This document shows, in pieces, positions 1 through 64,000 of a DNA stretch of 64,000 nt. A program made the translations under genes and the position numbers. Position 1 is the stretch's first letter, and every line of letters begins with the position of its first letter. The notes under the pieces were generated by a model that was not told where the DNA came from, ran no database searches, and saw only the letters and a program-made list of their open reading frames with translations. The stretch is from Halorientalis persicus (lineage in GTDB: Archaea > Halobacteriota > Halobacteria > Halobacteriales > Haloarculaceae), in assembly GCF_900110215.1 (NCBI RefSeq), contig NZ_FOCX01000001.1:62001-126000 (forward strand). The letters are read 5' to 3'.

Positions 1-312
1 ACGGCCGGCGCGTTCCGGAGCGTTCTCGTGGCCCGGCTCCTGCCGCTCCCCTCCGACGCCGTCTCCTACGCGGCCGGTCTGACGCGGGTGCCCGTGCGGT
101 ACTACGTTCTCGGCTCGACCGTGGGTGAGATTCCGTGGATCGTCGCCGCCATCCTCGCGGGGCGGTCGATGCACGACCTCACCGCCTCCGGCGCGAGCGT
201 CGGCCTCGACGTGATCGTCGGTCTGGTGGCGCTCGCGGCCCTGTTGCTCGCCGGACCGGCCTACCGGTATCTCACCGAGGAGCGAGCCACGGGTGCCGCC
301 GACGTTCAGTAG
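1..312 (+). CDS. TVP38/TMEM64 (SNARE-associated) family membrane protein, C-terminal part
   Basis: Only the last 103 codons are inside the window; the reading frame is open from base 1. The visible part has the C-terminal signature of the TVP38/DedA-like family: R-L-L-P-L-P followed by a Y-A-A-G-L-T segment, then two hydrophobic helices (roughly residues 35-55 and 65-90 of the visible part). These proteins are inner-membrane proteins of poorly defined transport or lipid-scrambling role. The stop overlaps the convergent zinc-finger gene by 7 nt. The family call is fairly safe; the function is not. Confidence 0.75.
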   Translation, partial: TAGAFRSVLVARLLPLPSDAVSYAAGLTRVPVRYYVLGSTVGEIPWIVAAILAGRSMHDLTASGASVGLDVIVGLVALAALLLAGPAYRYLTEERATGAADVQ

Positions 313-464
313 AAGGTGTCCGCACAGTCGTAGACGACGCCGTGTTCCGGACAGACGTACTTGCAGTGGCGGCTGTACATCGGCCGCTCACACATCGGAC
401 AGGGACGGCCTCCCGAATCGGAGTCCCGACCCTCGGTGCCGACGCCGCCGCTCTCCTCGCCCAT
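306..464 (-). CDS. Small zinc-finger protein, 52 aa (HVO_2523-like)
   Basis: A 52-aa protein with an acidic Gly/Ser-rich start and a compact C-terminal metal site: C-P-M-C near residues 22-25, then C-K-Y-V-C and a closing C-A-D-T-F-Y. The Cys spacing and conserved end suggest one zinc site. It recalls the haloarchaeal microprotein family known from HVO_2523; that assignment is from memory. The ATG at 464 was chosen because everything upstream in frame is Arg/Pro-rich antisense translation of the next gene. It converges on the TVP38-type gene with a 7-nt overlap. Function unknown; RNA, DNA or protein binding are all possible. Confidence 0.7.
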   Translation of the reverse strand: MGEESGGVGTEGRDSDSGGRPCPMCERPMYSRHCKYVCPEHGVVYDCADTFY

Positions 465-582
465 GCTTGCCGGATGAGGCCAGCGCGGGCTTGACTCTTC
501 GGGTCGATCCCGGTCCAATTCTAGAACCATCCCGAACGGAGTTCGGACAATCGGTTTCAGTGGGCATCGCCTCCGGACAGGT
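465..582. promoter_or_regulatory. Divergent promoter region between zinc-finger gene and molybdoenzyme gene
   Basis: This 118-bp spacer separates two genes that read away from each other, so it must hold both promoters. The sequence around 517-530 (ccaattctagaac) is the most AT-rich part and could supply a TATA element for one side. No ribosome-binding site is obvious in front of the ATG at 583. Confidence 0.35.
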
Positions 583-2064
583 ATGTCACGGCTCCGTGTG
601 CAGGCGTCGAACGCACTGCCGGCGTTGCTGATCGGTCTAATCGCCGGTTTCACCGCCGTCGTCGGCTCGTACGCGGCCGCCGGGTTCACCCCGTCGTTCG
701 TCGTTACGCCGGTCACGAACTGGATCCGCGAGACGAGCCCCGCAGTGGTCACCAACTCGATCATCGAGAACCTGGGGAGTCTCGGCCAAACGCTGCTCTT
801 TTCCAGTGCGGTCACGCTGGTCGTCGTCGGCGTCGCCGCACTCGTCGTCGGCTCGCACTCCCTCGGCCAGCGACTCAACAACCGGGCGCTCCCGGTCGTC
901 GCGACGACGGTCGGCACCTGGGCGTTCGTCGCGGTCACGACCGGCCAGGCGTTGCTCGCGCTCGGCGCGGCGCTTCCGCCGGGCGCGGTCGTCCTCCTGA
1001 GCGTGGCCACCCCGTCGCTCCCGATGCCCGAACCGATCGATTCGGGACGCAGACGGGTTCTCTCGGGAGGTCTCACACTGGCCGGCTTCAGCCTCGCCGG
1101 GTACGCCGTCGGACGGCGGCGCACGCCGAATCTCGGCGGCGAACCGCTCGCGGGGAACGCGAACCGCCAGCAACTGCTCGAAGACGCGGCCGAGAAGTCC
1201 TTCTCGATGGACGGTGCGGAGCCGCTGGTCAGCGAGAACTTCTACACCGTCGACATCGCCAACGTGGACCCGACCGTCGACGAGGCCCAGTGGGAACTGA
1301 CGATCACCGGTGAAGTCGACGAGGAAGTGACCCTCGGGTACTCGGAACTGCGAGAGATGGCGTCGGTCGACCGCTTCGAGACCCTGCGGTGTGTCGGCGA
1401 GAGCCTCAACGGGAAGAAGATGGACACCGCGCTCTGGACGGGCGTCCCGTTACAGGACCTGGTCGCACGGGCCGGCCCAAACGGCGGCTGTGACTGTGTG
1501 CGCCTCCGGGCGGCCGACGACTACTACCAGGTGTTCCCGATGGACGCGCTCGAAGACAGCCTGCTCGCCTACGGGATGAACGGCAACGCGCTCCCGCGCG
1601 GTCACGGTTACCCCGTCAGGGCGCTCATCCCGGGTCACTGGGGCGAGATTCAGGTCAAGTGGCTCAGTGAGATCGAAGTGCTCGACCAGGACGCCGAGGG
1701 CTACTGGGAACAGAAAGGCTGGCACGGGACCGGCCCCGTCGAAACCGTCGCGAAACTCCACGCCGTCAACGACCTCCCGGATGGACGCAACGAGGTCGGC
1801 GGTCACGCCTACGCGGGCATCCGTGGTATCCAGCAAGTGGAGGTGTCCACCGACGGCGGATCGACCTGGAACGAGGCCGAACTCACCGAGCCTCTGGAGG
1901 GCGTCAGCGTCTGGCGGCAGTGGCGGTACCGCTACGATCCGCCGAGCGGGTCCCACGAGGTGGTCGTCCGTGCGACCGACGGCGAGGGACGCCTCCAGCC
2001 CAGCGAAGAGAGCGACTCCTATCCCAGCGGCGCGACCGGGTGGGTGTCGAAGACGGTCCAGTGA
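583..2064 (+). CDS. Membrane-tethered sulfite-oxidase-family molybdopterin oxidoreductase
   Basis: 493 aa. About four hydrophobic helices lie in the first 150 residues. Then comes an R-R-R-V-L motif (156-160) followed by a hydrophobic stretch to about 178. Residues about 210-380 form the oxidoreductase molybdopterin-binding domain, with the conserved Mo-ligand Cys270 in the context L-R-C-V-G-E. Residues about 385-490 form the immunoglobulin-like dimerisation domain. The family oxidises sulfite or reduces related substrates; substrate cannot be read here. The R-R-x-x-L stretch before a hydrophobic segment looks like a Tat signal placed in mid-protein, which suggests that the catalytic half is exported folded. 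No heme partner gene is adjacent. Start ATG 583 precedes the first membrane segment directly. Confidence 0.85.
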   Translation: MSRLRVQASNALPALLIGLIAGFTAVVGSYAAAGFTPSFVVTPVTNWIRETSPAVVTNSIIENLGSLGQTLLFSSAVTLVVVGVAALVVGSHSLGQRLNNRALPVVATTVGTWAFVAVTTGQALLALGAALPPGAVVLLSVATPSLPMPEPIDSGRRRVLSGGLTLAGFSLAGYAVGRRRTPNLGGEPLAGNANRQQLLEDAAEKSFSMDGAEPLVSENFYTVDIANVDPTVDEAQWELTITGEVDEEVTLGYSELREMASVDRFETLRCVGESLNGKKMDTALWTGVPLQDLVARAGPNGGCDCVRLRAADDYYQVFPMDALEDSLLAYGMNGNALPRGHGYPVRALIPGHWGEIQVKWLSEIEVLDQDAEGYWEQKGWHGTGPVETVAKLHAVNDLPDGRNEVGGHAYAGIRGIQQVEVSTDGGSTWNEAELTEPLEGVSVWRQWRYRYDPPSGSHEVVVRATDGEGRLQPSEESDSYPSGATGWVSKTVQ

Positions 2065-2115
2065 CCGAGACCAGCACGAATAAACGGGCACCGTGAGAAC
2101 TGCGACCAACTGTCG

Positions 2116-2391
2116 ATGGAGAAGGCCCTGTGGTACCTGCTGGCCGGCACGCGGGGTGGTGAGAACCGGGCCCGGATCATCCGGACACTCGACGAGCGCC
2201 CGCGAAACGCCAACCAGCTCGCCGAACACATGGACGTGGATTACAACACCGTCCGCCACCACCTCGATATGCTCGAAGATCACGACGTGGTCGAGCCGGG
2301 CGGCGACGACTACGGCCAACTGTACTTCCTCACGGACCGCTTCGAACACCACCGCGACGCCTTCGAGGAAATCATCGAACACGTGGAGTAA
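2116..2391 (+). CDS. Winged helix-turn-helix regulator, 91 aa (ArsR-like)
   Basis: Short one-domain DNA-binding protein. Residues about 8-65 form a winged helix: R-A-R-I-I-R-T-L starts helix 1 and the segment N-A-N-Q-L-A-E-H...Y-N-T-V-R-H-H-L is the recognition helix pair. A wing-like Gly/Asp turn follows near 74-80. It lies 51 nt after the molybdoenzyme and 3 nt before a small membrane protein; this HTH/membrane-protein pair is a recurrent haloarchaeal arrangement, suggesting that the membrane partner senses or sequesters a signal. The ligand is unknown. Start ATG 2116 gives the full first helix. Confidence 0.8.
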   Translation: MEKALWYLLAGTRGGENRARIIRTLDERPRNANQLAEHMDVDYNTVRHHLDMLEDHDVVEPGGDDYGQLYFLTDRFEHHRDAFEEIIEHVE

Positions 2392-2394
2392 CCA

Positions 2395-2691
2395 ATGGGA
2401 ATGAGTACCTGGATCACGATCGCGAGCGGACTGGCCGGACTGAACGTGCTGTTGCTAGCGGCGCTTGGCTTCGTCTGGCTACGCAACTACCGGCAGTTCC
2501 GGTCGCCGCTTGTGCTGGGCCTGCTCGCGTTCTCGGCCGTGATGCTCGTCGAGAACCTCGGTGCCATCTACTTTTTCTTCTCGATGGGGATGCTGTACTC
2601 CGACAGCGTGCTTGCCCAGCAGTTCGTCGTCGCCCTGCGCGGCCTGGAGACGGTCGCGCTGGCCGTCCTGACGTACGTCACCTGGCAGTGA
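2395..2691 (+). CDS. Small three-helix membrane protein paired with the HTH regulator
   Basis: 98 aa with three hydrophobic segments at about 8-28, 38-62 and 80-96. There is one basic cytoplasmic loop (R-N-Y-R-Q-F-R) after the first helix. No recognised domain. The gene begins 3 nt after the HTH gene stops, so the two are almost certainly co-transcribed and translationally linked. It may tether or modulate the HTH protein, or be its regulatory target; this is inference from context. A second ATG (codon 3) is also possible as start. Confidence 0.65.
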   Translation: MGMSTWITIASGLAGLNVLLLAALGFVWLRNYRQFRSPLVLGLLAFSAVMLVENLGAIYFFFSMGMLYSDSVLAQQFVVALRGLETVALAVLTYVTWQ

Positions 2692-2711
2692 GGGTCACCG
2701 AGGGCGGCCCC

Positions 2712-3239
2712 TCACTCTTTCTCGAGCCACGCCGAGAGATCCGACACGGCTTCCAGTCCGTCGTGGGCGAGTTCGAGTTCCTCCATGGCGACGCCGGACC
2801 GATCCGCGACGAGTTCCGGCCCGGTCCACTCGACGGGCGTCGCCGAGAGACACCGCCAGCCCCGGACCGGCCGACCGGCCCCGTCGAGCAAGAGGACGTG
2901 AACCGTCCGCGGTTCGATCGTGCCGGCGACCCAGTTCTGGAGCCAGTCCCACAGCGTCGTGTCGCCGCCGACGCCACGGCGGAGTTGCAGGTTCGGTGAC
3001 TGGGTGCGGCGGCGCTCGGTCGATGGCAGGGACTCGCGATACTGGTCGAACCAGTCGCCGAAGTCCCACCAGGGGCTGTCGTCGGCGTCGCCGTCGCCAG
3101 TCCCCGACTCCGAGTCGGGTGCCACCTCCACGCGAACGGAGAGGCCCCGGACGGCCGAAAAGCCCAGTCGCTCGCCCGTGCCGATATCGACCGCGAACCG
3201 GTGACTGGGGTACGGGTCCGGCGGGTCGTCAGCGGCCAT
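2712..3239 (-). CDS. Tail-tube protein of phage / contractile injection system type (gp19/Afp1-like), copy 2
   Basis: 175 aa. The N-terminal pattern D-P-Y-P-S-H-R-F-A-V-D-I followed by G-F-S-A-V-R-G-L, and the C-terminal pattern W-T-G-P-E-L then E-E-L-E-L-A-H-D-G-L-E, are hallmarks of the T4 gp19 / TIGR02241 tail-tube family. That family builds the inner tube of phage tails and extracellular contractile injection systems. A Ser/Asp-rich insert of about 30 residues (45-75) interrupts the usual fold. The gene follows its paralogue by 39 nt on the same strand. No sheath, baseplate, spike or AAA+ terminator gene is near. The family call is strong; whether it assembles anything is unknown. Confidence 0.8.
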   Translation of the reverse strand: MAADDPPDPYPSHRFAVDIGTGERLGFSAVRGLSVRVEVAPDSESGTGDGDADDSPWWDFGDWFDQYRESLPSTERRRTQSPNLQLRRGVGGDTTLWDWLQNWVAGTIEPRTVHVLLLDGAGRPVRGWRCLSATPVEWTGPELVADRSGVAMEELELAHDGLEAVSDLSAWLEKE

Positions 3240-3278
3240 CGGTTCGCCCCCGCGACTCGCTCACCAGTTCGGTGTCCG

Positions 3279-3719
3279 TCATGCCACGCGCTCGAACCCC
3301 TCACAGACGAGTTCGAGCGATTCGACGGCCACGTCCTCGCCGGTGGCGTCGAGTCGCGGGGCCTGGTAGGTCGCGGGCCACACGTTCCGGAGCTCCCAGC
3401 GAGCGCCCGCTTCGCCCTCGCGGTCGAGGACGACGATGGCGACCGTGCGCCGGGCCTCGTCGACTTTTCCCTGTTCGACCTGCTTGCGCCACTCGAACAG
3501 TTCGATGGAGTCGTCCGTGACGCCGCTCCGAAGGACGACCCGCCCGTAGCGGTTCAGCCCCGCCAGCTGTCGGACCGTCGGCGGGTCAGTCCCCTCGCGG
3601 TACTCGATCACGTCCGTGCTACTGGTCGGCTGGCGACACGCCGCGAAGCCGGCCTTGGCGATCCCGTCGATCTCCAGCAGGAATCGAATGTTCCGGTACG
3701 GGCCGTGTTTGTCCGGCAT
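3279..3719 (-). CDS. Tail-tube protein of phage / contractile injection system type (gp19/Afp1-like), copy 1
   Basis: 146 aa, the usual length of a tube protomer. The order of motifs is canonical: Y-R-N-I-R-F-L-L-E-I-D-G-I at 8-20, V-I-E-Y-R-E-G at 37-43, L-N-R-Y-G-R-V-V-L-R-S-G-V-T-D at 55-69, a W-R-K-Q-V segment at 77-81, V-W-P-A-T-Y at 113-118, and a closing E-S-L-E-L-V-C-E-G-F-E. This copy is closer to the consensus than its neighbour. ATG 3719 is chosen over upstream in-frame starts because the extra residues are basic shadow sequence. Two distinct tube paralogues side by side mirror complete injection-system loci, but nothing else of such a locus is visible here. Confidence 0.85.
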   Translation of the reverse strand: MPDKHGPYRNIRFLLEIDGIAKAGFAACRQPTSSTDVIEYREGTDPPTVRQLAGLNRYGRVVLRSGVTDDSIELFEWRKQVEQGKVDEARRTVAIVVLDREGEAGARWELRNVWPATYQAPRLDATGEDVAVESLELVCEGFERVA

Positions 3720-3926
3720 GGCTATGCCGTGCCCTCCGGTCGAAGTTCGATGTCGACTGTGCGTCCACCTGCCGCGAGGCTCCGATACATTTCGTTTCAG
3801 CTTCAGATCGGACGTACATAACGGTACCTCCCCAGCAGTGAGAAAACGAAAATCGGTGCGTCCGCGTTCGGTCGCTCCCCGTAGTGTCACACGCTCCAAG
3901 TGCGAAGGGGGTCCCAGACCGTCAGA
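3720..3926. other. Spacer upstream of the tail-tube pair
   Basis: 207 bp without a convincing gene. It must hold the promoter of the tube genes (minus strand) and the 3' end of the ribonucleotide reductase upstream of its stop at 3927 on the other side. The stretch at 3787-3822 (cgatacatttcg... to ...gtacataacgg) is the most AT-rich and could contain TATA-like elements. A run gagaaaacgaaaat at 3840-3853 is also AT-rich. Confidence 0.3.
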
Positions 3927-6900
3927 TCAGCACTCCGACCAGCCACAGGACTCGCAGGTCTTGCAGCCTTCGGAGTAGTACAGCGTCATCGCACCACAGT
4001 CAGGGCACTCCGGGCTCTCGCCGCTGGAGATGAGTTCCTGTGTCGCATCGTCGCCGGACTTGCCCTGCGCTTTCGCGCCCCCGTCCGGTTCGGGCGCACC
4101 CGCGCCGGTGTCGGCGACAGCCTCGGCGTTGGGGTCCTCGGCAGTCTCGGTGTCGGCAGCCGTCTCGTCGAGGGTCTTCTGCTCGGGATAGCCCTTGTCG
4201 ATCTCGTCGTCGAGGTAGCGACGCAGGGCCGTCCCGATAGCGTCCGGGATGGACTGGATCTGCTCGCCTTTGTCCCAGGCGACCTTCGGGCTCCGGGTGC
4301 CCTGGAGTTCGTCGACGATCTCGTTCGGATCGACGCCGCTGCGCAGCGCGGTCGAGATGACCTTCGCCAGCGCCTCCGTGAAGGAGTTCGTGAACCCACC
4401 GGAGTGGCCGATGTTGGCGAACAGCTCGAACGGCTCGCCCGTTTTGGGGTCCTCGTTGATGGTCACGTACACCTTCCCGTAGCCGGTGTCGATGCGCTGG
4501 GAGACGCCCCGGAGCGCGTCGGGCCGGGAGCGCTTGTCGGCGTACTTGCTGGCGTCCAGGTCGAACAGGTCCTCGGCGGACGCGTCGAGTGCGGCCTGCA
4601 CGTCCTCGTGGTTGAGGAACGCGTCGAGGCTACCGAAGATGTCCTCGATCTGCTCTGAGAGGACCTCGGCGGCTTCCTCCTCGTCCATCTCGGAGAACTC
4701 CGCGTTGTCGGCGCGGGTCGTCAACACCTGCTTGCTGCGGGTGCCGTCGCGGTAGTAGGTGACACCTTTCCCGCCGTGTTCGTAGATGTACTCGAACACG
4801 TCCTTGGCGTCCTCGACGGAGGAGTCGTTGGGGGCGTTGACCGTCTTCGAGATGGCCGAGTCGACGCCCTCCTGACAGGCCGTCTGGATCGCGGCGTGCT
4901 GTTTGGCCGTCAGGTCCTGCGTGGTGACGAACAGTTCGCCGATGGCGTCCGGGACGGTCTCTAGCCCATCGATACCGTCGAACTCGTTCGTCGCCATCTG
5001 TTCCTGAGCTTCCTCCTTGACGGCGTCCACGTCGATGCCGTTCTCCTCTAGCACGCGGAGGAAGTAGTCGTCGAACTCGACGAGCATCTCGTCGCCCTGC
5101 ACGTCGTCGGAGACGTTCTTGTAGTAGGCGACGTTGTAGATCGGCTCACAGCCGCCGGTCGTGTTGCCGACCATGCTCGTGGTGCCGGTCGGCGCGATGG
5201 TCGTCGTGTTGTGGTTGCGGATGGCGAAGCCGTCGTCCCACTCGTCGGCGTCGAGACCGGTCTGTTTCTCGAACCACTCGCGGTACTCGGTGGGATCGGC
5301 GTACTTCGAGTTGTCCCACTCGTCGAACGCACCGCGGTCCTCGGCGAGTTCGTGGGAGGCCCACTTCGAGCCGTGGTTGATGTGGCGCATGATCTGGCGC
5401 GCGACCTCGTTGGAGGCCTCGTCGCCGTACTTCATGCCCAGCTGGACGTACAGCTGGGCCAGCCCCATCACGCCCAGGCCGATCTTGCGCATCTCCCGGA
5501 CCTTCTGTTCGATCTTCTCGACCGGGAAGTCGGACATGGTGACCACGTTCTCCAAAAAGCGGGTCCCCATCTCGATGCGGTGGTCGAACTCCTCTCCGTC
5601 GAGTGCCTCGTCGAGGAAGGCGTCGACGGCGTCTTCCAGACTGTCGTACTCGTCGAGATGCTCCTCGGACCAGAGCCGCCAGTCCGGCGCGTCCTCGTCG
5701 GCCAGCGTCGAGAGGTTGATGTGGCCGAGGTTACAGGCCTCGTACTCTTCGAGCGGCTGTTCGCCACAGGGGTTGGTCGCGAGGATGCGGTGGTCGGGAT
5801 GTTCCTCCACGTCGAAGGAGTGTTCCTTGTTGACGCGTTCGAGGTAGATCACGCCGGGTTCGCCGTTCTCGTGGGCACCCTCGACGATGTGTTCCCAGAC
5901 CTTCTCGGCGGGCACCGAGAGGACCTCACCGACCTCGACGTGCTCGCCGAGCCCGAACATGTCGTACAGTTCCTTGGTCTCGGGCGTGGCGACGTGGGGT
6001 TCGTCGGTGCGCGGGTTGGTGAAGGTGAACTCCTCGCCCGCTTTCACCGCGTCCATGAAGTCGTCGGTGATACCGACGGAGATGTTGAAGTTCGACAGGT
6101 GACCCTCGACGGCGTTCCGGAGGTGTTCGGGAACCTTGCCGTCGTCGTCGATGAGTTCGCGCGCCTCGTCGAGTGCGTCGGCAAAGGAGGTGTGCGTGAA
6201 GTCGTCGGGGTCGTTCAGGCGCAGGGTCTCGGCCAGGCTCACGTCCTTGTTCTTGGCGTGGATGAACTGGATCACGTCCGGATGGGAGACGCGCATGACG
6301 CCCATCTGTGCGCCCCGCCGGGCACCGCCCTGGGCGATGGTCTCGCACATCTGGTCGTACGTGCGCATGAACGTGATGGGGCCGGAGGCGATCCCACCGG
6401 TCGAGCCGACGGCGTCGCCGTAGGGACGGAGTCGCCAGAAGGCGTACCCCATCCCGCCACCGCTCTGGAAGACCTGTGCGGCTTCCTTGGCGGTCTCGTG
6501 GATGTCGTCGATGTCGTCCTCGGGCGAGTCGACGAAACAGGCCGAGAGCTGCTGGAGTTCGTCGCCCGCGTTCATGAGTGTCGGCGAATTGGGCATGAAG
6601 GCGAGTCGCTCCATCAGGTTCTGGAACTCCGCGGCGGTGTCCTCGACGTGTTCTCGGACCGGCTCGGGGAGTTCGGGGACCAGCGTGTCGTAGGCGAACT
6701 TGTTGACGTTGTAGATAGAGAGTTCGGTCTCGGCGTCCGAATCGGCGGTGACGCCGGCTCCGAAGACATCCGCGGCGAGTTCGTCCCGTCGCGGGTGGTC
6801 GGGTTTGAGCTGGTCGGGCGTGACGGTGATCTCCAGATCCCGCTTCCCGGCCTCGAAGACGGCCTCGGCGAGAGCGATGTTCTTCCCGACACGCTCGAAG

Positions 6901-7067
6901 AGATCTTCCTGCTGTTCGATCAGTTCGCCGTCGGCGTCTTTCCGCAGATACCGCGCGGGGAGAATGTTGTGGTAGGCATTGCCGGTGAGGCGCGCTTCGA
7001 GGGTGTCGCCCTCGGTACGCTTGATCGGCAGCGTCACCTCGTCGGTCGAGAGGTCGTGCCGACTCAC
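3927..7067 (-). CDS. nrdJ: Adenosylcobalamin-dependent (class II) ribonucleoside-diphosphate reductase
   Basis: Reduces ribonucleotides to deoxyribonucleotides by B12 radical chemistry. With a GTG start at 7067 the protein has 1046 aa. Visible motifs: A-C-F-V-D-S-P (first active-site Cys), N-P-C-G-E-Q with catalytic Cys near 434 and the Glu two residues on, a P-T-G-T-T-S-M-V-G loop, a TSCPD-type domain near 880-980, and a C-terminal zinc ribbon (C-P-D-C...C-K-T-C...C-G-W...C). No intein interrupts the catalytic motifs. The frame stays open to a TTG at 7241, but those 58 extra residues are basic and unlike the rest. GTG 7067 has the purine-rich run ggaagggggg about 8 nt upstream, so I prefer it. 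Confidence 0.93.
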   Translation of the reverse strand: MSRHDLSTDEVTLPIKRTEGDTLEARLTGNAYHNILPARYLRKDADGELIEQQEDLFERVGKNIALAEAVFEAGKRDLEITVTPDQLKPDHPRRDELAADVFGAGVTADSDAETELSIYNVNKFAYDTLVPELPEPVREHVEDTAAEFQNLMERLAFMPNSPTLMNAGDELQQLSACFVDSPEDDIDDIHETAKEAAQVFQSGGGMGYAFWRLRPYGDAVGSTGGIASGPITFMRTYDQMCETIAQGGARRGAQMGVMRVSHPDVIQFIHAKNKDVSLAETLRLNDPDDFTHTSFADALDEARELIDDDGKVPEHLRNAVEGHLSNFNISVGITDDFMDAVKAGEEFTFTNPRTDEPHVATPETKELYDMFGLGEHVEVGEVLSVPAEKVWEHIVEGAHENGEPGVIYLERVNKEHSFDVEEHPDHRILATNPCGEQPLEEYEACNLGHINLSTLADEDAPDWRLWSEEHLDEYDSLEDAVDAFLDEALDGEEFDHRIEMGTRFLENVVTMSDFPVEKIEQKVREMRKIGLGVMGLAQLYVQLGMKYGDEASNEVARQIMRHINHGSKWASHELAEDRGAFDEWDNSKYADPTEYREWFEKQTGLDADEWDDGFAIRNHNTTTIAPTGTTSMVGNTTGGCEPIYNVAYYKNVSDDVQGDEMLVEFDDYFLRVLEENGIDVDAVKEEAQEQMATNEFDGIDGLETVPDAIGELFVTTQDLTAKQHAAIQTACQEGVDSAISKTVNAPNDSSVEDAKDVFEYIYEHGGKGVTYYRDGTRSKQVLTTRADNAEFSEMDEEEAAEVLSEQIEDIFGSLDAFLNHEDVQAALDASAEDLFDLDASKYADKRSRPDALRGVSQRIDTGYGKVYVTINEDPKTGEPFELFANIGHSGGFTNSFTEALAKVISTALRSGVDPNEIVDELQGTRSPKVAWDKGEQIQSIPDAIGTALRRYLDDEIDKGYPEQKTLDETAADTETAEDPNAEAVADTGAGAPEPDGGAKAQGKSGDDATQELISSGESPECPDCGAMTLYYSEGCKTCESCGWSEC

Positions 7068-7587
7068 GGCCGCTTCCCCCCTTCCGGCGCTGTCTGACGT
7101 ACGATTCGCGACTGGGTCCTGGGTCTCTGACCTGTCATTTGTGACGGAACTCGTGTTGTTGCGGGTGGCAAATAACCCTTGTCGTTGGGGCGTTTTCCGC
7201 GTCGATACAGATGTAACTTGCTTGTCATTCCGTACCCGCAAGCACCGCTTCGCGGGCGTGATTGCTACGCTCGATAGCGAGGGACGGACACTTCTTAAGC
7301 CTGGGCAGACCGGAGTGAAAGTGAAATCGCTACCTCCAGAACCCGAAGACGAGGGCGGAGTTTCCAGTGGAAATTGGAGGGGGTTCGGGTGTCGAATCCC
7401 ACCCCAAGAGCGGCGTTTCTTCGAAAACGCTGACGGGCGAAGAAAACATCTCGGAATCCACAGATGTCGGCAGGATGCGCGGGTCAGTGCTGATCGCGGG
7501 GCCTGCGAGCCGCGCGCGTCGCAACCTCGACACGAAAAGCGGGGGCTGGCCGGTACGTTTTATTGTGGGGCGGCGGTACTGTCGGCT
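7068..7587. other. 520-bp intergenic region with nrdJ promoter, ORB-like dyad and hairpin
   Basis: Longest gene-free stretch in the window. On the minus strand a TATA-like gttatttg (7169-7177) would start an nrdJ transcript with a leader of about 75 nt. Further upstream lie an ORB-like dyad with G-run (7361-7383) and a 6-bp hairpin with a cttcga loop (7413-7430). GC content drops around 7200-7480 relative to the flanks. No tRNA and no convincing ORF was found. A TATA-like ttttatt at about 7558-7564, 24-30 nt before ATG 7588, fits a leaderless plus-strand transcript of the next gene. Confidence 0.45.
7361..7383 (+). promoter_or_regulatory. ORB-like dyad followed by G-run
   Basis: The sequence TTTCCAGTGGAAA is a 5-bp-arm dyad (TTTCC/GGAAA). 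After a short spacer it is followed by GGAGGGGG. This is the layout of archaeal origin recognition boxes: dyad core plus G-string on one side. Only one copy was seen, and no orc1/cdc6 gene lies in this window, so it may be an isolated Orc1 site, an ordinary operator, or chance. Confidence 0.4.
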
Positions 7588-7791
7588 ATGTTACCCGTCC
7601 AACTGGGTCCGCTGGGGTCCCCGCCCGCGCTGTTGCTCGGTCTGCTCGCGCTCGCTGCGGTGATCGTGGTCGGCCGCATCCTGTTGAGCCTCGCCTGGAA
7701 ACTGGTCGTGATCGCGCTCGTCGTCGTGGCGGCGCTGTGGGTGCTTGGTGCGATCAGTTTGGGCGACGTGCTGGTCGCCGCGCCCTACTGA
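7588..7791 (+). CDS. Small two-helix membrane protein, 67 aa
   Basis: Hydrophobic throughout: segments at about 13-29 and 37-57, with a short R-I-L-L-S-L-A-W-K turn between. No known domain. The start ATG 7588 lies 24-30 nt after a TATA-like ttttatt, consistent with a leaderless mRNA. Its 3' end overlaps the convergent trpG by 7 nt. Function unknown; the length and hydrophobicity could fit a small accessory or envelope protein. Confidence 0.6.
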   Translation: MLPVQLGPLGSPPALLLGLLALAAVIVVGRILLSLAWKLVVIALVVVAALWVLGAISLGDVLVAAPY

Positions 7792-8411
7792 TCGGCCGCC
7801 CAATCGAGGAAGTTCCGGACCACGTCGTGGCCCACCGCGGTCAGGACCGACTCCGGGTGGAACTGGACGCACTCGATGGGATACTCGCGGTGGCGAATCC
7901 CCATCACCAGGTCCTCGCCGTCGTTCTCGCAGGTCGCGGTCACGTCGAAACAGTCCGGCACTTCGGTCGCGACCAGCGAGTGATAGCGCCCGCCCTGGAA
8001 GCCCTGGTCCAGGCCGGCGAATACTCCGTTCCCGTCGTGATCGATGGCGAACGCCTTCCCGTGGATCGGTTCCGGCGCGCGCCCGACGGTCCCGCCGTAG
8101 ACGTGGGCCGCCGCTTCGAGGCCGAGGCAGACGCCCAGCGTCGGCACGTCGGGGCTCACCTCGCACAACACGTCGTTGGTCACGCCCACGTCCCGTTCGT
8201 TCGCGGGGTGGCCGGGGCCGGGACTGATCACGATGGCGTCGGGGTCGACCGCACGCACGTCCGCGAGCGAGGCCGTGTTACGCAGGACTTCGGTGTCGGC
8301 GTGTTCGCTGACGTACTCGACGAGGTTGTACGTGAACGAGTCGAAGTTGTCGACGAACAGCACTTTCTGGCGACCCTCGTCGACTGCGGTGCCATCCTGG
8401 GCGGCGCTCAT
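7785..8411 (-). CDS. trpG: Anthranilate synthase component II (glutamine amidotransferase)
   Basis: Releases ammonia from glutamine for anthranilate formation by TrpE. 208 aa, class-I amidotransferase. Oxyanion-strand motif S-P-G-P-G-H-P at 63-69, nucleophile Cys95 in G-V-C-L-G, and His185/Glu187 in F-H-P-E-S complete the triad. The residues after the nucleophile read L-E-A rather than the common H-Q-A, so a local variation exists beside the active site. Last gene of the trpDFEG operon; its ATG overlaps the trpE stop by 4 nt, implying coupled translation and near-equal stoichiometry with TrpE. Could in principle serve PabB, but the operon points to tryptophan. Confidence 0.92.
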   Translation of the reverse strand: MSAAQDGTAVDEGRQKVLFVDNFDSFTYNLVEYVSEHADTEVLRNTASLADVRAVDPDAIVISPGPGHPANERDVGVTNDVLCEVSPDVPTLGVCLGLEAAAHVYGGTVGRAPEPIHGKAFAIDHDGNGVFAGLDQGFQGGRYHSLVATEVPDCFDVTATCENDGEDLVMGIRHREYPIECVQFHPESVLTAVGHDVVRNFLDWAADQ

Positions 8412-10081
8412 CGGGACACCCCCTCGGCGTCGGTCGCCGGACTGTCCGGGGCATCCGCCTCGTCGGGATTCGCGTCGGCCTCCACGGGCTGATCGGCGAT
8501 CGCGTCCAGCGCGGTCAACACGCCGTCCATCTTCTTTTCGGTCTCGTAGTACTCGCTCGCAGGGTCGGAATCGGCGACGATGCCCGCGCCGGCCTGGACG
8601 GTGATGCGGTCGAGGTCGTCCGCGCGGTCGGCAGTGTACGGTCCGGTGCCGCTTTCGACCGTCGCCGTCCGAATCACGATGGCGAAGTCGGTGTCGCCGG
8701 TCCAGGAGTAGTAGCCGACGCCGCCGCCGTAGAGGCCGCGTGGCTCGGGTTCGAGGTCGTCGATGATCTCCATGGCGCGGATCTTCGGTGCGCCCGAGAG
8801 CGTCCCCGCGGGGAAGGCCGCCCGCGTCGCGTCGAACTGGTCTGCGTCGTCGGCGAGTTCGCCCGTCACGGTCGATTCGATGTGCTGGACGTGGCTGTAC
8901 TTCAGGACGTTCATGAACTCCTCGACGCGGACGCTGCCGGCCTGTGCCACCCGGCGCACGTCGTTGCGCGCCAGGTCGACCAGCATCGTGTGTTCGGCCC
9001 GTTCTTTCCCGTCCGCGAGCATCTCGCCGGCCAGCCGGCGGTCCTCGACCGGCGAGGTCCCGCGGTCACAGGTCCCCGCGATGGGGTTGGAGACGATCCG
9101 GTCGTCCCGAACCGAGATCAGCGTCTCCGGGCTCGCGCCGACGACGGTCAGCCCGTCGTAGCCCAGCAGGTACATATACGGCGAGGGGTTCACGGCCCGG
9201 AGCGACTCGTAGAAGGCCAGCGGGTCCACCTCGCCGTCGAGTTCGCGCTTCCGAGAGATGACGCCCTGATAGATGTCGCCGTCGAGGACGTGCTCCTTGG
9301 CGCGCTCGACCGCCTGTTCGTAGTCGACCCGTGGGTCGGCCCGTTCGGATTCGAGGGTGAAGCCGCCTGTCTCGACGGCCACGTCGGCTTCGAGCAGGGC
9401 CGCGACCCGCTCGGCTTCGGCTTCGAGTTCGTCGTAACGCTCGCCCGCGTCCTCGTCGGGGGTCACCAGCGGCGTGAACACCAGCGAGACGGTGTCGTCC
9501 CTGTCGTCGAAGACAAGCGTCTTCGTGTTCAGGACGAACTGCGCGTCGGGCAACCGTCCCTCGGGGTGATCCAGCCCCACCTCGTCGAGCCACATCTCGT
9601 AGACGGCATCGTAGGAGAGAAAGCCCACGAGGCCGCCGTCGAGGTGCTGGCGATCCGCGCCGTTGAACCCCCGCAGGGTCACGTCCGGGAGCGCGTGTCG
9701 GAGGTGATCGACGGCGTCGGCGTCGTCACGACCCGCCGTCTCGATCCGGCCGGCGTAGCGGTCGTCGAAGGTTTCGACGCTCGCTCCCTCGCTCTCGACG
9801 GTCACGACCGCCTCGGGGTCGTAGCCGACGAACGAATAGCGGGCGTGGCGTTGCTCCTTTGTCGGCGCGAACGCGCCGTCCGGGTCGCTGGAGGCAACTT
9901 TCTCGGCGCTCTCCAGCAGGAACGCGTAGGGTGCGGGCTCGGCGTCGGTCGTCCGGCCCGTCAGCGCGGCGTAGGCCGCCAGCGGTTCCACGTCGGCGGG
10001 GAGCTCCGCGGCGACACGGACGACCGCCGGGCCGTCGGTGTCTGCCAGTTCCACGAACTCCTCGCGGCTTTTGTCCATCAT
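8408..10081 (-). CDS. trpE: Anthranilate synthase component I
   Basis: Converts chorismate plus ammonia to anthranilate. 557 aa. The N-terminal regulatory domain has the L-L-E-S motif at 55-58, which in this family forms part of the tryptophan-binding pocket, so feedback inhibition is likely. The C-terminal chorismate-binding domain shows G-A-S-P-E-T, P-I-A-G-T, L-V-D-L-A-R-N-D, and the F-P-A-G-T-L-S-G-A-P-K signature, all intact. The C-terminal tail is Asp/Ala-rich and probably disordered. The start is ATG 10081 in the ATGA shared with the trpF stop; a second ATG follows immediately. Confidence 0.95.
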   Translation of the reverse strand: MMDKSREEFVELADTDGPAVVRVAAELPADVEPLAAYAALTGRTTDAEPAPYAFLLESAEKVASSDPDGAFAPTKEQRHARYSFVGYDPEAVVTVESEGASVETFDDRYAGRIETAGRDDADAVDHLRHALPDVTLRGFNGADRQHLDGGLVGFLSYDAVYEMWLDEVGLDHPEGRLPDAQFVLNTKTLVFDDRDDTVSLVFTPLVTPDEDAGERYDELEAEAERVAALLEADVAVETGGFTLESERADPRVDYEQAVERAKEHVLDGDIYQGVISRKRELDGEVDPLAFYESLRAVNPSPYMYLLGYDGLTVVGASPETLISVRDDRIVSNPIAGTCDRGTSPVEDRRLAGEMLADGKERAEHTMLVDLARNDVRRVAQAGSVRVEEFMNVLKYSHVQHIESTVTGELADDADQFDATRAAFPAGTLSGAPKIRAMEIIDDLEPEPRGLYGGGVGYYSWTGDTDFAIVIRTATVESGTGPYTADRADDLDRITVQAGAGIVADSDPASEYYETEKKMDGVLTALDAIADQPVEADANPDEADAPDSPATDAEGVSR

Positions 10082-10719
10082 GCGCTGACCACCGCACTCT
10101 CGGCCCGCTCGACGAACCGCCGGACCGCATCGTGGTCCTTGAGGCCACCCTCGGACTCCACACCGCTCGCAACGTCCACGGCGAAGGGTTCGACGGTTTC
10201 GGCCGCCTCGGCGACGTTGTCCGGCGTGAGCCCACCGGCGAGGATCACCGGCACGTCGAGACTCGTGACCAGGTCCGCCGTGCGCTCCCAGTCGTGGGTC
10301 TCGCCGGTCCCGCCACCGCCCTGCTCGTCCACGGAATCGATCAGGAGGGCGTCGGCCGCGTCGGCGTAGGTATCCACGGCGGAATCGGTCGCGTCGACGG
10401 CGGCGATCACCTGCGCCGGCGCGCGCTCACGCACCGCCGCGATGTCGTCCGGCCCCAGATTCCCGTGCAACTGGACGGCGTCAGGTTCGACGCGTTCGAC
10501 CAGTTCGACGGCCCGGCCGACGCTGTCGGGCATCGTCACCAGCACGCTCGTGACGAAGGGCGGGACAGCAGCCGCGAGTTCGGCGGCCTGCTCGACCGGG
10601 ACCTCGCGTGGCGTGTCCACCGTGACGGCGGCAGTCAGCCCCACCGCGTCCGCGCCGGCGGCGACGACGGCCTCGAGGTCCGACTCGCGCGTGATGCCAC
10701 AGATCTTCGTTCGCGTCAT
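10078..10719 (-). CDS. trpF: Phosphoribosylanthranilate isomerase
   Basis: Third step specific to tryptophan synthesis: Amadori rearrangement of PRA to CdRP. 213 aa, TIM barrel. Catalytic Cys7 sits in T-K-I-C-G-I-T, the strand D-A-V-Q-L-H-G and the acid Asp in L-L-I-D-S follow, and the phosphate-binding end reads G-G-L-T-P-D-N-V then V-D-V-A-S-G-V-E. It is framed by ATGA overlaps with trpD upstream and trpE downstream. trpC, trpB and trpA are not in the window, so the pathway is split between at least two loci. Confidence 0.94.
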   Translation of the reverse strand: MTRTKICGITRESDLEAVVAAGADAVGLTAAVTVDTPREVPVEQAAELAAAVPPFVTSVLVTMPDSVGRAVELVERVEPDAVQLHGNLGPDDIAAVRERAPAQVIAAVDATDSAVDTYADAADALLIDSVDEQGGGGTGETHDWERTADLVTSLDVPVILAGGLTPDNVAEAAETVEPFAVDVASGVESEGGLKDHDAVRRFVERAESAVVSA

Positions 10720-11717
10720 TGCTCGACCGCACAGAGATCGGCGAGTTTCTCGGCGGCGCGGCCCCCCTCGATGGCCTGTCTGGCGCGCTCGACCCCATCG
10801 CGGTGGGAGTCGGCCTCGCCCGCGACGTAGACTGCCGCGCCCGCGTTCGCGAGAATGATGTCCCGTTTGGGCCCCGTGACCTCCCCCTCGACGATCCCGC
10901 GCAGGTCCGCGGCGTTCTCCTCGGGGGAGCCGCCGGCGACCGCCTCGATGTCCGCCCGGTCGAGCCCGAGGTCCGACGGCGCGATCCGGTACTCCTCGAC
11001 CGAGCCACCCTGCACCTCGGCGACGACCGTCTCGTCGTGGATCCCGATCTCGTCCAGCCCGGCCCCGTGAACGACCATCGCGTGATCGACCGGCATATGC
11101 GTCAGGGCGTTGGCGATCAGCGGCACCAGGTCGGGGTCGTAGACGCCCAGCACCTGCGCGTCCGCGCCGGCCGGGTTCGTGAGCGGGCCGAGGACGTTGA
11201 AGATCGTCCGCATCCCGAGTTCCTTGCGCGGACCGATCACGGCCTTCATCGCCGGGTGGAAGACTGGCGCGAGCATGAAGCCGATCCCGTCGGACTCGAT
11301 CGCCCGCTCGACCGCTGGGGGTTCGGCTTCGACGTTCACGCCGGCGACCTCCAGCACGTCGGCACTGCCCGACGAGGACGACACCGAGTAGTTGCCGTGC
11401 TTGGCGATGGGCACGCCTGCCCCGCTGGCGACGATGGCGCTGGTCGTCGAGACGTTGATCGTGTTGTAGTCGTCCCCGCCGGTCCCGCAGGTGTCGACCA
11501 GCGGCGACCGATCCGGTTCGATCGTCCGCGCGGCCTCGCGCATCCCCTGTGCGAAACCGGCGATCTCGTCTTCGGTCTCGCCTTTCGCGCGCAGCGCCGA
11601 CAGCAACGCGCCGATCTGTGCCTCCGTCGCCTCCTCGAAGATCGCCGTCGCGGCCTCGCGGGCCTGTCCGACCGTCAGATCCTCGCCCTCCGTGACTCGT
11701 TCGATGTAATCCTGCAT
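10716..11717 (-). CDS. trpD: Anthranilate phosphoribosyltransferase
   Basis: Transfers phosphoribose from PRPP to anthranilate. 333 aa. The PRPP-binding Gly loop D-T-C-G-T-G-G-D and the following N-V-S-T-T-S-A, K-H-G-N (substrate site) and the V-L-G-P-L-T-N-P segment are all present. First gene of trpDFEG. I start at ATG 11717 because upstream in-frame residues reach only to a TTG and do not resemble the family. No attenuator-like leader peptide rich in Trp codons is visible in the 190 bp upstream, so control is probably at the promoter. Confidence 0.94.
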   Translation of the reverse strand: MQDYIERVTEGEDLTVGQAREAATAIFEEATEAQIGALLSALRAKGETEDEIAGFAQGMREAARTIEPDRSPLVDTCGTGGDDYNTINVSTTSAIVASGAGVPIAKHGNYSVSSSSGSADVLEVAGVNVEAEPPAVERAIESDGIGFMLAPVFHPAMKAVIGPRKELGMRTIFNVLGPLTNPAGADAQVLGVYDPDLVPLIANALTHMPVDHAMVVHGAGLDEIGIHDETVVAEVQGGSVEEYRIAPSDLGLDRADIEAVAGGSPEENAADLRGIVEGEVTGPKRDIILANAGAAVYVAGEADSHRDGVERARQAIEGGRAAEKLADLCAVEQ

Positions 11718-11907
11718 TGTGGACACCAATGGACGTATCCGCGTTGTGATGTACAAATCCGTTCATCGACTTAAGCGTATCGGGTCCAGGGCGGCCGAGA
11801 CGGCCAGCAGGCGCGTGGGGAACGGGCACAAGTGCCGGACGGGAGGGCTTTCTCCAATCCGAAACCTTCAATTACCACTGCGGATTACGATGTGGTGGAG
11901 GCAGCAC
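11718..11907. promoter_or_regulatory. Promoter region of the trp operon and of tRNA-Val
   Basis: 190-bp divergent spacer. For trpD (minus strand), TATA-like elements are atttgta (about 11752-11758) and cttaag (11770-11775). On the plus side, the stretch ccttcaattaccactgcggattac (about 11863-11887), roughly 20-45 nt before the tRNA, is AT-rich and is the natural place for the tRNA promoter. No operator palindrome is obvious. Confidence 0.4.
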
Positions 11908-11982
11908 GGGTTCGTGGTCTAGATCGGTTACGACACCTCCTTGACATGGAGGAGGCCGACGGTTCAAATCCGTCCGAACCCA
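11908..11982 (+). tRNA. tRNA-Val (anticodon GAC)
   Basis: 75 nt folding as a complete cloverleaf. The acceptor stem GGGTTCG pairs with CGAACCC, with discriminator A. The D-stem GTC pairs with GAC, the anticodon stem CCTCC with GGAGG around the loop TTGACAT (anticodon GAC, valine), and the T-stem GACGG with CCGTC around TTCAAAT. No intron and no encoded CCA (the A is followed by TCT). A stem-like TTCTGACA...TGTCGGAA lies just downstream. Confidence 0.95.
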
Positions 11983-11991
11983 TCTGCCGGT

Positions 11992-12012
11992 TTTCTGACA
12001 TATTCTGTCGGA
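11992..12012 (+). terminator. Hairpin downstream of tRNA-Val
   Basis: An 8-bp stem with one T-G wobble (TTCTGACA / TGTCGGAA, 5-nt loop) preceded by a short T run. It lies between the tRNA 3' end and the convergent HNH gene stop and could terminate or protect either transcript. Confidence 0.35.
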
Positions 12013-12017
12013 ACGTG

Positions 12018-12818
12018 TTACCAGTAGGACTCCAGAGGTTGATCGTCTGGATCAGGCTCAACGGTTGTACCCGGTGCATCAGGGTGATGAGTTCGGCAGA
12101 CAGTAACGAGATTCCGGAGAAGGTGTGCGTGTTCAGGTGGCTTCTCCCAGATTTTGAATAGCCGGACCGGAACAATGTGGTGGACCTCTACACCGCGACC
12201 GAAACGGCGTCGATGTTCTTCGTCGTGAATTCCGCAGACAGTACATCGGTAATCGTCGCGTTCGAGAGCTTTTTCGCGCTGTTTGATCCAGTGTGTCGAA
12301 TAGTATCCGCTGGTCTCGACCCTGTTGTCGAGACCCCAACACGCCATCGAACAGTACTCGGTATCCAGCGATTGCCGTCGCTCGAAGGTCTCTTCACAGC
12401 CGGGACAGGTGAGTTCGACCTGTCGCCGTCGTGGTTTCCCCGCACAGTCGTTCGAGCAGAACTGTCCGTCACGGACTGACGGGTAGTACCGAAATTCCTC
12501 GCCGCAGGTTTCACACGCACTCGTTGCCAGCGATTCCCCATCGGTAATGTCGAGTCGGGCGAGCCAATGGCAGATCGTGGTCTTGGCGACGTTGCACTCG
12601 TCGGCGATGTCCTGTTGGTCACGGCGTTTCTCGACGTACTGCTCAGACAGCCATTCAGGGTCCTGATACCGCCGGTCGTCGTCGATGTCGTGGCGATCGA
12701 GCCACCGGCGGATCGTACTGGGCGAGGTCCCACACAGCTCGGCGATCTCGGTCGAAGACATTCCGTTCTCGACGTACTGCGTCCGGAGGAACTCGGCGTC
12801 GCGGTAGCGGCTACCCAT
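12018..12818 (-). CDS. HNH endonuclease with two HTH motifs and two zinc knuckles
   Basis: 266 aa. Two consecutive helix-turn-helix segments (about 8-42 and 52-88) share the pattern E-F/W-L-x-x-Q-Y-V-E...I-A-x-x-C, i.e. an internal duplication. Two Cys4 knuckles follow (C102/C105/C121/C125 and C138/C141/C156/C160). The C-terminal HNH nuclease has C192-x-x-C195, H213-H214-I-V-P, N236 and C241...H244-H245. This resembles free-standing homing-type or phage HNH nucleases with DNA-targeting modules. It converges on tRNA-Val, a typical insertion site, and reads away from the histidine kinase. All catalytic residues look intact. Cleavage target unknown. Confidence 0.85.
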   Translation of the reverse strand: MGSRYRDAEFLRTQYVENGMSSTEIAELCGTSPSTIRRWLDRHDIDDDRRYQDPEWLSEQYVEKRRDQQDIADECNVAKTTICHWLARLDITDGESLATSACETCGEEFRYYPSVRDGQFCSNDCAGKPRRRQVELTCPGCEETFERRQSLDTEYCSMACWGLDNRVETSGYYSTHWIKQREKALERDDYRCTVCGIHDEEHRRRFGRGVEVHHIVPVRLFKIWEKPPEHAHLLRNLVTVCRTHHPDAPGTTVEPDPDDQPLESYW

Positions 12819-13000
12819 CGGTCGTCACTGCTGTGTCCGTACGGCGCGTGATGGTATCGTCGAGCGCCGCAGTCGGCCACGTCGTCGGGGTCACGTGTCG
12901 GCTTCGTCCTGTTTCGATACTTGTACGTTCGGAGGACGAGACTGTCAGTATTCGAACCAGCGCGAACCCTTTTGCGGGTGGCTTCCGAGTCTGAACTAGA
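12819..13000. promoter_or_regulatory. Divergent promoter region, HNH gene / histidine kinase
   Basis: 182 bp between divergent starts. For the kinase, ccttttg at 12968-12974 lies 27-33 nt before ATG 13001, the spacing of a leaderless haloarchaeal promoter. For the HNH gene no element of comparable quality is evident. Confidence 0.45.
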
Positions 13001-14524
13001 ATGGCAGGTGAGGACGCGCCGCCGGTCGACGCCGAGAGTGTCGACCATCTGCTGGACCGGATGACGGACGCGTTCATGGGGCTAGACGACGAGTGGCGAT
13101 TCACGTATCTGAACGAGCACGGTCGACGCGTCGTCTGTGAAGCCATGGGGGAGGAGCTGAGCGTCGAGGAGTTGCAGGGCCGGACGATGTGGGGAGCACT
13201 CCCGGAGCTTTCGGGGACGGTCTTCGAGGAGCGCTACCGGGAGGCGATGGCGAGGCAGACGGCCGTCTCCTTCGAGGCAGAGTACGAACCGCTCGACGCG
13301 TGGTTCGAGATCAACGTCTACCCGTCGGAATCGGGACTCTCGGTGTACTTCCGGGACGTGACCGAGCGGCGACGACAGCACAAGAAACTGGAGAACCGGG
13401 AGACGGTCCTCCGGGAGATGTACGAGGTCATCTCGGATCAGGACCTCGCGTTCGAGGGCCGCGTCGAGGCGTTGCTGGCCATCGGCTGTCGGGAACTCGG
13501 GACCGACTACGGGACGCTCTCCCGGATCCGAGACGACGAGTACGTCTTCGAGGTGGTCCACGGCCCGGACGACATCGTCGAGGCGGGGGACGTGATCGAT
13601 CTGGCCGACACCTACTGCGAGCGCGTCGTGCTGGACGAGGAGCGCCTCGTCTCGGGCGACGTCGCCGAGGAGTATCCTGCCCTGCCGCGGGGACAGGGGA
13701 TCGATGGATGGGGAGTGGGCTGTTACCTCGGGGCACCGGTGATCGTCAACGGCGATGTGTACGGCACCTTCTGTTTCTACGATACCGACCGCGAGGACGG
13801 GTTCTCGGAGTGGGCGGTGACGCTGGTCGAGACGATGGGCCGGTGGATCGGGTCGGCACTGGAGCGCAAGCTCGCCCGTGAGCGACTCGTCAGGCAAAAC
13901 GAGCGGCTCGAACAGTTCGCCACGATTCTCTCACACGATCTCCGGAACCCGCTGGGCGTGGCGATCCAGCGGGCCGAACTCCTCGAACGGGAACTCGGCG
14001 GCGAGAGCGAACACGTGACCGCGCTCCAGCGAGCCCACGAGCGCATGGAGACGCTCGTCGAGGACGTGTTGACGATGACACGCGTCGGCGAGACCGTCGA
14101 GGAGACGAGCGACGTCGAGCTGGCGGCCGTCGCGAGGGACGCGTGGAACAACGTCCGTACCGACGACGCCTCGCTGGACGTCGACGACGACCTCGTCGTG
14201 GCCTGTGATCGGAGCCGGCTCCAGCAGTTGCTGGAGAACCTGATCCGAAATTCGGTCGAGCACGGGACCGACGGGGACGACGACGGCGTCACGATCCAGA
14301 TCGCGGCCCAGCCCGACGGATTCGTCGTCGCCGACGACGGGCCGGGCATCCCCGAATCCGAACGCGACTCGGTGTTCGAGTTCGGCCACTCCGAGTCCGG
14401 CGGGAGCGGCGTCGGGCTGGCCATCGTCGACCAGATCGCGACGGCTCACGGCTGGGAGGTCACACTCACCGACGACTGGGACGGCGGCGCTCGCTTCGAG
14501 TTCCGGACGGTGACGGATCGGTGA
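13001..14524 (+). CDS. Soluble PAS-GAF sensor histidine kinase
   Basis: 507 aa without membrane segments, so a cytoplasmic sensor. PAS-like domain about 12-125 (W-R-F-T-Y-L-N, ending V-Y-F-R-D-V-T-E-R), GAF domain about 140-295, HisKA H-box L-S-H-D-L-R-N-P with phospho-acceptor His312, and an HATPase_c domain about 400-505 with N-L-I-R-N-S-V-E-H-G (N box), D-D-G-P-G-I-P (G1) and G-S-G-V-G-L-A-I-V (G2). No response regulator is adjacent, as is common for haloarchaeal orphan kinases. Stimulus unknown; GAF domains often bind small molecules or chromophores. Confidence 0.92.
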   Translation: MAGEDAPPVDAESVDHLLDRMTDAFMGLDDEWRFTYLNEHGRRVVCEAMGEELSVEELQGRTMWGALPELSGTVFEERYREAMARQTAVSFEAEYEPLDAWFEINVYPSESGLSVYFRDVTERRRQHKKLENRETVLREMYEVISDQDLAFEGRVEALLAIGCRELGTDYGTLSRIRDDEYVFEVVHGPDDIVEAGDVIDLADTYCERVVLDEERLVSGDVAEEYPALPRGQGIDGWGVGCYLGAPVIVNGDVYGTFCFYDTDREDGFSEWAVTLVETMGRWIGSALERKLARERLVRQNERLEQFATILSHDLRNPLGVAIQRAELLERELGGESEHVTALQRAHERMETLVEDVLTMTRVGETVEETSDVELAAVARDAWNNVRTDDASLDVDDDLVVACDRSRLQQLLENLIRNSVEHGTDGDDDGVTIQIAAQPDGFVVADDGPGIPESERDSVFEFGHSESGGSGVGLAIVDQIATAHGWEVTLTDDWDGGARFEFRTVTDR

Positions 14525-14579
14525 GCGCGGACGGCCGGCTGGCGCAGAATCGAAACGCCGGCGAAAGAGATGTCCCCGG

Positions 14580-15074
14580 TTACTCCTCGGCGACCGTCGC
14601 AGCCGCGCTGGTCGTCGGCTGATCGGCCAGTCGGCGTTCGAGGTCGTCGAGGTGGTTCACGACGCTGTGGACGTCGTCTCCGTCGGTGCAGGGGGCGACC
14701 TGTGCGAGTTCGCCGCCGCGGTACTCGGCCAGTCCCATCTTCGGCAGGACGATGGTGGTGTGGTCCTGGCCGGTGATCGACGAGGACTGCTCGTGGGTCT
14801 GGTAGAACGATTCGAGCGTGGTGTTGTTGGCCAGCGCCCACTGTTTGAACTCGGCGATCCGATTGAGGATGAACTCACCCTGATCGGTCTCGGCGGCTTT
14901 CGTCGTCGGATCGATCTGGCGACCCCAGACTTTCACGTAGAAGTCGTCGACGTGGCCTTCGTCTTCGAGGCGCTGGAGGCGCTCGAGTACCTGCTCCTGT
15001 CGTGTGCGCGCACCCGGTGGGGAGAGTGTCCGCACGTAGAGTTCGAGTCGTATTGGATCGGTGTTCGATGACAT
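14580..15074 (-). CDS. HTH_63-like winged-helix protein
   Basis: 164 aa. Residues about 8-60 (I-R-L-E-L-Y-V-R-T-L-S-P-P...Q-V-L-E-R-L-Q-R-L-E...V-K-V-W-G) match a haloarchaea-specific N-terminal domain annotated as a winged HTH; the rest is a conserved helical region ending in an Ala/Thr tail. ATG 15074 is favoured over an upstream in-frame start because a purine-rich ggagggg sits 7 nt before it and a TATA-like box about 60 nt upstream. It stands alone, divergent from the CBS protein. DNA binding is likely; targets unknown. Confidence 0.7.
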   Translation of the reverse strand: MSSNTDPIRLELYVRTLSPPGARTRQEQVLERLQRLEDEGHVDDFYVKVWGRQIDPTTKAAETDQGEFILNRIAEFKQWALANNTTLESFYQTHEQSSSITGQDHTTIVLPKMGLAEYRGGELAQVAPCTDGDDVHSVVNHLDDLERRLADQPTTSAAATVAEE

Positions 15075-15357
15075 TGGTGGTCCCCTCCCATCGGACAATC
15101 GTGAATCGTGCTCCTAAAGCGTTCCTCTGATTGATATAATACCACACAGGACGCCTAATACCGATATAATGTCCCGCAGCCACCGTACGACCGTGACAAT
15201 TGTCCTTCTATCGGGTACATATGAGCACGTATCGGTACCGAGTCGGCCTGCTGGCGGGACGAGGTCGGCAGGTGTATCACTGACGGCGATCGCCGCTGAA
15301 CGGGAATACCGCTAAGTTTGATTACCCCGGGCAGTCAAGCAAAAACAGGAGATTACG
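15075..15357. promoter_or_regulatory. AT-rich divergent promoter region with repeated gatataat motifs
   Basis: 283 bp. Two copies of gatataat, at about 15133-15140 and 15163-15170, lie 30 bp apart. Read on the minus strand the first gives TATA-like ttatatc for the HTH gene, which also has a ggagggg ribosome-binding site (about 15082-15088). For the plus-strand CBS gene, ctaagttt (15311-15318) and aggag close to ATG 15358 are the best signals. No gene is seen inside. Confidence 0.45.
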
Positions 15358-16500
15358 ATGGATATTGCTGATATCGCGACCAGCGATTATATAGAAGTCG
15401 ACGCTACCGAGCGGCTGGCGAAGGTCCGCTCTATCTTCGAGCGCAAGAACCCCCGGGGAATCATCGTCACGAACGACGGGGCCTACGAGGGAGTGATCGG
15501 CCGGCGGCAACTCCTCCAGTCCCACGTTCAGGACGACGCCAAGGCCGAGTCCCTGGTGGTCTCGGCCCCGAAGGTCGAACGAACCGACGACGTGCGCGAA
15601 GTCGCGCGCGTCCTCGTCGAAGGCGGCACGAAGATCGCCCCCGTGTTCGAGGCCGACCGGCTGTGGGGGATCGTCACGACCAACTCGATCCTCGAGGCGG
15701 TGCTGGAACACCTCGACGCGCTGACCGTCGGGGACATCTACACCGAGAACGTCGTCACGGTGGCCGAGGACACCCGCGTCGGACAGGCGATCAACCTCCT
15801 GCGCGAACACGGGATCTCGCGGGTACCCGTCCTCGACGAGGACGGCCTGCTCTCGGGCATGGTCACCACCCACGACATCGTCGACGTGGTGGTCCGTGAC
15901 ATGGACAAGACCACGCGTGGCGAGCGCGCCGGCGGGAACGACCGCATCCTCGACATCCCGGTGTACGACGTGATGTCCAGCCCGGTCGCCACGACCGACA
16001 CCGCCGAGTCGGTCCGGTCGGCCGTCAGCCGGATGCTCGACAACGACTACAACGGCCTGGTCGTCACCCCCGAGGGCGACGACAGCCAGGTCGTGGGTAT
16101 CCTCACGAAGACCGACGTGCTCCGGGCGTTGACCTACACCGAGGAAGAGCACATGGACGTCCAGATCACGAACATCACGTTGCTGGACACCATCTCGCGG
16201 GAGGACGTGCGCGTCGACATCGAGAGCGTCGTCGACAAGTACAGCGATATGCAGGTCCGGCACGCCCACGTCCGCTTCCACGAGCACAAGGAGAAACTGC
16301 GGGGCACGCCGCTGATCCAGTGCCAGATCCGCCTGCGGACCACGGAGGGCCAGATCGCTGGCTCCGGCGAAGGCTACGGCGCGGAACAGTCGTTCAACGT
16401 GGCGCTGGACAAACTCGAACGCAACGTCCTCGAACTGAAAGACGTGCGCTCCGACGAGGAGTACCGGGGGCAGTTGCTCCGGAAACTCGGCGAGCTATAG
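15358..16500 (+). CDS. Four-CBS-domain protein with ribosome-hibernation-factor-like C-terminus
   Basis: 380 aa. Four CBS units run from about 1-58, 63-118, 123-180 and 203-262, with typical strands such as G-I-S-R-V-P-V-L and G-I-L-T-K-T-D-V. They form two Bateman modules that usually bind adenine nucleotides. The last 95 residues (about 280-375) have the beta-alpha-beta-beta-beta-alpha look of HPF/RaiA proteins: V-R-H-A-H-V-R-F-H-E, I-Q-C-Q-I-R-L-R-T, then A-L-D-K-L-E-R-N. The inferred role is nucleotide-sensing control of ribosome dormancy. Soluble, monocistronic, preceded by aggag. The CBS part is certain; the C-terminal assignment is by pattern only. Confidence 0.8.
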   Translation: MDIADIATSDYIEVDATERLAKVRSIFERKNPRGIIVTNDGAYEGVIGRRQLLQSHVQDDAKAESLVVSAPKVERTDDVREVARVLVEGGTKIAPVFEADRLWGIVTTNSILEAVLEHLDALTVGDIYTENVVTVAEDTRVGQAINLLREHGISRVPVLDEDGLLSGMVTTHDIVDVVVRDMDKTTRGERAGGNDRILDIPVYDVMSSPVATTDTAESVRSAVSRMLDNDYNGLVVTPEGDDSQVVGILTKTDVLRALTYTEEEHMDVQITNITLLDTISREDVRVDIESVVDKYSDMQVRHAHVRFHEHKEKLRGTPLIQCQIRLRTTEGQIAGSGEGYGAEQSFNVALDKLERNVLELKDVRSDEEYRGQLLRKLGEL

Positions 16501-16548
16501 CGTCCAGCACACCCCGATCCGGAGCCGCGTTCGGTCGCCGTCGACGGG

Positions 16549-16950
16549 CTACGCTCTGGCCTGAAGCCACGCCCTGGCTTCCGGAACGTCGGTCGCGAAC
16601 ATGGTCTCGATAGTGAGATCGGTGTAGGTCCGTGCAGTCTTGTCGAGTTCGAACTTCGCCAGACTGTCCTCGGGATAGACGACCGCGAGGGACTCGACGC
16701 CGGCCGACACCAGTTGTGGCACCCACTCCTCGCGGAGCCACTCGTCGTCAGCGGTAAACGAGTCCAGGGCCCGACAGTCACTGAGTATCTTCCTCGCGTC
16801 CCGGGCTTCGATCAGCGACAGCACGTCTTCCACCCCGTCCCGGAAGGCCTGTTCGGTCGGTGTTTCGTGCCACTCGTGGACCACGGCCGCCAGTTCCGGA
16901 TCCCACGAGACGGCGTACGCGTCCGATTCCACGTACGGTTCGGGCGACAT
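16549..16950 (-). CDS. SpoIIAA/STAS-like protein, paralogue A
   Basis: 133 aa. The pattern W-D-P-E-L...V-V-H-E-W-H...F-R-D-G-V-E-D-V-L-S-L-I-E...K-I-L-S-D-C-R...W-L-R-E-E-W-V-P-Q-L-V-S-A-G-V...A-V-V-Y-P-E, ending in an E-A-R-A-W-L helix, matches the SpoIIAA-like/STAS fold found in many bacteria. Those proteins are suspected anti-sigma antagonists or lipid/nucleotide binders, with no proven role in haloarchaea. ATG 16950 is chosen because it gives the same length and N-terminal strand as the neighbouring paralogue. First of three related genes within 1.8 kb, all on the minus strand. No switch serine is obvious. Confidence 0.65.
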   Translation of the reverse strand: MSPEPYVESDAYAVSWDPELAAVVHEWHETPTEQAFRDGVEDVLSLIEARDARKILSDCRALDSFTADDEWLREEWVPQLVSAGVESLAVVYPEDSLAKFELDKTARTYTDLTIETMFATDVPEARAWLQARA

Positions 16951-17051
16951 GGTTGCAAATAGACACTCGTGGCATTTGTAACCACACGTCCATTTTCCGC
17001 CTCCGATACTCAGATCGACAGTGACCTCGGGTAGCACGAGCGCCGCGTCGC

Positions 17052-17453
17052 TCACTTGGTTTGGAGCCATTTGCGTGCTTCCTCGAGGCCGTCGGTGAAC
17101 AGGCGTTCGAGGCCGGGGTGTGGCCGTTTGCGCGCGGACATATCGACGGTCGTCCTGGCCGGTCGGGCCTCGGGATAGACCACGGCCTTGTGCGTCAGGC
17201 CGGCGTCGACGGCCCGCGGTTGCCAGTCCGCCACCGTCCAGTCCTGATCCCCCTCGCTCATCAACCCCTGCTTCCGGGCGTCCACGAGTAACTTGGTCGC
17301 GTCCAGGTCGACGATCCGGTCCAGCACGCGTTCCATCACGTCCCGGTAGTCCTCGCCCCCCACATCGCCATCCCACTCGACGGTGATCGCCTCGGTCCGT
17401 TCGTCCCAGTGGACCGAGCAAACACCGGGCTGGCTGAACAGTTCCTCGACCAT
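17052..17453 (-). CDS. SpoIIAA/STAS-like protein, paralogue B
   Basis: 133 aa, same length and plan as paralogue A: W-D-E-R-T-E-A-I-T-V-E-W, Y-R-D-V-M-E-R-V-L-D-R-I-V-D-L, A-T-K-L-L-V-D-A-R-K, W-Q-P-R-A-V-D-A-G-L, A-V-V-Y-P-E and the closing E-A-R-K-W-L-Q. The shared V-V-Y-P-E and W-x-P-R/Q-x-V-x-A-G segments show common descent. The region between this gene and paralogue A (101 bp) contains its own AT-rich promoter-like sequence, so the genes may be transcribed separately. Biochemical function unknown. Confidence 0.65.
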   Translation of the reverse strand: MVEELFSQPGVCSVHWDERTEAITVEWDGDVGGEDYRDVMERVLDRIVDLDATKLLVDARKQGLMSEGDQDWTVADWQPRAVDAGLTHKAVVYPEARPARTTVDMSARKRPHPGLERLFTDGLEEARKWLQTK

Positions 17454-17578
17454 ACGAGATGGTAGTGGCCGTAGTGTCTTGTATACCACCCCCACAGACG
17501 AGAAAGCGGGGCCGCCGGAACGGCCCACGATGCCCGAGGTCGGTCGACAGCGGTTCGCGGACTAAGGGAATCAGTCCG

Positions 17579-17731
17579 TCAGGCTACGACGCCACAGCAG
17601 CGACAGCGTGACTCGCCAGCCGCTTCGTCCCATACCAGCGTCCCCTCCTCACAGTTGCGACAGGGGGCGTAACTCGCCGACGGTGCGTACGAGAGATCGG
17701 TTCCGGTGGACGGAGTCTGTGACTTCGACAT
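17579..17731 (-). CDS. Zinc-ribbon microprotein, 50 aa
   Basis: A short gene missed by length filters. It reads M-S-K-S-Q-T-P from ATG 17731 and has two metal knuckles, C-R-N-C (24-27) and C-R-C-C (43-46), separated by E-E-G-T-L-V-W-D-E, the classical zinc-ribbon spacing. Support for it being real: a TATA-like tctttat at 17761-17767 sits 30-36 nt upstream, ideal for a leaderless mRNA, and the spacer upstream is distinctly AT-rich. It lies inside the cluster of STAS-like genes on the same strand and may act with them. Confidence 0.6.
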   Translation of the reverse strand: MSKSQTPSTGTDLSYAPSASYAPCRNCEEGTLVWDEAAGESRCRCCGVVA

Positions 17732-17948
17732 TACAATCAACATATGCCCAACAGAGCGGGATAAAGATTGGCTATAAGGACAATAATATCTGAATTATGT
17801 CCCTAGATATGGCATCTAGTAGTAGCTTTGTTGTGTGTTCGTCAAGTGAATTGGATGGGAGTCCGTGAACGGTCAGTTCGGATCGAGAGTGCGCGTCCGG
17901 GATCGACGGTCGAAAGTAACGAAGCGGGGCTCTGAAGCGGCGTCGAGG
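17732..17948. promoter_or_regulatory. AT-rich spacer with TATA box and dyad
   Basis: 217 bp, one of the most AT-rich stretches in the window. On the minus strand it holds TATA-like tctttat (17761-17767) for the zinc-ribbon gene. Just upstream lies an imperfect inverted repeat, GGACAATAAT-atctga-ATTATGTCC (17778-17802), placed where a repressor or activator of that promoter would bind. No ORF of note. Confidence 0.5.
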
Positions 17949-18347
17949 TTATTGTTCGGCGATCCACTCGCGGGCTTCGTCCATGTCGTCGGTCATCCGG
18001 GACGTGTGGTCGTGCTCCTCGATGTCGACGATGTCGTCCAGGTTCATCTCCGCGATAGTGCTCTCTTCGTGGACCACGACGTGGTAGTCCGCGCCGATCT
18101 CGACGGCTCTGGGGAGCCACTCCTCCATGATGTATTCCTGGTCTTCGCGGTCGACGAGCGTCATGTCCCGGTGATCGATGAGGATCGTCTTGCTGTTTCG
18201 CTCCTCGGCCAGTTCGAGCATCGATCGTGCCCCCTCACGGAACAACTCGCCGTCGACGTACTTCTTCCACTCGTGGACGACCGATTCGATCTCCGGATCC
18301 CAGCGCGTCGTGAACGCCTCCGTCTCTCTGTACACCTGTTGTGACAT
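17949..18347 (-). CDS. SpoIIAA/STAS-like protein, paralogue C
   Basis: 132 aa. Same architecture as A and B: R-W-D-P-E-I-E-S-V-V-H-E-W-K-K, F-R-E-G-A-R-S-M-L-E-L-A-E, K-T-I-L-I-D-H-R-D-M, E-E-W-L-P-R-A-V-E-I-G-A, H-V-V-V-H-E and E-A-R-E-W-I. It is closest to paralogue A (shared W-D-P-E, V-V-H-E-W, F-R-E/D-G). The last helix region has an acidic insert. ATG 18347 is preceded by an AT-rich sequence (18360-18400). Function unknown; likely a small cytoplasmic signalling or stress-adaptor protein. Confidence 0.65.
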   Translation of the reverse strand: MSQQVYRETEAFTTRWDPEIESVVHEWKKYVDGELFREGARSMLELAEERNSKTILIDHRDMTLVDREDQEYIMEEWLPRAVEIGADYHVVVHEESTIAEMNLDDIVDIEEHDHTSRMTDDMDEAREWIAEQ

Positions 18348-18467
18348 ACGAGACCGTATCACGAATCCTGTAATATATCTATGGGAGACAGTATCAAGCG
18401 CGATAGCGAGGGGTTCGGAGACGGACGGTGATCGACGTGGTGAAAAAACGGGTCGGTCGTCGAGTCG

Positions 18468-20690
18468 TTACTGGAAGCCGATGCGGCCGCCACCGCTACG
18501 CTGTGCCTGGCCACCGCCGCCTTTGAACTCGTCTTCCATCTGCTGGAAGTAGTCGCGGATGTCCTCGTCGACGGTCGGCCGGACGCCCTCCATCGCCTGC
18601 CGGAAGTGACGCATCTCGACGACCTCGGCGTCGTCGTCCTCGCGCAGGGCCTCGATGGCCGCCTCGCGGCAGATGCTCTCCAGGTCGGACCCGACGTAGC
18701 CCTCGGAGATCTCGGCGATTTCCCGCAGGCTCACGTCCGCCGAGAGCGGCGTGTCCTGCGTGTGGATGCGGAGGATCTGCTCGCGGCCCTCCAGGTCGGG
18801 CTCGCCGATGTAGGTGAGCCGGTCGAACCGCCCCGACCGGATCAGGGCCGGGTCGATCATGTCCGGGCGGTTGGTCGCGCCGATGACCATCACGTCCTCC
18901 ATCTCCTCGAGCCCGTCGAGTTCCGTCAGGAGCTGGTTGACGACGCGCTCGGAGACGTTCGAGCCGACCTCGCCGCCTCGGGCGGGAGCCAGCGAGTCGA
19001 GTTCGTCGAAGAAGATGATCGTCGGCGCGACCTGCCGGGCCTTCCGGAAGGTCTGCCGGATCGCCTTCTCCGATTCCCCGACCCACTTGCTGAGCAACTG
19101 GGGCCCGCGCACGCTGATGAAGTTGGCGTCGGTCTCGTTGGCCACCGCCTTCGCCATCAGCGTCTTCCCGGTGCCGGGCGGGCCGTACAGCAACACGCCC
19201 GAGGGCGGGGTCACGCCCATGCGCTCGAACTTCTCGGGCTGGTTCATCGGCCACTCGACGGATTCTTGCACCTGCTCTTTGGCGTCTTCGAGGCCGCCGA
19301 CGTGGTCCCAGTTGATCTTGGGGAGTTCCACGAGGACCTCCCGCATCGCCGACGGCGAGACCTCGTTGAGCGCGCCCTTGAAGTCGTCGCGCTTGATGAT
19401 CATCCGGTCGATCAGGCTCGGCGGGATGTCCTCCTCGTCCAGGTCGATCTCCGGGAGGTAGCGGCGCAGGGCCTTCATCGCGGACTCCTTGGTCAGGCTC
19501 TCGATGTCCGCGCCGACGAAGCCGTGGGTCTCCTCGGCGAGCTTCGAGAGGTTCACGTCGTCGCTCAGGGGCATCCCGCGGGTGTGGATCTGGAGGATCT
19601 CCTCGCGACCCACCTCGTCGGGGACGCCGATCTCGATCTCGCGGTCGAACCGGCCCGGCCGGCGCAGGGCGGGGTCGACGGAGTCGACGCGGTTCGTCGC
19701 CGCGATGACGATGACCTGACCCCGACTTTCGAGGCCGTCCATCATCGTCAGCAACTGGGCGACGACCCGGCGCTCGACCTCGCCGGTCACGTCCTCGCGT
19801 TTGGGCGCGATGGAGTCGAGTTCGTCGATGAAGATGATCGAGGGCGCTTCCTCGCTGGCGTCCTCGAAGATCTCGCGTAACTGCTGTTCGGACTCACCGT
19901 AGTACTTCGAGATGATCTCCGGGCCGGCGATGGAGAAGAAACTCGCGGAGGTCTCGTTGGCCACCGCCTTCGCGAGCAGAGTCTTCCCGGTCCCGGGTGG
20001 CCCGTGGAGCAGGACGCCCTGTGGGGGCTCGATCCCCAGTTTCTTGAAGATCTGGGGGTGTTTCATCGGGAGTTCGACCATCTCCCGGACCCGCTGGATC
20101 TCGTTTTGCAGGCCGCCGATGTCCTCGTAGGTGATGCCACCACCGGTCTTCTCGAAGCCGCTGATGGGCTCTTCGCGGAGTTCCACGTCGGTGTCCTCGG
20201 TGATGAGGACGACCCCTTCGGGCTCGGTCTCGACGGCGATCAGCGGGATCGCCTGGCCCGGCGAGCGCATGAACGGATGGTTCGTGCTGCTCATCACGGG
20301 CACGATGTCGCGCTCGACGACCGGCCGCTTGAGGATCTGGCGTTTGACCATACCGGCGGCGTCGGAGCCGAACTGCACGGACGCCTCTTCCGGCGGTGCC
20401 AGTACGAGTTCGTCGGCTTTTTCGGCCTCGGCTTTGCGGATGGTGACGCGCTCGCCGATGCCCACGTCGGCGTTCTGGCGCGTGAACCCGTCGATTCGGA
20501 CGGTGTCGGTGTTCCAGTCCTGTCGGTCCGCGCGCCAGACCTTCGCGGCGGTGGTGTCGCTCCCTTCGATCTCGATGATGTCACCCGGCGAGAGCTTGAG
20601 ATGCAACAGCGTGTCGGGGTCGAGGCGGGCGATACCGCGTCCCGAGTCGTTCGGGTACGCCTTCGCCACCTCTAGTTGAACTTCATTCAT
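18468..20690 (-). CDS. cdc48: AAA+ ATPase Cdc48/VAT (p97 family)
   Basis: Hexameric unfoldase that extracts or unfolds proteins for degradation. 740 aa. N-terminal double-psi barrel and Cdc48_2 region (1-180), D1 ring with Walker A at 230-237 (G-P-P-G-T-G-K-T) and Walker B F-I-D-E (287-290), D2 ring with Walker A at 503-510 and a matching F-F-D-E. Both arginine-finger regions (R-P-G-R-F-D / R-S-G-R-F-D) are intact. The tail ends in a Gly-rich stretch (G-G-G-G-Q-A-Q) before R-I-G-F-Q. Monocistronic; most haloarchaea carry more than one paralogue. Confidence 0.95.
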
Positions 20691-20777
20691 ACTCTGTGGG
20701 GATGTAGCACACTCGGGTACGCCGGGAGATATGCTTTTTGCTACCGGTGGTCCACTCGCCGTGTCCTTGCCGGTCGG

Positions 20778-21431
20778 TTACCGCTCGCCGCCCCCATCCG
20801 AAATCACGTCCGCGACCCGGTTCAGGTCAGCCACAGTCACGTCCCCGTGCCTGAGAACCGACGGCTCGCCCGAGAGATCCAGGATCGTACTCGACTCGGT
20901 GGTCCCCCGGGGGCCGCCCTCGATCAGGTAGTCGACGTTCGCGCCGACCTGCTCGCGCGCGAACGCCAGATCGACCAGTCGGTCGTCGGCCTCGCCCGCT
21001 CTGTTCGCCGAGGTCATCGCGACCGGGCGGTCGAGGTGACTCGCCAGTTCCCGCCAGGTTGGGTTGGAGAGACAACCGATGGCCACGGTCCCGTCTTTTC
21101 GGACCCGCTCGTGGGGCACCGCGTCGGTCGCCCGCAGGACGAGGTTGAGCGGCCCCGGCCAGAACGCCTCGACGAACCGCTCGGCCAGCTCCGGGTTCTC
21201 GTGGGTGCCGTACGTCCGCCACGTCTCCGGGTCGCGCACGAACATGGTCAGCGGTTTCTCGGGCGGTCGGTCGGTCATCTCGTAGACGCGCTCGATTGGC
21301 TCGTCCTGCCAGGGATCGACGGTGAGCGCGAGGTTCGTGTCCGAGGGAGCCACGACGACCCCGCCGTCGGCGATGCAGTCGGCGGCCCGCCGCAGGTTCC
21401 CGCTCGTCGGCTCAAGCACCGGCGCGTCCAT
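20778..21431 (-). CDS. Sua5/YrdC-family (L-threonylcarbamoyladenylate synthase-like) protein
   Basis: 217 aa. The YrdC fold is recognised by G-G-V-V-V-A-P-S-D-T, K-P-L-T-M-F-V-R-D, the W-P-G-P-L-N-L-V-L segment, V-A-I-G-C-L-S-N-P and the M-T-S-A-N-R-A-G loop. Canonical Sua5 has P-T-D-T-x-Y-G-L at the ATP/threonine site; here P-S-D-T-N-L-A-L deviates. The C-terminal SUA5 extension is absent. It may make the t6A precursor or be a YciO-type paralogue with altered substrate. Lies alone between cdc48 and an MFS gene. Confidence 0.75.
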   Translation of the reverse strand: MDAPVLEPTSGNLRRAADCIADGGVVVAPSDTNLALTVDPWQDEPIERVYEMTDRPPEKPLTMFVRDPETWRTYGTHENPELAERFVEAFWPGPLNLVLRATDAVPHERVRKDGTVAIGCLSNPTWRELASHLDRPVAMTSANRAGEADDRLVDLAFAREQVGANVDYLIEGGPRGTTESSTILDLSGEPSVLRHGDVTVADLNRVADVISDGGGER

Positions 21432-21470
21432 ACCGTCGTGTCGTCGAGCCGGAAGGAGAAAGCTACCGGT

Positions 21471-22688
21471 TCAGGCAGTCCGGCGAGTGGCGAGCCCCGC
21501 GCCCAGCGCCAGCACGCCACCGCCGGCGGCGACGGCCGCGGCCCCGAACACGCCACGGACGCCGAAGACAGGGACGAGCGGCCCGAACAGGACGGGAGCG
21601 AGGAACTGCCCGACGTAGCCCGCAGAGGCGAGGTAGGAACTGAACTGCCCCTGCCGGTCGGCGGGCGCGAGCGCCTCGACCCAGGAAAACGCCGAGGGAA
21701 AGACCAGCCCCAGCCCGAGGCCGAACCCGACGACGGGCGGGACGGCCGCGAGCGGCGAGTCGGCGACCGTCGCCGTCGCGAACGCACCGAGCCACAGGGC
21801 GAAGGCCGCGACCACGAGGACGTGCCGGCGCACCCGCTGGACGAGCCGGCCGTACAGCGCGGCCGAGACGCCGCCGGCCGCGCCGTTGGCGGCCAGGTAC
21901 AGACTGATCGACAGCGAGGACGTGGTCCCGATCCCCGCGAGCAACTGCGGGTAGAACACGACGATGCTGTACAGGAGTGCGTTCGCCCCGAAGTACAGCA
22001 GGTACACCGCCAGCAGTGCGGGGCGTCGTCGAACGACGGCGAGGACACCGGCCACTCCGGCCGCAGGTGTGCCCCCACTCTCCGGGTCGGAACCCCCGTC
22101 ACCGCTCCCATCGGCGGCCGCCCCGGCTGGGCCGTACTCGGGGATCAGCGCCACCGCCAGCAGGCCGAGCGGGAGCGCGATCAGGTAGACGCCGAAGGGG
22201 AGTTGCCAGGAGACGGTGCCCAGCGCGCCACCGACCAGCGGCCAGACGGCCGCGCCGGCACTGTTGGCCCCACTGCGCAGGCCCAGCGCCCGATCCATCC
22301 GCTGGCCCTCGAAGCGCTCGTAGATCAGCACGGTGATCCCCGTGTAGACGAAGGCGGTGCCGACGCCAAGCACCGCCCGGGAGAGCAGGAGCGGGCCGAA
22401 CGCGTCGATCACCAGCCCCGCGCTCCCGCCGACGGCGTACAGCAGGAGGCCGGCGACGAACGGGCGGCGCGGGCCCACCCGGTCGATGATCGATCCCGCG
22501 ATGGGACTCACGAGGACGATCAACGCGCCGTGGGTCGTGATGATGAGGCCGGCCGCCGACTCGGAGACGCCCAGTCCGTCCTGAATGGCCGGGACGACGG
22601 GGCCCAAAATTGCGCCGGCCATCACGGTCAGCGTGGCCGCGGCGACGACGATCCACAGCGTCGCCCGCGTGCCCGACGACTCCGTCAT
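21471..22688 (-). CDS. Major facilitator superfamily transporter
   Basis: 405 aa with twelve hydrophobic helices. The loop after helix 2 carries the MFS A-motif-like G-S-I-I-D-R-V-G-P-R-R-P-F, and D-R-A-L-G-L-R-S-G-A follows in the 4-5 region. A Gly/Asp-rich cytoplasmic loop (about 195-215) separates the two six-helix halves. The type resembles drug or small-metabolite exporters; no substrate can be assigned. It precedes a run of three small membrane protein genes on the same strand, separated by 32 nt, so co-transcription is possible. Confidence 0.85.
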   Translation of the reverse strand: MTESSGTRATLWIVVAAATLTVMAGAILGPVVPAIQDGLGVSESAAGLIITTHGALIVLVSPIAGSIIDRVGPRRPFVAGLLLYAVGGSAGLVIDAFGPLLLSRAVLGVGTAFVYTGITVLIYERFEGQRMDRALGLRSGANSAGAAVWPLVGGALGTVSWQLPFGVYLIALPLGLLAVALIPEYGPAGAAADGSGDGGSDPESGGTPAAGVAGVLAVVRRRPALLAVYLLYFGANALLYSIVVFYPQLLAGIGTTSSLSISLYLAANGAAGGVSAALYGRLVQRVRRHVLVVAAFALWLGAFATATVADSPLAAVPPVVGFGLGLGLVFPSAFSWVEALAPADRQGQFSSYLASAGYVGQFLAPVLFGPLVPVFGVRGVFGAAAVAAGGGVLALGAGLATRRTA

Positions 22689-22720
22689 CGGCGGGAGTTG
22701 GGGAGCCCGGGTCTACGGGG

Positions 22721-22879
22721 TTACGGTTCCTCTCCGGGGAGCCAGCCGCGCCACCGGGGCCAGTCGGTGCGACCGAACAGGTAGCCGATCACGAGGCCAA
22801 GTGCGAACAGGAGCAGCGGATGGAACTCCGGGCCGGCCGGTTCGGGGGGCCTGAACAGCACGGGGCCGACGGGTACCAT
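22721..22879 (-). CDS. Small one-helix membrane protein, 52 aa
   Basis: One hydrophobic helix (about 18-34, H-P-L-L-L-F-A-L-G-L-V-I-G-Y-L-F-G) flanked by a Pro-rich start and a Trp/Arg-rich tail (W-P-R-W-R-G-W). Too short for most gene callers, but the codon bias is haloarchaeal. It sits between the MFS gene and two further small membrane genes in the same orientation. No known family. Confidence 0.5.
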   Translation of the reverse strand: MVPVGPVLFRPPEPAGPEFHPLLLFALGLVIGYLFGRTDWPRWRGWLPGEEP

Positions 22880-22905
22880 ACCGTCCAGTCCCGGCGGTCC
22901 CGTTG

Positions 22906-23097
22906 TCAATCTTTTTCGGCGGACTGGTCCTCACCCGCGTCGGGGATGTGGAGGAGATTCGACCGGACCCACGACACGGCACCGCCACAGAAGAACGCGT
23001 AGCAGATCACAAACGCGAGCAGCAGGAGTGGCACGACCGGACTCGGGCCGTTGGGAGCCTCGGGGATAAAAAGCAGGGTCGCCAGTAGCGCGACCAT
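22906..23097 (-). CDS. Small two-helix membrane protein, 63 aa
   Basis: Hydrophobic segments at about 2-12 and 20-40 separated by P-E-A-P-N-G-P-S-P, then an acidic tail. ATG 23097 follows the upstream gene stop (23099) with a 1-nt gap, so it is very likely translated from the same message. No recognised domain; contains two Cys in the second helix region. Confidence 0.5.
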   Translation of the reverse strand: MVALLATLLFIPEAPNGPSPVVPLLLLAFVICYAFFCGGAVSWVRSNLLHIPDAGEDQSAEKD

Positions 23098-23098
23098 G

Positions 23099-23359
23099 CT
23101 ACGGCGATGCGCCCTCCCGGCTCTCGGTGAGCGAGTCGTCCGGCTCCGGATTCCCGTCGGCGTCGGCCTCGTCGTCGTGGTCTGCGTGTACGTCCGGGTC
23201 TCGACCACGCAGCCAGCTCCGTTTCACCCCGCGGGCGAGCAACAGGAGCGTCACGAGGACGTACCCGAGCAACACGACTGGCGTCGTGGCGTTGGACCGG
23301 TCGAGCGAGGGGACCACGAGCGTCGGGTCGGTCGGGATCAGTGGCGACACGACAATCAC
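23099..23359 (-). CDS. Small membrane protein with His/Asp-rich tail, 86 aa
   Basis: A GTG start at 23359 gives one clear helix (about 28-44, V-V-L-L-G-Y-V-L-V-T-L-L-L-L-A), a basic stop-transfer (R-G-V-K-R-S-W-L-R-G-R) and a highly acidic tail with interspersed His (H-A-D-H-D-D-E-A-D-A-D-G). Such a tail could chelate divalent metal. First of three small membrane genes. It lies divergent from larC across 139 bp, so a link to nickel handling is possible but only inferred. Confidence 0.5.
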   Translation of the reverse strand: MIVVSPLIPTDPTLVVPSLDRSNATTPVVLLGYVLVTLLLLARGVKRSWLRGRDPDVHADHDDEADADGNPEPDDSLTESREGASP

Positions 23360-23498
23360 TCATCCGGTTCTGGGAGGGGTAAGACTGACCCCCGATATTG
23401 CCGGGTGCCTACGAGGGGGTGGGATACCGGGGCCTGCCCGAGTCCGTCGCCGACTGCGGGACCGAACGGTTTTCCGGGGCCGCGACCGTTGCACGGGT

Positions 23499-24749
23499 AT
23501 GCGAACACTCGCGTTCGACGGCCGGATGGGGGCCAGCGGCGATATGCTGCTGGGGGCACTGCTCGCGGCCGGTGCCGACCGCGACGCCCTCGCGCCCGTC
23601 GAGGACGCCACGGCTCTCGACGTGACCTACGCGGTCCGGACCGTCGAGAAGACCGGCATCAGCGCGACCGCGGTCGACGTGCTGATGGCCGACGACGAGA
23701 CTGACGATCACGACCACAGCCACGATCACACCCACGCGGAGGGCCACGGGCCACACCGCACGTACGCGGACGTCGTCGAGATCGTCGACGGGATGGACCT
23801 GCCTGCCCGCGTCGCGGCCGACGCACTGGCGATCTTCGAGATTCTGGGGGAAGCCGAGGCCGCCGTCCACGGCACGGACATCGAGGACACCCACTTCCAC
23901 GAGGTCGGGGCCGACGACGCCATCGCCGACGTGGTCGGGGCTTGCCTGTTGCTCGACGACCTCGGCGTCGACCGGATCGTGACGACGCCACTGTCGACCG
24001 GGGGCGGCGAGGTGTCGATGAGCCACGGGACCTACCCGGTCCCGACGCCTGCCGTCGTCGAGATTGCCGAACGCGCCGACTGGGCGCTCCGTGGCGGCCC
24101 GGTCGACGCGGAACTCCTGACCCCGACCGGCGCGGCGATCCTCGCCCACGTCGCTGATGGGGTCGAGCGACTCCCCTCGCTCCGGGTCGACACCTCGGGC
24201 TACGGCGCGGGCGGCTACGACTTCGACGACTACCCCAACGTCCTCCGGGCGGTCCTCGGAGACGGCACGGGCGGCCTCCAGCGCGACGAGATCACCGTGC
24301 TGGAGACGAACCTCGACGACGCACCGCCCGAAGTTCTCGGCGGCCTGCAGGAGCGCCTCGCCGACGCGGGCGCGCGGGACGTGTCCATCGTCCCGCTCAC
24401 GATGAAGAAGTCCCGGCCGGGTCACCTCGTGAAGGTGATCGCGAAGCCCGAGGACGCCGACAGGGTCGCCCGCAGACTGGCCGAGGAGACGGGGACGCTC
24501 GGTGTTCGGGAACACGGTGCGGGCCACCGCTGGGTCGCCTCGCGGGAGGTCGAGACCGCGACGCTCACCGTCGACGGGAGCGAGTACGATGTGGACGTGA
24601 AGCGGGCCAGCGATACCGATGGCGCGGTCTACGATCTAAGTGCCGAGTACGACGACGCGCTGGCGGTCGCGCGCGCGACCGGCCTGCCCGTCCGTGAAGT
24701 GATGCAGCGGGCTGAAGCGGTCGTCCGGGACGGGGACGGAGAAAGTTAG
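23499..24749 (+). CDS. larC: LarC-type nickel-insertion protein (DUF111)
   Basis: LarC inserts nickel into the pincer nucleotide cofactor used by lactate racemase-type enzymes. 416 aa. The start M-R-T-L-A-F-D-G-R-M-G-A-S-G-D-M is the family hallmark. A His-rich loop (about 71-86: H-D-H-S-H-D-H-T-H...H-G-P-H) would hold nickel. H-F-H-E-V-G-A-D-D-A-I-A-D is conserved. The C-terminal half (L-E-T-N-L-D-D-A-P-P-E, M-K-K-S-R-P-G) is in the same frame, so no programmed frameshift is needed, unlike the LarC1/LarC2 pair of lactobacilli. LarB, LarE and LarA are not in the window. Start ATG 23499 is set by the conserved N-terminus. Confidence 0.9.
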   Translation: MRTLAFDGRMGASGDMLLGALLAAGADRDALAPVEDATALDVTYAVRTVEKTGISATAVDVLMADDETDDHDHSHDHTHAEGHGPHRTYADVVEIVDGMDLPARVAADALAIFEILGEAEAAVHGTDIEDTHFHEVGADDAIADVVGACLLLDDLGVDRIVTTPLSTGGGEVSMSHGTYPVPTPAVVEIAERADWALRGGPVDAELLTPTGAAILAHVADGVERLPSLRVDTSGYGAGGYDFDDYPNVLRAVLGDGTGGLQRDEITVLETNLDDAPPEVLGGLQERLADAGARDVSIVPLTMKKSRPGHLVKVIAKPEDADRVARRLAEETGTLGVREHGAGHRWVASREVETATLTVDGSEYDVDVKRASDTDGAVYDLSAEYDDALAVARATGLPVREVMQRAEAVVRDGDGES

Positions 24750-25483
24750 GTGTCTCCGTCGCCGTCGCGATGTTCGGCCAGCGCCTCCCTGATGGTCAAT
24801 TCTCCTACCGCGACCCGGCGAGCCAGTTCCTCGTCGATGGCGCGGTTGGTCTCGGACTGTTCGCGGGAGCGGTCCTTGATCCGCTGGATCTCGCCGGCCG
24901 TGGGCTCGATGTCCCGGCTTTCGACTTCCTCGCCCTCGATCCGGGCGATGTTGACCGCTGCGAGCACGTCGCCCATCCCGCGCGCACCGGTGCCCAGATA
25001 CGGCGTCGTCCCCGTCTCGTCGACGAGTTCGATCTGCACGTCGGGCAGGTCGTCGATGATCCGTGCGCCGGTCGTGCGCGCTCCGTCGCCGATCCGGACC
25101 AGCGGATCGGCGGCATCTTCGCACTCGTCGGCCACCACGTCGGCGGTCTGTGCGGCCGGGACGTGAAAGGCGGCGACCACGCTGTCCCCGACCGTGACCG
25201 CGATGCCGGGCCGGTCACCGGGGTCGATCCCGATCACGGTGCGCCCGTCGCCGCCGCGCAGGACCGCCAGCACGTCCTCGACGGCCCGCCGTGGGTCGTT
25301 CGGGTCGGCGGTGACCACCGGCACGGTCACGTCGGGGTCTCCCTCCGGCCCGGTAACGACGACCGACGCGCGGTCTGGGAGAGTCTCGTGGGGCTCCACT
25401 GTCGTGAAGGGGACGCCGCGGTCGCGGAGCTCGTTGACCACGCCGTGGTACACCTCGAAGTCCGCGGTCGCGACGACGATCAC
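24746..25483 (-). CDS. Conserved protein with RuvC/RNase H-like fold segment
   Basis: 245 aa from a GTG start. An N-terminal Rossmann-like strand (M-I-V-V-A-T-A-D-F-E-V-Y) and acidic half are followed by R-T-V-I-G-I-D-P-G-D-R-P-G-I-A-V at 81-96, the first-strand signature of RuvC/YqgF-type nucleases with Asp87 as the would-be catalytic residue. Further acidic residues lie near D-D-L-P-D-V-Q-I-E-L-V-D-E. The C-terminal helix is charged. It overlaps the 3' end of larC by 4 nt, convergent. Either a structure-specific nuclease or a catalytically dead relative; function not known. Confidence 0.6.
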   Translation of the reverse strand: MIVVATADFEVYHGVVNELRDRGVPFTTVEPHETLPDRASVVVTGPEGDPDVTVPVVTADPNDPRRAVEDVLAVLRGGDGRTVIGIDPGDRPGIAVTVGDSVVAAFHVPAAQTADVVADECEDAADPLVRIGDGARTTGARIIDDLPDVQIELVDETGTTPYLGTGARGMGDVLAAVNIARIEGEEVESRDIEPTAGEIQRIKDRSREQSETNRAIDEELARRVAVGELTIREALAEHRDGDGDT

Positions 25484-25558
25484 ACCCCGAGTTGGGACGC
25501 TGGCGTCTTAGTCCCATCCAACCGGAACCGATTTGGGGCGAGGTCCGAATCCCCGGGC

Positions 25559-25966
25559 ATGGACGTGGAGTTCGAGGCCGGGCCGCCCGACGCCCTGCGC
25601 CGCCGCGTGACGATCCTGACCGGGATTCCGGCACTGCTGGCGACGCTCGTCGGGACGCTCGGCCCGTTCGTCGTCGACGTGCCGGGACTCACGAACCTCA
25701 TCTTCGTCGGCGGCGTCTGGTTGCTCGGGAGCTGGCTCGTCGGCCACCGCGACAGCTACCGCCTCTCCGAAGCGGGCGTCCGGCGCAGCGGCCGAGTCTG
25801 GACTCGCACGTACGACTGGGACGACTTCGAGGGGTACGAGGCCAGCGACGAGACGATGATCCTGCATCGCGCCGGCTGGCGGCCCGCAGTCCGGTTCTCG
25901 CTGACCGACGTGGACGAGCCCGACCACGTGCGCGAGGTCGTCGCCGACCACCTGTCGGCCGCGTAG
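25559..25966 (+). CDS. Two-helix membrane protein with PH-like C-terminal domain
   Basis: 135 aa. Two helices at about 18-38 and 44-60, then a cytoplasmic domain starting Y-R-L-S-E-A-G-V-R-R and including Y-D-W-D-D-F-E-G-Y, M-I-L-H-R and R-P-A-V-R-F. That domain is clearly related to the end of the next gene (Y-R-L-A-P-V-G-I-E-R, Y-E-W-D-S-F-E-S-F, I-V-L-R-R, R-P-A-F-R-C), so the two are tandem relatives with different membrane parts. The beta-strand-rich pattern recalls bacterial PH (YdbS/YcxB-like) domains. Role unknown. Confidence 0.6.
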   Translation: MDVEFEAGPPDALRRRVTILTGIPALLATLVGTLGPFVVDVPGLTNLIFVGGVWLLGSWLVGHRDSYRLSEAGVRRSGRVWTRTYDWDDFEGYEASDETMILHRAGWRPAVRFSLTDVDEPDHVREVVADHLSAA

Positions 25967-26015
25967 CCTGCCCGCACCCCCAAAGGATTTGCCCGTGTCA
26001 GCCGAACGAACGGAT

Positions 26016-26873
26016 ATGCACGAGACGGTCCGTCAGCCCGCCCTCCAGTCCCCGGACCGGCCGGACACGGTCTTTGCGTTCGTCGCTGGCCTGTACGTCG
26101 CCCTGCTGGTCGCGCCGGCGGTCGTGTTCGCCGCGACAGCGGTGTACCCGCTCGACGCGGCCGGGCTGTACCTCGGTCTGCTGGTGACGCTGACGGCAAT
26201 CACGGTCGCGGCCACGGTCGGCGTCGGCCGGATGTACGGCGTCGCCGAGCGACTCGGTGCGTCGCCGCTGGCGCGGGGGCTCGGCGTCGGTGCGGTGCTC
26301 GGTGCAGTCGGCTACGGAGCCGCGGCGGTCGGTATCGACCCGTCGAGCGGGAGCGGCACGCTGTGGGCCGGCGTCGTCTTCTCGGGACTGGCCATCGTCG
26401 TCGGACTGGCCATCGTCGCGATGAGTCGGACCAGATACGCGAAGGCCGTCGTCGACGGGGACGCGGTCCGCGCGGAGTGGGAAGCCGGCTGGCCCCAGCC
26501 GCTCCGGACCCGGCTGCAGGTCGGGGCCATGACTCTCTATCTCGGTGGGATGGTGCTGCTGTTCGGCGGCGAGTTCGTCGGCCTCGGCGCGTACGAGTGG
26601 CTCGGCGCGGTGGCGTTCGTCCCGGGTGGTGCGCTCATGGGCTGGGGCCAGCCTCGCGGCTACCGGCTCGCCCCCGTCGGGATCGAGCGGACCAACTACG
26701 TTCACCGGCGGCTCTACGAGTGGGACAGTTTCGAGTCGTTCTCGGTGACCGACGACGCGATCGTCCTCCGACGATCCGGACCGCGGCCCGCCTTCCGCTG
26801 CTGGCGCGAGGAGATCGACGACGAAGACGAGCTGATCGACGCGCTCGACGATCACCTCCCGCGGACACGCTGA
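26016..26873 (+). CDS. Six-helix membrane protein with PH-like C-terminal domain
   Basis: 285 aa. Six or so hydrophobic helices (about 20-42, 47-68, 83-103, 110-132, 165-185, 190-210) precede a C-terminal domain homologous to that of the preceding gene. The two are in tandem on the plus strand with a 49-bp gap. The helices do not match a known transporter family by eye. ATG 26016 is preferred over an upstream TTG at 25989. Likely a sensor or envelope-integrity protein in which the shared domain faces the cytoplasm. Confidence 0.6.
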   Translation: MHETVRQPALQSPDRPDTVFAFVAGLYVALLVAPAVVFAATAVYPLDAAGLYLGLLVTLTAITVAATVGVGRMYGVAERLGASPLARGLGVGAVLGAVGYGAAAVGIDPSSGSGTLWAGVVFSGLAIVVGLAIVAMSRTRYAKAVVDGDAVRAEWEAGWPQPLRTRLQVGAMTLYLGGMVLLFGGEFVGLGAYEWLGAVAFVPGGALMGWGQPRGYRLAPVGIERTNYVHRRLYEWDSFESFSVTDDAIVLRRSGPRPAFRCWREEIDDEDELIDALDDHLPRTR

Positions 26874-26931
26874 ACGAGCACGCGAGCGGCGAGTGGGAGC
26901 GTTTTTGAGCGGTGCCGCACAATCCCCGGTC

Positions 26932-27624
26932 GTGAGCGAGCCGATTCCCACCGGTTGCGAGGGCGTCGACGAGTTGCTTGGCGGCGGGTTCGAGCGCGGC
27001 GTCGTCACACAGTTGTACGGCCCGCCAGCCGCCGGCAAGACCAACCTCGCACTCTCGGCGGCCGTCGAGACGGCCGCCCGCGGCGATTCCGCGCTCTTCA
27101 TCGACACCGAGGGCATCTCCGTCGACCGGCTCGAACAGCTCGCCAGCGCCCGCACCGAAGACGTCGAGGACCTGGCTTCGCGGATCATCGTCTCGGACGT
27201 GCTGGACTTCGACGAGCAGGGCGAGGCGGTCCAGGACGCCGAGGAGTTCGCCGAGCAGGTGGAGTTGATCGTGCTGGACTCGGCGACGGGCTTTTATCGC
27301 ATCCGCCGGACCGAGGACGAGGAAGCCGGCGACGCCCTCCGGACGGTGGCCCAGCAGGTGACCCACCTGCTCTCGCTGGCCCGCAAACACGATCTGGCGG
27401 TCGTGATCACCAACCAGGTGTTCACCGATCCGGACAGCGACCGCGCGCGGCCGCTGGGCGGGCACACACTGACCCACTGGTCGGGCGTCGTCCTCCGACT
27501 GGAGCGGTTCCGGGGCGGGAACCGACGGGCGACCCTCGAAAAGCATCAGGCCAAACCCGCGGGCGAGACGATCCAGTTCAAGATCACCGGCGAGGGACTG
27601 CAGAGCGTCGAAGACGTGCCCTAG
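26932..27624 (+). CDS. radB: DNA repair and recombination protein RadB
   Basis: RecA-superfamily paralogue that helps RadA in recombination. 230 aa, standard length. Residues 6-20 read P-T-G-C-E-G-V-D-E-L-L-G-G-G-F, Walker A is at 30-37 (G-P-P-A-A-G-K-T), Walker B is V-E-L-I-V-L-D-S, and the L2 region reads V-V-I-T-N-Q-V-F. The N-terminal helix-hairpin-helix domain of RadA is absent, as expected for RadB. GTG 26932 was chosen because S-E-P-I-P-T-G-C is the usual start. Monocistronic; followed by a strong hairpin shared with the convergent phoU. Confidence 0.93.
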   Translation: MSEPIPTGCEGVDELLGGGFERGVVTQLYGPPAAGKTNLALSAAVETAARGDSALFIDTEGISVDRLEQLASARTEDVEDLASRIIVSDVLDFDEQGEAVQDAEEFAEQVELIVLDSATGFYRIRRTEDEEAGDALRTVAQQVTHLLSLARKHDLAVVITNQVFTDPDSDRARPLGGHTLTHWSGVVLRLERFRGGNRRATLEKHQAKPAGETIQFKITGEGLQSVEDVP

Positions 27625-27708
27625 CGGTCGTACGGAAGAGCACGAGCACCCTCTCGCTCCCGATGGTCGCTCGCGGGTATCCCGTGTTTTTCCCCAAGTT
27701 TTTGCGAT

Positions 27709-27733
27709 GGGGGGTGCGCTCCGCGCACCCCCC
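27709..27733. terminator. 11-bp perfect GC hairpin between radB and phoU
   Basis: GGGGGGTGCGC / GCGCACCCCCC around the triloop TCC. It lies between two convergent genes and is flanked by tttttgcga on the left and by taaaaa on the right, so either transcript would carry a stem followed by a U-run. Functions as a bidirectional terminator or a member of a repeated hairpin family (compare 28643-28722). Confidence 0.6.
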
Positions 27734-27749
27734 GACGTAAAAAGTGGGT

Positions 27750-28436
27750 TCAGTAGATGAGGTCGTCGTCGTTCTCGACCATGTACAGGGTGCGGGCGGC
27801 GATGTTGACGGCGTGGTCGCCGACGCGTTCGAGGTCCCGGATGGTCAACAGGAGCCGCGAGACCTCGGTCATGAACGTCTCGATGTCGTCTTCCTGGATG
27901 CCGTCGCGTTCGTCGAGTTGGGTCTCGATGAGGTCGCGGACGACGGTCTCGGAGGCGGCCTCACAGTGGGCGTCGATGTCGTCGTCGCGCTCGGCGATCT
28001 CGAAGCAGTCTTCGGGGTCCTGTTCTGCGTAGGCCAGCATGGCGTCCTCGACCATGTCCAGCGTCTCGTCGCCGATGGACTGGATGTCGACGTCGGGGAA
28101 CACGTCGCGTTCGGCCTCCAGCGCGTACTCGCCGAGGTTCGTGGCGAGGTCGCCGATCCGTTCGAGGTCGGTGATGATCTTGAACGAGGCGGCGATAAAG
28201 CGCAGGTCGCCGGCGACGGGTTGTTGCAGTGCAAAGAGGTCGATACAGTCCTGCTCCAGATCCAGATAGAGTTCGTTGATCTCGTGGTCGCCCTCGATGA
28301 CCTCGCGAGCGAGGTCCGCGTCTTTCCGTTCGAGGGCGTCCAGTCCCATTCGGAACCGTTCGAGGACGACCTCGCTCATGTAGAGGACGTCGTCTTCGAG
28401 GTCCGCCAACTGCTGCTGATAGTCATCACGCGGCAT
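27750..28436 (-). CDS. phoU: Phosphate-signalling protein PhoU, copy 2
   Basis: 228 aa, two three-helix PhoU repeats. The metal-binding motifs are E-I-N-E-L-Y-L-D-L-E-Q-D (first repeat), D-L-E-R-I-G-D-L-A-T-N and D-L-E-R-V-G-D-H-A-V-N-I (the paired E-R-x-x-D). It normally restrains Pst uptake and the phosphate regulator when phosphate is plentiful. It is a close paralogue of the gene just upstream: both share the run Q-D-C-I-D-L-F-A-L-Q-Q-P-V-A-G-D-L-R-F. ATG 28436 gives M-P-R-D-D-Y, aligning with M-A-R-D-E-F of the other copy. Last gene of the pst island; 301 bp separate it from copy 1. Confidence 0.92.
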   Translation of the reverse strand: MPRDDYQQQLADLEDDVLYMSEVVLERFRMGLDALERKDADLAREVIEGDHEINELYLDLEQDCIDLFALQQPVAGDLRFIAASFKIITDLERIGDLATNLGEYALEAERDVFPDVDIQSIGDETLDMVEDAMLAYAEQDPEDCFEIAERDDDIDAHCEAASETVVRDLIETQLDERDGIQEDDIETFMTEVSRLLLTIRDLERVGDHAVNIAARTLYMVENDDDLIY

Positions 28437-28642
28437 ATTGGGCCCGTGACTGTCTGCACAAAAGTGCCTTTCGTTCACCTATATACTCTCAATAGTCGAC
28501 AATAGGACAGGACGGTCGCGGGGTACTGGAAACGTAGTGGGCGGTCGACAGCCAGCATCCGGCGGCCGACGGCCGCCGGTTCGCCGGACGCGAGGCGGAG
28601 CCGAACGTCCGTGGTATTTTTATACTAAATTTTTGCGAGTAG

Positions 28643-28663
28643 TGAGGGACCGAAGGTCCCTCA
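28643..28663. repeat. Triloop hairpin 1 (9-bp perfect stem, loop GAA)
   Basis: TGAGGGACC-GAA-GGTCCCTCA. Preceded on the plus strand by tttttgcgagtag, nearly the same flank as the hairpin at 27709 (tttttgcgat). Third in order after the phoU copy 1 stop when read on the minus strand. Confidence 0.55.
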
Positions 28664-28673
28664 TACCGTGCGA

Positions 28674-28694
28674 ACGGGGGGCTTCGCCACCCGT
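28674..28694. repeat. Triloop hairpin 2 (9-bp stem, one mismatch, loop TTC)
   Basis: ACGGGGGGC-TTC-GCCACCCGT; one internal G-A mismatch. Middle member of the three-hairpin array between the phoU genes. Confidence 0.5.
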
Positions 28695-28705
28695 GAGCAG
28701 AGAGC

Positions 28706-28722
28706 GGTCGCCGGAGGCGACC
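28706..28722. repeat. Triloop hairpin 3 (7-bp perfect stem, loop GGA)
   Basis: GGTCGCC-GGA-GGCGACC. Nearest to the stop of phoU copy 1 (28738), so it is the first structure in the 3' untranslated region. Confidence 0.5.
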
Positions 28723-28737
28723 CGACGAAGTGAAAAT

Positions 28738-29406
28738 TTAGTAGATCAGCGCGTCGTCGTTTTCGGTCATGTAGAGGGTTCGGGCGGCGATGTTGACGGC
28801 GTGGTCGCCGATGCGCTCGATGTCGCGGATCGTCAGGAGGACGCGCGTGACCTCGGTAAGGAGGGGTTCGAGTTCGTCGGCGTCGGGGTCACGGTCGACG
28901 AGGTGGCGAATCACCTGCTGGGCGACCCGCTCACAGCGGCCGTCGAGGTCGTCGTCGCTGTCGGCGATCGCCCGACAGCGTGTCGGGTCGCCGTCCTCGT
29001 AGGCGGCCAGCGCGTCGTCGAGCATAGAGACGGCGGTCGTCGCGAGGTCGGTGATGCCCAGATCGGGGAACGTCTCGTCTTCGGCGGAGACGACGTACGC
29101 CGCGAGGTTCGCGGCGAGGTCGGCGATCCGTTCGAGGTCGGTGAGGATCTTGAACGAGGCCGCGACGAAACGGAGATCGCCGGCGACGGGCTGCTGGAGC
29201 GCGAAGAGGTCGATACAGTCCTGTTCCAGATCGAGATAGAGTTCGTTGATCTCGGAGTCGCCGTCAGCGATGCGGGCGGCGACGGACACGTCGTGGCTGT
29301 CGAGAGCGGTGATGGATTTCCGGAGGCGGGTCGAGACGACTTCGCCGAGTCGGAGAATCTCGTCCCTGAGCGCGTCGAGTTCGCGCTGGAACTCGTCGCG
29401 GGCCAT
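28738..29406 (-). CDS. phoU: Phosphate-signalling protein PhoU, copy 1
   Basis: 222 aa. Same two-repeat PhoU architecture with E-I-N-E-L-Y-L-D-L-E, D-L-E-R-I-A-D-L-A-A-N and D-I-E-R-I-G-D-H-A-V-N-I. Starts 4 nt after the pstB stop, so it is firmly in the pst operon. In the first three-helix repeat the motif is E-R-I-A-D where copy 2 has E-R-I-G-D, so the copies may differ in metal or partner binding. The C-terminus M-T-E-N-D-D-A-L-I-Y matches that of copy 2. Recent local duplication is the simplest origin. Confidence 0.92.
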   Translation of the reverse strand: MARDEFQRELDALRDEILRLGEVVSTRLRKSITALDSHDVSVAARIADGDSEINELYLDLEQDCIDLFALQQPVAGDLRFVAASFKILTDLERIADLAANLAAYVVSAEDETFPDLGITDLATTAVSMLDDALAAYEDGDPTRCRAIADSDDDLDGRCERVAQQVIRHLVDRDPDADELEPLLTEVTRVLLTIRDIERIGDHAVNIAARTLYMTENDDALIY

Positions 29407-29410
29407 CTAC

Positions 29411-30370
29411 TCACCCAAACTTGCCGGTGATGTAGTCCTCGACGCGCTGGCTCTCGGGGTTCTCGAAGATCTTGTCGGTGTCGTCGTACTCGACAAGTTC
29501 CCCGCCGGTGAGGAAGACGGCGGTCTGGTCGGAGATGCGGGCCGCCTGTTGCATATTGTGCGTGACGATGACGACGGTGTAGTCCTCGGCCAGTTCGGTG
29601 ACCAGATCCTCGATCTTCGAGGTCGCGATCGGGTCCAGTGCCGAGGCGGGCTCGTCCATCAGGATGACTTCGGGGTCGACGGCGAGACAGCGAGCGATAC
29701 AGAGACGCTGTTGTTGCCCGCCGGAGAGGCCGAGTGCGTTGTCGTCGAGCCGATCGTTGACTTCGTCCCAGAGCGCGGCTTGCCTGAGCGACCGCTCGAC
29801 GAGTTCGGCCTCCTTCTCGGAGTCGTCGCGGCCGAACAGCCGGGCCAGCAGTCCCTTGTTGATGTCGCCGTGTTTTCGCGGGCCGTAAGAGATGTTGTCC
29901 CGGATGGACTTCGGGAAGGGATTTGGCGACTGGAACACCATCCCGATGCGCTTGCGGAGTTCCACGAGGTTCGTGTTGGGATCGTAGATCTCCATCCCGT
30001 CGAGTTCGACCGAGCCCTCGATCCGGGCGGCCTTGATCCGGTCGTTCATCCGGTTGAGACACCGGAGATAGGTTGACTTCCCACAGCCGGACGGACCGAT
30101 GAGGGCGGTGACGCTCTCCTCGGGAATCTCCATCGAGACATCCTTGAGCGCGTGGTCGTCACCGTACCAGACATCGAGGTCCTCGACAGAGAGTTTCGCC
30201 GGAGCGTCGAACCGATAGTCGGTCCACTCGTCGCGGACCTGCTCCTCGCTCTCGCCGGCCGTCGTGGTCGTCGAGGTTTCGACCCCGGCGGTCGTCCCCA
30301 GTTCGCTGTCGGTACTCGTGTCGGTGCTGACGTCTGTGTCCGTGTCCGTATCGCCGATCTGATTATTCAT
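29411..30370 (-). CDS. pstB: Phosphate ABC transporter ATP-binding protein
   Basis: ATPase of the high-affinity phosphate importer. 319 aa; the usual length is about 250-280. The extra length is a low-complexity Asp/Thr/Ser/Glu leader (residues 5-50) encoded by a repetitive tract at about 30318-30358. Core motifs: Walker [10 protein letters not shown] at 92-100, Q-loop F-Q-S-P-N-P-F-P, signature L-S-G-G-Q-Q-Q-R, Walker B V-I-L-M-D-E-P, and switch His in V-T-H-N. ATG 30370 overlaps the pstA stop by 8 nt. The leader is acidic and probably disordered. Confidence 0.95.
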
Positions 30371-33032
30371 AGTTGATCTTCCTCCTGAAGTAGGTTCGAG
30401 CGGTGATCCCGACCGCGTAGAACGACAGAACGACCACCAGTAGCATGAAAGCGGTGGCCCATCCCTTCGACGGCGAACCGCTGACACCGGCCGTGATGAT
30501 ACCCCACACCTGCGTCGGGAGCGCGGCGGAGCTACCGAGCAGCGCCTCGTTCGTGATGAACGGTGGCGTCGTGGTAAACGCGAATCCGCCGAGAACGTCG
30601 ACGGCAGTCGTTGCGTCGATCTCCGACCCGAGGACGAGGATGAGGGGAGCCGTCTCCCCCGCGATGCGGCCGACACCGAGGATGACACCGGTCACGACAC
30701 CCGGCATCGCCGCCGGGATGACGACACTCCGGATGGTCGTCCACCGGTCGACGCCTAGTGCGGCGCTGGCGTCGCGGTATTCGTCGGGGACCGACTTGAT
30801 CGCCTCACGGCTGGTGATGAGCACGAGCGGGAGCAACATGAACGAGAGCGTCAACTGCGCGGCCAGCAACGACAGGCTGTTGCCGAGCCGCGGGATGAGA
30901 AACGCCGCGCCGAACAGCCCGAAGACGATGCTGGGTGTACTCCAGAGGGCGTTGGTCGCAATTTCGACCAGTTCGGTGAACCGCCCCTGTTCGGCGTACT
31001 CGGTGAGGAACACCGCCGCCCCGAGACCGAGCGGGACCGCGAACAGCGATGCTCCGATCACGATCCAGATCGTCCCGATGATAGCCGGGTAGATTCCACC
31101 TGGTGCCTGTCCCAGCGGAATCGCTCCCTGCAACACGGTCGGCCAGGAGAGCGAGCCGTTGATCCCAACCTCGACGGGCCCGAGGGCGAACGTCGATTCG
31201 CTCGTGGCGGCCACGTGGAGTCCGACGAGGGTCACGTACCCGGTCGCGGCTGCGAGCGCGAGTGTCACCTCGTCACCGAGGACCCGGCGTCTGAGCGTGT
31301 CGTCCGTCGACCGCCTGGCCCGTGCGACGAGCGCGGCGATACACAGCGACGAGACGGCCGCGACCAGCGCGACGACCGGCACGGGCGCGACGGGGCCGAG
31401 TTGGGGGTTCGAGACGGCTGTCCACTCCAGGACGATCACCGCCATCAACAGCGCGATGCCGCTGAACAGACCGACGTTGAGTAGTTGTGCGCTCTCGTGT
31501 GCGCGCTCGGCGAGAGTCCCCTCGCCGGTCACGAGCGCACCCAGCGGGACGAGCGCGAACGCGGCGACCACGACGGCACCCAGGGTCGCCACCCCGAGTC
31601 CGAGCACCGGCCCGATCCCGATATTGTCGAGGACGGGCCCGATCACGACGTACACCAGGCTCAACAGTCCCAAGAGGCCGACGGCCGCCGGGACGCCCTG
31701 CCGGACGAGCGAGAGACGCTCGTACTCGGTCCCCACGTTTCGGAGACTGCCGTACCGCCGCAGAAAGTACGTGAACAGGATTGCCCCGGAGACGATAATC
31801 AGCAGATTACCGACGGTCAGCGATGGGGTGACGCGGAACGCGGTGTCGAGCATGACGGTGCTTCGGTCGACCAGGATCGCGTACTGGTAGGGAATCTCGA
31901 ACGTCGTGCCGGTGACGATAATACCCAGCAGCAGGGCGGCGAGAGACCCGACAGCCGCGAGCGGAACGACGCGGAAGAACTGGCGGGCGGCCGAGTGCCA
32001 CTCGTCGGTCCCCGCCGGAGCTCTGGCGTGCTGAGCTGTGAGGACCAGAATCGGCGTCAGGACGACGAGCAGTGACAGGGCGCCGATAGAGAAGTCGTGG
32101 AACGCCCAGCCGACGCCTTTGACGGTGACGAAGACCACGATGGCCGCCATGATCGCGACCATCAGGAACGCGTTGAGGTTGATCACGAAGAAGGCGCCGT
32201 ACTGTCGTCCCCTCGCACCGAAGTCGGCGCGACACTTCGCCGCCGACCAGCTGGCCAGCAACGAACCGAACAACACGAACACCGGAATGACCGAGCCGCC
32301 GGTGAAGCCACCGCTGAGGTTCTCCGGTGTCCACTGCCAGCCGACGCCGATGACGGCCGTCGCGATGGTCACACCGAGGAGGCCGATGATCAGTGCCGCC
32401 GGGAGGGTCGATCCGAGATCCTCACGCGGGACGATGGCCAGCGCGCCGAAACCGACTCCGAGCACGATCGCACCGAGTAGCCAGACGGGGACGCCCGGCA
32501 CCGCGGCGTCCAGACCGGGGAGAGATCCGACGATGACTGCGCCGACGAGCGCACCGATGATACCGAACACGACTCCTGCGAGCAGACCCGCGGTCATGCT
32601 CGGGGCCGTGTCGACGAGTCCGAGGCGTGAGACGACTCCAGCGGCCACGAGGAGGCCCGCCTCGAGGAGCATGACGAGCCCCAGCATCGTCGCCAGTGAA
32701 ACCGGCAGGACGAAAGCCGCGAGGGTCAGGCCGACAGCACTGACGAGCAGGCCCATGGCGACGCCCCGAACCCGCTGTGACGTGATCGGGATCACGTTCG
32801 CGTACGAGAACACGGCAACGATCCCGGTCCCGCCGACGACGACGCCAAGAAGGGCGGCGAAGAAGTTCACCAGTTCCGTCCCGGTCGCCCCGAGCGGAAC
32901 GGCGTCGGCGAAGGTGATCATCCCGACGACGAACGTGACGATGCTGAGGGCGATCGCCACGTCCATCGCCTTGTCGTAGAGGTTCGATTCCGCGCTGACG
33001 AGTTCGTTCTCGCGTGCGTAACGTTCACTCAT
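30363..33032 (-). CDS. pstA: Phosphate ABC transporter permease PstA, strongly extended
   Basis: 889 aa, against about 280-300 for bacterial PstA. Only the last third (about 640-889) is the classical permease domain, with the EAA loop near 750-780 ([13 protein letters not shown]) and G-R-I-A-G-E-T-A-P. Residues 1-600 carry about 15 additional hydrophobic helices with no known domain by eye and few long soluble loops. The ATG at 33032 lies in an ATGA overlap with the pstC stop, so the extension is not a mis-called start. The extra membrane part could be a regulatory or sensing module. Haloarchaeal PstA proteins are often longer than bacterial ones, but I do not know another this long. Confidence 0.9.
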
Positions 33033-34150
33033 TGCTGGCCCCGCAGTTTCTCGTTGATGCGTCGCTCGACGTACTGTGAGATGACGCTCATCCCAGCGAC
33101 GATGACGAACAGCATGACACCGGCGACGAACAGCACGTCGACCGTGCTGGCGGAGGCGCTGCCGTAGTTGTGCGCGATCGCGCTGGTCAACGTCGAACTC
33201 GCGTCGAACACGTCGAACAGCGGAACCGTCGGCTGGACGACGGCCCCGAGGATCGCGGCCACGGCCATCGTCTCCCCGATGGCACGACCCAGTCCGAGGA
33301 TGATCCCCGCCGAGATGCCCGACGAGGCCGCCGGCACGGAGATGCTCTTCATCGTCTGCCACTTGGTCGCGCCCATGGCGGCGGACCCGTCACCCATCGC
33401 ACTCGGGACGCTCGACAGCGCGTCCTCCGAGACGGACACAACAGTGGGTAACGCCATGACACCCACGACGAGACCGGCGATGAGATAGCTCGCCCCGTCG
33501 TCGAGGAACGACTTCTGGATGAATCCGTTGAGTACGATAAATCCGATGAACCCGTAGACGATCGACGGGATGCCAGCGAGGATCTCCACGCCCGGTTTGA
33601 TGATTTCCCGCAGTCGGTCACTCGCGACCTCGGCGATGAACAGGGCGCCCATGACGCCCAGTGGAGCGGCGATCAGGCCCGCGATGGTGGTCACGATAAC
33701 AGTCGCCCAGATCAGCGGGATCAGTGAGTAGACACCTGCTCGCGGGTTCCAGATCGACTCCGCGGACGGTAAGAGGAAATCCAGCCAGAGGAACCACTGC
33801 GGCTCGCCGTTCACGATCGGTATCGTCAGGAGATCGAGCCCGTGTGCCGCGAAGGCCGGTGCCGCACTCACGAAGAGATAGACCGTGATCAACGTCACCG
33901 TCAATACGGTTAGAACCGTCGCGACGAGCGTCAGTAGTCGCGCCATCTCCGCCTGGTGTGTCGTCCACCCGAATGCGGTCACGACGAGAAACACGGCGAG
34001 TACCGGAAGTGCGAACCCAGGAGCGGCGAAGATAGTAGCGAGCGTCGCCACAAGCAGGAGGACCGACGAACCCACCGTCCGGAGGGCTCCCTCGGAGGGG
34101 TCCTCACCGAGTATCGCTTTCTGTACGTCCGTCGTGACTGCGCTGAGCAT
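33029..34150 (-). CDS. pstC: Phosphate ABC transporter permease PstC
   Basis: 373 aa. Two N-terminal helices (about 26-60), then the six-helix permease core with G-V-M-G-A-L-F-I-A-E, the segment I-P-S-I-V-Y-G-F-I-G, and the EAA loop A-A-M-G-A-T-K-W-Q-T followed by G-L-G-R-A-I-G-E-T-M. It forms the channel with PstA. ATG 34150 follows the pstS stop by 93 bp; a T-rich stretch there (about 34170-34200) leaves open a partial terminator or processing site between the abundant binding protein and the membrane genes. Confidence 0.94.
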   Translation of the reverse strand: MLSAVTTDVQKAILGEDPSEGALRTVGSSVLLLVATLATIFAAPGFALPVLAVFLVVTAFGWTTHQAEMARLLTLVATVLTVLTVTLITVYLFVSAAPAFAAHGLDLLTIPIVNGEPQWFLWLDFLLPSAESIWNPRAGVYSLIPLIWATVIVTTIAGLIAAPLGVMGALFIAEVASDRLREIIKPGVEILAGIPSIVYGFIGFIVLNGFIQKSFLDDGASYLIAGLVVGVMALPTVVSVSEDALSSVPSAMGDGSAAMGATKWQTMKSISVPAASSGISAGIILGLGRAIGETMAVAAILGAVVQPTVPLFDVFDASSTLTSAIAHNYGSASASTVDVLFVAGVMLFVIVAGMSVISQYVERRINEKLRGQQ

Positions 34151-34243
34151 TCAGTGTACCACCACGTGTTCTGTTGTATTCTGTAGCTGATTTCTAATTC
34201 TATCGATTCGGTACAGGCCCGCTCGAAAAGACTCAGACCGGCT

Positions 34244-35308
34244 TCAGGACTGCGACGGGAGCTTGTTCTTCTGTTCCTTCTGGCGTCGGGCGCCGAGCTT
34301 GAAGTAGTTGTTCGGGCCGACGAAGGTGTCCTGCCCGAAGTCGTGCAGGACCATGTTGATGATCGCGGCCTCCTGTTTGGAGGTGCCGTCCCACGTGTAG
34401 CAGTGCAGGTCACGCGAGAGCGGGTACGCTTTCGAGTCCAGACCGTTCTGGTCGTCCTGGTACTTGTACGTCGTTCCCTCCCACTCGAGCGAGATGGGTG
34501 AGACACCGGCGGTGTCCACGAACGCGAGGGCGAGGTAGCTGATCGCGTTGTCGGCCTGTGCGACGGCCGAGGCGAGTTGCTGGTTCTGGCCGAAGCGGTT
34601 GTCGACCGTGGTGTTTTCCTTGGGATTGCCGAAGGTGTTGCTGACGAAGGCCGTCCGGGTGCCCGACCCTTTGACACGGGCGAGAACCTGAATATCCTTG
34701 TCCGGGAGGCTACTGTCGATGTCCTGCCAGTTGTCGACGCGGCCCTTGTAGATGTCCTTGAGCTGATCGCCCGTGATGCCGTCGAGACCGGCGTCGGCGA
34801 TCTCCTGGGAGACGACCAGCGGCTGGCCGTCGACACCGACGACGTGGTCGACGAACTTCTCGTAAGAGTCACGGTCGGGGAGTTCGTCCTCGACGTTCCC
34901 CGAGGAGTTCCCGATGTCGTACTGGCCGCTCTTGACTTTCTCGACGCCAGTCCCGGAGTGAGACAGGCCCACGGTGTACTTGAACGGCGGCTGGCCGTTG
35001 TCCGTCGGCTCGAACCCGTAGAGACCGGCCCAGTAATCAGCCAGGTTCTTGTCCGTGTCGATGTTGTACTCACCGTGGGGCCAGTACTCGGTGTCGTCGG
35101 CGGGTCGGTTCCCCTGCCAGTAAGACGCCGCGTTGTTCATGATCGGGTAGACTGTCGAGGACCCACCCGACGTCAGTGTGCCCGGTCCACTGCTCCCACT
35201 TTCATCGCCACCACCGATACAACCGGCGAGGGCCGTCCCTGCGATCCCAGTTCCCGCTGCGGCCACGAACTTCCGGCGCGAAAGGCCAGAGTCTGATTCG
35301 TGCGTCAT
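34244..35308 (-). CDS. pstS: Phosphate-binding lipoprotein PstS
   Basis: Extracellular phosphate receptor of the Pst importer. 354 aa. N-terminal twin-arginine signal S-R-R-K-F-V (10-15) and lipobox L-A-G-C with Cys30, so it is a Tat-exported lipoprotein; a Gly/Ser-rich linker follows. Binding-loop features include G-S-S-T-V-Y-P (first phosphate loop), G-V-E-K-V and R-V-K-G-S-G-T-R-T. ATG 35308 was preferred over a TTG two codons further out. A TATA-like box lies 24-31 nt upstream, so the mRNA is probably leaderless. Confidence 0.95.
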   Translation of the reverse strand: MTHESDSGLSRRKFVAAAGTGIAGTALAGCIGGGDESGSSGPGTLTSGGSSTVYPIMNNAASYWQGNRPADDTEYWPHGEYNIDTDKNLADYWAGLYGFEPTDNGQPPFKYTVGLSHSGTGVEKVKSGQYDIGNSSGNVEDELPDRDSYEKFVDHVVGVDGQPLVVSQEIADAGLDGITGDQLKDIYKGRVDNWQDIDSSLPDKDIQVLARVKGSGTRTAFVSNTFGNPKENTTVDNRFGQNQQLASAVAQADNAISYLALAFVDTAGVSPISLEWEGTTYKYQDDQNGLDSKAYPLSRDLHCYTWDGTSKQEAAIINMVLHDFGQDTFVGPNNYFKLGARRQKEQKNKLPSQS

Positions 35309-35629
35309 CACCAAATACGGATAGACAGATGAATAAATACCCTACTATTACCTTTACCCCAGAGTCTATTATCTATATAGAAGTACGTATTACTACTCAT
35401 CCGCCGGCCGCTACTCGCCGGCTGTAACCGCTCTACGCGTGCGTTCGAAGGCGGCCGACAACCGAGGGGGTAGCGCGACCGGCCGAACGTGACACGCGAG
35501 ACCAGGGGTTCCGGTGCCGACACACGTTCCACCTGGGCCGACAAAGTACTCATTGCGGCTACATGGGTTATTCGACCAATCATATATAGATATGGATTGA
35601 TTTATTGGGGAGAAGTCGGAAAGGCAGGT
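35309..35629. promoter_or_regulatory. Divergent phosphate-control region, pstS / AbrB-PhoU regulator
   Basis: 321 bp without a gene. pstS side: gtatttatt (minus, 35332-35340) centred about 28 nt before its ATG, with a long AT-rich upstream part holding tctattatctatatagaagtacg (about 35366-35388), a plausible operator. Regulator side: tttattg (35601-35607) at -29 to -23 from ATG 35630, with catatatagatatgg just upstream. The middle 160 bp is GC-rich. The layout suggests common control of both promoters by phosphate status. Confidence 0.6.
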
Positions 35630-36625
35630 ATGGAGACGCGCAAGGTGCAGGTCACCGGCGGATCGACGTACACCGTGTCGCTCCCGAAAGACTGGGCGAC
35701 CGCAAACGACGTGAGCGCGGGGAGCGTCGTCGAATTCCACGCGGAGGGCGATTCCCTCTTGCTCTCACCGAAGCAGGGCGAGGAACGCACGGAGGGGACC
35801 CTCGACGTGAGCGGGCTGGAAGGCGACCAGCTCACGCGCGCCGTGATGACGATGTACGTCAGCGGGTTCGACATCATCAGACTCGAGACCCCCCGGGTCA
35901 GCGCCCAGCAGCGCCGGACCATCCGGCAGGCCACACAGGGACTGGTCGGGCTGGAAGTGATCGAGGAAACCAGCGAGCGGGTCGTCCTGCAGGATCTGCT
36001 CGACTCATCGGAACTCTCCGTCCACAACGCCATCACGCGTATGCGACTCGTGGCGCTGACGATGCTGTCGGACGCGGTGGACGCCCTCGTGGAGAACGAC
36101 GACGACCTCGCACACGACGTGCGCGAGCGCGACGACGACGTGGACCGGCTCTGGTACATGATCTCCCGGGTGTTCCGCTCGGTCCTACGGGACCCGACGG
36201 CGGCCTCCCAGATCGGGCTCCCGCGGGAGACCTGTTACGACTATCAGTCCAGCGCCCGCCAACTGGAGCGGATCGCGGACCACGCCTCGAAGATCGCCCG
36301 GCTGACCCTGGAGGTCGGCGACGTGCCCGAGGACATCGGCGACGGACTGTACGAACTCCGCGAGGAGGCGCTGGCGGTACCCGAGACGGCGATGGACGCC
36401 CTGCTGGAGGACGAGGCCGACGAGGCCACCCGGCTAGCCACGGAAGCCCGCTCGCGCATCCGCCCCATCGACGACAGCGCCCGAGAGATCGACGACCTCA
36501 TCCACCAGATGGACTCACAGACCGCCCAGGTGCTGGGGCTCGTGGTGGACTCGCTCTCGCGGACCGCCGACTACGGCGGTAACATCGCCGAGAGCGCACT
36601 GCAGAAAGCCGCGCCGCGACCCTGA
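35630..36625 (+). CDS. AbrB-PhoU fusion regulator of phosphate uptake
   Basis: 331 aa. N-terminal AbrB/SpoVT swapped-hairpin DNA-binding domain (about 1-45: R-K-V-Q-V-T-G-G-S-T-Y-T-V-S-L-P-K-D-W-A). It is followed by a linker domain and two PhoU-type helical repeats (about 110-325) with R-L-V-A-L-T-M-L-S-D-A, L-E-R-I-A-D-H-A-S-K-I and S-R-T-A-D-Y-G-G-N-I. This is the haloarchaeal form of PhoU that joins sensing and DNA binding. Its promoter diverges from pstS, so it likely regulates the Pst operon and itself. The ATG at 35630 is fixed by the AbrB start M-E-T-R-K-V and a TATA box at the leaderless distance. Confidence 0.9.
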   Translation: METRKVQVTGGSTYTVSLPKDWATANDVSAGSVVEFHAEGDSLLLSPKQGEERTEGTLDVSGLEGDQLTRAVMTMYVSGFDIIRLETPRVSAQQRRTIRQATQGLVGLEVIEETSERVVLQDLLDSSELSVHNAITRMRLVALTMLSDAVDALVENDDDLAHDVRERDDDVDRLWYMISRVFRSVLRDPTAASQIGLPRETCYDYQSSARQLERIADHASKIARLTLEVGDVPEDIGDGLYELREEALAVPETAMDALLEDEADEATRLATEARSRIRPIDDSAREIDDLIHQMDSQTAQVLGLVVDSLSRTADYGGNIAESALQKAAPRP

Positions 36626-37240
36626 TCAGGCCGTCGTGGTCGCCGCCGTCGATTCGTCTTCGTAGGAGACCTCGACCCCGTCCGCGACGGGTTTGATGAG
36701 GTATCGACCGGATCGTCCCTGTTTCACGGGGGTGAAGTCCGCGAGGAAGGTCGTCCGCTGGTTCGCACGGATCTCGAACTGTGCGTTGAACTTCAGCGGT
36801 GCGTTCCCGGGCGTCCGGACCGTGGCCTCGCCGCCGTCGGTGAGGGTCGCGTCCACGACCTCGCCGACGACGAGTTTGAGATAGGCGTACTCCCCGGTCT
36901 CCAGTTCCGTCTCGTCGATCAGCGACGTGTCGCCGTCGGCCAACTCGGTGAGATCGACCTCGGTGTCCTCGATGTCGATCGTGCGTTCCGCGCCGTCCTC
37001 GTCGGACGCTGTGCCGGTCGCAGTCGCCGTGCCGTCCGCGTCAGTTTCGCCGTCGGCCCGTGTCGTCCGGAGTGCAGTGAGCCGGAGCACCAGCGTCTCG
37101 AAGTCGTCGATGTCGCTTGGCTGGTCGGTCACGCTGGTCGCCAGCGTCCCGGTTTCGGTCCCGCCGCCACCGCTACAGCCGGCGACTGCGATTCCGACCG
37201 CAGCGAGGCCCGTCGTTTCGAGGAACCGACGTCGATCCAT
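36626..37240 (-). CDS. Tat lipoprotein with DUF4382-like domain
   Basis: 204 aa. Signal M-D-R-R-R-F-L-E-T-T with lipobox V-A-G-C (Cys22). The mature part has a beta-rich pattern, F-E-T-L-V-L-R-L-T-A-L, a Thr/Asp/Gly low-complexity insert, L-E-T-G-E-Y-A-Y-L-K-L-V-V and a closing P-V-A-D-G-V-E-V, which fits DUF4382, a family of exported proteins of unknown role. Its stop abuts the stop of the AbrB-PhoU gene (0-nt gap), convergent. No phosphate-binding motif is evident, so linkage to the Pst island is positional only. Confidence 0.75.
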   Translation of the reverse strand: MDRRRFLETTGLAAVGIAVAGCSGGGGTETGTLATSVTDQPSDIDDFETLVLRLTALRTTRADGETDADGTATATGTASDEDGAERTIDIEDTEVDLTELADGDTSLIDETELETGEYAYLKLVVGEVVDATLTDGGEATVRTPGNAPLKFNAQFEIRANQRTTFLADFTPVKQGRSGRYLIKPVADGVEVSYEDESTAATTTA

Positions 37241-37328
37241 ACGACGAAGAGGGGACCACCCGGTAAGTACTCGGTGGCCGTCGTCGGTCGCGGAGAACGT
37301 GTGGACGATCCGTGCCGGTCGGTTCAGG

Positions 37329-37700
37329 TCACTCGACGAGAACGCCGTTGACCTGGCCGTCCTGCCCGGGACGGGAGGTGACGCGGACGCGACCCTCGCT
37401 CGTCTCGAGGATCGCACCTTTGGTGATGATGTTCCGTCGCGCGTAGTTGGGGTTGGAGTCGTTCTCCGCGACGTTCTCGATCTCGGCGGCGACGACGTCA
37501 CCGTCGGTGGCGACGCTGGCGGTGTCGGCCTCGATGGCGCGGATCTTCTTCGTGTTGCCGCGCTTGTCCACGAACTTCAGCTTCGCGTCGCCGACCTGCG
37601 TCTCGGTCGGTTCGCCGCCGAGTTCGTGTTTTTTCTTCTTGTGGTTCGGTCGCAGTCGACCGCCAGTGCGCTTGCGCGGGGAACGTCCCTGGTCTTTCAT
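37329..37700 (-). CDS. rps8e: 30S ribosomal protein S8e
   Basis: 123 aa. The basic start K-D-Q-G-R-S-P-R-K-R-T-G-G-R-L-R and K-K-K-K-H-E-L-G-G-E-P are typical, followed by N-P-N-Y-A-R-R-N-I-I-T-K-G-A-I-L-E-T and the terminal G-Q-V-N-G-V-L-V-E. Much more basic than its neighbours, as expected for a ribosomal protein. Monocistronic, as often in haloarchaea. Confidence 0.96.
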   Translation of the reverse strand: MKDQGRSPRKRTGGRLRPNHKKKKHELGGEPTETQVGDAKLKFVDKRGNTKKIRAIEADTASVATDGDVVAAEIENVAENDSNPNYARRNIITKGAILETSEGRVRVTSRPGQDGQVNGVLVE

Positions 37701-37764
37701 ACCCGAGGATTCGCAGGCGGCCACTTGAACCTCTCGACTCGCCAGCGTGGAGCGGTGGCGGACC

Positions 37765-38730
37765 TCAGTGCTGTTCGGGGCCGTACTCTTCGAGTGCGGC
37801 CTGGACGGCGCCGAAGTCGACGGGCGGTTCGAACTCGTCGAGGGTGTCCTCGACGGCCGAGACGGCCTCGCCGTACCGCTCGCGCCAGGCTGGCTGTGCC
37901 AGATCGTCCAGTCGCTCGCCGAGCCGTTCCCGACGAACTTCGAGGTCGTCGAGCCGGTCGGCGATCTCGTCGAGGTCGGCCGTCTCCTCGCCCGCCTGTT
38001 CGGCCCAGGTCCGAACGTCGGCCAGTTCGGTGCGGGCGTCCGCGACGACGAGTTCGTTCACCCGCTGGCGCTGGGTCACCGCGAACCACTGGGTGGCGGG
38101 GTCGGGTTCGTCCGCGCCGATCACGTCGGGATCTTCGAGGCGGTCGGCGGCCGCTTCGAGGTCGTCGAACGCGGCCGCGATCGCGTTGACGTCGCCGGAC
38201 AGTTCGGCGACCCGTGTCGCGTGCCCGTCCAGCCAGCGCTCGAACTCGTCGGCGTCGGTCGCGAGTCGCTGTGCGTCCCCGTGGACGGTGTCGGCGTCCT
38301 GACCGAGGTCCCGGAGGTCGCGGACGTACTCGTAGACGGACTCGCTGTACTCGCGTCGGTGAACGAGTTCGTGGAGGCGGTCGGCGAGGTCCAGCGCCCG
38401 CGACTCGACGGACTCGGCGCGGGCCGCGAACTCGTCCAGTCGCGCCGCGACGGTTTCGAGGTCGGGCGCGTCCGCGGCGGCCGCCTCGACCTCGTCGACC
38501 CGCATGGTCGCGTACTCGGCGCGACCCTCGGCGTTCGAGACGGCCATCGACGTGTCGGATTCGAGTTCGGTGATGCCGTCCTCGGAGACAATACGGTCGA
38601 CGGCGACCTCCGCGAGGACGGTTCGCACTGTCTCCCTGTCCGGCCGATCCTCGCGGGCCGCGATTCGGTCGGCGGCCTCGGAGAGCGACAGCCCCGTCAC
38701 GTCGCCCGACGCGTCGTCTGTCTGATCCAT
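37765..38730 (-). CDS. Acidic coiled-coil protein, 321 aa
   Basis: Nearly all-helical, very acidic protein. Residues about 80-300 show heptad-like spacing of Leu, Val and Ala (e.g. V-A-A-R-L-D-E-F-A-A-R-A-E-S-V-E), implying long coiled coils. The N-terminal 45 residues (L-S-L-S-E-A-A-D-R-I-A-A-R) look like a small helical domain. No membrane segment, no methyl-accepting signalling motif. Similar haloarchaeal proteins are sometimes labelled halo transducer protein, but I see no direct evidence of chemotaxis function. Divergent from a DUF2240-type gene across 97 bp. Confidence 0.6.
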   Translation of the reverse strand: MDQTDDASGDVTGLSLSEAADRIAAREDRPDRETVRTVLAEVAVDRIVSEDGITELESDTSMAVSNAEGRAEYATMRVDEVEAAAADAPDLETVAARLDEFAARAESVESRALDLADRLHELVHRREYSESVYEYVRDLRDLGQDADTVHGDAQRLATDADEFERWLDGHATRVAELSGDVNAIAAAFDDLEAAADRLEDPDVIGADEPDPATQWFAVTQRQRVNELVVADARTELADVRTWAEQAGEETADLDEIADRLDDLEVRRERLGERLDDLAQPAWRERYGEAVSAVEDTLDEFEPPVDFGAVQAALEEYGPEQH

Positions 38731-38827
38731 GTAGGTGTGCTGTGTCGGAACCCCGATTAGCGTTTCCCCCCTCGGCTCCCGACGGGTTCCGATGGGTTTA
38801 GGACCGTCCCGGCCGCTCGAAGTGACG

Positions 38828-39268
38828 ATGAGTCTCCGGACAGCCGTCGCCGCCCCGTTCCGCCAGCAGGGCACGACCGCGATGGGTGAAAGCGAGTTCG
38901 TCGTCGCCCTCTCGCTGGACCGGGACTGGTTCACGCCCGACCAGGCCAAGCGCCTGCTCGACGTGGCCGCCGGCGAGGGGCTGGTCGCACGGGACGCGGG
39001 CGAGGTCGAAGTCGAGTTCGACCCCGACGGCGTCGCGGTGCCGGAGGGGTTCGTCCCCGACGAGTCGATCCTCCAGCAACGCTCGACGTTCGAGCGCATC
39101 CTCGATTCGCTGGTGGAGACCGGCACCGAGAAGCAGACGGCCGTCGCCGAGATCAACTCCCTGCAGGCCGATCTGGGCGTGACCGTCGAGGCCGCGGCCG
39201 TCGTCTACGCCAAACGGGAGGGACTGGACGTGGGGGACACCGCCGAGCGCGCACTGGGTGAACTCTGA
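38828..39268 (+). CDS. DUF2240-family protein
   Basis: 146 aa. The order L-R-T-A-V-A-A-P-F-R, F-V-V-A-L-S-L-D-R-D-W-F-T-P-D-Q-A, and the later F-E-R-I-L-D-S-L then D-L-G-V-T-V-E-A-A-A-V-V-Y-A-K-R-E-G matches the archaeal DUF2240 family. The N-terminal half may be a winged helix. It overlaps the next gene by 1 nt (TGATG), so the two are translationally coupled. Function unknown; widespread in euryarchaea. Confidence 0.75.
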   Translation: MSLRTAVAAPFRQQGTTAMGESEFVVALSLDRDWFTPDQAKRLLDVAAGEGLVARDAGEVEVEFDPDGVAVPEGFVPDESILQQRSTFERILDSLVETGTEKQTAVAEINSLQADLGVTVEAAAVVYAKREGLDVGDTAERALGEL

Positions 39269-39648
39269 TGGTCGAGGAAACGATCACCGACGGCAAGCGG
39301 ATCGCACAGCTTCTGGCCTCCGAGATCACGGGCCGAGAGACCGGACCGCTGGCCGCCATGGCGGTCGTCGACGCCGACCCGGACGTGGAGCCGACCGCCG
39401 ACGGAGCCGTCGCCTACGGTGTCGACCGCGACGGCGAGCGCGTGGCCGACGTGGCCGTCCAGCCCGAACGCGCGTACCTGGAACTCCGGACCGGCGTGGA
39501 CGCCGGGGCCGATGCGGCCGCCGACGCCGACCTCCGGGTGCGACCGAAGGCCGTCGAGCCACCGCGGACGCTCGTGTTCGTCGAGTCCGGTGCGGCAGTG
39601 AAAGCGGCCGTGGACGTGCTCGTGGCGGCCGCCGAAGCCGAGTCCTGA
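39268..39648 (+). CDS. Conserved haloarchaeal protein, 126 aa, coupled to DUF2240
   Basis: Starts in the TGATG shared with the upstream stop. The N-terminal helix (K-R-I-A-Q-L-L-A-S-E-I-T) is followed by beta-rich sequence (A-V-A-Y-G-V-D-R-D-G-E-R-V-A-D-V-A-V) and an Ala-rich C-terminal helix. No domain recognised. Soluble and very acidic. The coupling suggests that it works with the DUF2240 protein. It converges on a HAD phosphatase with a 1-nt gap. Confidence 0.6.
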   Translation: MVEETITDGKRIAQLLASEITGRETGPLAAMAVVDADPDVEPTADGAVAYGVDRDGERVADVAVQPERAYLELRTGVDAGADAAADADLRVRPKAVEPPRTLVFVESGAAVKAAVDVLVAAAEAES

Positions 39649-39649
39649 A

Positions 39650-40303
39650 TCAGAGAGTCCGAAGAATCTCCGGGAGTCGCGCGACCAGATCCGCGCGGTC
39701 GACCGTGGCGTCGGCCGCCGCGTGTCGCCCGGGCCCATCCGGATACAGCACCTGTACAGTGGCGAGGCCGGCCGCGGCCGCGCCCTGAACGTCCACTTCG
39801 GGGCGGTCGCCGACGTAGACCGTCGCGGCGGGCTCGACACCGAGTTCGTCACAGATCGCCGCGAAGGCACGCTCGTCGGGTTTGCCGGTCGGGAGCGACC
39901 CGGTGATGACGACGGCGTCGAACAGGTCGGCCCAGCCGAGCGTCCCGAGTTTCCCCCGCTGGGCGACCAGTGGTCCGTCGGTCAGCAGGCCGACGCGGTA
40001 GGATTCACGCAGGTCCGAGAGCAGGTCCGGGACGCCCACGACGGGGACGAGGGCGTCCTCGACGGCCAGCCGGTAGGCCGTCGCCACGTCCTCGGGGTCA
40101 GTGTCGTCGGTCAGCAGGCGGTCGAAGATGGGTGCGCGGGTCTCGGTCGCCGCGACCGCGCCGTGCGCGTCGAGGTAGTCTGCCCGCTCGATGTCGTGGG
40201 TGTCGGTCCGGTCGGTCGCGTCGTCGAGCAAAGCCTGGCGATCGCGGTCGGTGACCGCCAGCGTGTAGTCCAGATCGAACACGACGGCGTCGAACGACGG
40301 CAT
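39650..40303 (-). CDS. HAD-superfamily hydrolase (phosphoglycolate-phosphatase-like), first
   Basis: 217 aa. Motif I is F-D-L-D-Y-T-L (D-x-D-x-T/Y variant with Tyr before Thr), motif II G-L-L-T-D-G, motif III K-P-D, motif IV G-D-R-P-E-V-D. The helical C1 cap lies between about 15 and 90. Small-molecule phosphatase of unknown substrate. ATG 40303 is used; the residues before it are shadow. Divergent from the SIMPL protein over a spacer that contains a perfect 10-bp palindrome. Confidence 0.82.
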   Translation of the reverse strand: MPSFDAVVFDLDYTLAVTDRDRQALLDDATDRTDTHDIERADYLDAHGAVAATETRAPIFDRLLTDDTDPEDVATAYRLAVEDALVPVVGVPDLLSDLRESYRVGLLTDGPLVAQRGKLGTLGWADLFDAVVITGSLPTGKPDERAFAAICDELGVEPAATVYVGDRPEVDVQGAAAAGLATVQVLYPDGPGRHAAADATVDRADLVARLPEILRTL

Positions 40304-40344
40304 TCGCTCCTTCGTAGCGGGCCGTCGGGTTTGAGTGTTCCCCA

Positions 40345-40368
40345 AGAGTCAAACCGGCGTTTGACTCT
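40345..40368. promoter_or_regulatory. Perfect 10-bp inverted repeat in divergent spacer
   Basis: AGAGTCAAAC-CGGC-GTTTGACTCT, centred midway between the divergent starts at 40303 and 40409. The symmetry and position fit a dimeric-regulator operator for both genes; as RNA it would form a stable 10-bp hairpin with a 4-nt loop. Confidence 0.55.
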
Positions 40369-40408
40369 ACGGCGAGTATTCATACCAGTCCGTGCAACGG
40401 ACAGGTGT

Positions 40409-41158
40409 ATGCGAAAGACGATTGCCCTGGCGCTCGCCGCCACCGTCGTCCTGACGGTCGGTGCGGCGGGCACAGTCCTCGCGATGGGGGGCACCGGCAC
40501 ACAACCAGCACAGACCGCTGACACCAGTAGCCAGACGGTCACCGTCGCGGGCGATGGGTCGGCTAGCGCCCAGCCCGATCAGGCCGTCCTCCGCTTGGCC
40601 GTGACGGTCGAAGGGGACGATCCGTCCGCGATCCGCTCGCAACTCGCCAGCGGTACCAGTGACCTGCGGAGCGCACTTTCGGACGCCAACGTCGCCACGG
40701 AAGATATCGAGACCGTGGGCTACAGCATCGAGGAGCCACCGCGACGCGTCCCACCGGGTGAACGCGCCGAGAGCGAGCCCGAACTGCGCGGCGTCCACAC
40801 CTTCGAGGTGACGCTCGACGATACCGACCGCGCCGGTACGGTGGTCGACGCGGCGGCCGACGCGGGCGCGGAAGTCCAGTCGGTCCGGTTCACGCTGGCC
40901 GAGGACACCCGCGAGGACCTCCGGAATCAGGCGCTCGAGAACGCGATGGCCAACGCTCGCGGGCAGGCCGACACGCTCGCCAGCGCGGGCGGACTGTCGG
41001 TGACCGGCGTCGCCCGCATCGACGCGACGAACACGAACTACCGCCCCGTCGCCTACGAAGACACTGCCAGGCAGGCGGCAAGCGGTGTCACGACCATCGA
41101 GACCGGCGACGTGTCGGTCGAGACGAGCGTGCGAGTGGTCTACAACGCGTCGAGCTGA
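40409..41158 (+). CDS. Exported SIMPL-domain (DUF541) protein
   Basis: 249 aa. N-terminal Sec-type signal or anchor (K-T-I-A-L-A-L-A-A-T-V-V-L-T-V-G). The SIMPL/DUF541 domain shows V-T-V-A-G-D-G-S-A-S-A-Q-P-D-Q-A at about 43-58, Y-S-I-E-E-P and the R-x-x-A-L-E-N-A-M-A-N-A-R-G-Q-A-D helix, then Y-R-P-V-A-Y. Family members are periplasmic or surface proteins of unknown exact role, linked in bacteria to oxidative stress and kinase-partner functions. A likely operator palindrome lies 41-64 nt upstream. Confidence 0.85.
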   Translation: MRKTIALALAATVVLTVGAAGTVLAMGGTGTQPAQTADTSSQTVTVAGDGSASAQPDQAVLRLAVTVEGDDPSAIRSQLASGTSDLRSALSDANVATEDIETVGYSIEEPPRRVPPGERAESEPELRGVHTFEVTLDDTDRAGTVVDAAADAGAEVQSVRFTLAEDTREDLRNQALENAMANARGQADTLASAGGLSVTGVARIDATNTNYRPVAYEDTARQAASGVTTIETGDVSVETSVRVVYNASS

Positions 41159-41207
41159 GGAGGCTCCAATAGGAACCTTGTAGTGAGTGCCGGGCCAGCG
41201 CCCGGTA

Positions 41208-42050
41208 ATGACCTTCTTCGATCGGCTGGCCGACCGCATCGACGCAGTCGACAGCGTCGTCTCCGTCGGCCTCGACCCCGATATGGACCGGCTCCCCGAG
41301 CACCTGCTGGATCGTGACCTCCCGCGGTGGGCGTTCAACCGCCGGATCATCGACGCCACCCACGAACACGCCGCCTGCTACAAGCCCAACGCGGCCTTCT
41401 ACGAGGACCCCGACGGCTGGGCGGCGTTAGAAGAGACCATCGCCTACGCCCACGGGAAGGACGTGCCCGTCCTGCTGGACGCCAAACGGGGCGACATCGG
41501 CAACACCGCCCGGCAGTACGCCGACCTGCTCGACCGCGCGGACGCCATCACCGCCAATCCCTACATGGGCCGAGACTCGCTCGAGCCGTTTCTCGAACGC
41601 ACCGATTCGGGCGTGTTCCTGCTCTGTCGCACTTCCAACCCTGGCGGCGCTGACATCCAGAACCTCGAACTCGCCTCGGGCGAGCCGGTCTACGAGCGCG
41701 TGGCCGCGCTGGCCGACACCTGGAACCGCAACGGCAACGTCGGCCTCGTCGTCGGCGCGACCCAGCCAGAGGAACTCGAGGAAATCCGTGAAATCGTCCC
41801 AGACCTCCCCTTCCTCGTGCCCGGCGTGGGGGCGCAGGGCAGTGACGCCGAGGCCGCCGTCGAACACGGGCTGGCCGAGCTGGACGAGCGGAGCTCGTCG
41901 GCAGACCGGACACAGTCCGGGATCGGCGTGGGGCTGGTCAACTCCTCGCGTGGGATCATCTTTGCTGGTGAGGACCAGGGCGAGGACTTCCACAAGGCCA
42001 GCGGCCAGGCCGCCAAGCAGTTGAAACAGCGACTCAATCAGTATCGCTGA
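41208..42050 (+). CDS. pyrF: Orotidine-5'-phosphate decarboxylase (type 2)
   Basis: Last step of UMP synthesis. 280 aa, longer than the type-1 enzyme. S-V-G-L-D-P-D, A-C-Y-K-P-N-A-A-F-Y, the catalytic L-L-D-A-K-R-G-D-I-G-N-T-A, and the later P-G-V-G-A-Q-G and V-N-S-S-R-G-I-I phosphate loops mark the type-2 family. ATG 41208 is set by the conserved F-F-D-R-L start. Monocistronic on the plus strand, followed by 174 bp before a sensor kinase. Confidence 0.94.
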   Translation: MTFFDRLADRIDAVDSVVSVGLDPDMDRLPEHLLDRDLPRWAFNRRIIDATHEHAACYKPNAAFYEDPDGWAALEETIAYAHGKDVPVLLDAKRGDIGNTARQYADLLDRADAITANPYMGRDSLEPFLERTDSGVFLLCRTSNPGGADIQNLELASGEPVYERVAALADTWNRNGNVGLVVGATQPEELEEIREIVPDLPFLVPGVGAQGSDAEAAVEHGLAELDERSSSADRTQSGIGVGLVNSSRGIIFAGEDQGEDFHKASGQAAKQLKQRLNQYR

Positions 42051-42224
42051 GGTCCGGTCTCCGAAGTCACCTGTTCACCTCCCGTTGTGACCGCACGGCC
42101 GAGTGCGACGGTGACCGCGCCGTCTGTGAACCTGTCGTGTGGCACTATCCCCGCCCGATTTCGTCCAAACATCCATGAGTATATGCCCGCGTATCGACAA
42201 GGAGAGTCACCTCCCGGGAAACAC

Positions 42225-44258
42225 ATGAAAACTCGCTATGCATTTTTTCTCGTCTTGCTGTTCGTGATGGCAGTTCTCTCGGGTGCGATCTTCGTCGGGT
42301 TTCAGGAGTACAAGTCGACACTCTACGAGGAGAGTCGCGAGGACACGACACAGACGGCGGTCCACGTCGGTTCGGAGCTCGCCTCGGAGTTCTCGGGACG
42401 GCGACAGACCGTCCGGTTGACCGCGACGACGCCGGCGGTCGCGCGTCACGGGAGCGACGCACAGCGGGCGGTTCTCCAGCGGCTGGTCGAGGAGACGGGG
42501 TTCTCCGGGGCGTCGGTCATCGCCAGCAACGGGACGATGACGAACATCGTGTCGGACCTGACGCCGGAAGAGCGGGCCGACCTGATCGGGTCGGACTTCG
42601 GCGACCGGACCTACTTCCAGCGAGCGATGGCGGGCGAGACGTACCTGAGTGATCCAGTCACGGCCGAGTCGGGCAACGACATCGTGACCGTCAGCACTCC
42701 CATCCGACACAACGGGACGGTCGTGGGGACGCTCAACGGCGCGTACCACGTCCCCGAGGCGTGGTTCGCGGACAGCGTGACGGCCTCGCTGGGACCCGAT
42801 GACGGGGTGTCGATCTACGCACAGTCCGGCAGGGTAGTGTACTCGGAACCGCCGCAGTCGGGTGCTAACACCGTCGTCAGAAACGCCACCATCGGTGACA
42901 CTGGCTGGACGGTGAGCATCCAGTCGAGTCAGCGGCCCGTCCAGTCGACGATCCGATCGGTGACGTACCTCCAGGCCGGGAGCATCCTGGCAGTGGTGTT
43001 CGTGATCGTCGGGTTCGGCTGGTGGGTCTACCGGCGGAACCTCCACCAGGTCGAGCACCTCCTGGACGGCCTCACGCGCCTCGAAAACCGAGAGTACGGG
43101 ACGGAGATCGACGTGCGGGGCGGCGAGGAGTGGCAGCAGATCGAAGCCGGGTTCAACGAGATGAGCCGGTCGCTGGCCCGGTTCGAGCACGAGCGCAGGG
43201 AGCGCGAGCAGTCGCTCCGGGAGTTCAAACGCGCCGTCGAACACGCCGGATACGCGGTGTTCATCACCGACGCCGAGGGGACGATCGAGTACGTGAACCC
43301 AGCGTTCGAGGAGATCACGGGGTACTCGGCGGCGGACGCGGTCGGCGTGACGCCGGACATCCTGAACTCGGGCGAGATGTCCGACGACTACTTCGCCCGG
43401 CAGTGGGAGACGCTGTTGGCCGGCGAGGAGTGGGACGAGGAGATCGTCAACGAGCGACGCAACGGGACACAGTACGTCGCCCGACAGACGATCACCCCGC
43501 TGACTGCCGAGGACGGAGCCGTCGAGAAGTTCGTCGCCATCCAGACGGACATCACGGCGCTCAAAGATCGGGAGCGCCACCTGCAGACGCTCAGCCGGGT
43601 GTTGCGTCACAACCTCCGAAACAAGATCGGCGTGATCGTCGGCTCGGCGGAACTGCTCGCCGGGGACGACCGTTCCGGCGTCGACGAGGCGGCGATCGGC
43701 GACCGGATCGTCGACGCGGGCCAGCAACTCACGGACCTCGCCGAGAAGGAACGGCGGATCGTCACGCTCCTGACCGCCCAACCGCGTCGCAAGCGGATCG
43801 ATCTCGCGGCGGCGGTCGAGTCGGTCGCGACGCGCGTCCGGCAGGAATACCCCGACAGTCGGATCACGGTTACCTGCCCCGGGGACGTGACAGTCGTCGG
43901 GATCGACGAACTCCAGCGTGGACTGTACGAACTGGTCGAGAACAGCGTCGTCCACGCCGACGAGTCGGCGACGGTCGCGGTCACCGTCGAGCGGCGCGAG
44001 GGAAGCGTTGCGGTCACGGTCGAAGACGACGGGCCCGGGATTCCGGAGAACGAGCGGCCGATCCTGACGGGGGACGCCGACATCGAACCCCTCTCACACG
44101 GGAGTGGCCTCGGGCTCTGGCTGGTGTATCACATCGTCCGGTTGTCCGATGGCGTCGTCACCTACGCCGACGGTACGCCGACGGGCAGCGTGATCACCGT
44201 CGAACTCCCGCGAGCCGACTCCGGTTCGGAACGGGCCGGAAACAGTCAGAACCGGTAG
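42225..44258 (+). CDS. Membrane sensor histidine kinase (Cache-HAMP-PAS-kinase)
   Basis: 677 aa. Helix 1 at about 5-28, an extracellular Cache-like sensor (about 30-245, with T-Y-F-Q-R-A-M-A-G-E-T-Y-L-S-D-P), helix 2 near 250-272, HAMP about 273-325, PAS about 335-450 (Y-V-N-P-A-F-E-E-I-T-G-Y), phospho-acceptor His462 in V-L-R-H-N-L-R-N, and HATPase about 560-670 with E-N-S-V-V-H-A, D-D-G-P-G-I-P and G-S-G-L-G-L-W-L-V. The Cache domain suggests sensing of small external metabolites. ATG 42225 places the first helix at the N-terminus; 42183 is an alternative. No response regulator adjacent. Confidence 0.92.
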   Translation: MKTRYAFFLVLLFVMAVLSGAIFVGFQEYKSTLYEESREDTTQTAVHVGSELASEFSGRRQTVRLTATTPAVARHGSDAQRAVLQRLVEETGFSGASVIASNGTMTNIVSDLTPEERADLIGSDFGDRTYFQRAMAGETYLSDPVTAESGNDIVTVSTPIRHNGTVVGTLNGAYHVPEAWFADSVTASLGPDDGVSIYAQSGRVVYSEPPQSGANTVVRNATIGDTGWTVSIQSSQRPVQSTIRSVTYLQAGSILAVVFVIVGFGWWVYRRNLHQVEHLLDGLTRLENREYGTEIDVRGGEEWQQIEAGFNEMSRSLARFEHERREREQSLREFKRAVEHAGYAVFITDAEGTIEYVNPAFEEITGYSAADAVGVTPDILNSGEMSDDYFARQWETLLAGEEWDEEIVNERRNGTQYVARQTITPLTAEDGAVEKFVAIQTDITALKDRERHLQTLSRVLRHNLRNKIGVIVGSAELLAGDDRSGVDEAAIGDRIVDAGQQLTDLAEKERRIVTLLTAQPRRKRIDLAAAVESVATRVRQEYPDSRITVTCPGDVTVVGIDELQRGLYELVENSVVHADESATVAVTVERREGSVAVTVEDDGPGIPENERPILTGDADIEPLSHGSGLGLWLVYHIVRLSDGVVTYADGTPTGSVITVELPRADSGSERAGNSQNR

Positions 44259-44449
44259 GTGTCGACACCGTCGGGGGCATCCGGTGGCTGGCGCTCACGC
44301 CCGCGACCCCCGCCGACATCGGACAGACACTCGACACAGAGCCCGGTCTCCTCGTCGAAATGCTCGTCACAGACCAGCTGGGCACAGCGCGAGCAGGTGT
44401 GCCGGACCTCGCCCGTGACACAGATCTCGCAGTTCCCGGAGACGCTCAT
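44246..44449 (-). CDS. Zinc-finger microprotein, 67 aa (B-box-like)
   Basis: C-E-I-C (7-10), C-S-R-C (19-22), C-D-E-H (27-30) and C-V-E-C (38-41) give a compact Cys/His cluster able to bind two zinc ions in a B-box-like crossed arrangement. The C-terminal 25 residues are Gly/Arg/Pro/Asp-rich and probably disordered. It overlaps the 3' end of the sensor kinase by 13 nt, convergent. Similar haloarchaeal microproteins exist (HVO_2901 type, from memory); function unknown. Confidence 0.7.
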   Translation of the reverse strand: MSVSGNCEICVTGEVRHTCSRCAQLVCDEHFDEETGLCVECLSDVGGGRGRERQPPDAPDGVDTYRF

Positions 44450-44544
44450 GAGAGTCGGTAGCACGGCCACGGGTTTGAATCCTGCGCGGGGACGGGCGGG
44501 GCGCGCTGACGGCAGTCAGGGCCGCAGTCGAGAGGCTTACGGGG

Positions 44545-45111
44545 GTGGGGACCCAATCGACGGACGTGGATCACGACCGGCTCATCACGGGCATCGCGGT
44601 CGCGCTGGCGGGGTGTGCAGTGGTGCTGACCGTCCTCGCGTTCGTCTACAACCTCGCGATTCTCGCGGTCGCAGCCGGTCTCGGTGCCGCCGCCTACTTC
44701 ATGTGGTACCAGGCCAGCGGTCGTCTCGCGACCCGGATCTACCAGTCGGTCGAGAAACGCGCGAGACAGAACAACGGGCGCGAACGGGCGCGAACCCGCG
44801 AAACCGGTGGGTTCGGCGCAGGTCCGCGCGAGGAGTGGACCGCGCCGGGCGGTCGCGGTGGACAGGGTCGTCAGCGTGCGGGCCAGCAAGGACAACGACA
44901 ACGCCAGCGCCAGCGTCGTCGGCCACCATCGGCCAACGACGGCCCCAGCAGGTCCGAAGCCTACCGGATTCTCGGGCTGGACACTGACGCCGACGACGCC
45001 GCGGTCAAGCGGGCCTACCGGCAGAAAGTGAAGGAGGTCCACCCGGACACCGACGGCGGCGACGAGGAGACGTTCAAGAAGGTCAACGCGGCCTACGAAC
45101 GGCTGACCTAG
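44545..45111 (+). CDS. Membrane-anchored J-domain protein
   Basis: 188 aa. Two hydrophobic helices (about 14-33 and 36-56) followed by a basic Gln/Arg linker (about 105-125, many Q-R repeats). The C-terminal J domain (about 135-188) reads A-Y-R-I-L-G-L, R-A-Y-R-Q-K-V-K-E-V-H-P-D-T-D-G-G, with the H-P-D motif that stimulates DnaK. The likely job is recruiting Hsp70 to the membrane. GTG 44545 and GTG 44566 are both possible starts. It overlaps the convergent MBL gene by 4 nt. Confidence 0.8.
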   Translation: MGTQSTDVDHDRLITGIAVALAGCAVVLTVLAFVYNLAILAVAAGLGAAAYFMWYQASGRLATRIYQSVEKRARQNNGRERARTRETGGFGAGPREEWTAPGGRGGQGRQRAGQQGQRQRQRQRRRPPSANDGPSRSEAYRILGLDTDADDAAVKRAYRQKVKEVHPDTDGGDEETFKKVNAAYERLT

Positions 45112-46010
45112 CTCTCGTCGAGATACCGGCAGACACCGACCACGTCACGGCGGAGCGTCGGGCTCTCCCACTCGGGGCGCAACTCGTCGAGCATCGCGTC
45201 CAGGTCGTCGTCGGTCTCGGCTCTGACCCGTTCGACCGTGTCGACGAACGCCGGCAATATCTCGGCGTAGTCGTGCAGTTCCGCCGTGGCTTCGCCGGGC
45301 TGACCGGGCCCGAAGTGGCTGTACAGCGTCCGAGAGGGGGCCAGGTCGAGCAGGCGGTCGACGGTATCGAGGTTCGCTTCCAGATCGAAACTCGGCGGCG
45401 GGGTCGTCGGCGCCACCGTCTCCGAGCGTGGGTCGAACGCGCCGACCGCGTCGGCACCGAACAGCGTCCCGCTGGACGGTTCCAGCGCCACATAGTGGTG
45501 GGGGGCGTGGCCCGGCGCGTCGTAGAGCTCCAGTTCGCGATCCCCGAGATCGAGGACTTCGCCGCCGGAGACGGCCCGGCAGCGATCCGCGGGGACCAGT
45601 TCGGGATCGCCGTAGGGGGCTTTCATGCCGATGGCGGCCTCGACGCTCTCGACGAGGCGGTCGAGTTTGTCGGCGTCGGTGAGGTAGGGGACGCCGCGCT
45701 CGTGGACGACGACGGTGGCGTTCTCACAGGCCGCCAGCAGGCGGGCGGTGCCGGCGGCGTGGTCGAGGTGGACGTGACTGACGAGGATGGTCTCGACCGC
45801 GGCGGGGTCGATGCCCACGGTGTCCATGGCGTCGAGGATGCGCTCGGCACCGGCGACCGTCCCGGCGTCGAGGATCGCCGGGTCGGCGGCGTCGAGCAGG
45901 TAGGTCGCGAGCATCTTCGGGGTACCGAACAGTTCGTTGTCGACGAGGTAGGTGTCGGGACAGCCGTCGACGGGTGGGGCGTCCATATCCCCGAGTTGGA
46001 CCGCGGTCAC
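45108..46010 (-). CDS. MBL-fold metallo-hydrolase
   Basis: 300 aa. The metal site S-H-V-H-L-D-H-A (H-x-H-x-D-H) is intact, followed by D-A-P-G-H-A-P-H-H (third His) and F-G-A-D-A (bridging Asp), with S-H-F-G-P-G as the last metal loop. This subtype is glyoxalase II-like; substrate unknown (thioester, lactone or phosphodiester). GTG 46010 is preferred because M-T-A-V-Q-L-G-D resembles related starts; ATG 45986 is the alternative. Divergent from the phosphoglycolate phosphatase. Confidence 0.85.
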   Translation of the reverse strand: MTAVQLGDMDAPPVDGCPDTYLVDNELFGTPKMLATYLLDAADPAILDAGTVAGAERILDAMDTVGIDPAAVETILVSHVHLDHAAGTARLLAACENATVVVHERGVPYLTDADKLDRLVESVEAAIGMKAPYGDPELVPADRCRAVSGGEVLDLGDRELELYDAPGHAPHHYVALEPSSGTLFGADAVGAFDPRSETVAPTTPPPSFDLEANLDTVDRLLDLAPSRTLYSHFGPGQPGEATAELHDYAEILPAFVDTVERVRAETDDDLDAMLDELRPEWESPTLRRDVVGVCRYLDES

Positions 46011-46077
46011 TTATCATATGCGAGCCACTACGACGTATCATGCAACCGACGAGCGAGACGATTCCGGAGGTGGAGCC

Positions 46078-46752
46078 GTGACCCCGCCGCTGGCCGTCGA
46101 CATCGACGGGACGCTGACGGGGCCGAGCCGGGCCATCGACCCGCGCGTGATGGAGGTCCTGCGGGGCTGGGACGATCACGTGGTCGTCGCCACGGGGAAG
46201 GCCTTCCCCTACCCCGTCGCGCTGTGTGAGTTTCTGGCGATTCCGATCACCGTGATCGCCGAGAACGGGGGCGTCGTCGCCGTCGCGGGCGAGGAGATCG
46301 TCTTCACCGGCGACCCCGACAGCGCCTGGGCCGTCGCCGAGGCGTACGAAGCCGCTGGCTTCGGCCTGGGCTGGGACGAGCCGGACTTCGTCAACCGCTG
46401 GCGGGAGACCGAGATCGCCGTCGCGCTCGATCAGCCCCTCGATCCCCTCGAGCGGATCGCGGCCGACCACGGCCTCGAAGTCGTCGACACCGGCTTCGCC
46501 TACCACGTCAAGACGCCCGACGTGGACAAGGGCAAGGGGCTGGCGGCGGTCGCGGACACCCTCGACCGTGATCCCACCGAGTTCGTCGCGGTCGGGGACT
46601 CCGAGAACGACGTGGCGACGTTCGAGACCGCCGGGCGCTCCTTCGCCGTCGCCAACGCCGACGACAGCGCCCTCGCGGCGGCCGACGAGGTGACCGACGC
46701 CAGCTACGCCGACGGCTTTCTGGAGGCAGTCGAGCGGATCGAGACGGAGTGA
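46078..46752 (+). CDS. Phosphoglycolate phosphatase, archaeal type
   Basis: HAD phosphatase with C2 cap that removes phosphate from 2-phosphoglycolate. 224 aa. Motif I L-A-V-D-I-D-G-T-L-T, motif II V-V-A-T-G-K, Lys in H-V-K-T-P-D-V-D-K-G-K-G (motif III region), motif IV G-D-S-E-N-D-V. The start GTG 46078 carries a strong ggaggtg ribosome-binding site 4-6 nt upstream, unusual in a window where leaderless signals dominate. A longer in-frame ATG at 46039 lacks such support. Confidence 0.88.
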   Translation: MTPPLAVDIDGTLTGPSRAIDPRVMEVLRGWDDHVVVATGKAFPYPVALCEFLAIPITVIAENGGVVAVAGEEIVFTGDPDSAWAVAEAYEAAGFGLGWDEPDFVNRWRETEIAVALDQPLDPLERIAADHGLEVVDTGFAYHVKTPDVDKGKGLAAVADTLDRDPTEFVAVGDSENDVATFETAGRSFAVANADDSALAAADEVTDASYADGFLEAVERIETE

Positions 46753-46773
46753 TCGGGGCGGACTCCGGACCCC

Positions 46774-46825
46774 TATTTATACGACCTGTGCTAACGGCAC
46801 ACACATTCCGAGAAAGCTTTTGATA
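46774..46825 (+). promoter_or_regulatory. Tandem TATA-like boxes upstream of GTPBP1-like gene
   Basis: tatttata at 46774-46781 and ctttttgata-like cttttgata at 46817-46825. The second is 23-31 nt before ATG 46848, giving a leaderless message; the first would give a leader of about 45 nt. Two alternative transcripts are possible. Confidence 0.45.
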
Positions 46826-46847
46826 GTGGTCCCCTAACCCGGCACGT

Positions 46848-48494
46848 ATGAGCCCCGACCGGGCCGTCCTCGAACGCGCCATCGATCGCGGCGAACAGGA
46901 GGGCGGCAGCGTCGAGTTCAAAGAGCGGCTCACGAAAGACCTCCACGCGACGGAGGGGCGGTTCGAGAGCCTCGCGGCACAGTTGCGCCACCGCGTCCTC
47001 TCGGGCGACGGCGAGGCCACCTACGTCGTCGGCGTCACCGACGACGGCGGGCTTGCCGGCATCGAGCCCGAGGCGTTCTCCGAGTCGATGGACGTACTCT
47101 CCCTGTTGGCAGAGGAGGCTGGTGCACACATCGACGAGGTGGAGACGTGGGGCGTCGACGAGGCGACCGGCACGGCGACGAAAGGCGACGCCGGAACCGG
47201 CGGCATCGTCGGCGTCGCCACCATCCGCGAGGGTGCAGTCATGTCCGACGACGAGCACATCGTCGTCGGGACCGCCGGCCACGTCGACCACGGGAAATCG
47301 ACCCTCGTGGGCTCGCTCGTCACCGGCGACGCCGACGACGGCGAGGGGGGCACCCGCTCGTTCCTCGACGTCCAGCCCCACGAGGTCGAGCGCGGTCTCT
47401 CTGCGGACCTGTCTTACGGCGTCTACGGCTTCGACGACGACGGTCCGGTCCGGATGGACAACCCGCACCGGAAGTCCGACCGCGCCCGCGTCGTCGAGGA
47501 GGCCGATCGTCTCGTGAGCTTCGTCGACACCGTGGGCCACGAGCCCTGGCTCCGGACGACGATCCGCGGCCTGGTCGGGCAGAAACTCGACTACGGACTC
47601 CTCACCGTCGCGGCCGACGACGGCCCGACCAAGACCACGCGGGAACACCTCGGCATCCTGCTGGCGACGGATCTCCCCACGATGGTCGCCATCACGAAGG
47701 CCGACCTCGTGGACGAGGAACGGCTCCGGGAGGTCGAACGCGAGGTCGAGCGCCTGCTCCGGGAGGTCGACAAGACGCCCCTGCGCGTCGAGCGCCACGG
47801 CGTCGACGCGGCGCTCGAGGAGATCAGCGAGACCGTCGTGCCCGTCCTCACGACGAGCGCGGTCACGATGGACGGTCTCGACCAGCTGGACGAACTGTTC
47901 GAGCGCCTGCCCAAGACCGCCGGCAGTGACCGCACCGACGAGGACTTCACGATGTACGTCGACCGCACGTACAACGTGACCGGCGTCGGCGCGGTCGCCT
48001 CGGGGACCATCAGGTCCGGGACCGTAGAGGCTGGCGACGAACTCCTGCTCGGCCCGATGCAGGACGGCTCCTTCCGCGAGGTCGAGGTCCGGTCCATCGA
48101 GATGCACTACCACCGCGTCGACGAGGCCCAGGCCGGCCGGATCGTCGGCATCGCGCTGAAAGGTGTTGCCGAGGTCGACATCGAGCGCGGGATGGTGTTG
48201 CTCCCCCGCGAGTCCGACCCCACACCCGTCCGTGGGTTCGAGGCCGAGGTGATGGTCCTCAATCACCCGACCCGGATCGGCGACGGCTACGAGCCGGTCG
48301 TCCACATCGAGACGGTCAGCGAGGCCGCCGCGTTCTACCCCGAGGGCGGCCAGCTCCTGCCGGGCGACTCCGGCGAGACCCGCATCCGGTTCAAGTTTCG
48401 CCCCTACTACGTCGAGGAGGGCCAGCGGTTCGTCTTCCGGGAAGGGAGTTCGAAAGGCGTCGGGACCGTGACCGACGTGACGCCGGCGGAGTGA
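46848..48494 (+). CDS. GTPBP1/2-like translational GTPase
   Basis: 548 aa. An N-terminal domain of about 130 residues (S-V-E-F-K-E-R-L...A-T-Y-V-V-G-V-T-D-D-G-G-L-A-G-I) matches the N-terminal region of eukaryotic GTPBP1. The EF1A-like G domain has G1 G-H-V-D-H-G-K-S-T, G3 D-T-V-G-H-E-P-W (Val in place of the usual Pro), and G4 T-K-A-D. Domains II and III follow (about 360-545: N-V-T-G-V-G-A-V-A-S-G-T, R-I-R-F-K-F-R-P-Y-Y). The eukaryotic homologue acts on stalled ribosomes and RNA decay. Adjacent to its own TATA boxes; monocistronic. Confidence 0.88.
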   Translation: MSPDRAVLERAIDRGEQEGGSVEFKERLTKDLHATEGRFESLAAQLRHRVLSGDGEATYVVGVTDDGGLAGIEPEAFSESMDVLSLLAEEAGAHIDEVETWGVDEATGTATKGDAGTGGIVGVATIREGAVMSDDEHIVVGTAGHVDHGKSTLVGSLVTGDADDGEGGTRSFLDVQPHEVERGLSADLSYGVYGFDDDGPVRMDNPHRKSDRARVVEEADRLVSFVDTVGHEPWLRTTIRGLVGQKLDYGLLTVAADDGPTKTTREHLGILLATDLPTMVAITKADLVDEERLREVEREVERLLREVDKTPLRVERHGVDAALEEISETVVPVLTTSAVTMDGLDQLDELFERLPKTAGSDRTDEDFTMYVDRTYNVTGVGAVASGTIRSGTVEAGDELLLGPMQDGSFREVEVRSIEMHYHRVDEAQAGRIVGIALKGVAEVDIERGMVLLPRESDPTPVRGFEAEVMVLNHPTRIGDGYEPVVHIETVSEAAAFYPEGGQLLPGDSGETRIRFKFRPYYVEEGQRFVFREGSSKGVGTVTDVTPAE

Positions 48495-48495
48495 C

Positions 48496-49176
48496 TCACT
48501 CCCCTTCCCACGGCGGGTCTTCGAGATCGGCCAGCGATTCGAGCCGGTAGTCCGGCGTGGTGGTGGGTTCGGAGCCCTCGGTCAGCAGGGCGGCCTTGAT
48601 CCCCGCACCGTCGGCCCCGCGCACGTCCTTGTGGACGGTGTCACCGACGTGGACGGCCCGCCGCGGAGCGGCGTCCAGCGCGTACAGCGCCTCGTGGAAC
48701 GGGCCGGGTTCGGGTTTGGGTGCGGTGTCGTACCCGCCGTAGACGATTACGTCGAAGGCGTCCCGGATGCCCAGCGCGTCGAGTTTCGGATCCTGTACTT
48801 CGGGGCCGCCGTTGGCGACCAGCGCGAGGTCGTAAGCCTCACCGAGCGATTCCAGCGCCGCCAACGCACCCGGAATCGGCTCCACGTCGCCGTGATCCCG
48901 CATCGAGGCGTAGAGGGCGGCCAGCCGACGACCTACCGCCGGGTCGCGACCGGTCTCGTCGGCCAGTTCGGCGAAAGCCAGTTCGCGGCGTTCGGCCCGC
49001 GTCTCGTCGGTGACGACCTGCAGGAACAGTTTGTCGCGGTACTCGGCGGTGGTGAAGAAGGGGTCGACGCCGAGTTCGTCGAACGCGGCCGCGAGCAGTT
49101 CCTCGCGGGACCGCCGGTACTCACAGAGCGTCCCGTCGAGGTCCAGAAACACGGCGTCGGGCGGCCGGTCGTCCAT
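48496..49176 (-). CDS. HAD-superfamily hydrolase, second
   Basis: 226 aa. Motif I F-L-D-L-D-G-T-L, motif II V-A-N-G-G (Asn-Gly variant), motif III K-P-E-P-G, motif IV H-V-G-D-T-V-H-K-D. A C1 helical cap spans about 18-95. Related to pyrimidine 5'-nucleotidases and phosphoglycolate phosphatase-like enzymes; substrate not readable. Its stop lies 1 nt after the GTPBP1-like gene stop, convergent. A second HAD gene of the same superfamily is at 39650. Confidence 0.82.
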   Translation of the reverse strand: MDDRPPDAVFLDLDGTLCEYRRSREELLAAAFDELGVDPFFTTAEYRDKLFLQVVTDETRAERRELAFAELADETGRDPAVGRRLAALYASMRDHGDVEPIPGALAALESLGEAYDLALVANGGPEVQDPKLDALGIRDAFDVIVYGGYDTAPKPEPGPFHEALYALDAAPRRAVHVGDTVHKDVRGADGAGIKAALLTEGSEPTTTPDYRLESLADLEDPPWEGE

Positions 49177-49261
49177 CACTCGTGGGTTCGGAGTCTGGCA
49201 GGTAAAGAGTTCCCCCCGCGACGAGACCTGCCGGTCGATACGGATCGCTCCCGTCGGCGGA

Positions 49262-49744
49262 TCAGACCGACCGATACCCGTCGTCGACCCGCTCGGTGCG
49301 TCCGAACACGACGCCCCAGTCGAGCAGGCACCGCGTCCGCTCGGTCCAGACGGCCACCCAGTCACCGTGGCGGTTGCGCTCCCAGGTCGGCACGGCGTCC
49401 CGAATCGCGTCGAAGGCCACCTCGGCCGAGAGCGGTTCGTCGGCGGTGTCGAGTGCGTCCAGCAGTTCCGCGACGCCGAACACCCGGTCGGCGAACGCGT
49501 CGGCGACCGCCTCGTCGGTGTACTCGCGGCGCTGTCGCTCGTAGCCCCGGTCGGTCTCGGTCGCCAGGCCCAGGGCGCGACAGAACGTGAGCCAGGCCTC
49601 GGCGTCCTCGCGGGCCCCCACCTCGGTGCGGTCCAGGATGCGCGCACAGCAGTCGTCGACGGACCCGGGGACGAGCGGGATCGCGCCGTGGACGGCCGCG
49701 AGCAGGTCGGGGTCGACTGGTTCGGGAGCGACCTTGAACCGCAT
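49262..49744 (-). CDS. Conserved haloarchaeal protein, 160 aa, coupled to mch
   Basis: Mixed helical, acidic protein. Helices around R-E-D-A-E-A-W-L-T-F-C-R-A-L-G-L-A and D-A-F-A-D-R-V-F-G-V-A-E-L-L-D-A-L suggest a winged-helix-like core. The Trp/Arg-rich C-terminus (W-V-A-V-W-T-E-R-T-R-C-L-L-D-W) is distinctive. Four Cys without zinc-like spacing. Its ATG overlaps the mch stop by 1 nt (TGATG), so expression is coupled. No family known to me. Confidence 0.6.
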   Translation of the reverse strand: MRFKVAPEPVDPDLLAAVHGAIPLVPGSVDDCCARILDRTEVGAREDAEAWLTFCRALGLATETDRGYERQRREYTDEAVADAFADRVFGVAELLDALDTADEPLSAEVAFDAIRDAVPTWERNRHGDWVAVWTERTRCLLDWGVVFGRTERVDDGYRSV

Positions 49745-50676
49745 CAGAGGTCGAAGCTCTCGGCCAGCAGGTCGTGGTTGGGCTCGCCCAGCACGTGCGT
49801 CGGGCCGCCGACCACGTCGACAGTCACCTGTGCGGGCGCGAAGACGGATTCGGGCACGTCGTAGAACTCCCAGTCGGCATCCTCGAAGATCTCGGCGAAC
49901 GGGCGGTCGTACTCGTCGGTCGCGCTGGAGGGAACCTCGTCGAAGCGGTCGAACGCCTGATCGACGACGAGGTGGGCGCGGCCCCCGTAGGCCAGCGCGT
50001 CGTTGGTGCGGGCGATGGCGGTCTCCTCGTCGTCGCCGACGGGCGCGACCGGTGCGGTGGCCGACACCGACAGCACGTCCAGCGGGTCATAGCCCAGTTC
50101 CGAGAGGCGGAAGACGGCGAGCTCTGCGGCGCGGGCGGCCATCGTGACACTGCCCGTGATGCTGGCGCTGGAGAAGGCGGGCAGGAACACGCCGCTCTCG
50201 GGGACGCCCGCGACCTCGGCGACGTGCTCGGCGACCGATTCGCCGGGCACCTGGTCGCTCTCGACGGCCAGCACGGCGAAGTCGAACTCGTCGCGGTAGC
50301 CGACCCGCTGGAACACGTCCTCCTCGGCGACCAGCGCGCGGGCCGGGCCGCTACCCAGTCCCTCGAAGTCATCGAGCGAGAGTTCCCAGCCGGCCTTCTG
50401 CCCGCAGAGCAAGGCCAGCGCCGGGTGATCGGTCGACAACTCCACGTGGGTCAGGGGCGCGCCCGCCACCTCGTCGACGGTCGTCGAGACGGTCGAGAGG
50501 CCGGCGGTCGCGATCTCGGTGAGCAGGAGGCCGGCCTCCAGACCGCCCGGAATCTCCACCCCGAAATCCAGTACCACTGCCTCGTTGTCGAGGCGGGCGA
50601 CGGCGACGTTCAGCTCGTCGGCGAAGTCGATGGCCTCGTCGACGAGATCCGTCGCCATCCGGTTCAGACTCTCCAT
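49744..50676 (-). CDS. mch: Methenyltetrahydromethanopterin cyclohydrolase
   Basis: Interconverts methenyl- and 5-formyl-tetrahydro(methano)pterin. 310 aa, normal length. Motifs include L-N-E/R-x-A at the start, the T-H-V-E-L-S-T-D-H-P region, L-G-S-G-P-A-R-A-L (a hallmark), and G-G-R-A-H-L-V-V plus the final D-V-V-G-G-P-T-H-V-L-G. Haloarchaea are not methanogens; Mch is a retained enzyme of one-carbon carrier metabolism. It leads a gene pair with the 160-aa protein. The 3' neighbour upstream (thiamine-binding protein) is 24 bp away on the same strand, so all three may form an operon. Confidence 0.92.
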   Translation of the reverse strand: MESLNRMATDLVDEAIDFADELNVAVARLDNEAVVLDFGVEIPGGLEAGLLLTEIATAGLSTVSTTVDEVAGAPLTHVELSTDHPALALLCGQKAGWELSLDDFEGLGSGPARALVAEEDVFQRVGYRDEFDFAVLAVESDQVPGESVAEHVAEVAGVPESGVFLPAFSSASITGSVTMAARAAELAVFRLSELGYDPLDVLSVSATAPVAPVGDDEETAIARTNDALAYGGRAHLVVDQAFDRFDEVPSSATDEYDRPFAEIFEDADWEFYDVPESVFAPAQVTVDVVGGPTHVLGEPNHDLLAESFDL

Positions 50677-50700
50677 ACCTCCGCTTGTGCGCGCCCCCCT

Positions 50701-51024
50701 TTAGGCGTCCGGGTCCCGGTCGCTCCGGGCGGGTCTGCCGAGTGCGTCTTCGACGCCCGCAACTTTCTCTCCGGCCGACCCGTCTCGGGTGCGCTTATCG
50801 TCGATCTTCAGGACGGTACTCACCCGGTCGGCGTCGACGGCCTCGTGGGCGGCTTGGGCGGCCGCGAACAACTCACCGATCGCCTCGGCCTCGATCGTCG
50901 TGCCCATCGGCGTCGTCTCGTAGGCCACGTCGAAGTCCTCCAGCGCGTCGACGGCCGCGGCAACCTCTTCTGCCATGCTGTCTTCGATCACCGGTGCTAC
51001 GCTCAGGAATCCGACGACTGTCAT
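50701..51024 (-). CDS. Thiamine-binding (MTH1187/YkoF, DUF77) family protein
   Basis: 107 aa. The start T-V-V-G-F-L-S-V-A-P-V, Y-E-T-T-P-M-G-T-T-I-E-A and the D-R-V-S-T-V-L-K-I-D-D-K-R strand-turn are the MTH1187 signature; those proteins bind thiamine or related pyrimidines in a tetramer. The C-terminal tail (G-R-P-A-R-S-D-R-D-P) is dispensable-looking. It lies just upstream of mch on the same strand, linking vitamin or one-carbon metabolism by position only. Confidence 0.85.
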   Translation of the reverse strand: MTVVGFLSVAPVIEDSMAEEVAAAVDALEDFDVAYETTPMGTTIEAEAIGELFAAAQAAHEAVDADRVSTVLKIDDKRTRDGSAGEKVAGVEDALGRPARSDRDPDA

Positions 51025-51127
51025 GGGCGAGTGTGGGAGCGGAGTGGTCAAAAATCCGCGCGTCGACCAGCCGGACGTGTCAACCAGATAGTAAAGTACT
51101 ATAGCGGTCGAGTGTGTGTGTGGTGTC

Positions 51128-52048
51128 ATGCCAACGGAATTCACGCGACGGCGTGCGTTGCGACTCGGTGCGGCGACCGCGAGTGTCGGGGTGGTCGGCA
51201 GTGTCGCCGGCTGTAGCTCGATTCCGTTTCTCGGTGGGGGCGGGAAGACGCTCGCGTACAACGACGCCCTGTTCGCGCCGGGCGAGGTCTCCGGGACCGA
51301 GGACGGGTACGTGTTCACCTACAGCGACTACAAGGTCCTGCGGAACAACGAGGACAACCTCGAGAACGGCACCGCGACCTACGAGGAGGACACCGAGTCG
51401 TTCCCGTTCAGGCAGATGGGTGTCGACTTCGACAGCACGGACGCGAATCTGGCGATCCTCGCCGTCGGCGGACACGTCACGGGAAGTTTCAAAAAGAGCG
51501 ACGTGGGCCCGTCTCTGGAGAGCAACGAGTTCAGCGAGGACGGTAGTTACAGCGGCTACACTCTGTACGCGGGCGAGGAGCGGACCGTCGGCGTCAAAGA
51601 CGGGGCGGCGGTGTACGCGACAACCCGAGACGCCGAGGGGTACGACCGGCGGAGCGCTATCGAAACCATCGTCGACACGAAAGCCGGCGACGGGAACCGC
51701 TACGCCGAGAACGACGACTACTCGACGCTGGACGAACACGTCTACGACGACGCGGTGATCGCCATCGGCGGCACCGGTGGACTGATCGCCTTCTTCGCCG
51801 GCGACTTCGAGAACGTCGCTGGATGGGCCATCAGCGGTCGGATCGACGGCGGTACCCAACACATCAAAAGCGCACACGTCTTCGAGAGCGAGAGCGACGT
51901 GAACGTCGACGAGGTCGAGCAGTGGGCCCGAGACAGCAGCCTGTTCGTGGACGCGACCGACCTCTCGGCGTCACAGGACGGACGCGTCGCGACCGTCAGC
52001 GCGACCGGACAGACGTTCGGCGGCACCGGCCCGGACCAGGGGCAGTGA
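51128..52048 (+). CDS. Haloarchaeal Tat lipoprotein of unknown function, 306 aa
   Basis: Signal M-P-T-E-F-T-R-R-R-A-L-R-L-G with lipobox V-A-G-C (Cys29). The mature domain is beta-rich and acidic, with many Tyr (Y-V-F-T-Y-S-D-Y-K), Y-S-G-Y-T-L-Y-A-G-E-E-R-T-V-G and an F-D-S-T-D-A-N-L-A-I-L-A-V-G segment. No known domain by eye. ATG 51128 is chosen since it begins the Tat signal; the frame extends four codons further. Likely tethered on the outer face of the cell membrane. A possible association with the next gene (alpha/beta hydrolase, 48 bp away) is uncertain. Confidence 0.65.
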   Translation: MPTEFTRRRALRLGAATASVGVVGSVAGCSSIPFLGGGGKTLAYNDALFAPGEVSGTEDGYVFTYSDYKVLRNNEDNLENGTATYEEDTESFPFRQMGVDFDSTDANLAILAVGGHVTGSFKKSDVGPSLESNEFSEDGSYSGYTLYAGEERTVGVKDGAAVYATTRDAEGYDRRSAIETIVDTKAGDGNRYAENDDYSTLDEHVYDDAVIAIGGTGGLIAFFAGDFENVAGWAISGRIDGGTQHIKSAHVFESESDVNVDEVEQWARDSSLFVDATDLSASQDGRVATVSATGQTFGGTGPDQGQ

Positions 52049-52096
52049 CTGGTCCGTCCCGGTGCCGGTAAGTGGTCCGCCTGCGACCGTCCGGGT

Positions 52097-52984
52097 ATGA
52101 CCGACGACGAGCGGACGGTCGAGGCGAACGGACTCGACTTCGCCGTGCGCGAGCGCGGTGACGGCGACCGCCTGGCGCTCTGTTTGCATGGCTTCCCCGA
52201 CGACGCCGGATCGATGGACCCGCTGGCGGAACGGCTCGCCGACGCCGGCTTCACCGCCGTCGCGCCGTATATGCGCGGCTACGGCCCGACCGGCGAAGCA
52301 CCGGATAGCGATTACAGTGCCCGCGCGCTCGGGGCCGACGCGGTCGCACTGGCCGACCGACTGGTCGAGGACGGGGGCTACGACGACGCCGTCCTCGTGG
52401 GTCACGACTGGGGCGCGGTCGCGGGCTACAGCGCGGCCCGAATCGACCCCGACCGATTCTCGAAGCTCGTGACGATGGCCGTCCCGCCTCGCTTCGGCGC
52501 GGCGATCTGGGACCACCCCCGGCAGTTCCTCCGGAGCTGGTACGTCTGGTTCTTCCAGTTGCCCGGCCTGGCCGAGCGGACGCTCCGGCGCGAGGACTTC
52601 GCCATGATCGAGGTCCTCTGGAACCTCTGGAGTCCGGACTGGGACTACCCCGACGAGCGCATCGAGTCGGTCAAATCGACCTTCCGGACCGGCGGCACCG
52701 CCGACGCGGCGCTGCAGTACTACCGCCAGTTCGTCAATCCCCTGGTGTCCGACCTGTTCCGGAACGGCCGACCCGATCCCGGCGACGCCCCGCCCATCGA
52801 GGTGCCAGGGCTGGTGATCGCCGGGGCCGACGACGGCTGTATCGGGCCGGAACTGTTCGAGAACGCGGCTGACGCGTTCGACGCCGACGCCCGCGTCGTC
52901 CGGATTCGGGACGCCGGACACTTCGTGCACCAGGAACGGCCGGACGTGGTGGCCGAGGAAGTGATCGAGTTCTGCAGTGCGTGA
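52097..52984 (+). CDS. Alpha/beta-fold hydrolase (epoxide-hydrolase-like)
   Basis: 295 aa. Oxyanion-hole motif H-G-F-P at 31-34, nucleophile elbow G-H-D-W-G with Asp104 (Asp rather than Ser, as in epoxide hydrolases and haloalkane dehalogenases), and catalytic His in A-G-H-F-V-H-Q-E. The cap domain includes W-Y-V-W-F-F-Q-L-P-G. The Asp nucleophile with W next to it and the pattern P-Y-M-R-G-Y-G favour epoxide hydrolase; substrate unknown. No signal peptide, so cytoplasmic. Confidence 0.87.
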   Translation: MTDDERTVEANGLDFAVRERGDGDRLALCLHGFPDDAGSMDPLAERLADAGFTAVAPYMRGYGPTGEAPDSDYSARALGADAVALADRLVEDGGYDDAVLVGHDWGAVAGYSAARIDPDRFSKLVTMAVPPRFGAAIWDHPRQFLRSWYVWFFQLPGLAERTLRREDFAMIEVLWNLWSPDWDYPDERIESVKSTFRTGGTADAALQYYRQFVNPLVSDLFRNGRPDPGDAPPIEVPGLVIAGADDGCIGPELFENAADAFDADARVVRIRDAGHFVHQERPDVVAEEVIEFCSA

Positions 52985-53050
52985 CGGTGTGACACGGCGA
53001 AAAACCCGGAGTCCGCTACCTTTTTGCCGGCCCTGACGGAAGCCACGTGT

Positions 53051-53926
53051 ATGCTCACCGTCCGGGCACCGGCCACGAGCGCGAACCTCGGGAGTGGCTT
53101 CGACGTGTTCGGGGTCGCGCTGGACCGCCCGGCGGACGTGGTTCGTGTCGAGAAGGCCGACGAGATCAGCATCGAGGTCACCGGCGTCGGGAGTCAGTAC
53201 ATCCCGGAAGACCCCGACAAGAACACCGTCGGGGCCGTCGCCGAGGCACTGGACGCCCCCGCTCGCATCGAGATCGACAAGGGGGTGCGCCCGGCCTCGG
53301 GGCTCGGGTCGTCGGCCGCCAGCGCCGCCGCGGCCGCCGTCGGATTGAACGAACTGTACGACCGTGGCCACAGCCGCGAGGAACTGGTCCCCATCGCCGC
53401 CAAGGGGGAGGCCGTCGTCTCGGGCGACGCCCACGACGACAACGTCGCCCCCTCGATCATGGGCGGGTTCACCATCGCCACCGACGACGGCGTCACGAAG
53501 GTCGACGCCGACATCCCGCTGGTGGCCTGCCTCCCCGACATCGTCGTCTCGACCCGGGATGCCCGCCGCGTCGTCCCCGAGACGGCACGGGTGGAGCAGT
53601 TAGTGGAGACCGTCGGCTGGGCCGCGACGCTGACGACCGGGATGCACCGTGACGATCCCCACCTGGTCGGCGAGGGGATGAACGACACCGTCGTCACGCC
53701 GGCCCGCGCCGAGTTGATCGACGGCTACAGTCGGGTCCGTGACGCCGCCCTCGACGCCGGCGCGACCGGCGTCACGATCAGCGGCGCGGGGCCGACCGTG
53801 ATCGCCGCCTGCGAGGACGGCGACCGCCGGGCCGTCGGCACCGCGATGATCGACCAGTTCAACGCCGTCGGCGTCGAGGCCCGCGTCTACCAGACCGAGA
53901 TCGGCAGGGGCGCGACGCTGTTCTGA
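53051..53926 (+). CDS. thrB: Homoserine kinase
   Basis: Phosphorylates homoserine on the way to threonine. 291 aa, GHMP kinase. Start M-L-T-V-R-A-P-A-T-S-A-N-L-G-S-G-F-D is diagnostic, the ATP loop is P-A-S-G-L-G-S-S-A-A-S (about 79-89), and the C-terminal G-A-T-G-V-T-I-S-G-A-G-P-T glycine motif is intact. Monocistronic; no other thr genes in the window. Confidence 0.94.
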   Translation: MLTVRAPATSANLGSGFDVFGVALDRPADVVRVEKADEISIEVTGVGSQYIPEDPDKNTVGAVAEALDAPARIEIDKGVRPASGLGSSAASAAAAAVGLNELYDRGHSREELVPIAAKGEAVVSGDAHDDNVAPSIMGGFTIATDDGVTKVDADIPLVACLPDIVVSTRDARRVVPETARVEQLVETVGWAATLTTGMHRDDPHLVGEGMNDTVVTPARAELIDGYSRVRDAALDAGATGVTISGAGPTVIAACEDGDRRAVGTAMIDQFNAVGVEARVYQTEIGRGATLF

Positions 53927-53971
53927 GACGGGAGTGAGAAAATACTTGCCGGGAGACAGGAACACGGTCGT

Positions 53972-54151
53972 ATGGACTCGACCGACATCCAGGCTCTCGG
54001 CATCAGTGTCATTCTGTTCGGTGGGTTCTCGACCGTGAGTCCCGATCCAGTGTTCGTGCCCAACGAGACTGGCGCACTCCTCATGCTCGTCGGACTGTTC
54101 GTCGTTTTGCTGAGTCTACTCCCGGCTGTCGAAGGTAGCGGTGACGAGTAG
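53972..54151 (+). CDS. Small two-helix membrane protein, 59 aa
   Basis: Below the length cut of most ORF calls. Two hydrophobic segments, L-G-I-S-V-I-L-F-G-G-F (9-19) and L-L-M-L-V-G-L-F-V-V-L-L-S-L-L-P (36-51), joined by a Ser/Pro/Val-rich loop. The acidic end G-S-G-D-E is typical of the host. It converges on the large repeat membrane protein 14 bp away. No family recognised; included because codon usage and helix pattern are convincing. Confidence 0.5.
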   Translation: MDSTDIQALGISVILFGGFSTVSPDPVFVPNETGALLMLVGLFVVLLSLLPAVEGSGDE

Positions 54152-54165
54152 AACGCGGCAGTTAG

Positions 54166-56169
54166 CTACCAGCGCTGGCGTTCGCTCTCGTTGATCCAGC
54201 GGAACCGCTCTTCCCCGGTGGTGGCCTCGGGCGCCTCCTCGGTGCCGGGTTCCTGCCAGGCGACACAGAGACTGCCGCCGACGATGCCGACCAGCATCCC
54301 GATGACGAGGCCGCCGAACGCGCCGATCAGCGAGAGGATGGACATGGCGATGCCGGTGACGCCGATCAGCGTCGAGAGCTGGGGTTTCACGATGGCGAAC
54401 ACGCCACAGGCGACGACCATGGCCGCGAAGACGATGCCCAGCGCCGAGAACGACGGCCCCTGCGTCGCGGGGATCATCTGGAGCCGGATCGGGATGGCGG
54501 CGATGATCATACCGCCGAGCACCAGCAGCGTGCCGCCGGCGAAGGGGCGCCGGGACCGCCACCGGGCGAACGCGCCCGGCTGGGCCCCCAGCCGCTCTTC
54601 CTCCTCGACGACCCGCTCGTCGCCGCCCAAGGAGGGGAGACCGAAGTCTACGTCGCCGAGGATCAGCCCGTAGCCGGTCCCGAGGAACTGGCCGTAGAGG
54701 ACGAACGCGACGACGATCAACGGCCCGGTCGCCGGAAGGAAGCCAAGCAGCGACCCGCCGTAGAACGCGATGCCGACGAGCAGGCCGAACCCGAGACCCA
54801 TGCTCCCGGCGGTGACCGCGAGGGCGGCCCGCGTCAACAGCGGGACCAGCAGTTTCTGTGTCGCCGTCGAGCGCCGCGAGAACATGATCACCGTGTTCGT
54901 GAAGTCGTTGATCGTCCGCGAGACGTAGGCCACGAAGGCAAGTCCCAGCACGACCGACATGGCGATCCAGATGCCGAAACCAGTGGAGATACCGGTCGCA
55001 CCCAGCGTCGCCGCCAGTTCCGCGAACAGGTCGAGTCCGATCGCGAGGGCGACGAAGACACCGCTGAGCAGGCCGGCACCGAGCGACGCGACGACGCCCG
55101 CCCGGACTTCCTCGCCGGGCACGAACGTGGTCGCGTCGATTTTCTCCATCATCAGCCCGTAGCCGTTGCCCAGCACCTGGCCGTAGACGACCAGCGCGAC
55201 CAGCCCCGCGAGCCCGAGGTTCGGGCCGACGCCGACCGAACCCAGCACGAGGACGGCCACGCCGAGGGCGGTCCCGTAGACCAGCCCCATGCTCCCGGCG
55301 GTGACGGTGAGCGCCCCGCGGGTCAACAGCGGGACCAGCAACTTCTGGGTGAGCCGTGAGCGCCGCGAGAACATGATCACCGTGTTCGTGAAGTCGTTGA
55401 TCGTCCGCGAGAGGACGGCGGCGAACAGCAGGCCGAACACGAGGCCGGCGGCCACGAACAGCGCCGCTCCGAACCGCGGGGACTGGCTCCCGGCCAGCGC
55501 CGCGATCTCCGTGAGGGCCGCGTCACCGCCGAGCAGTGAGAGGACGGCGACGCCGGCGATGCCGCCCCCGACGGCGCCCACGATGGCCGCGTTCTGTTCG
55601 TCCGCGGTCCGGCCGGGCGTGAACCAGTGCGCTTCGAGCAGGCTGCCGTAGACTGCGCCCATGAGCTGTCCGTACAGCAGGTACCCGAAGATCACCGAGA
55701 AGTCGGCAAGCGGCGGGAGTCCCGCGTTGTATCCCAGAATCAGCAAGGCGATGGGCATGACGTAGCCGAAGAAGCCGTAGGCGAGGATGTGGCCGTAGAG
55801 AAGGCCGAACCCGCCGGCGGTGACGCCCAGTGCCGACCGTTCCAGCAGTGGCACGAGAATCCGCTGGAGAACCCCGATGTTCCGGGATAGCATGATGATC
55901 GTGTTCGTGAAGTTGTGCACGGTCCGTGAGAGAAAGACGCCGAAAAGCAGTGCGAAGATCACGCAGGTTCCGATCCAGACCAGCCACCCGGTGGTGAGCC
56001 CACTCCCACCGACCAGCCAGGCGAAATACTCGAACCCCTGCGTCTTGCTCCCGTTCGGCCCCGGCAGGAACTGGATCAACAGCCCCGCCGGAACCGCAGC
56101 GACCAGTGCACCGATCACCGCTGCAACTTGCTCGTCCCGCCCGAACGTCGAGGTGATTTTCGTACTCAT
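54166..56169 (-). CDS. Large membrane protein with three repeats and a DUF6114-like C-terminus
   Basis: 667 aa. Three units of about 170 residues each carry the signature L-S-R-T-I-N-D-F-T-N-T-V-I-M-F-S-R-R (variant L-S-R-T-V-H-N-F-T-N-T-I-I-M-L-S-R-N in the first), then L-V-P-L-L-T-R-x-A-L-x-V-T-A-G-S-M-G-L, and membrane helices. The last 110 residues (R-R-P-F-A-G-G-T-L-L-V-L-G-G-M-I-I-A-A-I-P) look like DUF6114. Units 2 and 3 share a 55-bp identical DNA stretch. ATG 56169 is preceded by a leader hairpin. The repeats may pack like transporter half-domains or form a lattice; function unknown. Confidence 0.75.
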   Translation of the reverse strand: MSTKITSTFGRDEQVAAVIGALVAAVPAGLLIQFLPGPNGSKTQGFEYFAWLVGGSGLTTGWLVWIGTCVIFALLFGVFLSRTVHNFTNTIIMLSRNIGVLQRILVPLLERSALGVTAGGFGLLYGHILAYGFFGYVMPIALLILGYNAGLPPLADFSVIFGYLLYGQLMGAVYGSLLEAHWFTPGRTADEQNAAIVGAVGGGIAGVAVLSLLGGDAALTEIAALAGSQSPRFGAALFVAAGLVFGLLFAAVLSRTINDFTNTVIMFSRRSRLTQKLLVPLLTRGALTVTAGSMGLVYGTALGVAVLVLGSVGVGPNLGLAGLVALVVYGQVLGNGYGLMMEKIDATTFVPGEEVRAGVVASLGAGLLSGVFVALAIGLDLFAELAATLGATGISTGFGIWIAMSVVLGLAFVAYVSRTINDFTNTVIMFSRRSTATQKLLVPLLTRAALAVTAGSMGLGFGLLVGIAFYGGSLLGFLPATGPLIVVAFVLYGQFLGTGYGLILGDVDFGLPSLGGDERVVEEEERLGAQPGAFARWRSRRPFAGGTLLVLGGMIIAAIPIRLQMIPATQGPSFSALGIVFAAMVVACGVFAIVKPQLSTLIGVTGIAMSILSLIGAFGGLVIGMLVGIVGGSLCVAWQEPGTEEAPEATTGEERFRWINESERQRW
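54869..54923 (+). repeat. 55-bp direct repeat, copy 1, within DUF6114-type gene
   Basis: Identical over 55 bp to 55358-55412. It encodes the S-R-T-I-N-D-F-T-N-T-V-I-M-F-S-R-R segment of repeat unit 3. Identity at synonymous sites suggests recent duplication or gene conversion between units. Confidence 0.7.
55358..55412 (+). repeat. 55-bp direct repeat, copy 2, within DUF6114-type gene
   Basis: Second copy of the 55-bp identity, encoding the same segment of repeat unit 2. The matching segment of unit 1 (about 55880-55931) has diverged. Confidence 0.7.
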
Positions 56170-56177
56170 TATATGCC

Positions 56178-56200
56178 CCGCAAACCCCCAGGTTTTGCGG
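56178..56200 (-). promoter_or_regulatory. 5' leader hairpin of the DUF6114-type gene
   Basis: On the mRNA sense (minus) strand CCGCAAAACC-TGGG-GGTTTGCGG forms a 9-bp stem with one bulged A. It ends 8 nt before ATG 56169. A TATA-like ttttatg (about 56230-56236) would place the transcript start near 56205, so this hairpin would be the very 5' end of the message. Confidence 0.5.
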
Positions 56201-56322
56201 CTCTCTGCCCCAGTCATTCCGTAGTCGGCATAAAAAGTATTCTGCACCTATTGACCGGCAGTTTAAGGTATGGGAGGCACGCGGGCGACACCGAAAGCGC
56301 GGTGACCACGCTGGTGGACAGG

Positions 56323-57540
56323 TCAGTTCGGGGAGTGGTCAGACTCGGCACCGTCCGGCCGGACCGGCTCGCCCCGCCCGTCCTCGATCCGGACCCCATC
56401 GGTTCCGGCCCGTCCCGAGAGTTCCCGCTGAGGATAGGGAATCGTGACGCCCTCGCGGTCGAACGCCGCCTTGACTCGCTCGACGACTTCGGCCTGTGTG
56501 CGCCAGCGTTTCGGGGGCGTCGGCTGTTCGATCCAGAACCGCATCTCCAGGACGACGGCCGAGTCACCGAACTCCCGGGGGAAGACGTTCGGTTTCGGCG
56601 TCTCCGCCACGTGATCGACGGTCTCGATGGCCGCGGTCGCGACCTCGACGGCTTTGCCCGGATCCGCGTCGTAGTCGATGCCCACGTCGACACGCAGGCG
56701 GAGTCGCCCCTTCTGGCTCCGGTTGGTGATGGCCCGGTCGGCGACCCTGTCGTTGGGGATGACGACGAACTCCCCGTCGAAGTTCTCCAGCCGTGTGTTG
56801 ACGATGGTGATGTCGGTGACGACGCCTTCCTCGTCGCCGACCTCGACCCAGTCGCCGATCTCGAACGGCCGGGAGAACATCAACACGAATCCGGCGATCA
56901 GCGAGCCCAGCGTCTGTCTGGCGGCCAGTCCGACGACGATCCCGAGAAAGCCCGCCCCGACCAGCAGACCGCCAAGATCCACGCCCCAGAAGCCCAGCAG
57001 GACGAACGCGACGACCACGAGCAGCCCGATCTGACCGACCCGGGTGACGATCTGTTCCTGGTGGGCCGTCATCCGGTCGGCCTCCCGACTGAACGCGGCC
57101 ACGGTGTCTTCGAGCAGGCCCATCCCCACGTAGGCACCGACTACCAGCAGGCCGGAGAACACCCAGGCGAACACGTCGGCCAGCGAGAACTGCACGAGCG
57201 CGTAGGACTGTGCGATGAGCCACTGCTGGTTCCAGATCACCAGCAGCGTCACCCCCGTGACGAGACAGATGCCGACCTGGAGCGACCGGAGCAGGAGGAC
57301 GACCGGCGTCGTCACTGGAAACCGGTCGTTTACCTGTCCGACGAAGTCGTCGATGGTCCCGCCGAGGTACCGCCTGGCGACGAGTCGCCTGCACTGCCGG
57401 AGCAAGAGCGGGACGACGAGCGCAGCGAGCGCGATGGCCGCGAGCGCGAGGGCGACGGTGGCGAGAAGTCGCTCCTCGGTCGACGACAGGGGGTCGAGTA
57501 CGGATCCGAACTGGGCGACGAGCGGTAAACGTACGATCAC
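56323..57540 (-). CDS. Small-conductance mechanosensitive channel (MscS family)
   Basis: 405 aa. About four or five transmembrane helices, the pore-lining TM3 with G-L-L-V-G-A-G-F-L-G-I-V-V-G-L-A-A-R-Q, the beta domain (F-E-I-G-D-W-V-E-V-G...G-V-V-T-D-I-T, P-N-D-R-V) and the C-terminal alpha/beta cage. Starts at GTG 57540, ends in an acidic tail. It releases osmolytes during hypo-osmotic shock, a realistic danger for a halophile. No accessory gene nearby. Confidence 0.93.
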   Translation of the reverse strand: MIVRLPLVAQFGSVLDPLSSTEERLLATVALALAAIALAALVVPLLLRQCRRLVARRYLGGTIDDFVGQVNDRFPVTTPVVLLLRSLQVGICLVTGVTLLVIWNQQWLIAQSYALVQFSLADVFAWVFSGLLVVGAYVGMGLLEDTVAAFSREADRMTAHQEQIVTRVGQIGLLVVVAFVLLGFWGVDLGGLLVGAGFLGIVVGLAARQTLGSLIAGFVLMFSRPFEIGDWVEVGDEEGVVTDITIVNTRLENFDGEFVVIPNDRVADRAITNRSQKGRLRLRVDVGIDYDADPGKAVEVATAAIETVDHVAETPKPNVFPREFGDSAVVLEMRFWIEQPTPPKRWRTQAEVVERVKAAFDREGVTIPYPQRELSGRAGTDGVRIEDGRGEPVRPDGAESDHSPN

Positions 57541-57616
57541 TAGTCACTGCGTACAGCGACGGCAACGGAAAAGCCGCTCGTGTGTTTCGCGGGCCGAAAG
57601 GCGATCGCACGACCGC

Positions 57617-58117
57617 TCAGTCCAGCGAGCGTTCGAGGAATCGCCGGCGCAGTTCCGCGTCGGGGACGGGACACTCGTCTTGCTTCCCGAACACCTGGTA
57701 TCGGTGATCGCCGACGAAATCGTAGACGCGGTCCCTGACGCCCTCGGGGACGGCGATCAGCGCGTACAGAAGTGGAAGCGGGCCATCCAGCTCCCGACAG
57801 ACACGGAGCGCCGCCTCGGATTTCGTGTAGTAGTCGTCACCGTCGATCAGGACGATGGAGTCGAAGTAGTCGGGTTCCAGTCCGTGCCGGGTCAACAGTT
57901 CCTGTCCGACCGGCGACTGGAGCGGGGCGAAGCGGAACCGCCCGGCGTGATCGAACTTCACGAGTAGCCTGAGCGAGCGGTTACAGAGATTACAGACGCC
58001 GTCGAACAGGAGGACCGGCCGCTGGATCTCGTCGACGATCTCGGCGGGATCGCGGTCCGGGTCGGCTCCGCCGCTGTCGCCGCCAGTATCCCGCTGGTCG
58101 CCCGCGTCCCCGGTCAT
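57617..58117 (-). CDS. DCC-type thiol-disulfide oxidoreductase family protein (DUF393)
   Basis: 166 aa. F-D-G-V-C-N-L-C-N with Cys42/Cys45 is the DCC (D-x-x-C-x-x-C) motif of a thioredoxin-like redox fold, followed by F-A-P-L-Q-S-P and Y-Y-T-K-S-E-A-A. The first 30 residues are an Asp/Gly-rich leader and look disordered. No signal peptide, so cytoplasmic redox role. It follows the pdxS stop region by 6 bp on the opposite end, with pdxS on the same strand upstream. Confidence 0.85.
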   Translation of the reverse strand: MTGDAGDQRDTGGDSGGADPDRDPAEIVDEIQRPVLLFDGVCNLCNRSLRLLVKFDHAGRFRFAPLQSPVGQELLTRHGLEPDYFDSIVLIDGDDYYTKSEAALRVCRELDGPLPLLYALIAVPEGVRDRVYDFVGDHRYQVFGKQDECPVPDAELRRRFLERSLD

Positions 58118-58123
58118 AGCAGA

Positions 58124-59032
58124 TTAGACGCCCCGGCCCTGCAGTTTCTCCTCTTCGGGCAGGTCGGCGTTGGCGTCGCCTTTCATGCCCGAGCCGATGT
58201 TCGAGGAGATCTCGGCCAGTTTCTCGGGGTCGTCCCAGTTGTTGACGGCCTCGACGACGGCGGTACCCATCGCCTCGGGGTCCTCCGCGCCGAAGATACC
58301 CGAGCCGACGAAGATGCCGTCACAGCCGTGGTGCATCATGAGTGCGGCGTCGGCGGGCGTCGCGATGCCGCCGGCCGCGAAGTTGACCACGGGGAGCCGG
58401 CCCATCTCGGCGGTCTCGTGGACCAGTTCCGCGGGCGCCTCGTTCTCGCGGGCCCACTTCTCGCGTTCCTCGTGGCTCATGCCCTCCAGCTTGCGGATCG
58501 CGCCCTTGATGTTGCGCTGGTGGTGGACGGCCTGGTTCACGTCGCCGGTGCCGGCCTCGCCCTTGGTGCGGATCATGGCCGCGCCCTCGTTGATGCGGCG
58601 GAGCGCCTCCTGCAGGTTCCGCGCGCCACAGACGAACGGCGAGGTGAACTCGCGTTTGTCGATGTGGTAGCGGTCGTCGGCCGGCGTGAGCACTTCGGAT
58701 TCGTCGATCATGTCGACGCCCGTCGCTTCGAGGATCTGGGCCTCCTTGGTGTGGCCGATCCGGGATTTGCCCATCACCGGGATCGACACCTCGTCGATGA
58801 TCTCCTGCACGTCGGCGGGGTCGGCCATCCGGGCCACGCCGCCGCGTTTGCGGATGTCGGCCGGCACGGCCTCCAGTGACATGACCGCCACGGCACCCAC
58901 GTCCTCCGCGATGCGGGCCTGCTCGGGGTCGACGACGTCCATGATGACGCCGCCTTTCTGCATCTTCGCGAACCCGCGCTTGACCAGATCGGTCCCGCGA
59001 CGGAGCTCCTCCAGATCAGTCGCCTCTGACAT
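58124..59032 (-). CDS. pdxS: Pyridoxal 5'-phosphate synthase, lyase subunit
   Basis: Makes PLP from ribose 5-phosphate, glyceraldehyde 3-phosphate and ammonia. 302 aa. Asp32 (V-I-M-D-V-V-D) and Lys89 (V-M-G-K-S-R-I-G-H) are the active-site pair, with the conserved [13 protein letters not shown] and [10 protein letters not shown] loops. The tail Q-G-R-G-V is short. PdxT, the glutaminase, is not in the window. ATG 59032 begins the standard M-S-E-A-T-D-L. Monocistronic or with the DCC gene 6 bp downstream. Confidence 0.96.
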
Positions 59033-59143
59033 ACGCCGTGCTAGGGCGTTCACGCACTTAACCCGTGTCCTTTCCGGAAGAACGCGACCGGGTCGACGGC
59101 GGCCTCCGATACCGTTTTGCCACCGTCGGCCCATCCTCCGCCC

Positions 59144-59908
59144 ATGTCCGTCGTCACCAGGCTCGGTCGCCGGCTGGAGGGGGTCATCGCCCGCTACTTC
59201 GACACCGCCCTCCCCGACCGCGAGACCCTGCCGCGGTACGTCGCGCCCTTGCCCGCCTGGATGGAAGACGCCGCCCTGCGACTGGCCTGGCCCATCGCCA
59301 TCGTCAACCTCCTCGGGACGGCCTTTGGCTTCTGGTACTACGGCTTTCACCCCGTGCCGTTGACCGATCCGCTATTCGTCAGCCAGTTCGGTCTGACAGC
59401 CCCCGAGATGTGGCTTTTCGTCCCCGACAGCCCCGTCGCGACCGGCTTCATCGGCCTCTCGCTGGTCGCCTGGCGGCTCGACTGGCACGCCGAGTGGATC
59501 CACGTCCTGGCCTTCTTCGGCTGTATCAAACTCGGCCTCTGGACGCCCTACGTCCAGCTCCTGGTCAACGGCCCTGGAGGACTGAACCCCCTGATGTACC
59601 ACTTCCTGATCTGGAGTCACGCGCTGATGGCCGTCGAGGCGTTCCTGATCCACCGATACAGCGAGTTTCCCATCTGGGCCATCGCCCTCGCGACGGTCTG
59701 GTACACACTCAACGACGTGGTCGACTACTTCGTTCCCCTGATCGGCGACCCTCACCACACACTCCTGCGCGCGGAACAGACCGTCCTCGGCTTCGATCAC
59801 ACGCTTCCCGCCCACGATCAGGCCGCCGCCGGCGCGGTCGTGTTGACCATCCTAGCCGTCTTCCTCGCGACCGCGACGCGTGCGAAGAAAGCCGAACTCG
59901 GGGCCTGA
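59144..59908 (+). CDS. DUF1405-family membrane protein
   Basis: 254 aa with five or six helices. Conserved features are F-W-Y-Y-G (about 65-70), L-F-V-P-D-S-P at 90-96, the W-R-L-D-W motif, and Y-T-L-N-D-V-V-D-Y. The W-x-x-D-S-P-x-x-T-x-F signature is the DUF1405 hallmark. Family function is unknown; homologues occur in bacilli and archaea. ATG 59144 is chosen over an upstream in-frame start. Divergent from pdxS across 111 bp. Confidence 0.8.
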
Positions 59909-59954
59909 CAGTGATCGTCGGGCTCACGCGGACACCTGCCCGAGTGCCAGCCCC

Positions 59955-60329
59955 TCAGCTCTCGGCGCGCTGGTCTAGCAGTCGTTCGGCTGCCTCGACC
60001 GATTCGGCGACGGCGATGTCGTAGTCCTCGCCCTCGGCGCGCTCGAACTGCATCTTCCCGGTCGGTGACTCCGGTTCGATCCGGACGACCGCGGCACACC
60101 CGGCCTCGGCGGCGTACGTCTTCGCCTCTTCGACGTACGTGACTGCCTCCCCGGAGGTCGGTTTGAATTCCCTGAGGTCGTTGACGATGTCGAAGCCAGG
60201 GTCCAGTTCGTCGACCCCGGCTTCGACTTCGCCGGCGGCCGCTTCCGCCTCGTCGTCTTCCATGTGTCCCGCGAGTCGAATGTACAGTCTGTTCGCTCCG
60301 GTGTCGACCTCGACGTCGGTCTCCGCCAT
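59955..60329 (-). CDS. SpoIIAA/STAS-like protein, distant fourth paralogue
   Basis: 124 aa. Beta-alpha pattern R-L-Y-I-R-L-A-G-H, A-A-G-E-V-E-A-G-V-D, F-D-I-V-N-D-L-R-E-F, and a final helix E-A-A-E-R-L-L. The F-D-I-V-N-D-L-R strand occupies the place of K-T-I-L-I-D-H-R in the 16.5-18.3 kb group, so it is probably the same STAS-like superfamily, but more divergent. Soluble and very acidic. It stands alone between DUF1405 and the CARF-like regulator. Confidence 0.55.
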   Translation of the reverse strand: MAETDVEVDTGANRLYIRLAGHMEDDEAEAAAGEVEAGVDELDPGFDIVNDLREFKPTSGEAVTYVEEAKTYAAEAGCAAVVRIEPESPTGKMQFERAEGEDYDIAVAESVEAAERLLDQRAES

Positions 60330-60407
60330 ACCCGTATCAAGTGGGCCGGGAAAATAGCGGTCCGCCACGGCTCGGCTGGCGATAAATCGACAACTCGTTT
60401 ATTCCGG

Positions 60408-61334
60408 CTACGCGCCGTCGCTCCGCTCCGGCACGCTGTCGGCGTGGGCCCGCACCCACAACTCCCCGATCCGCGACAGTCTGGTCCGGTAGGATTTCCC
60501 GTGTTCCTCCTGCTCGATGTAGCCTTTCCCACCCGGTCCCAGCCGGTCGACGTTGTAGATCACTTTCGACCGGAAACTGTCGGTGTACTCCTCGCCGAGT
60601 TCCCGCGAGAGTTCCTGGGCCAGTTCTGAGACGGACTCGAACTCCCCGTGTTCCCCGAGGGTGAAGAGGATGATCTCCTCGAACGGCTTGACGTTCGAGA
60701 AGGAAGCCACGGGGAGTTCGACGACGTGGCTGCCGTCGATCTCTTTGGCACCGATGGTGGTCCCGCGCTCGTCGAACTCGTCCAAGAGATTGCGGGCGCT
60801 CTCCAGCCGTTCGGTGACCCGGTCGTCGGCCACGTCCTCGCGCAGATCCGAGAGCAGGTCGATCTGGCGGCGGAGTTCCTCGGCGAGTTCGGTCTCCAAG
60901 TACTTCTCGGGGACCGTGTAGTAGGTGTGGATGCGGTCGCGGTCCTCCTGGCGCTCCACCATGATGGAGTGGGCCGCAGTGGCGAAGGCGAACGAGACGG
61001 TGCGGGGCATCGCGGAGATGTTGACCCAGACCTCGCTGGCCTCGCCGTCGTCGCGGCCACGGTCGAGTTCGGTCATGATGAGGCTGTACGCGCGCTCGAA
61101 GGCCACGTCGTAGTCGTAGACGTCCTCGATGACGATCCGCTCGGTCTCGGCCCCAAGGAGGTTCGTGAAGTCTTTTTCGAGTTTCTCGGCGAGGTTGCGC
61201 GAGTACTCGACGTTGGCCTCGCTCCCGACGGCCCCCTCCAGCAAGACCACCCGGTCCACGTCGAGTCGCTCCCGGACCAGCGGCGCGATGAGCCGGTCGT
61301 AATCGAACCCGACCGGGACGATGTGGGTCTGCAT
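60408..61334 (-). CDS. CARF-like / winged-helix regulator (HFX_2341 family, DUF6293)
   Basis: 308 aa. The N-terminal about 165 residues form a Rossmann-like domain beginning M-Q-T-H-I-V-P-V-G-F-D-Y-D-R-L-I, with V-W-V-N-I-S-A-M-P-R in the place where CARF domains bind their ligand. The C-terminal part (about 215-300) contains a winged helix (F-E-E-I-I-L-F-T-L-G-E-H-G...S-V-S-E-L-A-Q-E-L). The layout equals that of Csa3, a CRISPR-linked regulator, but no CRISPR array or cas gene is near. It may respond to a cyclic nucleotide. Start ATG 61334 is clear. Confidence 0.75.
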   Translation of the reverse strand: MQTHIVPVGFDYDRLIAPLVRERLDVDRVVLLEGAVGSEANVEYSRNLAEKLEKDFTNLLGAETERIVIEDVYDYDVAFERAYSLIMTELDRGRDDGEASEVWVNISAMPRTVSFAFATAAHSIMVERQEDRDRIHTYYTVPEKYLETELAEELRRQIDLLSDLREDVADDRVTERLESARNLLDEFDERGTTIGAKEIDGSHVVELPVASFSNVKPFEEIILFTLGEHGEFESVSELAQELSRELGEEYTDSFRSKVIYNVDRLGPGGKGYIEQEEHGKSYRTRLSRIGELWVRAHADSVPERSDGA

Positions 61335-61382
61335 ACTCGCACTTGTTCGGACGCAGTCAAAAGCGTTCGAGTTTCACGGCAG

Positions 61383-62873
61383 TCAGTCGGCCGACTGGCG
61401 CCGGTAGACCGCGGCGTCCTCCCCGGCGGCGTGGCCGGTGGCCGCCGAGACGCCGACGGTCAGGGCGAGCCCGAGCCCCATTCCGACGACCGAGGCCGAC
61501 CAGCCGCCGAGTCCGGGCGCCAGCGGGAAGACGTAGCTCGCCGGCACGAACGGGAGGAAGACGCTGGCGAGGTAGAACAGCTGGCTCCCGCCGACGCCGG
61601 CGTACATCCCGTCACGGGTCGTCCCCGGCCAGTAGAGCGCGACCAGTACGGGGAGGGCGAGCTGTGCGAAGCCGCCGAAAGCGGTGTCGCCGATCTCGAT
61701 GAGGGTCCCCGGCCGGAAGAGGCTCGCGACGAACGCCACCAGGGCGATGACGACGACACCGATCCGACCGACCAGCGCCTCTTTGCTCTCGGTGACCCCG
61801 GTGACGACCTGCCGGTACACGTCACGAGTGAGATACGACGACCCCGAGAGCAGCATGGAGTCGCTGGAAGACATCATCGCGGCCATCGCGCCGGCGATCA
61901 CCAGCGCCGCGAACCACGCGGGCGTGTACTCGTTCAACAGGAGCGGGAGGACGTTCTCACCTTCGCCGGCCACGATTCCTAGCCCCTGAGCCCACGCGCC
62001 AAGCATGAACGCGGGGACGAAAAGCAGGATGACCAGCACCGGCCAGAGCGCGAACGTCCGCTTGAGGACCCGCTTCGAGCCGGCGACGAAAAAGCGCTGG
62101 TTCACCTGCGGGAACATCGTCACGCCGAACGCGATGGAGACGGCCGTCGAGAGCATATACGCCGGGGTGTAGAGGCCGCCACCCAGCGCGAGGTGACCGG
62201 GCGAGGCGGCCGCCAATTCGGCCGTGGCTGCGCCGGGCCCGCCGACCACCGCCAGGATCCAGGCGACCGCGACCCAGATCATCCCGAGCATGAAGATCCC
62301 CTGCAACGTGTCGGTCCAGGCGACCCCGCGCATCCCCGACAGGACGACGTAGACGATCATGAAGAGTGTGATACCGCCGGCCCCCAACCAGTAGGGGACC
62401 GCGCCGTCTGTCAGGGCCGCCAGCGCAGTGCCGGCACCCTGCTGCTGGAGCATCACGTACGGGAGCAGCCAGAACAGCGACACGCCGGCGACGAGCACGC
62501 GGAGAACGGGCGAACCGAACCGATCGCCGAGCATCTCCCCGAGGGTCACGTAGCCGTTGATCTTCCCGACGAGCCACTGCTTGTAGCCGATCACGTACCA
62601 GAGGATACCAAAGAGGACCCCGTCCATCAGCCCCATCACGAGGATCCACTCCGGCCCGGCCGCGTAGGAGACGTTCGGGCCGCCGAAGAACGTAAAGGCC
62701 GACAAAAGCGTCGCGAAGGTCGTAAACAGCAGGACGACGGTGCCCAGCGTCCGACTCGCCAGGAAGTAGTCCTCGGCTGTGCGGTCGGTCAGCCGGTAGG
62801 CCACCAGCCCGATCCCGAGCGCGAGCAGGAGGTAGCCGACGACGATACCGATCTGGAGACTGGTCTCAGCCAT
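61383..62873 (-). CDS. Sodium:solute symporter (SSS family)
   Basis: 496 aa with about 13 transmembrane helices. Typical SSS features: the A-E-D-Y-F-L-A-S-R-T-L loop after helix 1, the S-A-F-T-F-F-G-G-P core helix, and the M-S-S-S-D-S-M-L-L-S-G-S-S segment with Ser/Asp near the sodium site, followed by R-D-V-Y. Substrate unknown (amino acid, carboxylate or vitamin). It overlaps the DUF3311 gene by 8 nt, as in other symporter/DUF3311 pairs. ATG 62873 chosen; ATG 62882 is the alternative. Confidence 0.9.
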   Translation of the reverse strand: MAETSLQIGIVVGYLLLALGIGLVAYRLTDRTAEDYFLASRTLGTVVLLFTTFATLLSAFTFFGGPNVSYAAGPEWILVMGLMDGVLFGILWYVIGYKQWLVGKINGYVTLGEMLGDRFGSPVLRVLVAGVSLFWLLPYVMLQQQGAGTALAALTDGAVPYWLGAGGITLFMIVYVVLSGMRGVAWTDTLQGIFMLGMIWVAVAWILAVVGGPGAATAELAAASPGHLALGGGLYTPAYMLSTAVSIAFGVTMFPQVNQRFFVAGSKRVLKRTFALWPVLVILLFVPAFMLGAWAQGLGIVAGEGENVLPLLLNEYTPAWFAALVIAGAMAAMMSSSDSMLLSGSSYLTRDVYRQVVTGVTESKEALVGRIGVVVIALVAFVASLFRPGTLIEIGDTAFGGFAQLALPVLVALYWPGTTRDGMYAGVGGSQLFYLASVFLPFVPASYVFPLAPGLGGWSASVVGMGLGLALTVGVSAATGHAAGEDAAVYRRQSAD

Positions 62874-63087
62874 CGGAATCACCTCCGGCCGGTTCGATCC
62901 CGAGGCCCCAGCCCCAGCGGGCGAAGGCGGCGAAGACGACGGCGGTCAGCCCCAGCCAGCCGACGTGCCACCAGACCCAGACCGGCAGTCCGGCGACGAC
63001 CCGGCTCGATCCCCACCAGAACCAGGGAATCGCCAGCGCGACCAGCAAGACCGCGACCGCGGCCCAGGCGTACGTCTCTCGATCCAT
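62866..63087 (-). CDS. DUF3311-type small subunit of the symporter
   Basis: 73 aa, two helices (about 8-28 and 40-60) with Trp-rich turns (W-F-W-W-G, W-V-W-W-H-V-G-W-L). Proteins like this sit next to SSS symporters in many genomes and probably stabilise or complete them. The stop overlaps the symporter start by 8 nt. An in-frame ATG five codons upstream is less likely. Acidic tail G-G-D-S-D-G. Confidence 0.8.
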   Translation of the reverse strand: MDRETYAWAAVAVLLVALAIPWFWWGSSRVVAGLPVWVWWHVGWLGLTAVVFAAFARWGWGLGIEPAGGDSDG

Positions 63088-63213
63088 GGTTGTCGAAGTC
63101 ATCCACTGGACGCAAATAGACGTGTCGATAGCGTTCAGAAGAAGCGTTCGAAGAGATATTTCCTTCAATTTCCGGCGGGCCGTCGCGTCGTCGGCTTCGA
63201 GTGTGGTTGGGAG

Positions 63214-63561
63214 TCAGTACAGCCGCGTCCCGTCGGGAACCTCGCGCTCGGGCTGGAGGTGGACCACGTCGCCATCGGCGTCGTCGACGCCGGTCACGAG
63301 ACACTGGCTCTCGAACCCCGCGATGTTCACCGTTCCGAGGTTGACGACGGCCAGGACCTGCCGGCCCACCAGCTCGTCGGGACCGTAGTTGTCGGTCAGG
63401 CCGGCCGCGGACTGCCGAGTCTCGGTTCCGAAGTCGACTTCGAGTTCGTACACGTCCTTGCGGGCGTCGGGGAACGGTTCGGCGGCGCGGACGGTGCCGA
63501 TCCGCATCTCCACGTCCTCCAGAAACCGTTCGGGGTCGATGTCGGCTTCCTCGATACCCAT
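63214..63561 (-). CDS. CsaA/EMAP-type tRNA-binding domain protein
   Basis: 115 aa. OB-fold tRNA-binding domain: M-R-I-G-T-V-R-A-A-E-P-F-P-D-A, Y-E-L-E-V-D-F-G, V-L-A-V-V-N-L-G, I-A-G-F-E-S-Q-C-L-V and the closing V-P-D-G-T-R-L. In bacteria CsaA is described as a secretion chaperone; in archaea similar proteins may bind tRNA with synthetases. ATG 63561 gives an acidic lead M-G-I-E-E-A-D-I. Divergent from the dnaG gene. Confidence 0.85.
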   Translation of the reverse strand: MGIEEADIDPERFLEDVEMRIGTVRAAEPFPDARKDVYELEVDFGTETRQSAAGLTDNYGPDELVGRQVLAVVNLGTVNIAGFESQCLVTGVDDADGDVVHLQPEREVPDGTRLY

Positions 63562-63747
63562 GGCCCACCCACCGCAGGGAAAGGTGAAGTGCGTTTCGTC
63601 GCCGCCGGGACCTGCTCGTTACGTGTCACGACGGTAGGTATATGACGCGAAGGCCGCTACGTCCAGCCGTATCCATGGGTGCGTTCATGGAGACATCATC
63701 ATCACGCGGTTCACATCATCGCCCCTACCCGGGGCAGTTCACCAGCT
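63562..63747. promoter_or_regulatory. Divergent promoter region, CsaA-like gene / dnaG
   Basis: 186 bp. Contains ggtaggtatatgac (about 63633-63646), the best TATA-like motif, in the plus direction. Two earlier ATGs (63674 and 63687) lie in another frame, in front of a short overlapping ORF with a Ser/His/Arg-rich sequence; these could be a leader peptide or chance. Confidence 0.4.
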
Positions 63748-64000
63748 ATGCACGATTCAGCGAAATACTTGATTCACGCGGACATCGTCGCCGACGGGGT
63801 GGTAGAGCGGAGTGACGTCGTCGGTGCGGTGTTCGGACAGACAGAGGGATTGCTCGGCAGCGAACTCGACCTCCGAGCGTTACAGGAGTCCTCGAAGGTC
63901 GGCCGGATCGACGTCGAGATCGAGTCGGAGGGCGGCCGCTCCTACGGCGAGGTGACCATCGCCAGCGGCCTCGACAAGGTCGAGACCGCGATTCTCGCGG
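63748..64000 (+). CDS. dnaG: Archaeal DNA primase DnaG, N-terminal part
   Basis: The first 84 codons, cut by the window end. [29 protein letters not shown] is the archaeal DnaG start, followed by Q-T-E-G-L-L-G and [19 protein letters not shown]. In archaea this protein is tied to the exosome as well as to primase activity. The catalytic TOPRIM domain lies beyond the window. Confidence 0.93.

Follow-up and report, generated by a model that had tools for sequence, protein, structure and literature searches.

Two tube-family genes beside a ribonucleotide reductase gene

Can tail-tube genes serve a cell in which no sheath, baseplate or spike lies beside them? The question is raised by two adjacent genes, T1 and T2, in a stretch of 64,000 nucleotides from Halorientalis persicus (NCBI RefSeq assembly GCF_900110215.1, contig NZ_FOCX01000001.1, positions 62,001 to 126,000), which as a whole is called the window. 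The two genes and their nearest neighbours are:

3279..3719, (-) strand, T1, Cis1-type inner-tube protein, 146 aa
2712..3239, (-) strand, T2, Cis5-type tube adaptor, 175 aa
3927-7067, (-) strand, ribonucleotide reductase (RNR)
2401-2691, (+) strand, membrane protein, 96 aa

The original prediction had placed two adjacent tail-tube genes between a small membrane protein and ribonucleotide reductase, and both points were confirmed. Pfam profile searches with PF06841 (cut-off 28.2) gave E = 5.3e-38 and 130.3 bits for T1 over residues 10-143, and E = 3.5e-24 and 85.6 bits for T2. The profile aligned to T2 at positions 47-134 only, because of an insert at T2 residues 40-76, and a custom profile built from relatives matched the N-terminal half of T2 as well. 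In NCBIfam, TIGR02241 (cut-off 62.4) scored 129.2 bits with T1 and 73.7 bits with T2. T1 also matched CIS1_fam, and the best match of T2 was CIS5_fam, the "inner tube adaptor"; both of these contractile injection system (CIS) equivalog models scored below their strict cut-offs here, as they did with bona fide haloarchaeal CIS tube controls. By profile and fold, T1 and T2 are members of the T4 gp19/CIS tube protein family (PF06841, TIGR02241). Further neighbours of the pair are an HTH gene and a molybdopterin oxidoreductase gene. The membrane protein and the HTH gene were considered as partners and rejected, being present in other Halorientalis genomes without the pair and missing at other sites.

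Sheath, baseplate and spike genes in the genome

The window genome (4.87 Mb, completeness 100%) contains exactly two gp19 genes, and no third was found in it. Neither sheath family, Phage_sheath_1C (PF17482) or Phage_sheath_1 (PF04984), was detected in the genome, nor were gp25 (PF04965) and the gp5-type spike Phage_base_V (PF04717). The absence of an injection-system context, which had been predicted for the locus, thus extends to the whole genome for the CIS-type sheath, gp25 and the PF04717 spike. The accompanying claim that there is no prophage holds for the locus and fails for the genome, since a myovirus-type contractile-tail provirus lies on another contig (L095; C53:50700-70600). It carries the sole sheath found in the genome, a tail sheath matching phrog_10244, together with tape measure and baseplate wedge genes. 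Its tube protein belongs to no recognised family, and the small genes that follow its sheath are not gp19. Membership of the pair in this provirus was rejected, as the small genes at the expected tube position are the provirus's own. No capsid, portal, terminase or tail genes were seen beside the pair at the sites inspected, where the flanks are of the housekeeping type. No phage record exceeded 31% identity to T1, and scans of viral contigs and phages returned solely CIS- or phage-type relatives at 37% identity or less. No eCIS or prophage to which these tube genes could belong was found elsewhere in the genome.

Distribution and chromosomal sites

Across the order surveyed, gp19 genes were present in 57 of 293 haloarchaeal genomes. 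In 37 of these 57 a CIS sheath was also found, typically directly upstream of the tube genes, forming complete CISs; the other 20 have no CIS sheath. The original prediction had proposed a search for the same pair in other haloarchaea, and adjacent T1-T2 pairs were recovered from 28 of the sampled genomes in six genera: 25 in the family including Halorubrum (170 genomes; 8 in genus g72, 8 in g56, 7 in Halorubrum, and 1 each in g69 and g96) and three in Halorientalis. None of the 28 carries a CIS sheath (PF17482). The 29 haloarchaeal loci referred to below are those of the 28 pair genomes and H. pallida. Mutual exclusion of the pair and CIS was only weakly significant and is phylogenetically confounded, and it is given no weight here. 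A pair in Planctomycetota (L037) was considered as a bacterial orphan pair and rejected, as LysM (Cis7-like) and hub-like genes come next.

Conserved synteny was also proposed as a check. T1 and T2 remain adjacent and occupy one fixed chromosomal site in each genus, whereas the sites of different genera are unrelated, about six in all. The pair lies by RNR and molybdopterin genes in Halorientalis and by threonine dehydratase and HHH protein genes in Halorubrum (names beyond those Pfam-scanned were read from the sequence); it lies by hisC and GMC oxidoreductase genes in g72 and by beta-glucosidase, P-type ATPase or TRAM genes in g56 (names partly read from the sequence), with two further sites. 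At the sites compared, the pair is not accompanied by any constant third gene. Within Halorientalis, three of the eight genomes sampled have the pair at the RNR site. In another (G294, contig C132, locus L118) it has been deleted, and of T2 only the 3' end survives, as about 12 codons (EAVSDLSAW) between RNR and the membrane-protein gene; the pair was therefore once present there and then lost. The pair is thus dispensable.

In bacterial T6SS, orphan Hcp/VgrG islands place tube genes outside the main cluster, where they serve a T6SS elsewhere in the genome. T1 and T2 could likewise be spare tube subunits acting in trans for a provirus or CIS, and the myovirus-type provirus of the window genome does encode a sheath and a baseplate protein. 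However, that provirus has its own small genes, not gp19, at the tube position. The PF04717 spike was found in none of the 28 pair genomes and in 3/3 CIS controls, gp25 in 0/13 pair genomes tested and in 3/3 controls, and Baseplate_J is missing from most pair genomes tested. The likeness to the islands is that the tube genes stand apart from a cluster; the difference is that this genome has no such system elsewhere, and neither a CIS sheath nor a PF04717 spike was found in the window genome as the sign of a cognate secretion system. With the CIS sheath also absent from all 28, we regard such a role as extremely improbable.

Origin from a contractile injection system

When 105 tube proteins were placed in a maximum-likelihood tree, the orphan T1s formed one clade (100/93) inside haloarchaeal Cis1 and the orphan T2s formed one clade (100/99) inside Cis5. 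Every pair added in an extended FastTree stayed in these two clades. With some of the Cis1 proteins from live haloarchaeal CISs, T1 shares 61-67% identity, and T2 is up to about 42% identical to the Cis5 adaptor of haloarchaeal CIS. An archaeal T6SS has been described in Halogeometricum borinquense (PMC11566945), and the complete haloarchaeal CISs found here are of the same kind; T1 and T2 descend from such loci (for example L052, L053, L059 and L061), with identities that do not exceed those just given. In solved systems, the layers that come first between the spike and the tube are Cis5 and Cis7, which are termed "tube initiators" (PMC8894136). The pair had been predicted to be two divergent tube paralogues. 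Both the tree and NCBIfam correct this: judged from the sequences, the pair is a tube protein (Cis1 type) and an adaptor or initiator (Cis5 type), both derived from haloarchaeal CIS. Since one T1 clade lies in Cis1 and one T2 clade in Cis5, the Cis1-Cis5 pair left an archaeal CIS of the archaeal T6SS type once, and the two genes have been inherited together ever since. The Halorientalis copies fall among those of a different family, a grouping that may reflect horizontal transfer or loss.

Loop motif and predicted structures

The two proteins differ at the beta2-beta3 loop, where the following segments were delimited.

3540..3602, (-) strand, T1 residues 40-60, canonical beta2-beta3 loop (YREG...RQLAG) retained, from the motif alignment
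3012..3122, (-) strand, T2 residues 40-76, Ser/Asp- and Trp-rich insert in place of the Cis5 beta2-beta3 loop motif, from alignments of 29 orphan T2s and the CIS5 set

The loop motif (YREG...RKL.G) is present in 29/29 orphan T1s and 30/31 CIS1 sequences. It is present in none of the 29 orphan T2s, as against 32 of 35 Cis5-type sequences from haloarchaeal CIS. Most T2s have a variable low-complexity insert at the motif position; in G343 the loop is merely short. The AlphaFold monomer model of T1 (pLDDT 83) had the CIS inner tubes 7adz, 9qgl and 6j0b as its best Foldseek matches, with TM values of 0.7-0.8 to CIS tubes. For the T2 monomer model the top match was 7aeb_Y (E = 3e-10, TM 0.57/0.67), an AlgoCIS tube-type chain distinct from the main AlgoCIS tube 7adz_1a. 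The lower TM values of T2 are due to its insert, and residues 40-76 were predicted with pLDDT of 54-66.

The beta2-beta3 loop makes the largest ring-to-ring contact in tail tubes; its deletion abolishes polymerisation in T5 and SPP1, and in phage YSD1 it leads to hexameric rings that form spontaneously without an initiator (reviewed in PMC8718954). On the strength of these deletion results, we infer that T2 may be an initiator freed from the hub and able to form its own rings, while T1 would still be able to stack; the hub-ward direction of the Cis5 loop is carried over from other tubes. Stacking by T2 could also have been lost altogether. The loop loss in T2 resembles that in the major tail proteins of YSD1, which forms rings, and SPP1, which no longer polymerises; those deletions were engineered in siphophages, whereas the loss in T2 arose naturally and is fixed throughout its clade (PMC8718954).

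T1 is about as constrained as Cis1, and it is variable at ten positions where Cis1 is conserved. These include alternating sites of the last strand (S134, E136), where the changes may alter the chemistry of the lumen if the strand is oriented as presumed. Hcp rings can hold effectors. By analogy, the pair might form soluble rings and not tubes, with a T1 hexamer on a T2 hexamer serving as an adaptor or chaperone for a client protein in the lumen. The missing stacking-loop motif of T2 and the possibly lumen-facing sites of T1 would fit such rings. However, a ring-only protein would not need the complete stacking loop that all 29 T1s have kept, and the orientation of the last strand is itself a prediction; we consider this explanation doubtful.

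T1 and T2 could also act in defence, by co-assembling with or capping the tube of a contractile-tailed virus or an attacker's CIS and so aborting its assembly. In favour of this, T1 is still up to 67% identical to live haloarchaeal Cis1, and a T2 that keeps the fold and lacks the loop motif is what a chain-terminating cap would look like. The distribution is patchy and locus-specific, like that of defence genes, and no pair genome has a CIS, although the statistics are weak. The myovirus-like provirus of the window genome has a tube that cannot be recognised as gp19, so that direct co-assembly with it is unlikely, and among the neighbours inspected the pair lies outside islands of known defence genes. 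We therefore rate interference of this kind as unlikely.

An upstream reading frame and the expression unit

T1 is preceded by a short open reading frame and a candidate promoter.

3722..3790, (-) strand, upstream ORF, 22 aa, stop 2 nt before the T1 ATG, with the same kind of geometry in 29/29 loci
3815..3822, (-) strand, TATA-like element, about 28 nt upstream of the upstream-ORF ATG, candidate promoter, GTTATGTA/GTTATATAA in four Halorientalis species

The upstream ORF was found in all 29 haloarchaeal loci (28 with ATG, 1 with GTG), as against 20/125 other genes with long upstream gaps; the 29 loci are related and hence not independent. It measures 22 aa in the window and 16-49 aa elsewhere, and depending on the genus its stop either precedes the T1 start by 2 nt or falls 8 or 11 nt into T1. 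In Halorubrum and g72 the length varies widely, always by multiples of three (in-frame indels), and in g72 a CCT codon of T1 helps to supply the stop codon. The encoded peptide is neutral (omega 0.93-1.14), so selection seems to act on the translation of the upstream ORF and not on its product. A TATA-like element stands about 24-30 nt before the ORF start across the loci, as judged by eye. In Haloferax volcanii, 72% of coding transcripts are leaderless, and this spacing is consistent with the leaderless haloarchaeal promoters described there (PMC4983044). The upstream ORF is probably translated as a leaderless leader cistron. T2 follows closely behind T1, with a 4-bp T1/T2 overlap in several genera. 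Promoter, upstream ORF, T1 and T2 thus likely form one translationally coupled unit, in which the most likely role of the upstream ORF is to couple or throttle the translation of T1. Two other readings of this region were rejected. The upstream ORF is not the eroded 3' end of a sheath gene, as sheath C-termini read FRISQWT..., a sequence missing from the upstream peptides; nor does T1 start further upstream with an N-terminal extension, as the upstream ATG is out of frame.

Intactness and selection

A remnant of a lost injection system, decaying towards pseudogenes, would explain the lack of partner genes, and it would fit the patchy presence in Halorientalis, where one genome has kept a T2 scrap after deletion. 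The copies themselves argue strongly against it. All 29 haloarchaeal copies are open, without internal stops, across several genera and at T1 identities as low as about 56%. Pairwise NG86 estimates of dN/dS (medians in four genera) were 0.19-0.35 for T1 and 0.28-0.32 for T2, within the range of 0.09-0.53 obtained by the same method for flanking genes. T1 and T2 are under purifying selection. In addition, Cis1 and Cis5 were retained jointly while all else has gone, and the geometry of the upstream ORF is conserved. The original prediction of an orphan module that is not simply decaying is supported by these intact copies in 28 genomes of six genera and by dN/dS values of 0.19-0.35 in all four genera tested; the frameshifted, poorly conserved relatives that it named as contrary evidence were not found. 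Decay is very unlikely and already largely refuted.

Other orphan tube genes and unusual CIS loci

Other tube genes without a linked sheath were also observed. A second orphan class, in four haloarchaeal families, consists of a single Cis1-like tube gene and, directly after it, a Peptidase_S74-domain gene belonging to the same family each time, with no linked sheath. Its loci are:

L084:9799-11086, G100, Natronosalvus amylolyticus plasmid
L063:2709-4283
L064:587-2161
L065:9824-11960

The Peptidase_S74 (endosialidase chaperone) domain is Pfam-checked in L084 only. In L065 a twin-arginine-like signal was seen in the partner and a lipobox-like one in a second copy. Two genomes of the genus Halorubrum (G360, L135:9846-10307; G388, L136:9747-10208), in which no CIS sheath was found, have a solitary tube gene that shares 52-56% identity with Bacteroidota CIS tubes and was apparently acquired from bacteria. 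A further class, long-branch solitary tube genes in two families (L080:9671-10186 in G043 and L083:9788-10480 in G180), grouped together at 100/100 in the tree. Two further Halorubrum genomes (L082:9545-10090 in G219 and L137:9821-10309 in G377) have a solitary Cis1-like gene between PIN-domain and undecaprenyl-pyrophosphate-synthase-like genes. Three tube paralogues occur in the CIS loci L086 (G197) and L085 (G174), two of them very divergent in G197.

Comparison with known systems

The fold and the best sequence matches of T1 and T2 are shared with CIS1_fam/CIS5_fam, with 7adz and 7aeb (AlgoCIS), 6j0b/6j0n (PVC Pvc1/Pvc5) and 6rao (Afp1/Afp5), and with 7b5h (Anabaena tCIS). In those structures the tubes lie inside a sheath and on a baseplate. 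Compared with haloarchaeal CIS, the pair is without sheath, baseplate and spike, both here and elsewhere in the genome except in the unrelated provirus; Cis1 and Cis5 are immediate neighbours; the T2 loop motif has been lost; and a leaderless upstream ORF, not a sheath gene, precedes T1. The protein family is known. The conserved sheathless Cis1-Cis5 operon is an arrangement for which we found no description in the open-licence literature.

A possible baseplate-independent tube or ring module

Taken together, there is about an even chance that the pair is a piece of an archaeal CIS, exapted to form a baseplate-independent tube or ring module in a self-contained operon of promoter, leaderless upstream ORF, T1 and T2. 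A more specific proposal, which we put forward tentatively and hold at somewhat below even probability, is a stand-alone, baseplate-free tube or ring stack domesticated from CIS; the one-time adaptor would serve as a free nucleator or cap, with the leaderless upstream ORF gating expression. The Cis1-type T1 and Cis5-type T2 detached once from a CIS operon. T2 would form a hexameric ring independent of the baseplate hub, or unable to dock on it any more, and this ring would act as a free-standing nucleator or cap. T1 rings would then stack on it to give a short cytosolic tube. Our first guess for its role is structural or cargo-holding, and the second is interference with the contractile tails of viruses or CIS.

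Phage-tail-derived machines are thought to require a sheath, a baseplate and a spike. These six genera have kept nothing but the tube and its initiator, intact and together. Encapsulins were exapted from HK97 capsids, and tail tubes may in the same way have been exapted for a cellular purpose; alternatively, the pair may be an archaeal two-gene decoy against contractile weapons. The pair also offers a natural experiment on the role of the beta2-beta3 loop in tube initiators.

Follow-up and report, generated by a model that had tools for sequence, protein, structure and literature searches.

A Halorientalis membrane protein of three tandem DUF6789-like units, each bearing a predicted helical hairpin, fused to a DUF6114 domain

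The window (64,000 bp of the Halorientalis persicus genome, the whole stretch of DNA that was analyzed) contains a gene for a 667-aa membrane protein, P0001, in which three tandem units are fused to a DUF6114 domain, and each unit is a DUF6789-like core of four transmembrane (TM) helices with an added hairpin (Table 1). At one syntenic locus the relatives of this gene have from zero to five such units, the hairpin codons of units 2 and 3 are homogenized within species, and hairpin-unit genes are linked to genes for SCP2 sterol-carrier-type proteins and for members of the DUF6230 and DUF6114 families, both of which are described in Pfam as of “unknown function.” The reading preferred here, held tentatively and with a chance put a little short of even, is that the protein serves an SCP2/DUF6230/DUF6114 lipid-handling module as its membrane component and that its hairpins are cytoplasmic docking sites. 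Fusion and repeated neighborhood tie DUF6114, DUF6230, and the DUF6789-like unit to SCP2 lipid carriers, and this tie gives a testable guess at an archaeal function.

Table 1. Features of the P0001 gene region, numbered from the first base of the window
Feature	Position (bp)	Strand	Residues (aa)	Basis or remark
Gene for P0001	54166..56169	minus		ORF and translation; three 4-TM units and DUF6114
Unit 1 with hairpin	55612..56145	minus	9-186	Unit profile matches, 33-aa insert
Unit 2 with hairpin	55105..55611	minus	187-355	Unit profile; AlphaFold2 unit model, pLDDT 84.7
Unit 3 with hairpin	54625..55104	minus	356-515	Unit profile matches
Hairpin loop region of unit 2	55312..55416	minus	252-286	Limits drawn by hand on the model
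Motif copy 1, SRTVHNFTNTIIMLSR	55882..55929	minus	81-96	
Motif copy 2, SRTINDFTNTVIMFSR	55363..55410	minus	254-269	
Motif copy 3, SRTINDFTNTVIMFSR	54874..54921	minus	417-432	
55-bp exact repeat, unit 2 copy	55358..55412	minus		
55-bp exact repeat, unit 3 copy	54869..54923	minus		
DUF6114 domain	54253..54570	minus	534-639	PF19609, E 7.4e-25
Upstream neighbor, MscS-like	56323..57540	minus		Named from sequence
Downstream neighbor, homoserine-kinase-like (ThrB)	53024..53926	plus		Marker of the syntenic locus; named from sequence

The first-pass annotation of this DNA placed the gene correctly, and it reads on the minus strand. When translation starts at the ATG at 56169 the product is 667 aa long, and alignments of orthologs begin at the same methionine; an alternative GTG 78 bases upstream would give 693 aa. 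The opening stretch (MQNTF) of this extension (56170-56247) is common to loci L004, L005, and L055, and the segment is perhaps a conserved promoter region and not coding. Loci are cited here by L-numbers, among which L077 is the row of the window protein, L006 and L008 are those of sister species, and L005 is that of H. pallida. Labels such as ThrB, PdxS, MscS-like, and alpha/beta hydrolase were assigned by reading the sequences, are presumed identities, and serve as position markers only. All relatives that bear names belong to Halorientalis; the H. regularis protein is 93% identical to P0001 over its full length, and the best H. pallida segment is 94% identical. An Rfam search gave no match at the gene, a scan for sigma-70 promoters and terminators (which does not cover archaeal promoters) found none, and no relative turned up in one scan of viral contigs.

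The description of P0001 as a triplicated membrane protein with a DUF6114-like end is borne out, in that there are three 4-TM units followed by a true PF19609 domain (88.1 bits against a cut-off of 27.9, covering model positions 1-106 of 106). All three reported copies of the motif S-R-T-x-x-x-F-T-N-T-x-I-M-x-S-R are present, and the two 55-bp stretches are identical over exactly 55 bp with a mismatch at both ends. They sit within a larger repeat of 169 nt (80% identity, spacing 489 nt), and the units are 38-55% identical in protein sequence (blastp E 1e-25 to 3e-39), which is far above chance. Tandem Repeats Finder reported no row within the gene. The window has a second exact direct repeat of at least 30 bp (31 bp, at 27793/28781), and no others were found.

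The repeat unit is ~165 aa long and has four TM helices, the second and third of which are separated by a conserved insert of 33 residues. Structure prediction of a single unit, which had been suggested as a check, was carried out with AlphaFold2 on an alignment of 17 unit rows from five related loci and the window, and yielded a 4-TM unit with a helical hairpin (a full-length prediction from five sequences had a pLDDT of 41.6 and was set aside). The predicted helices span residues 6-33, 37-45 (short), 52-89 (long), 93-132 (long), and 140-169, in the order TM1, short helix, long TM2 with its extension, extension with TM3, and TM4; helices 2 and 3 extend beyond the membrane as the hairpin, and the motif is its first arm. 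That arm is amphipathic, as had been proposed (hydrophobic moment 0.57-0.59), and the second arm has a moment of only 0.24-0.34. With the hand-set limits, the unit 2 hairpin carries six positive charges and one negative charge, and loops 1-2 and 3-4 carry no positive charge. Because the hairpin is positive and the other loops are without positives, the established positive-inside rule predicts that the hairpin and both unit ends are cytoplasmic, and four helices per unit would then place all hairpins of a tandem array on one side.

Insert lengths were measured with a core profile from which the hairpin columns had been removed. Hairpin-less units match this profile in one continuous piece (net extra length 3 to 25 aa, loops included), and hairpin units match it as two halves flanking an insert that is exactly 33 aa long in 65 of 70 cases (20, 28, 34, 34, and 34 in the other five). 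The inserts of the window protein are 33, 33, and 33 aa, so it belongs to the hairpin-bearing unit family as defined here (every unit a 4-TM core in which ~33 aa are inserted between TM2 and TM3). The hairpin is 33 or 34 aa long in 25 of 25 single-unit proteins.

No unit scores over any Pfam or NCBIfam cut-off, and the window protein gives no Pfam match to DUF6789 (PF20587) up to E 10. Profile comparison nevertheless recovers the DUF6789 four-helix arrangement (hhalign 98.3%, E 2.5e-14, gapped at the hairpin), against 0.2-0.3% for DUF6114 as the control in the same comparisons; both DUF6789 and the units have four TM helices in the same order with common glycine and aromatic landmarks. When nine hairpin-less haloarchaeal proteins were used for comparison, the units reached 98% and the single-unit set 99%. 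These hairpin-less relatives are 154-219 aa long in the wide search, L113 lying within a longer open frame of 484 aa, and of eight run against Pfam only L120 passes as DUF6789, by 0.1 bit (27.2 against 27.1), with L112 and L116 matching below the cut-off. Because the core profile splits hairpin units around the insert, and given the 98% profile likeness, the unit amounts to a 4-TM core of the DUF6789 type to which a hairpin has been added. P0001 thus differs from DUF6789, which has no hairpin, in its 33-aa hairpins, its three tandem units, and its fused DUF6114 domain. DUF1440 (PF07274) and YqhR (PF11085) are weaker look-alikes of the units.

Comparisons with solved structures gave only distant matches. 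The best Foldseek hit to the unit model has an E of 3.4, too weak to speak against a known fold, the best VIA match is likewise weak (Z 5.3, rmsd 6.8, 133 aligned), and a PDB search with the single-unit profile reached only E 0.093. Rows for FtsX and ABC transporters, near Z 5, were not read as homologs. A TIGR00261 match (E 2.6) was put down to chance, as were matches of relatives below cut-off, for example that of L057 to MctB (E 0.002) and that of L073 to a crotonase model (E 0.0076). Literature searches returned nothing on DUF6114, nothing related (judged by title) on DUF6789 or on Halorientalis with membrane protein and repeat, and nothing joining sterol carrier protein and haloarchaea. 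In a sample of the phylum, 18 of 294 genomes had matches, all in the same order and 16 of them partial. Plasmid records with matches numbered two and one in separate searches; in Natronococcus a unit and DUF6114 lie 7.5 kb apart.

The gene had been called prone to unit gain or loss. This holds as a statement about evolutionary change, and is not supported as one about present-day lability caused by the 55-bp repeat. Unit number is nearly constant in Halorientalis, where seven of eight genomes have three units and one (G076, L055) has two, and variable across genera of the family, where the syntenic locus marked by thrB and/or pdxS has 0, 1, 2, 3, 4, or 5 units. One unit is present in L057, L087, and L088, four in L062, L064, L069, L070, L074, L085, L086, L091, and L151-L153, and five in L056, L067, L068, L071, and L072; in L147-L150 the SCP2 gene and thrB adjoin with no unit gene (the L148 contig ends soon after). 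L147, L149, and L150 have pdxS as well, and two of these four genomes (G056 and G057) carry a single-unit gene and another SCP2 copy elsewhere (L083, L066). At L145 (G127:C27:12000-18129, 3192-5071), on a stretch with no marker gene, a four-unit array beside an SCP2 gene has a frameshift and is split over two overlapping frames. The hairpin is found only in the first and last units of the five 5-unit arrays, and in the last, or the first and last, units of 4-unit arrays.

In a tree of units (built on few columns, with many open forks and with two L005 rows left out), each of the three unit positions of Halorientalis gives a separate clade of orthologs (SH-aLRT 99, 99, and 97 for units 1, 2, and 3), and the last units of long arrays also fall together (95); a grouping of all three Halorientalis units has a support of only 80. 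Unit 2 of L055 is placed elsewhere on a very long branch. The single-unit genes L065, L089, and L090 lie on a long separate branch, and the neighbors of L065 look by eye like branched-chain amino-acid transporter and hydantoinase genes. By the locus counts and the tree clades, unit number changed between genera, and the three positions have not changed since the sampled species diverged. The series of zero to five units at one locus is a natural case for the study of membrane-protein unit amplification.

The 55-bp identity is better explained by protein conservation together with local homogenization of hairpin DNA between units 2 and 3. Codons for the same amino acid in the two units were compared in seven species (H. 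pallida left out). In the hairpin, the units have the same codon within a species in 191 of 226 cases against a derangement mean of 0.703, and 0 of 5039 permutations are as high; the corresponding values are 61 of 115 against 0.467 before the hairpin (265 of 5039 as high) and 110 of 176 against 0.628 after it (2606 of 5039). Paralog-sharing and ortholog-sharing sites stand at 27:0 and 50:10 in the two hairpin halves and at 6:26 and 15:27 in the flanks (the species pairs are not independent). The site patterns agree with the codon counts, and the simplest reading of both is that of short gene-conversion tracts over a strongly conserved segment. Part of the codon sharing could reflect species codon preference, of which the flanks show little. 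That the identity instead stems from a recent duplication and signals present-day unit instability is very improbable. Hairpin identity far above that of the flanks, the two-unit Halorientalis genome (L055), and an H. pallida assembly that breaks exactly at the repeat would all fit such an event, but units 1, 2, and 3 predate the split of the sampled species, codon sharing in the flanks is as expected (after the hairpin) or slightly above (before it), and the break in the H. pallida assembly consists of 97 consecutive N (L005:6824-6920). This run is flanked by two motif copies, the gene reads there as two open frames, and the apparent “insertion” was rejected as a unit gain on account of the N run. 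Passages in two papers describe gene conversion that equalizes genome copies in Haloferax volcanii, a polyploid haloarchaeon, and name homogenization of multigene families as a known outcome of the process (PMC8223754, PMC11276520). In the window gene, by contrast, the partners in conversion would be two repeats within a single gene, with only one segment affected, and the occurrence of conversion is deduced from codon patterns; the hairpin may be a case of gene conversion limited to one functional segment.

The neighborhoods of 47 hairpin-unit loci were compared with those of 11 hairpin-less loci (L082, L112-L121). Since unit-only queries reached 46 of the 47 (L005 was found with the whole protein), neighbors were not selected for; order-wide loci were picked before their neighbors were viewed, 10 of 24 listed full-length hairpin matches from outside the family and 10 of the many partial, hairpin-less matches being taken. 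L145 and L151-L153, unit loci fetched later for their SCP2 matches, are excluded from the 47. An SCP2-type lipid-carrier gene lies within 302 bp in 22 loci, a DUF6230-like and a separate DUF6114 gene are on the same stretch in 11, and DUF6114 is fused to the units in nine; at least one of these three arrangements is found in 38 of 47, and none in L065, L073, L074, L087-L090, L123, and L124. The hairpin-less loci have SCP2, DUF6230, or DUF6114 in 0 of 11 cases (Fisher p 7e-7, or 6e-5 without the fusions, for loci that are not phylogenetically independent). In the 11 loci with DUF6230-like genes, these lie 195-593 bp away in eight, ~1.5 kb away in L129 and L131, and 4.2 kb away in L122; L129 and L131 have unit, SCP2, DUF6230, and DUF6114 all together. 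All four sampled SCP2 proteins are over the Pfam cut-off (PF02036), and PDB 2cx7 matches with E 7e-14. Two of three sampled stand-alone DUF6230 proteins (L061, L122) pass the cut-off of PF19741, the third scoring 26.1 against 27.5, and the remaining DUF6230-like genes were called with a profile built in this analysis. Judged by eye, the N-terminus of the DUF6230 partner resembles a signal sequence.

SCP2 genes are linked to unit genes at the thrB/pdxS locus and also in a second setting, of which L126 is an example. Among the neighbors in L126 are an AMP-ligase, a ferredoxin, an acyl-CoA dehydrogenase, an R2-like (ribonucleotide-reductase-small-chain-like) protein, and one more SCP2. By cross-locus similarity, AMP-ligase relatives are present at least in L066, L083, L122, L127, and L128, and acyl-CoA dehydrogenase relatives at least in L066, L083, L127, and L128. 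In relatives SCP2 is a soluble partner encoded beside the unit gene; the window gene itself does not include it. H. salina and H. marina (L006, L008) have a divergently oriented SCP2 gene beside the three-unit gene, between it and the MscS-like counterpart, whereas the sub-lineage of the window (L004, L005, L007, L075-L077) has no SCP2 gene at the locus and would, by inference, have lost it. The window genome has six SCP2 matches and, among the matches listed, none is beside the P0001 gene. The best-scoring SCP2 genes are mostly unit-adjacent, which is partly circular because the profile (A7) was built from 12 SCP2 genes adjoining unit genes, and this is not used as evidence. P0001 itself is joined to the proposed module by its fused DUF6114 domain, with SCP2 adjacent only in L006 and L008; it differs from the loci with separate DUF6230-like and DUF6114 genes in having no DUF6230 gene nearby.

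That the unit gene adjoins DUF6114 in some genomes and forms a fusion with it elsewhere is a pattern classically taken to indicate a joint function, and the repeated SCP2 neighbors, accompanied in some loci by acyl-CoA genes, point to the handling of lipids or acyl chains. In the mechanism proposed, the protein would be a tandem array of three DUF6789-like 4-TM units, each with a cytoplasmic two-helix hairpin, fused to DUF6114; a soluble SCP2-like carrier would dock on the positively charged hairpins and pick up or deliver its ligand, a lipid or acyl compound, at the array; DUF6114 would act on the outer side, as would the DUF6230 partner; and more hairpin units would offer more docking sites. 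The DNA identity of units 2 and 3 would be maintained by selection on the hairpin combined with short gene-conversion tracts. Several observations weigh against this lipid-handling role, namely the lack of SCP2 at the locus in the window sub-lineage and of DUF6230 beside the fused gene, the nine loci without any partner, the adjacent thrB and SCP2 genes without a unit gene in L147-L150, the middle units of long arrays that have no hairpin, and the lack of a match to a lipid-transfer fold among solved structures. The fullest reading, that of a previously undescribed archaeal lipid machine in which an array of zero to five units presents near-identical hairpins, kept alike by gene conversion, to SCP2 while DUF6114 and an exported DUF6230 face outward, is unlikely.

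A family-wide gene order could also have kept SCP2 and the unit gene together by descent, and the SCP2 linkage would then be a by-product of conserved order near thrB/pdxS, with the function of the protein unrelated to it. The distribution of SCP2 partly fits, since 17 of the 22 cases are in one family, 15 of these 17 with a thrB and/or pdxS marker, and since L147-L150 keep SCP2 without a unit; but another family also has SCP2 next to its single units (L126-L129, L131), in genus g7 the linkage is found outside the thrB/pdxS locus (L066, L083), and the DUF6230/DUF6114 linkage recurs in four families, which makes this explanation rather doubtful. Similarly unlikely is a role in moving ions or small solutes, as a transporter or channel made of 4-TM repeats with the hairpin as a gate or coupling helix. 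Tandem TM repeats are typical of carriers, the unit model has long cytoplasmic helices, and an MscS-like gene is near in six of nine Halorientalis loci; sub-cut-off matches to MscL (E 0.053, L069) and a sodium/proton exchanger model (E 0.077, L059) are at chance level. Against it, there is no Pfam or NCBIfam transporter match above a curated cut-off and no clear PDB match, blastp with the L006 protein at 1e-10 recovers no counterpart of the MscS-like neighbor at any other locus, and a gate would be missing from the hairpin-less middle units.

The first-pass annotation had proposed that the protein may form a scaffold or lattice at the membrane, assembled through the amphipathic motif. The motif is repeated and unit number varies, as such a role would have it; however, the hairpin is equally present in single-unit proteins and therefore does not depend on repetition, and the recurrent neighbors that were found are a lipid-carrier family and DUF6230/DUF6114. 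The proposal finds no support beyond the amphipathic motif and is quite improbable, and the neighborhood points to the lipid-handling module instead.

Two further groups of genes touch on these families. Elsewhere in the same genome, L078 (G000:C76:66000-82000, 5442-10154) is a cluster of three DUF6114 and two DUF6230-like genes, one of the latter recognized by our own profile only and not by Pfam, and continuing into five PKD domains. Near the DUF6114 genes of L125 and L122, the frames L125:7317-8855 and L122:3154-4608 have apolipoprotein-like matches below the Pfam cut-off; these are possibly further parts of the lipid module, or only helical repeats.
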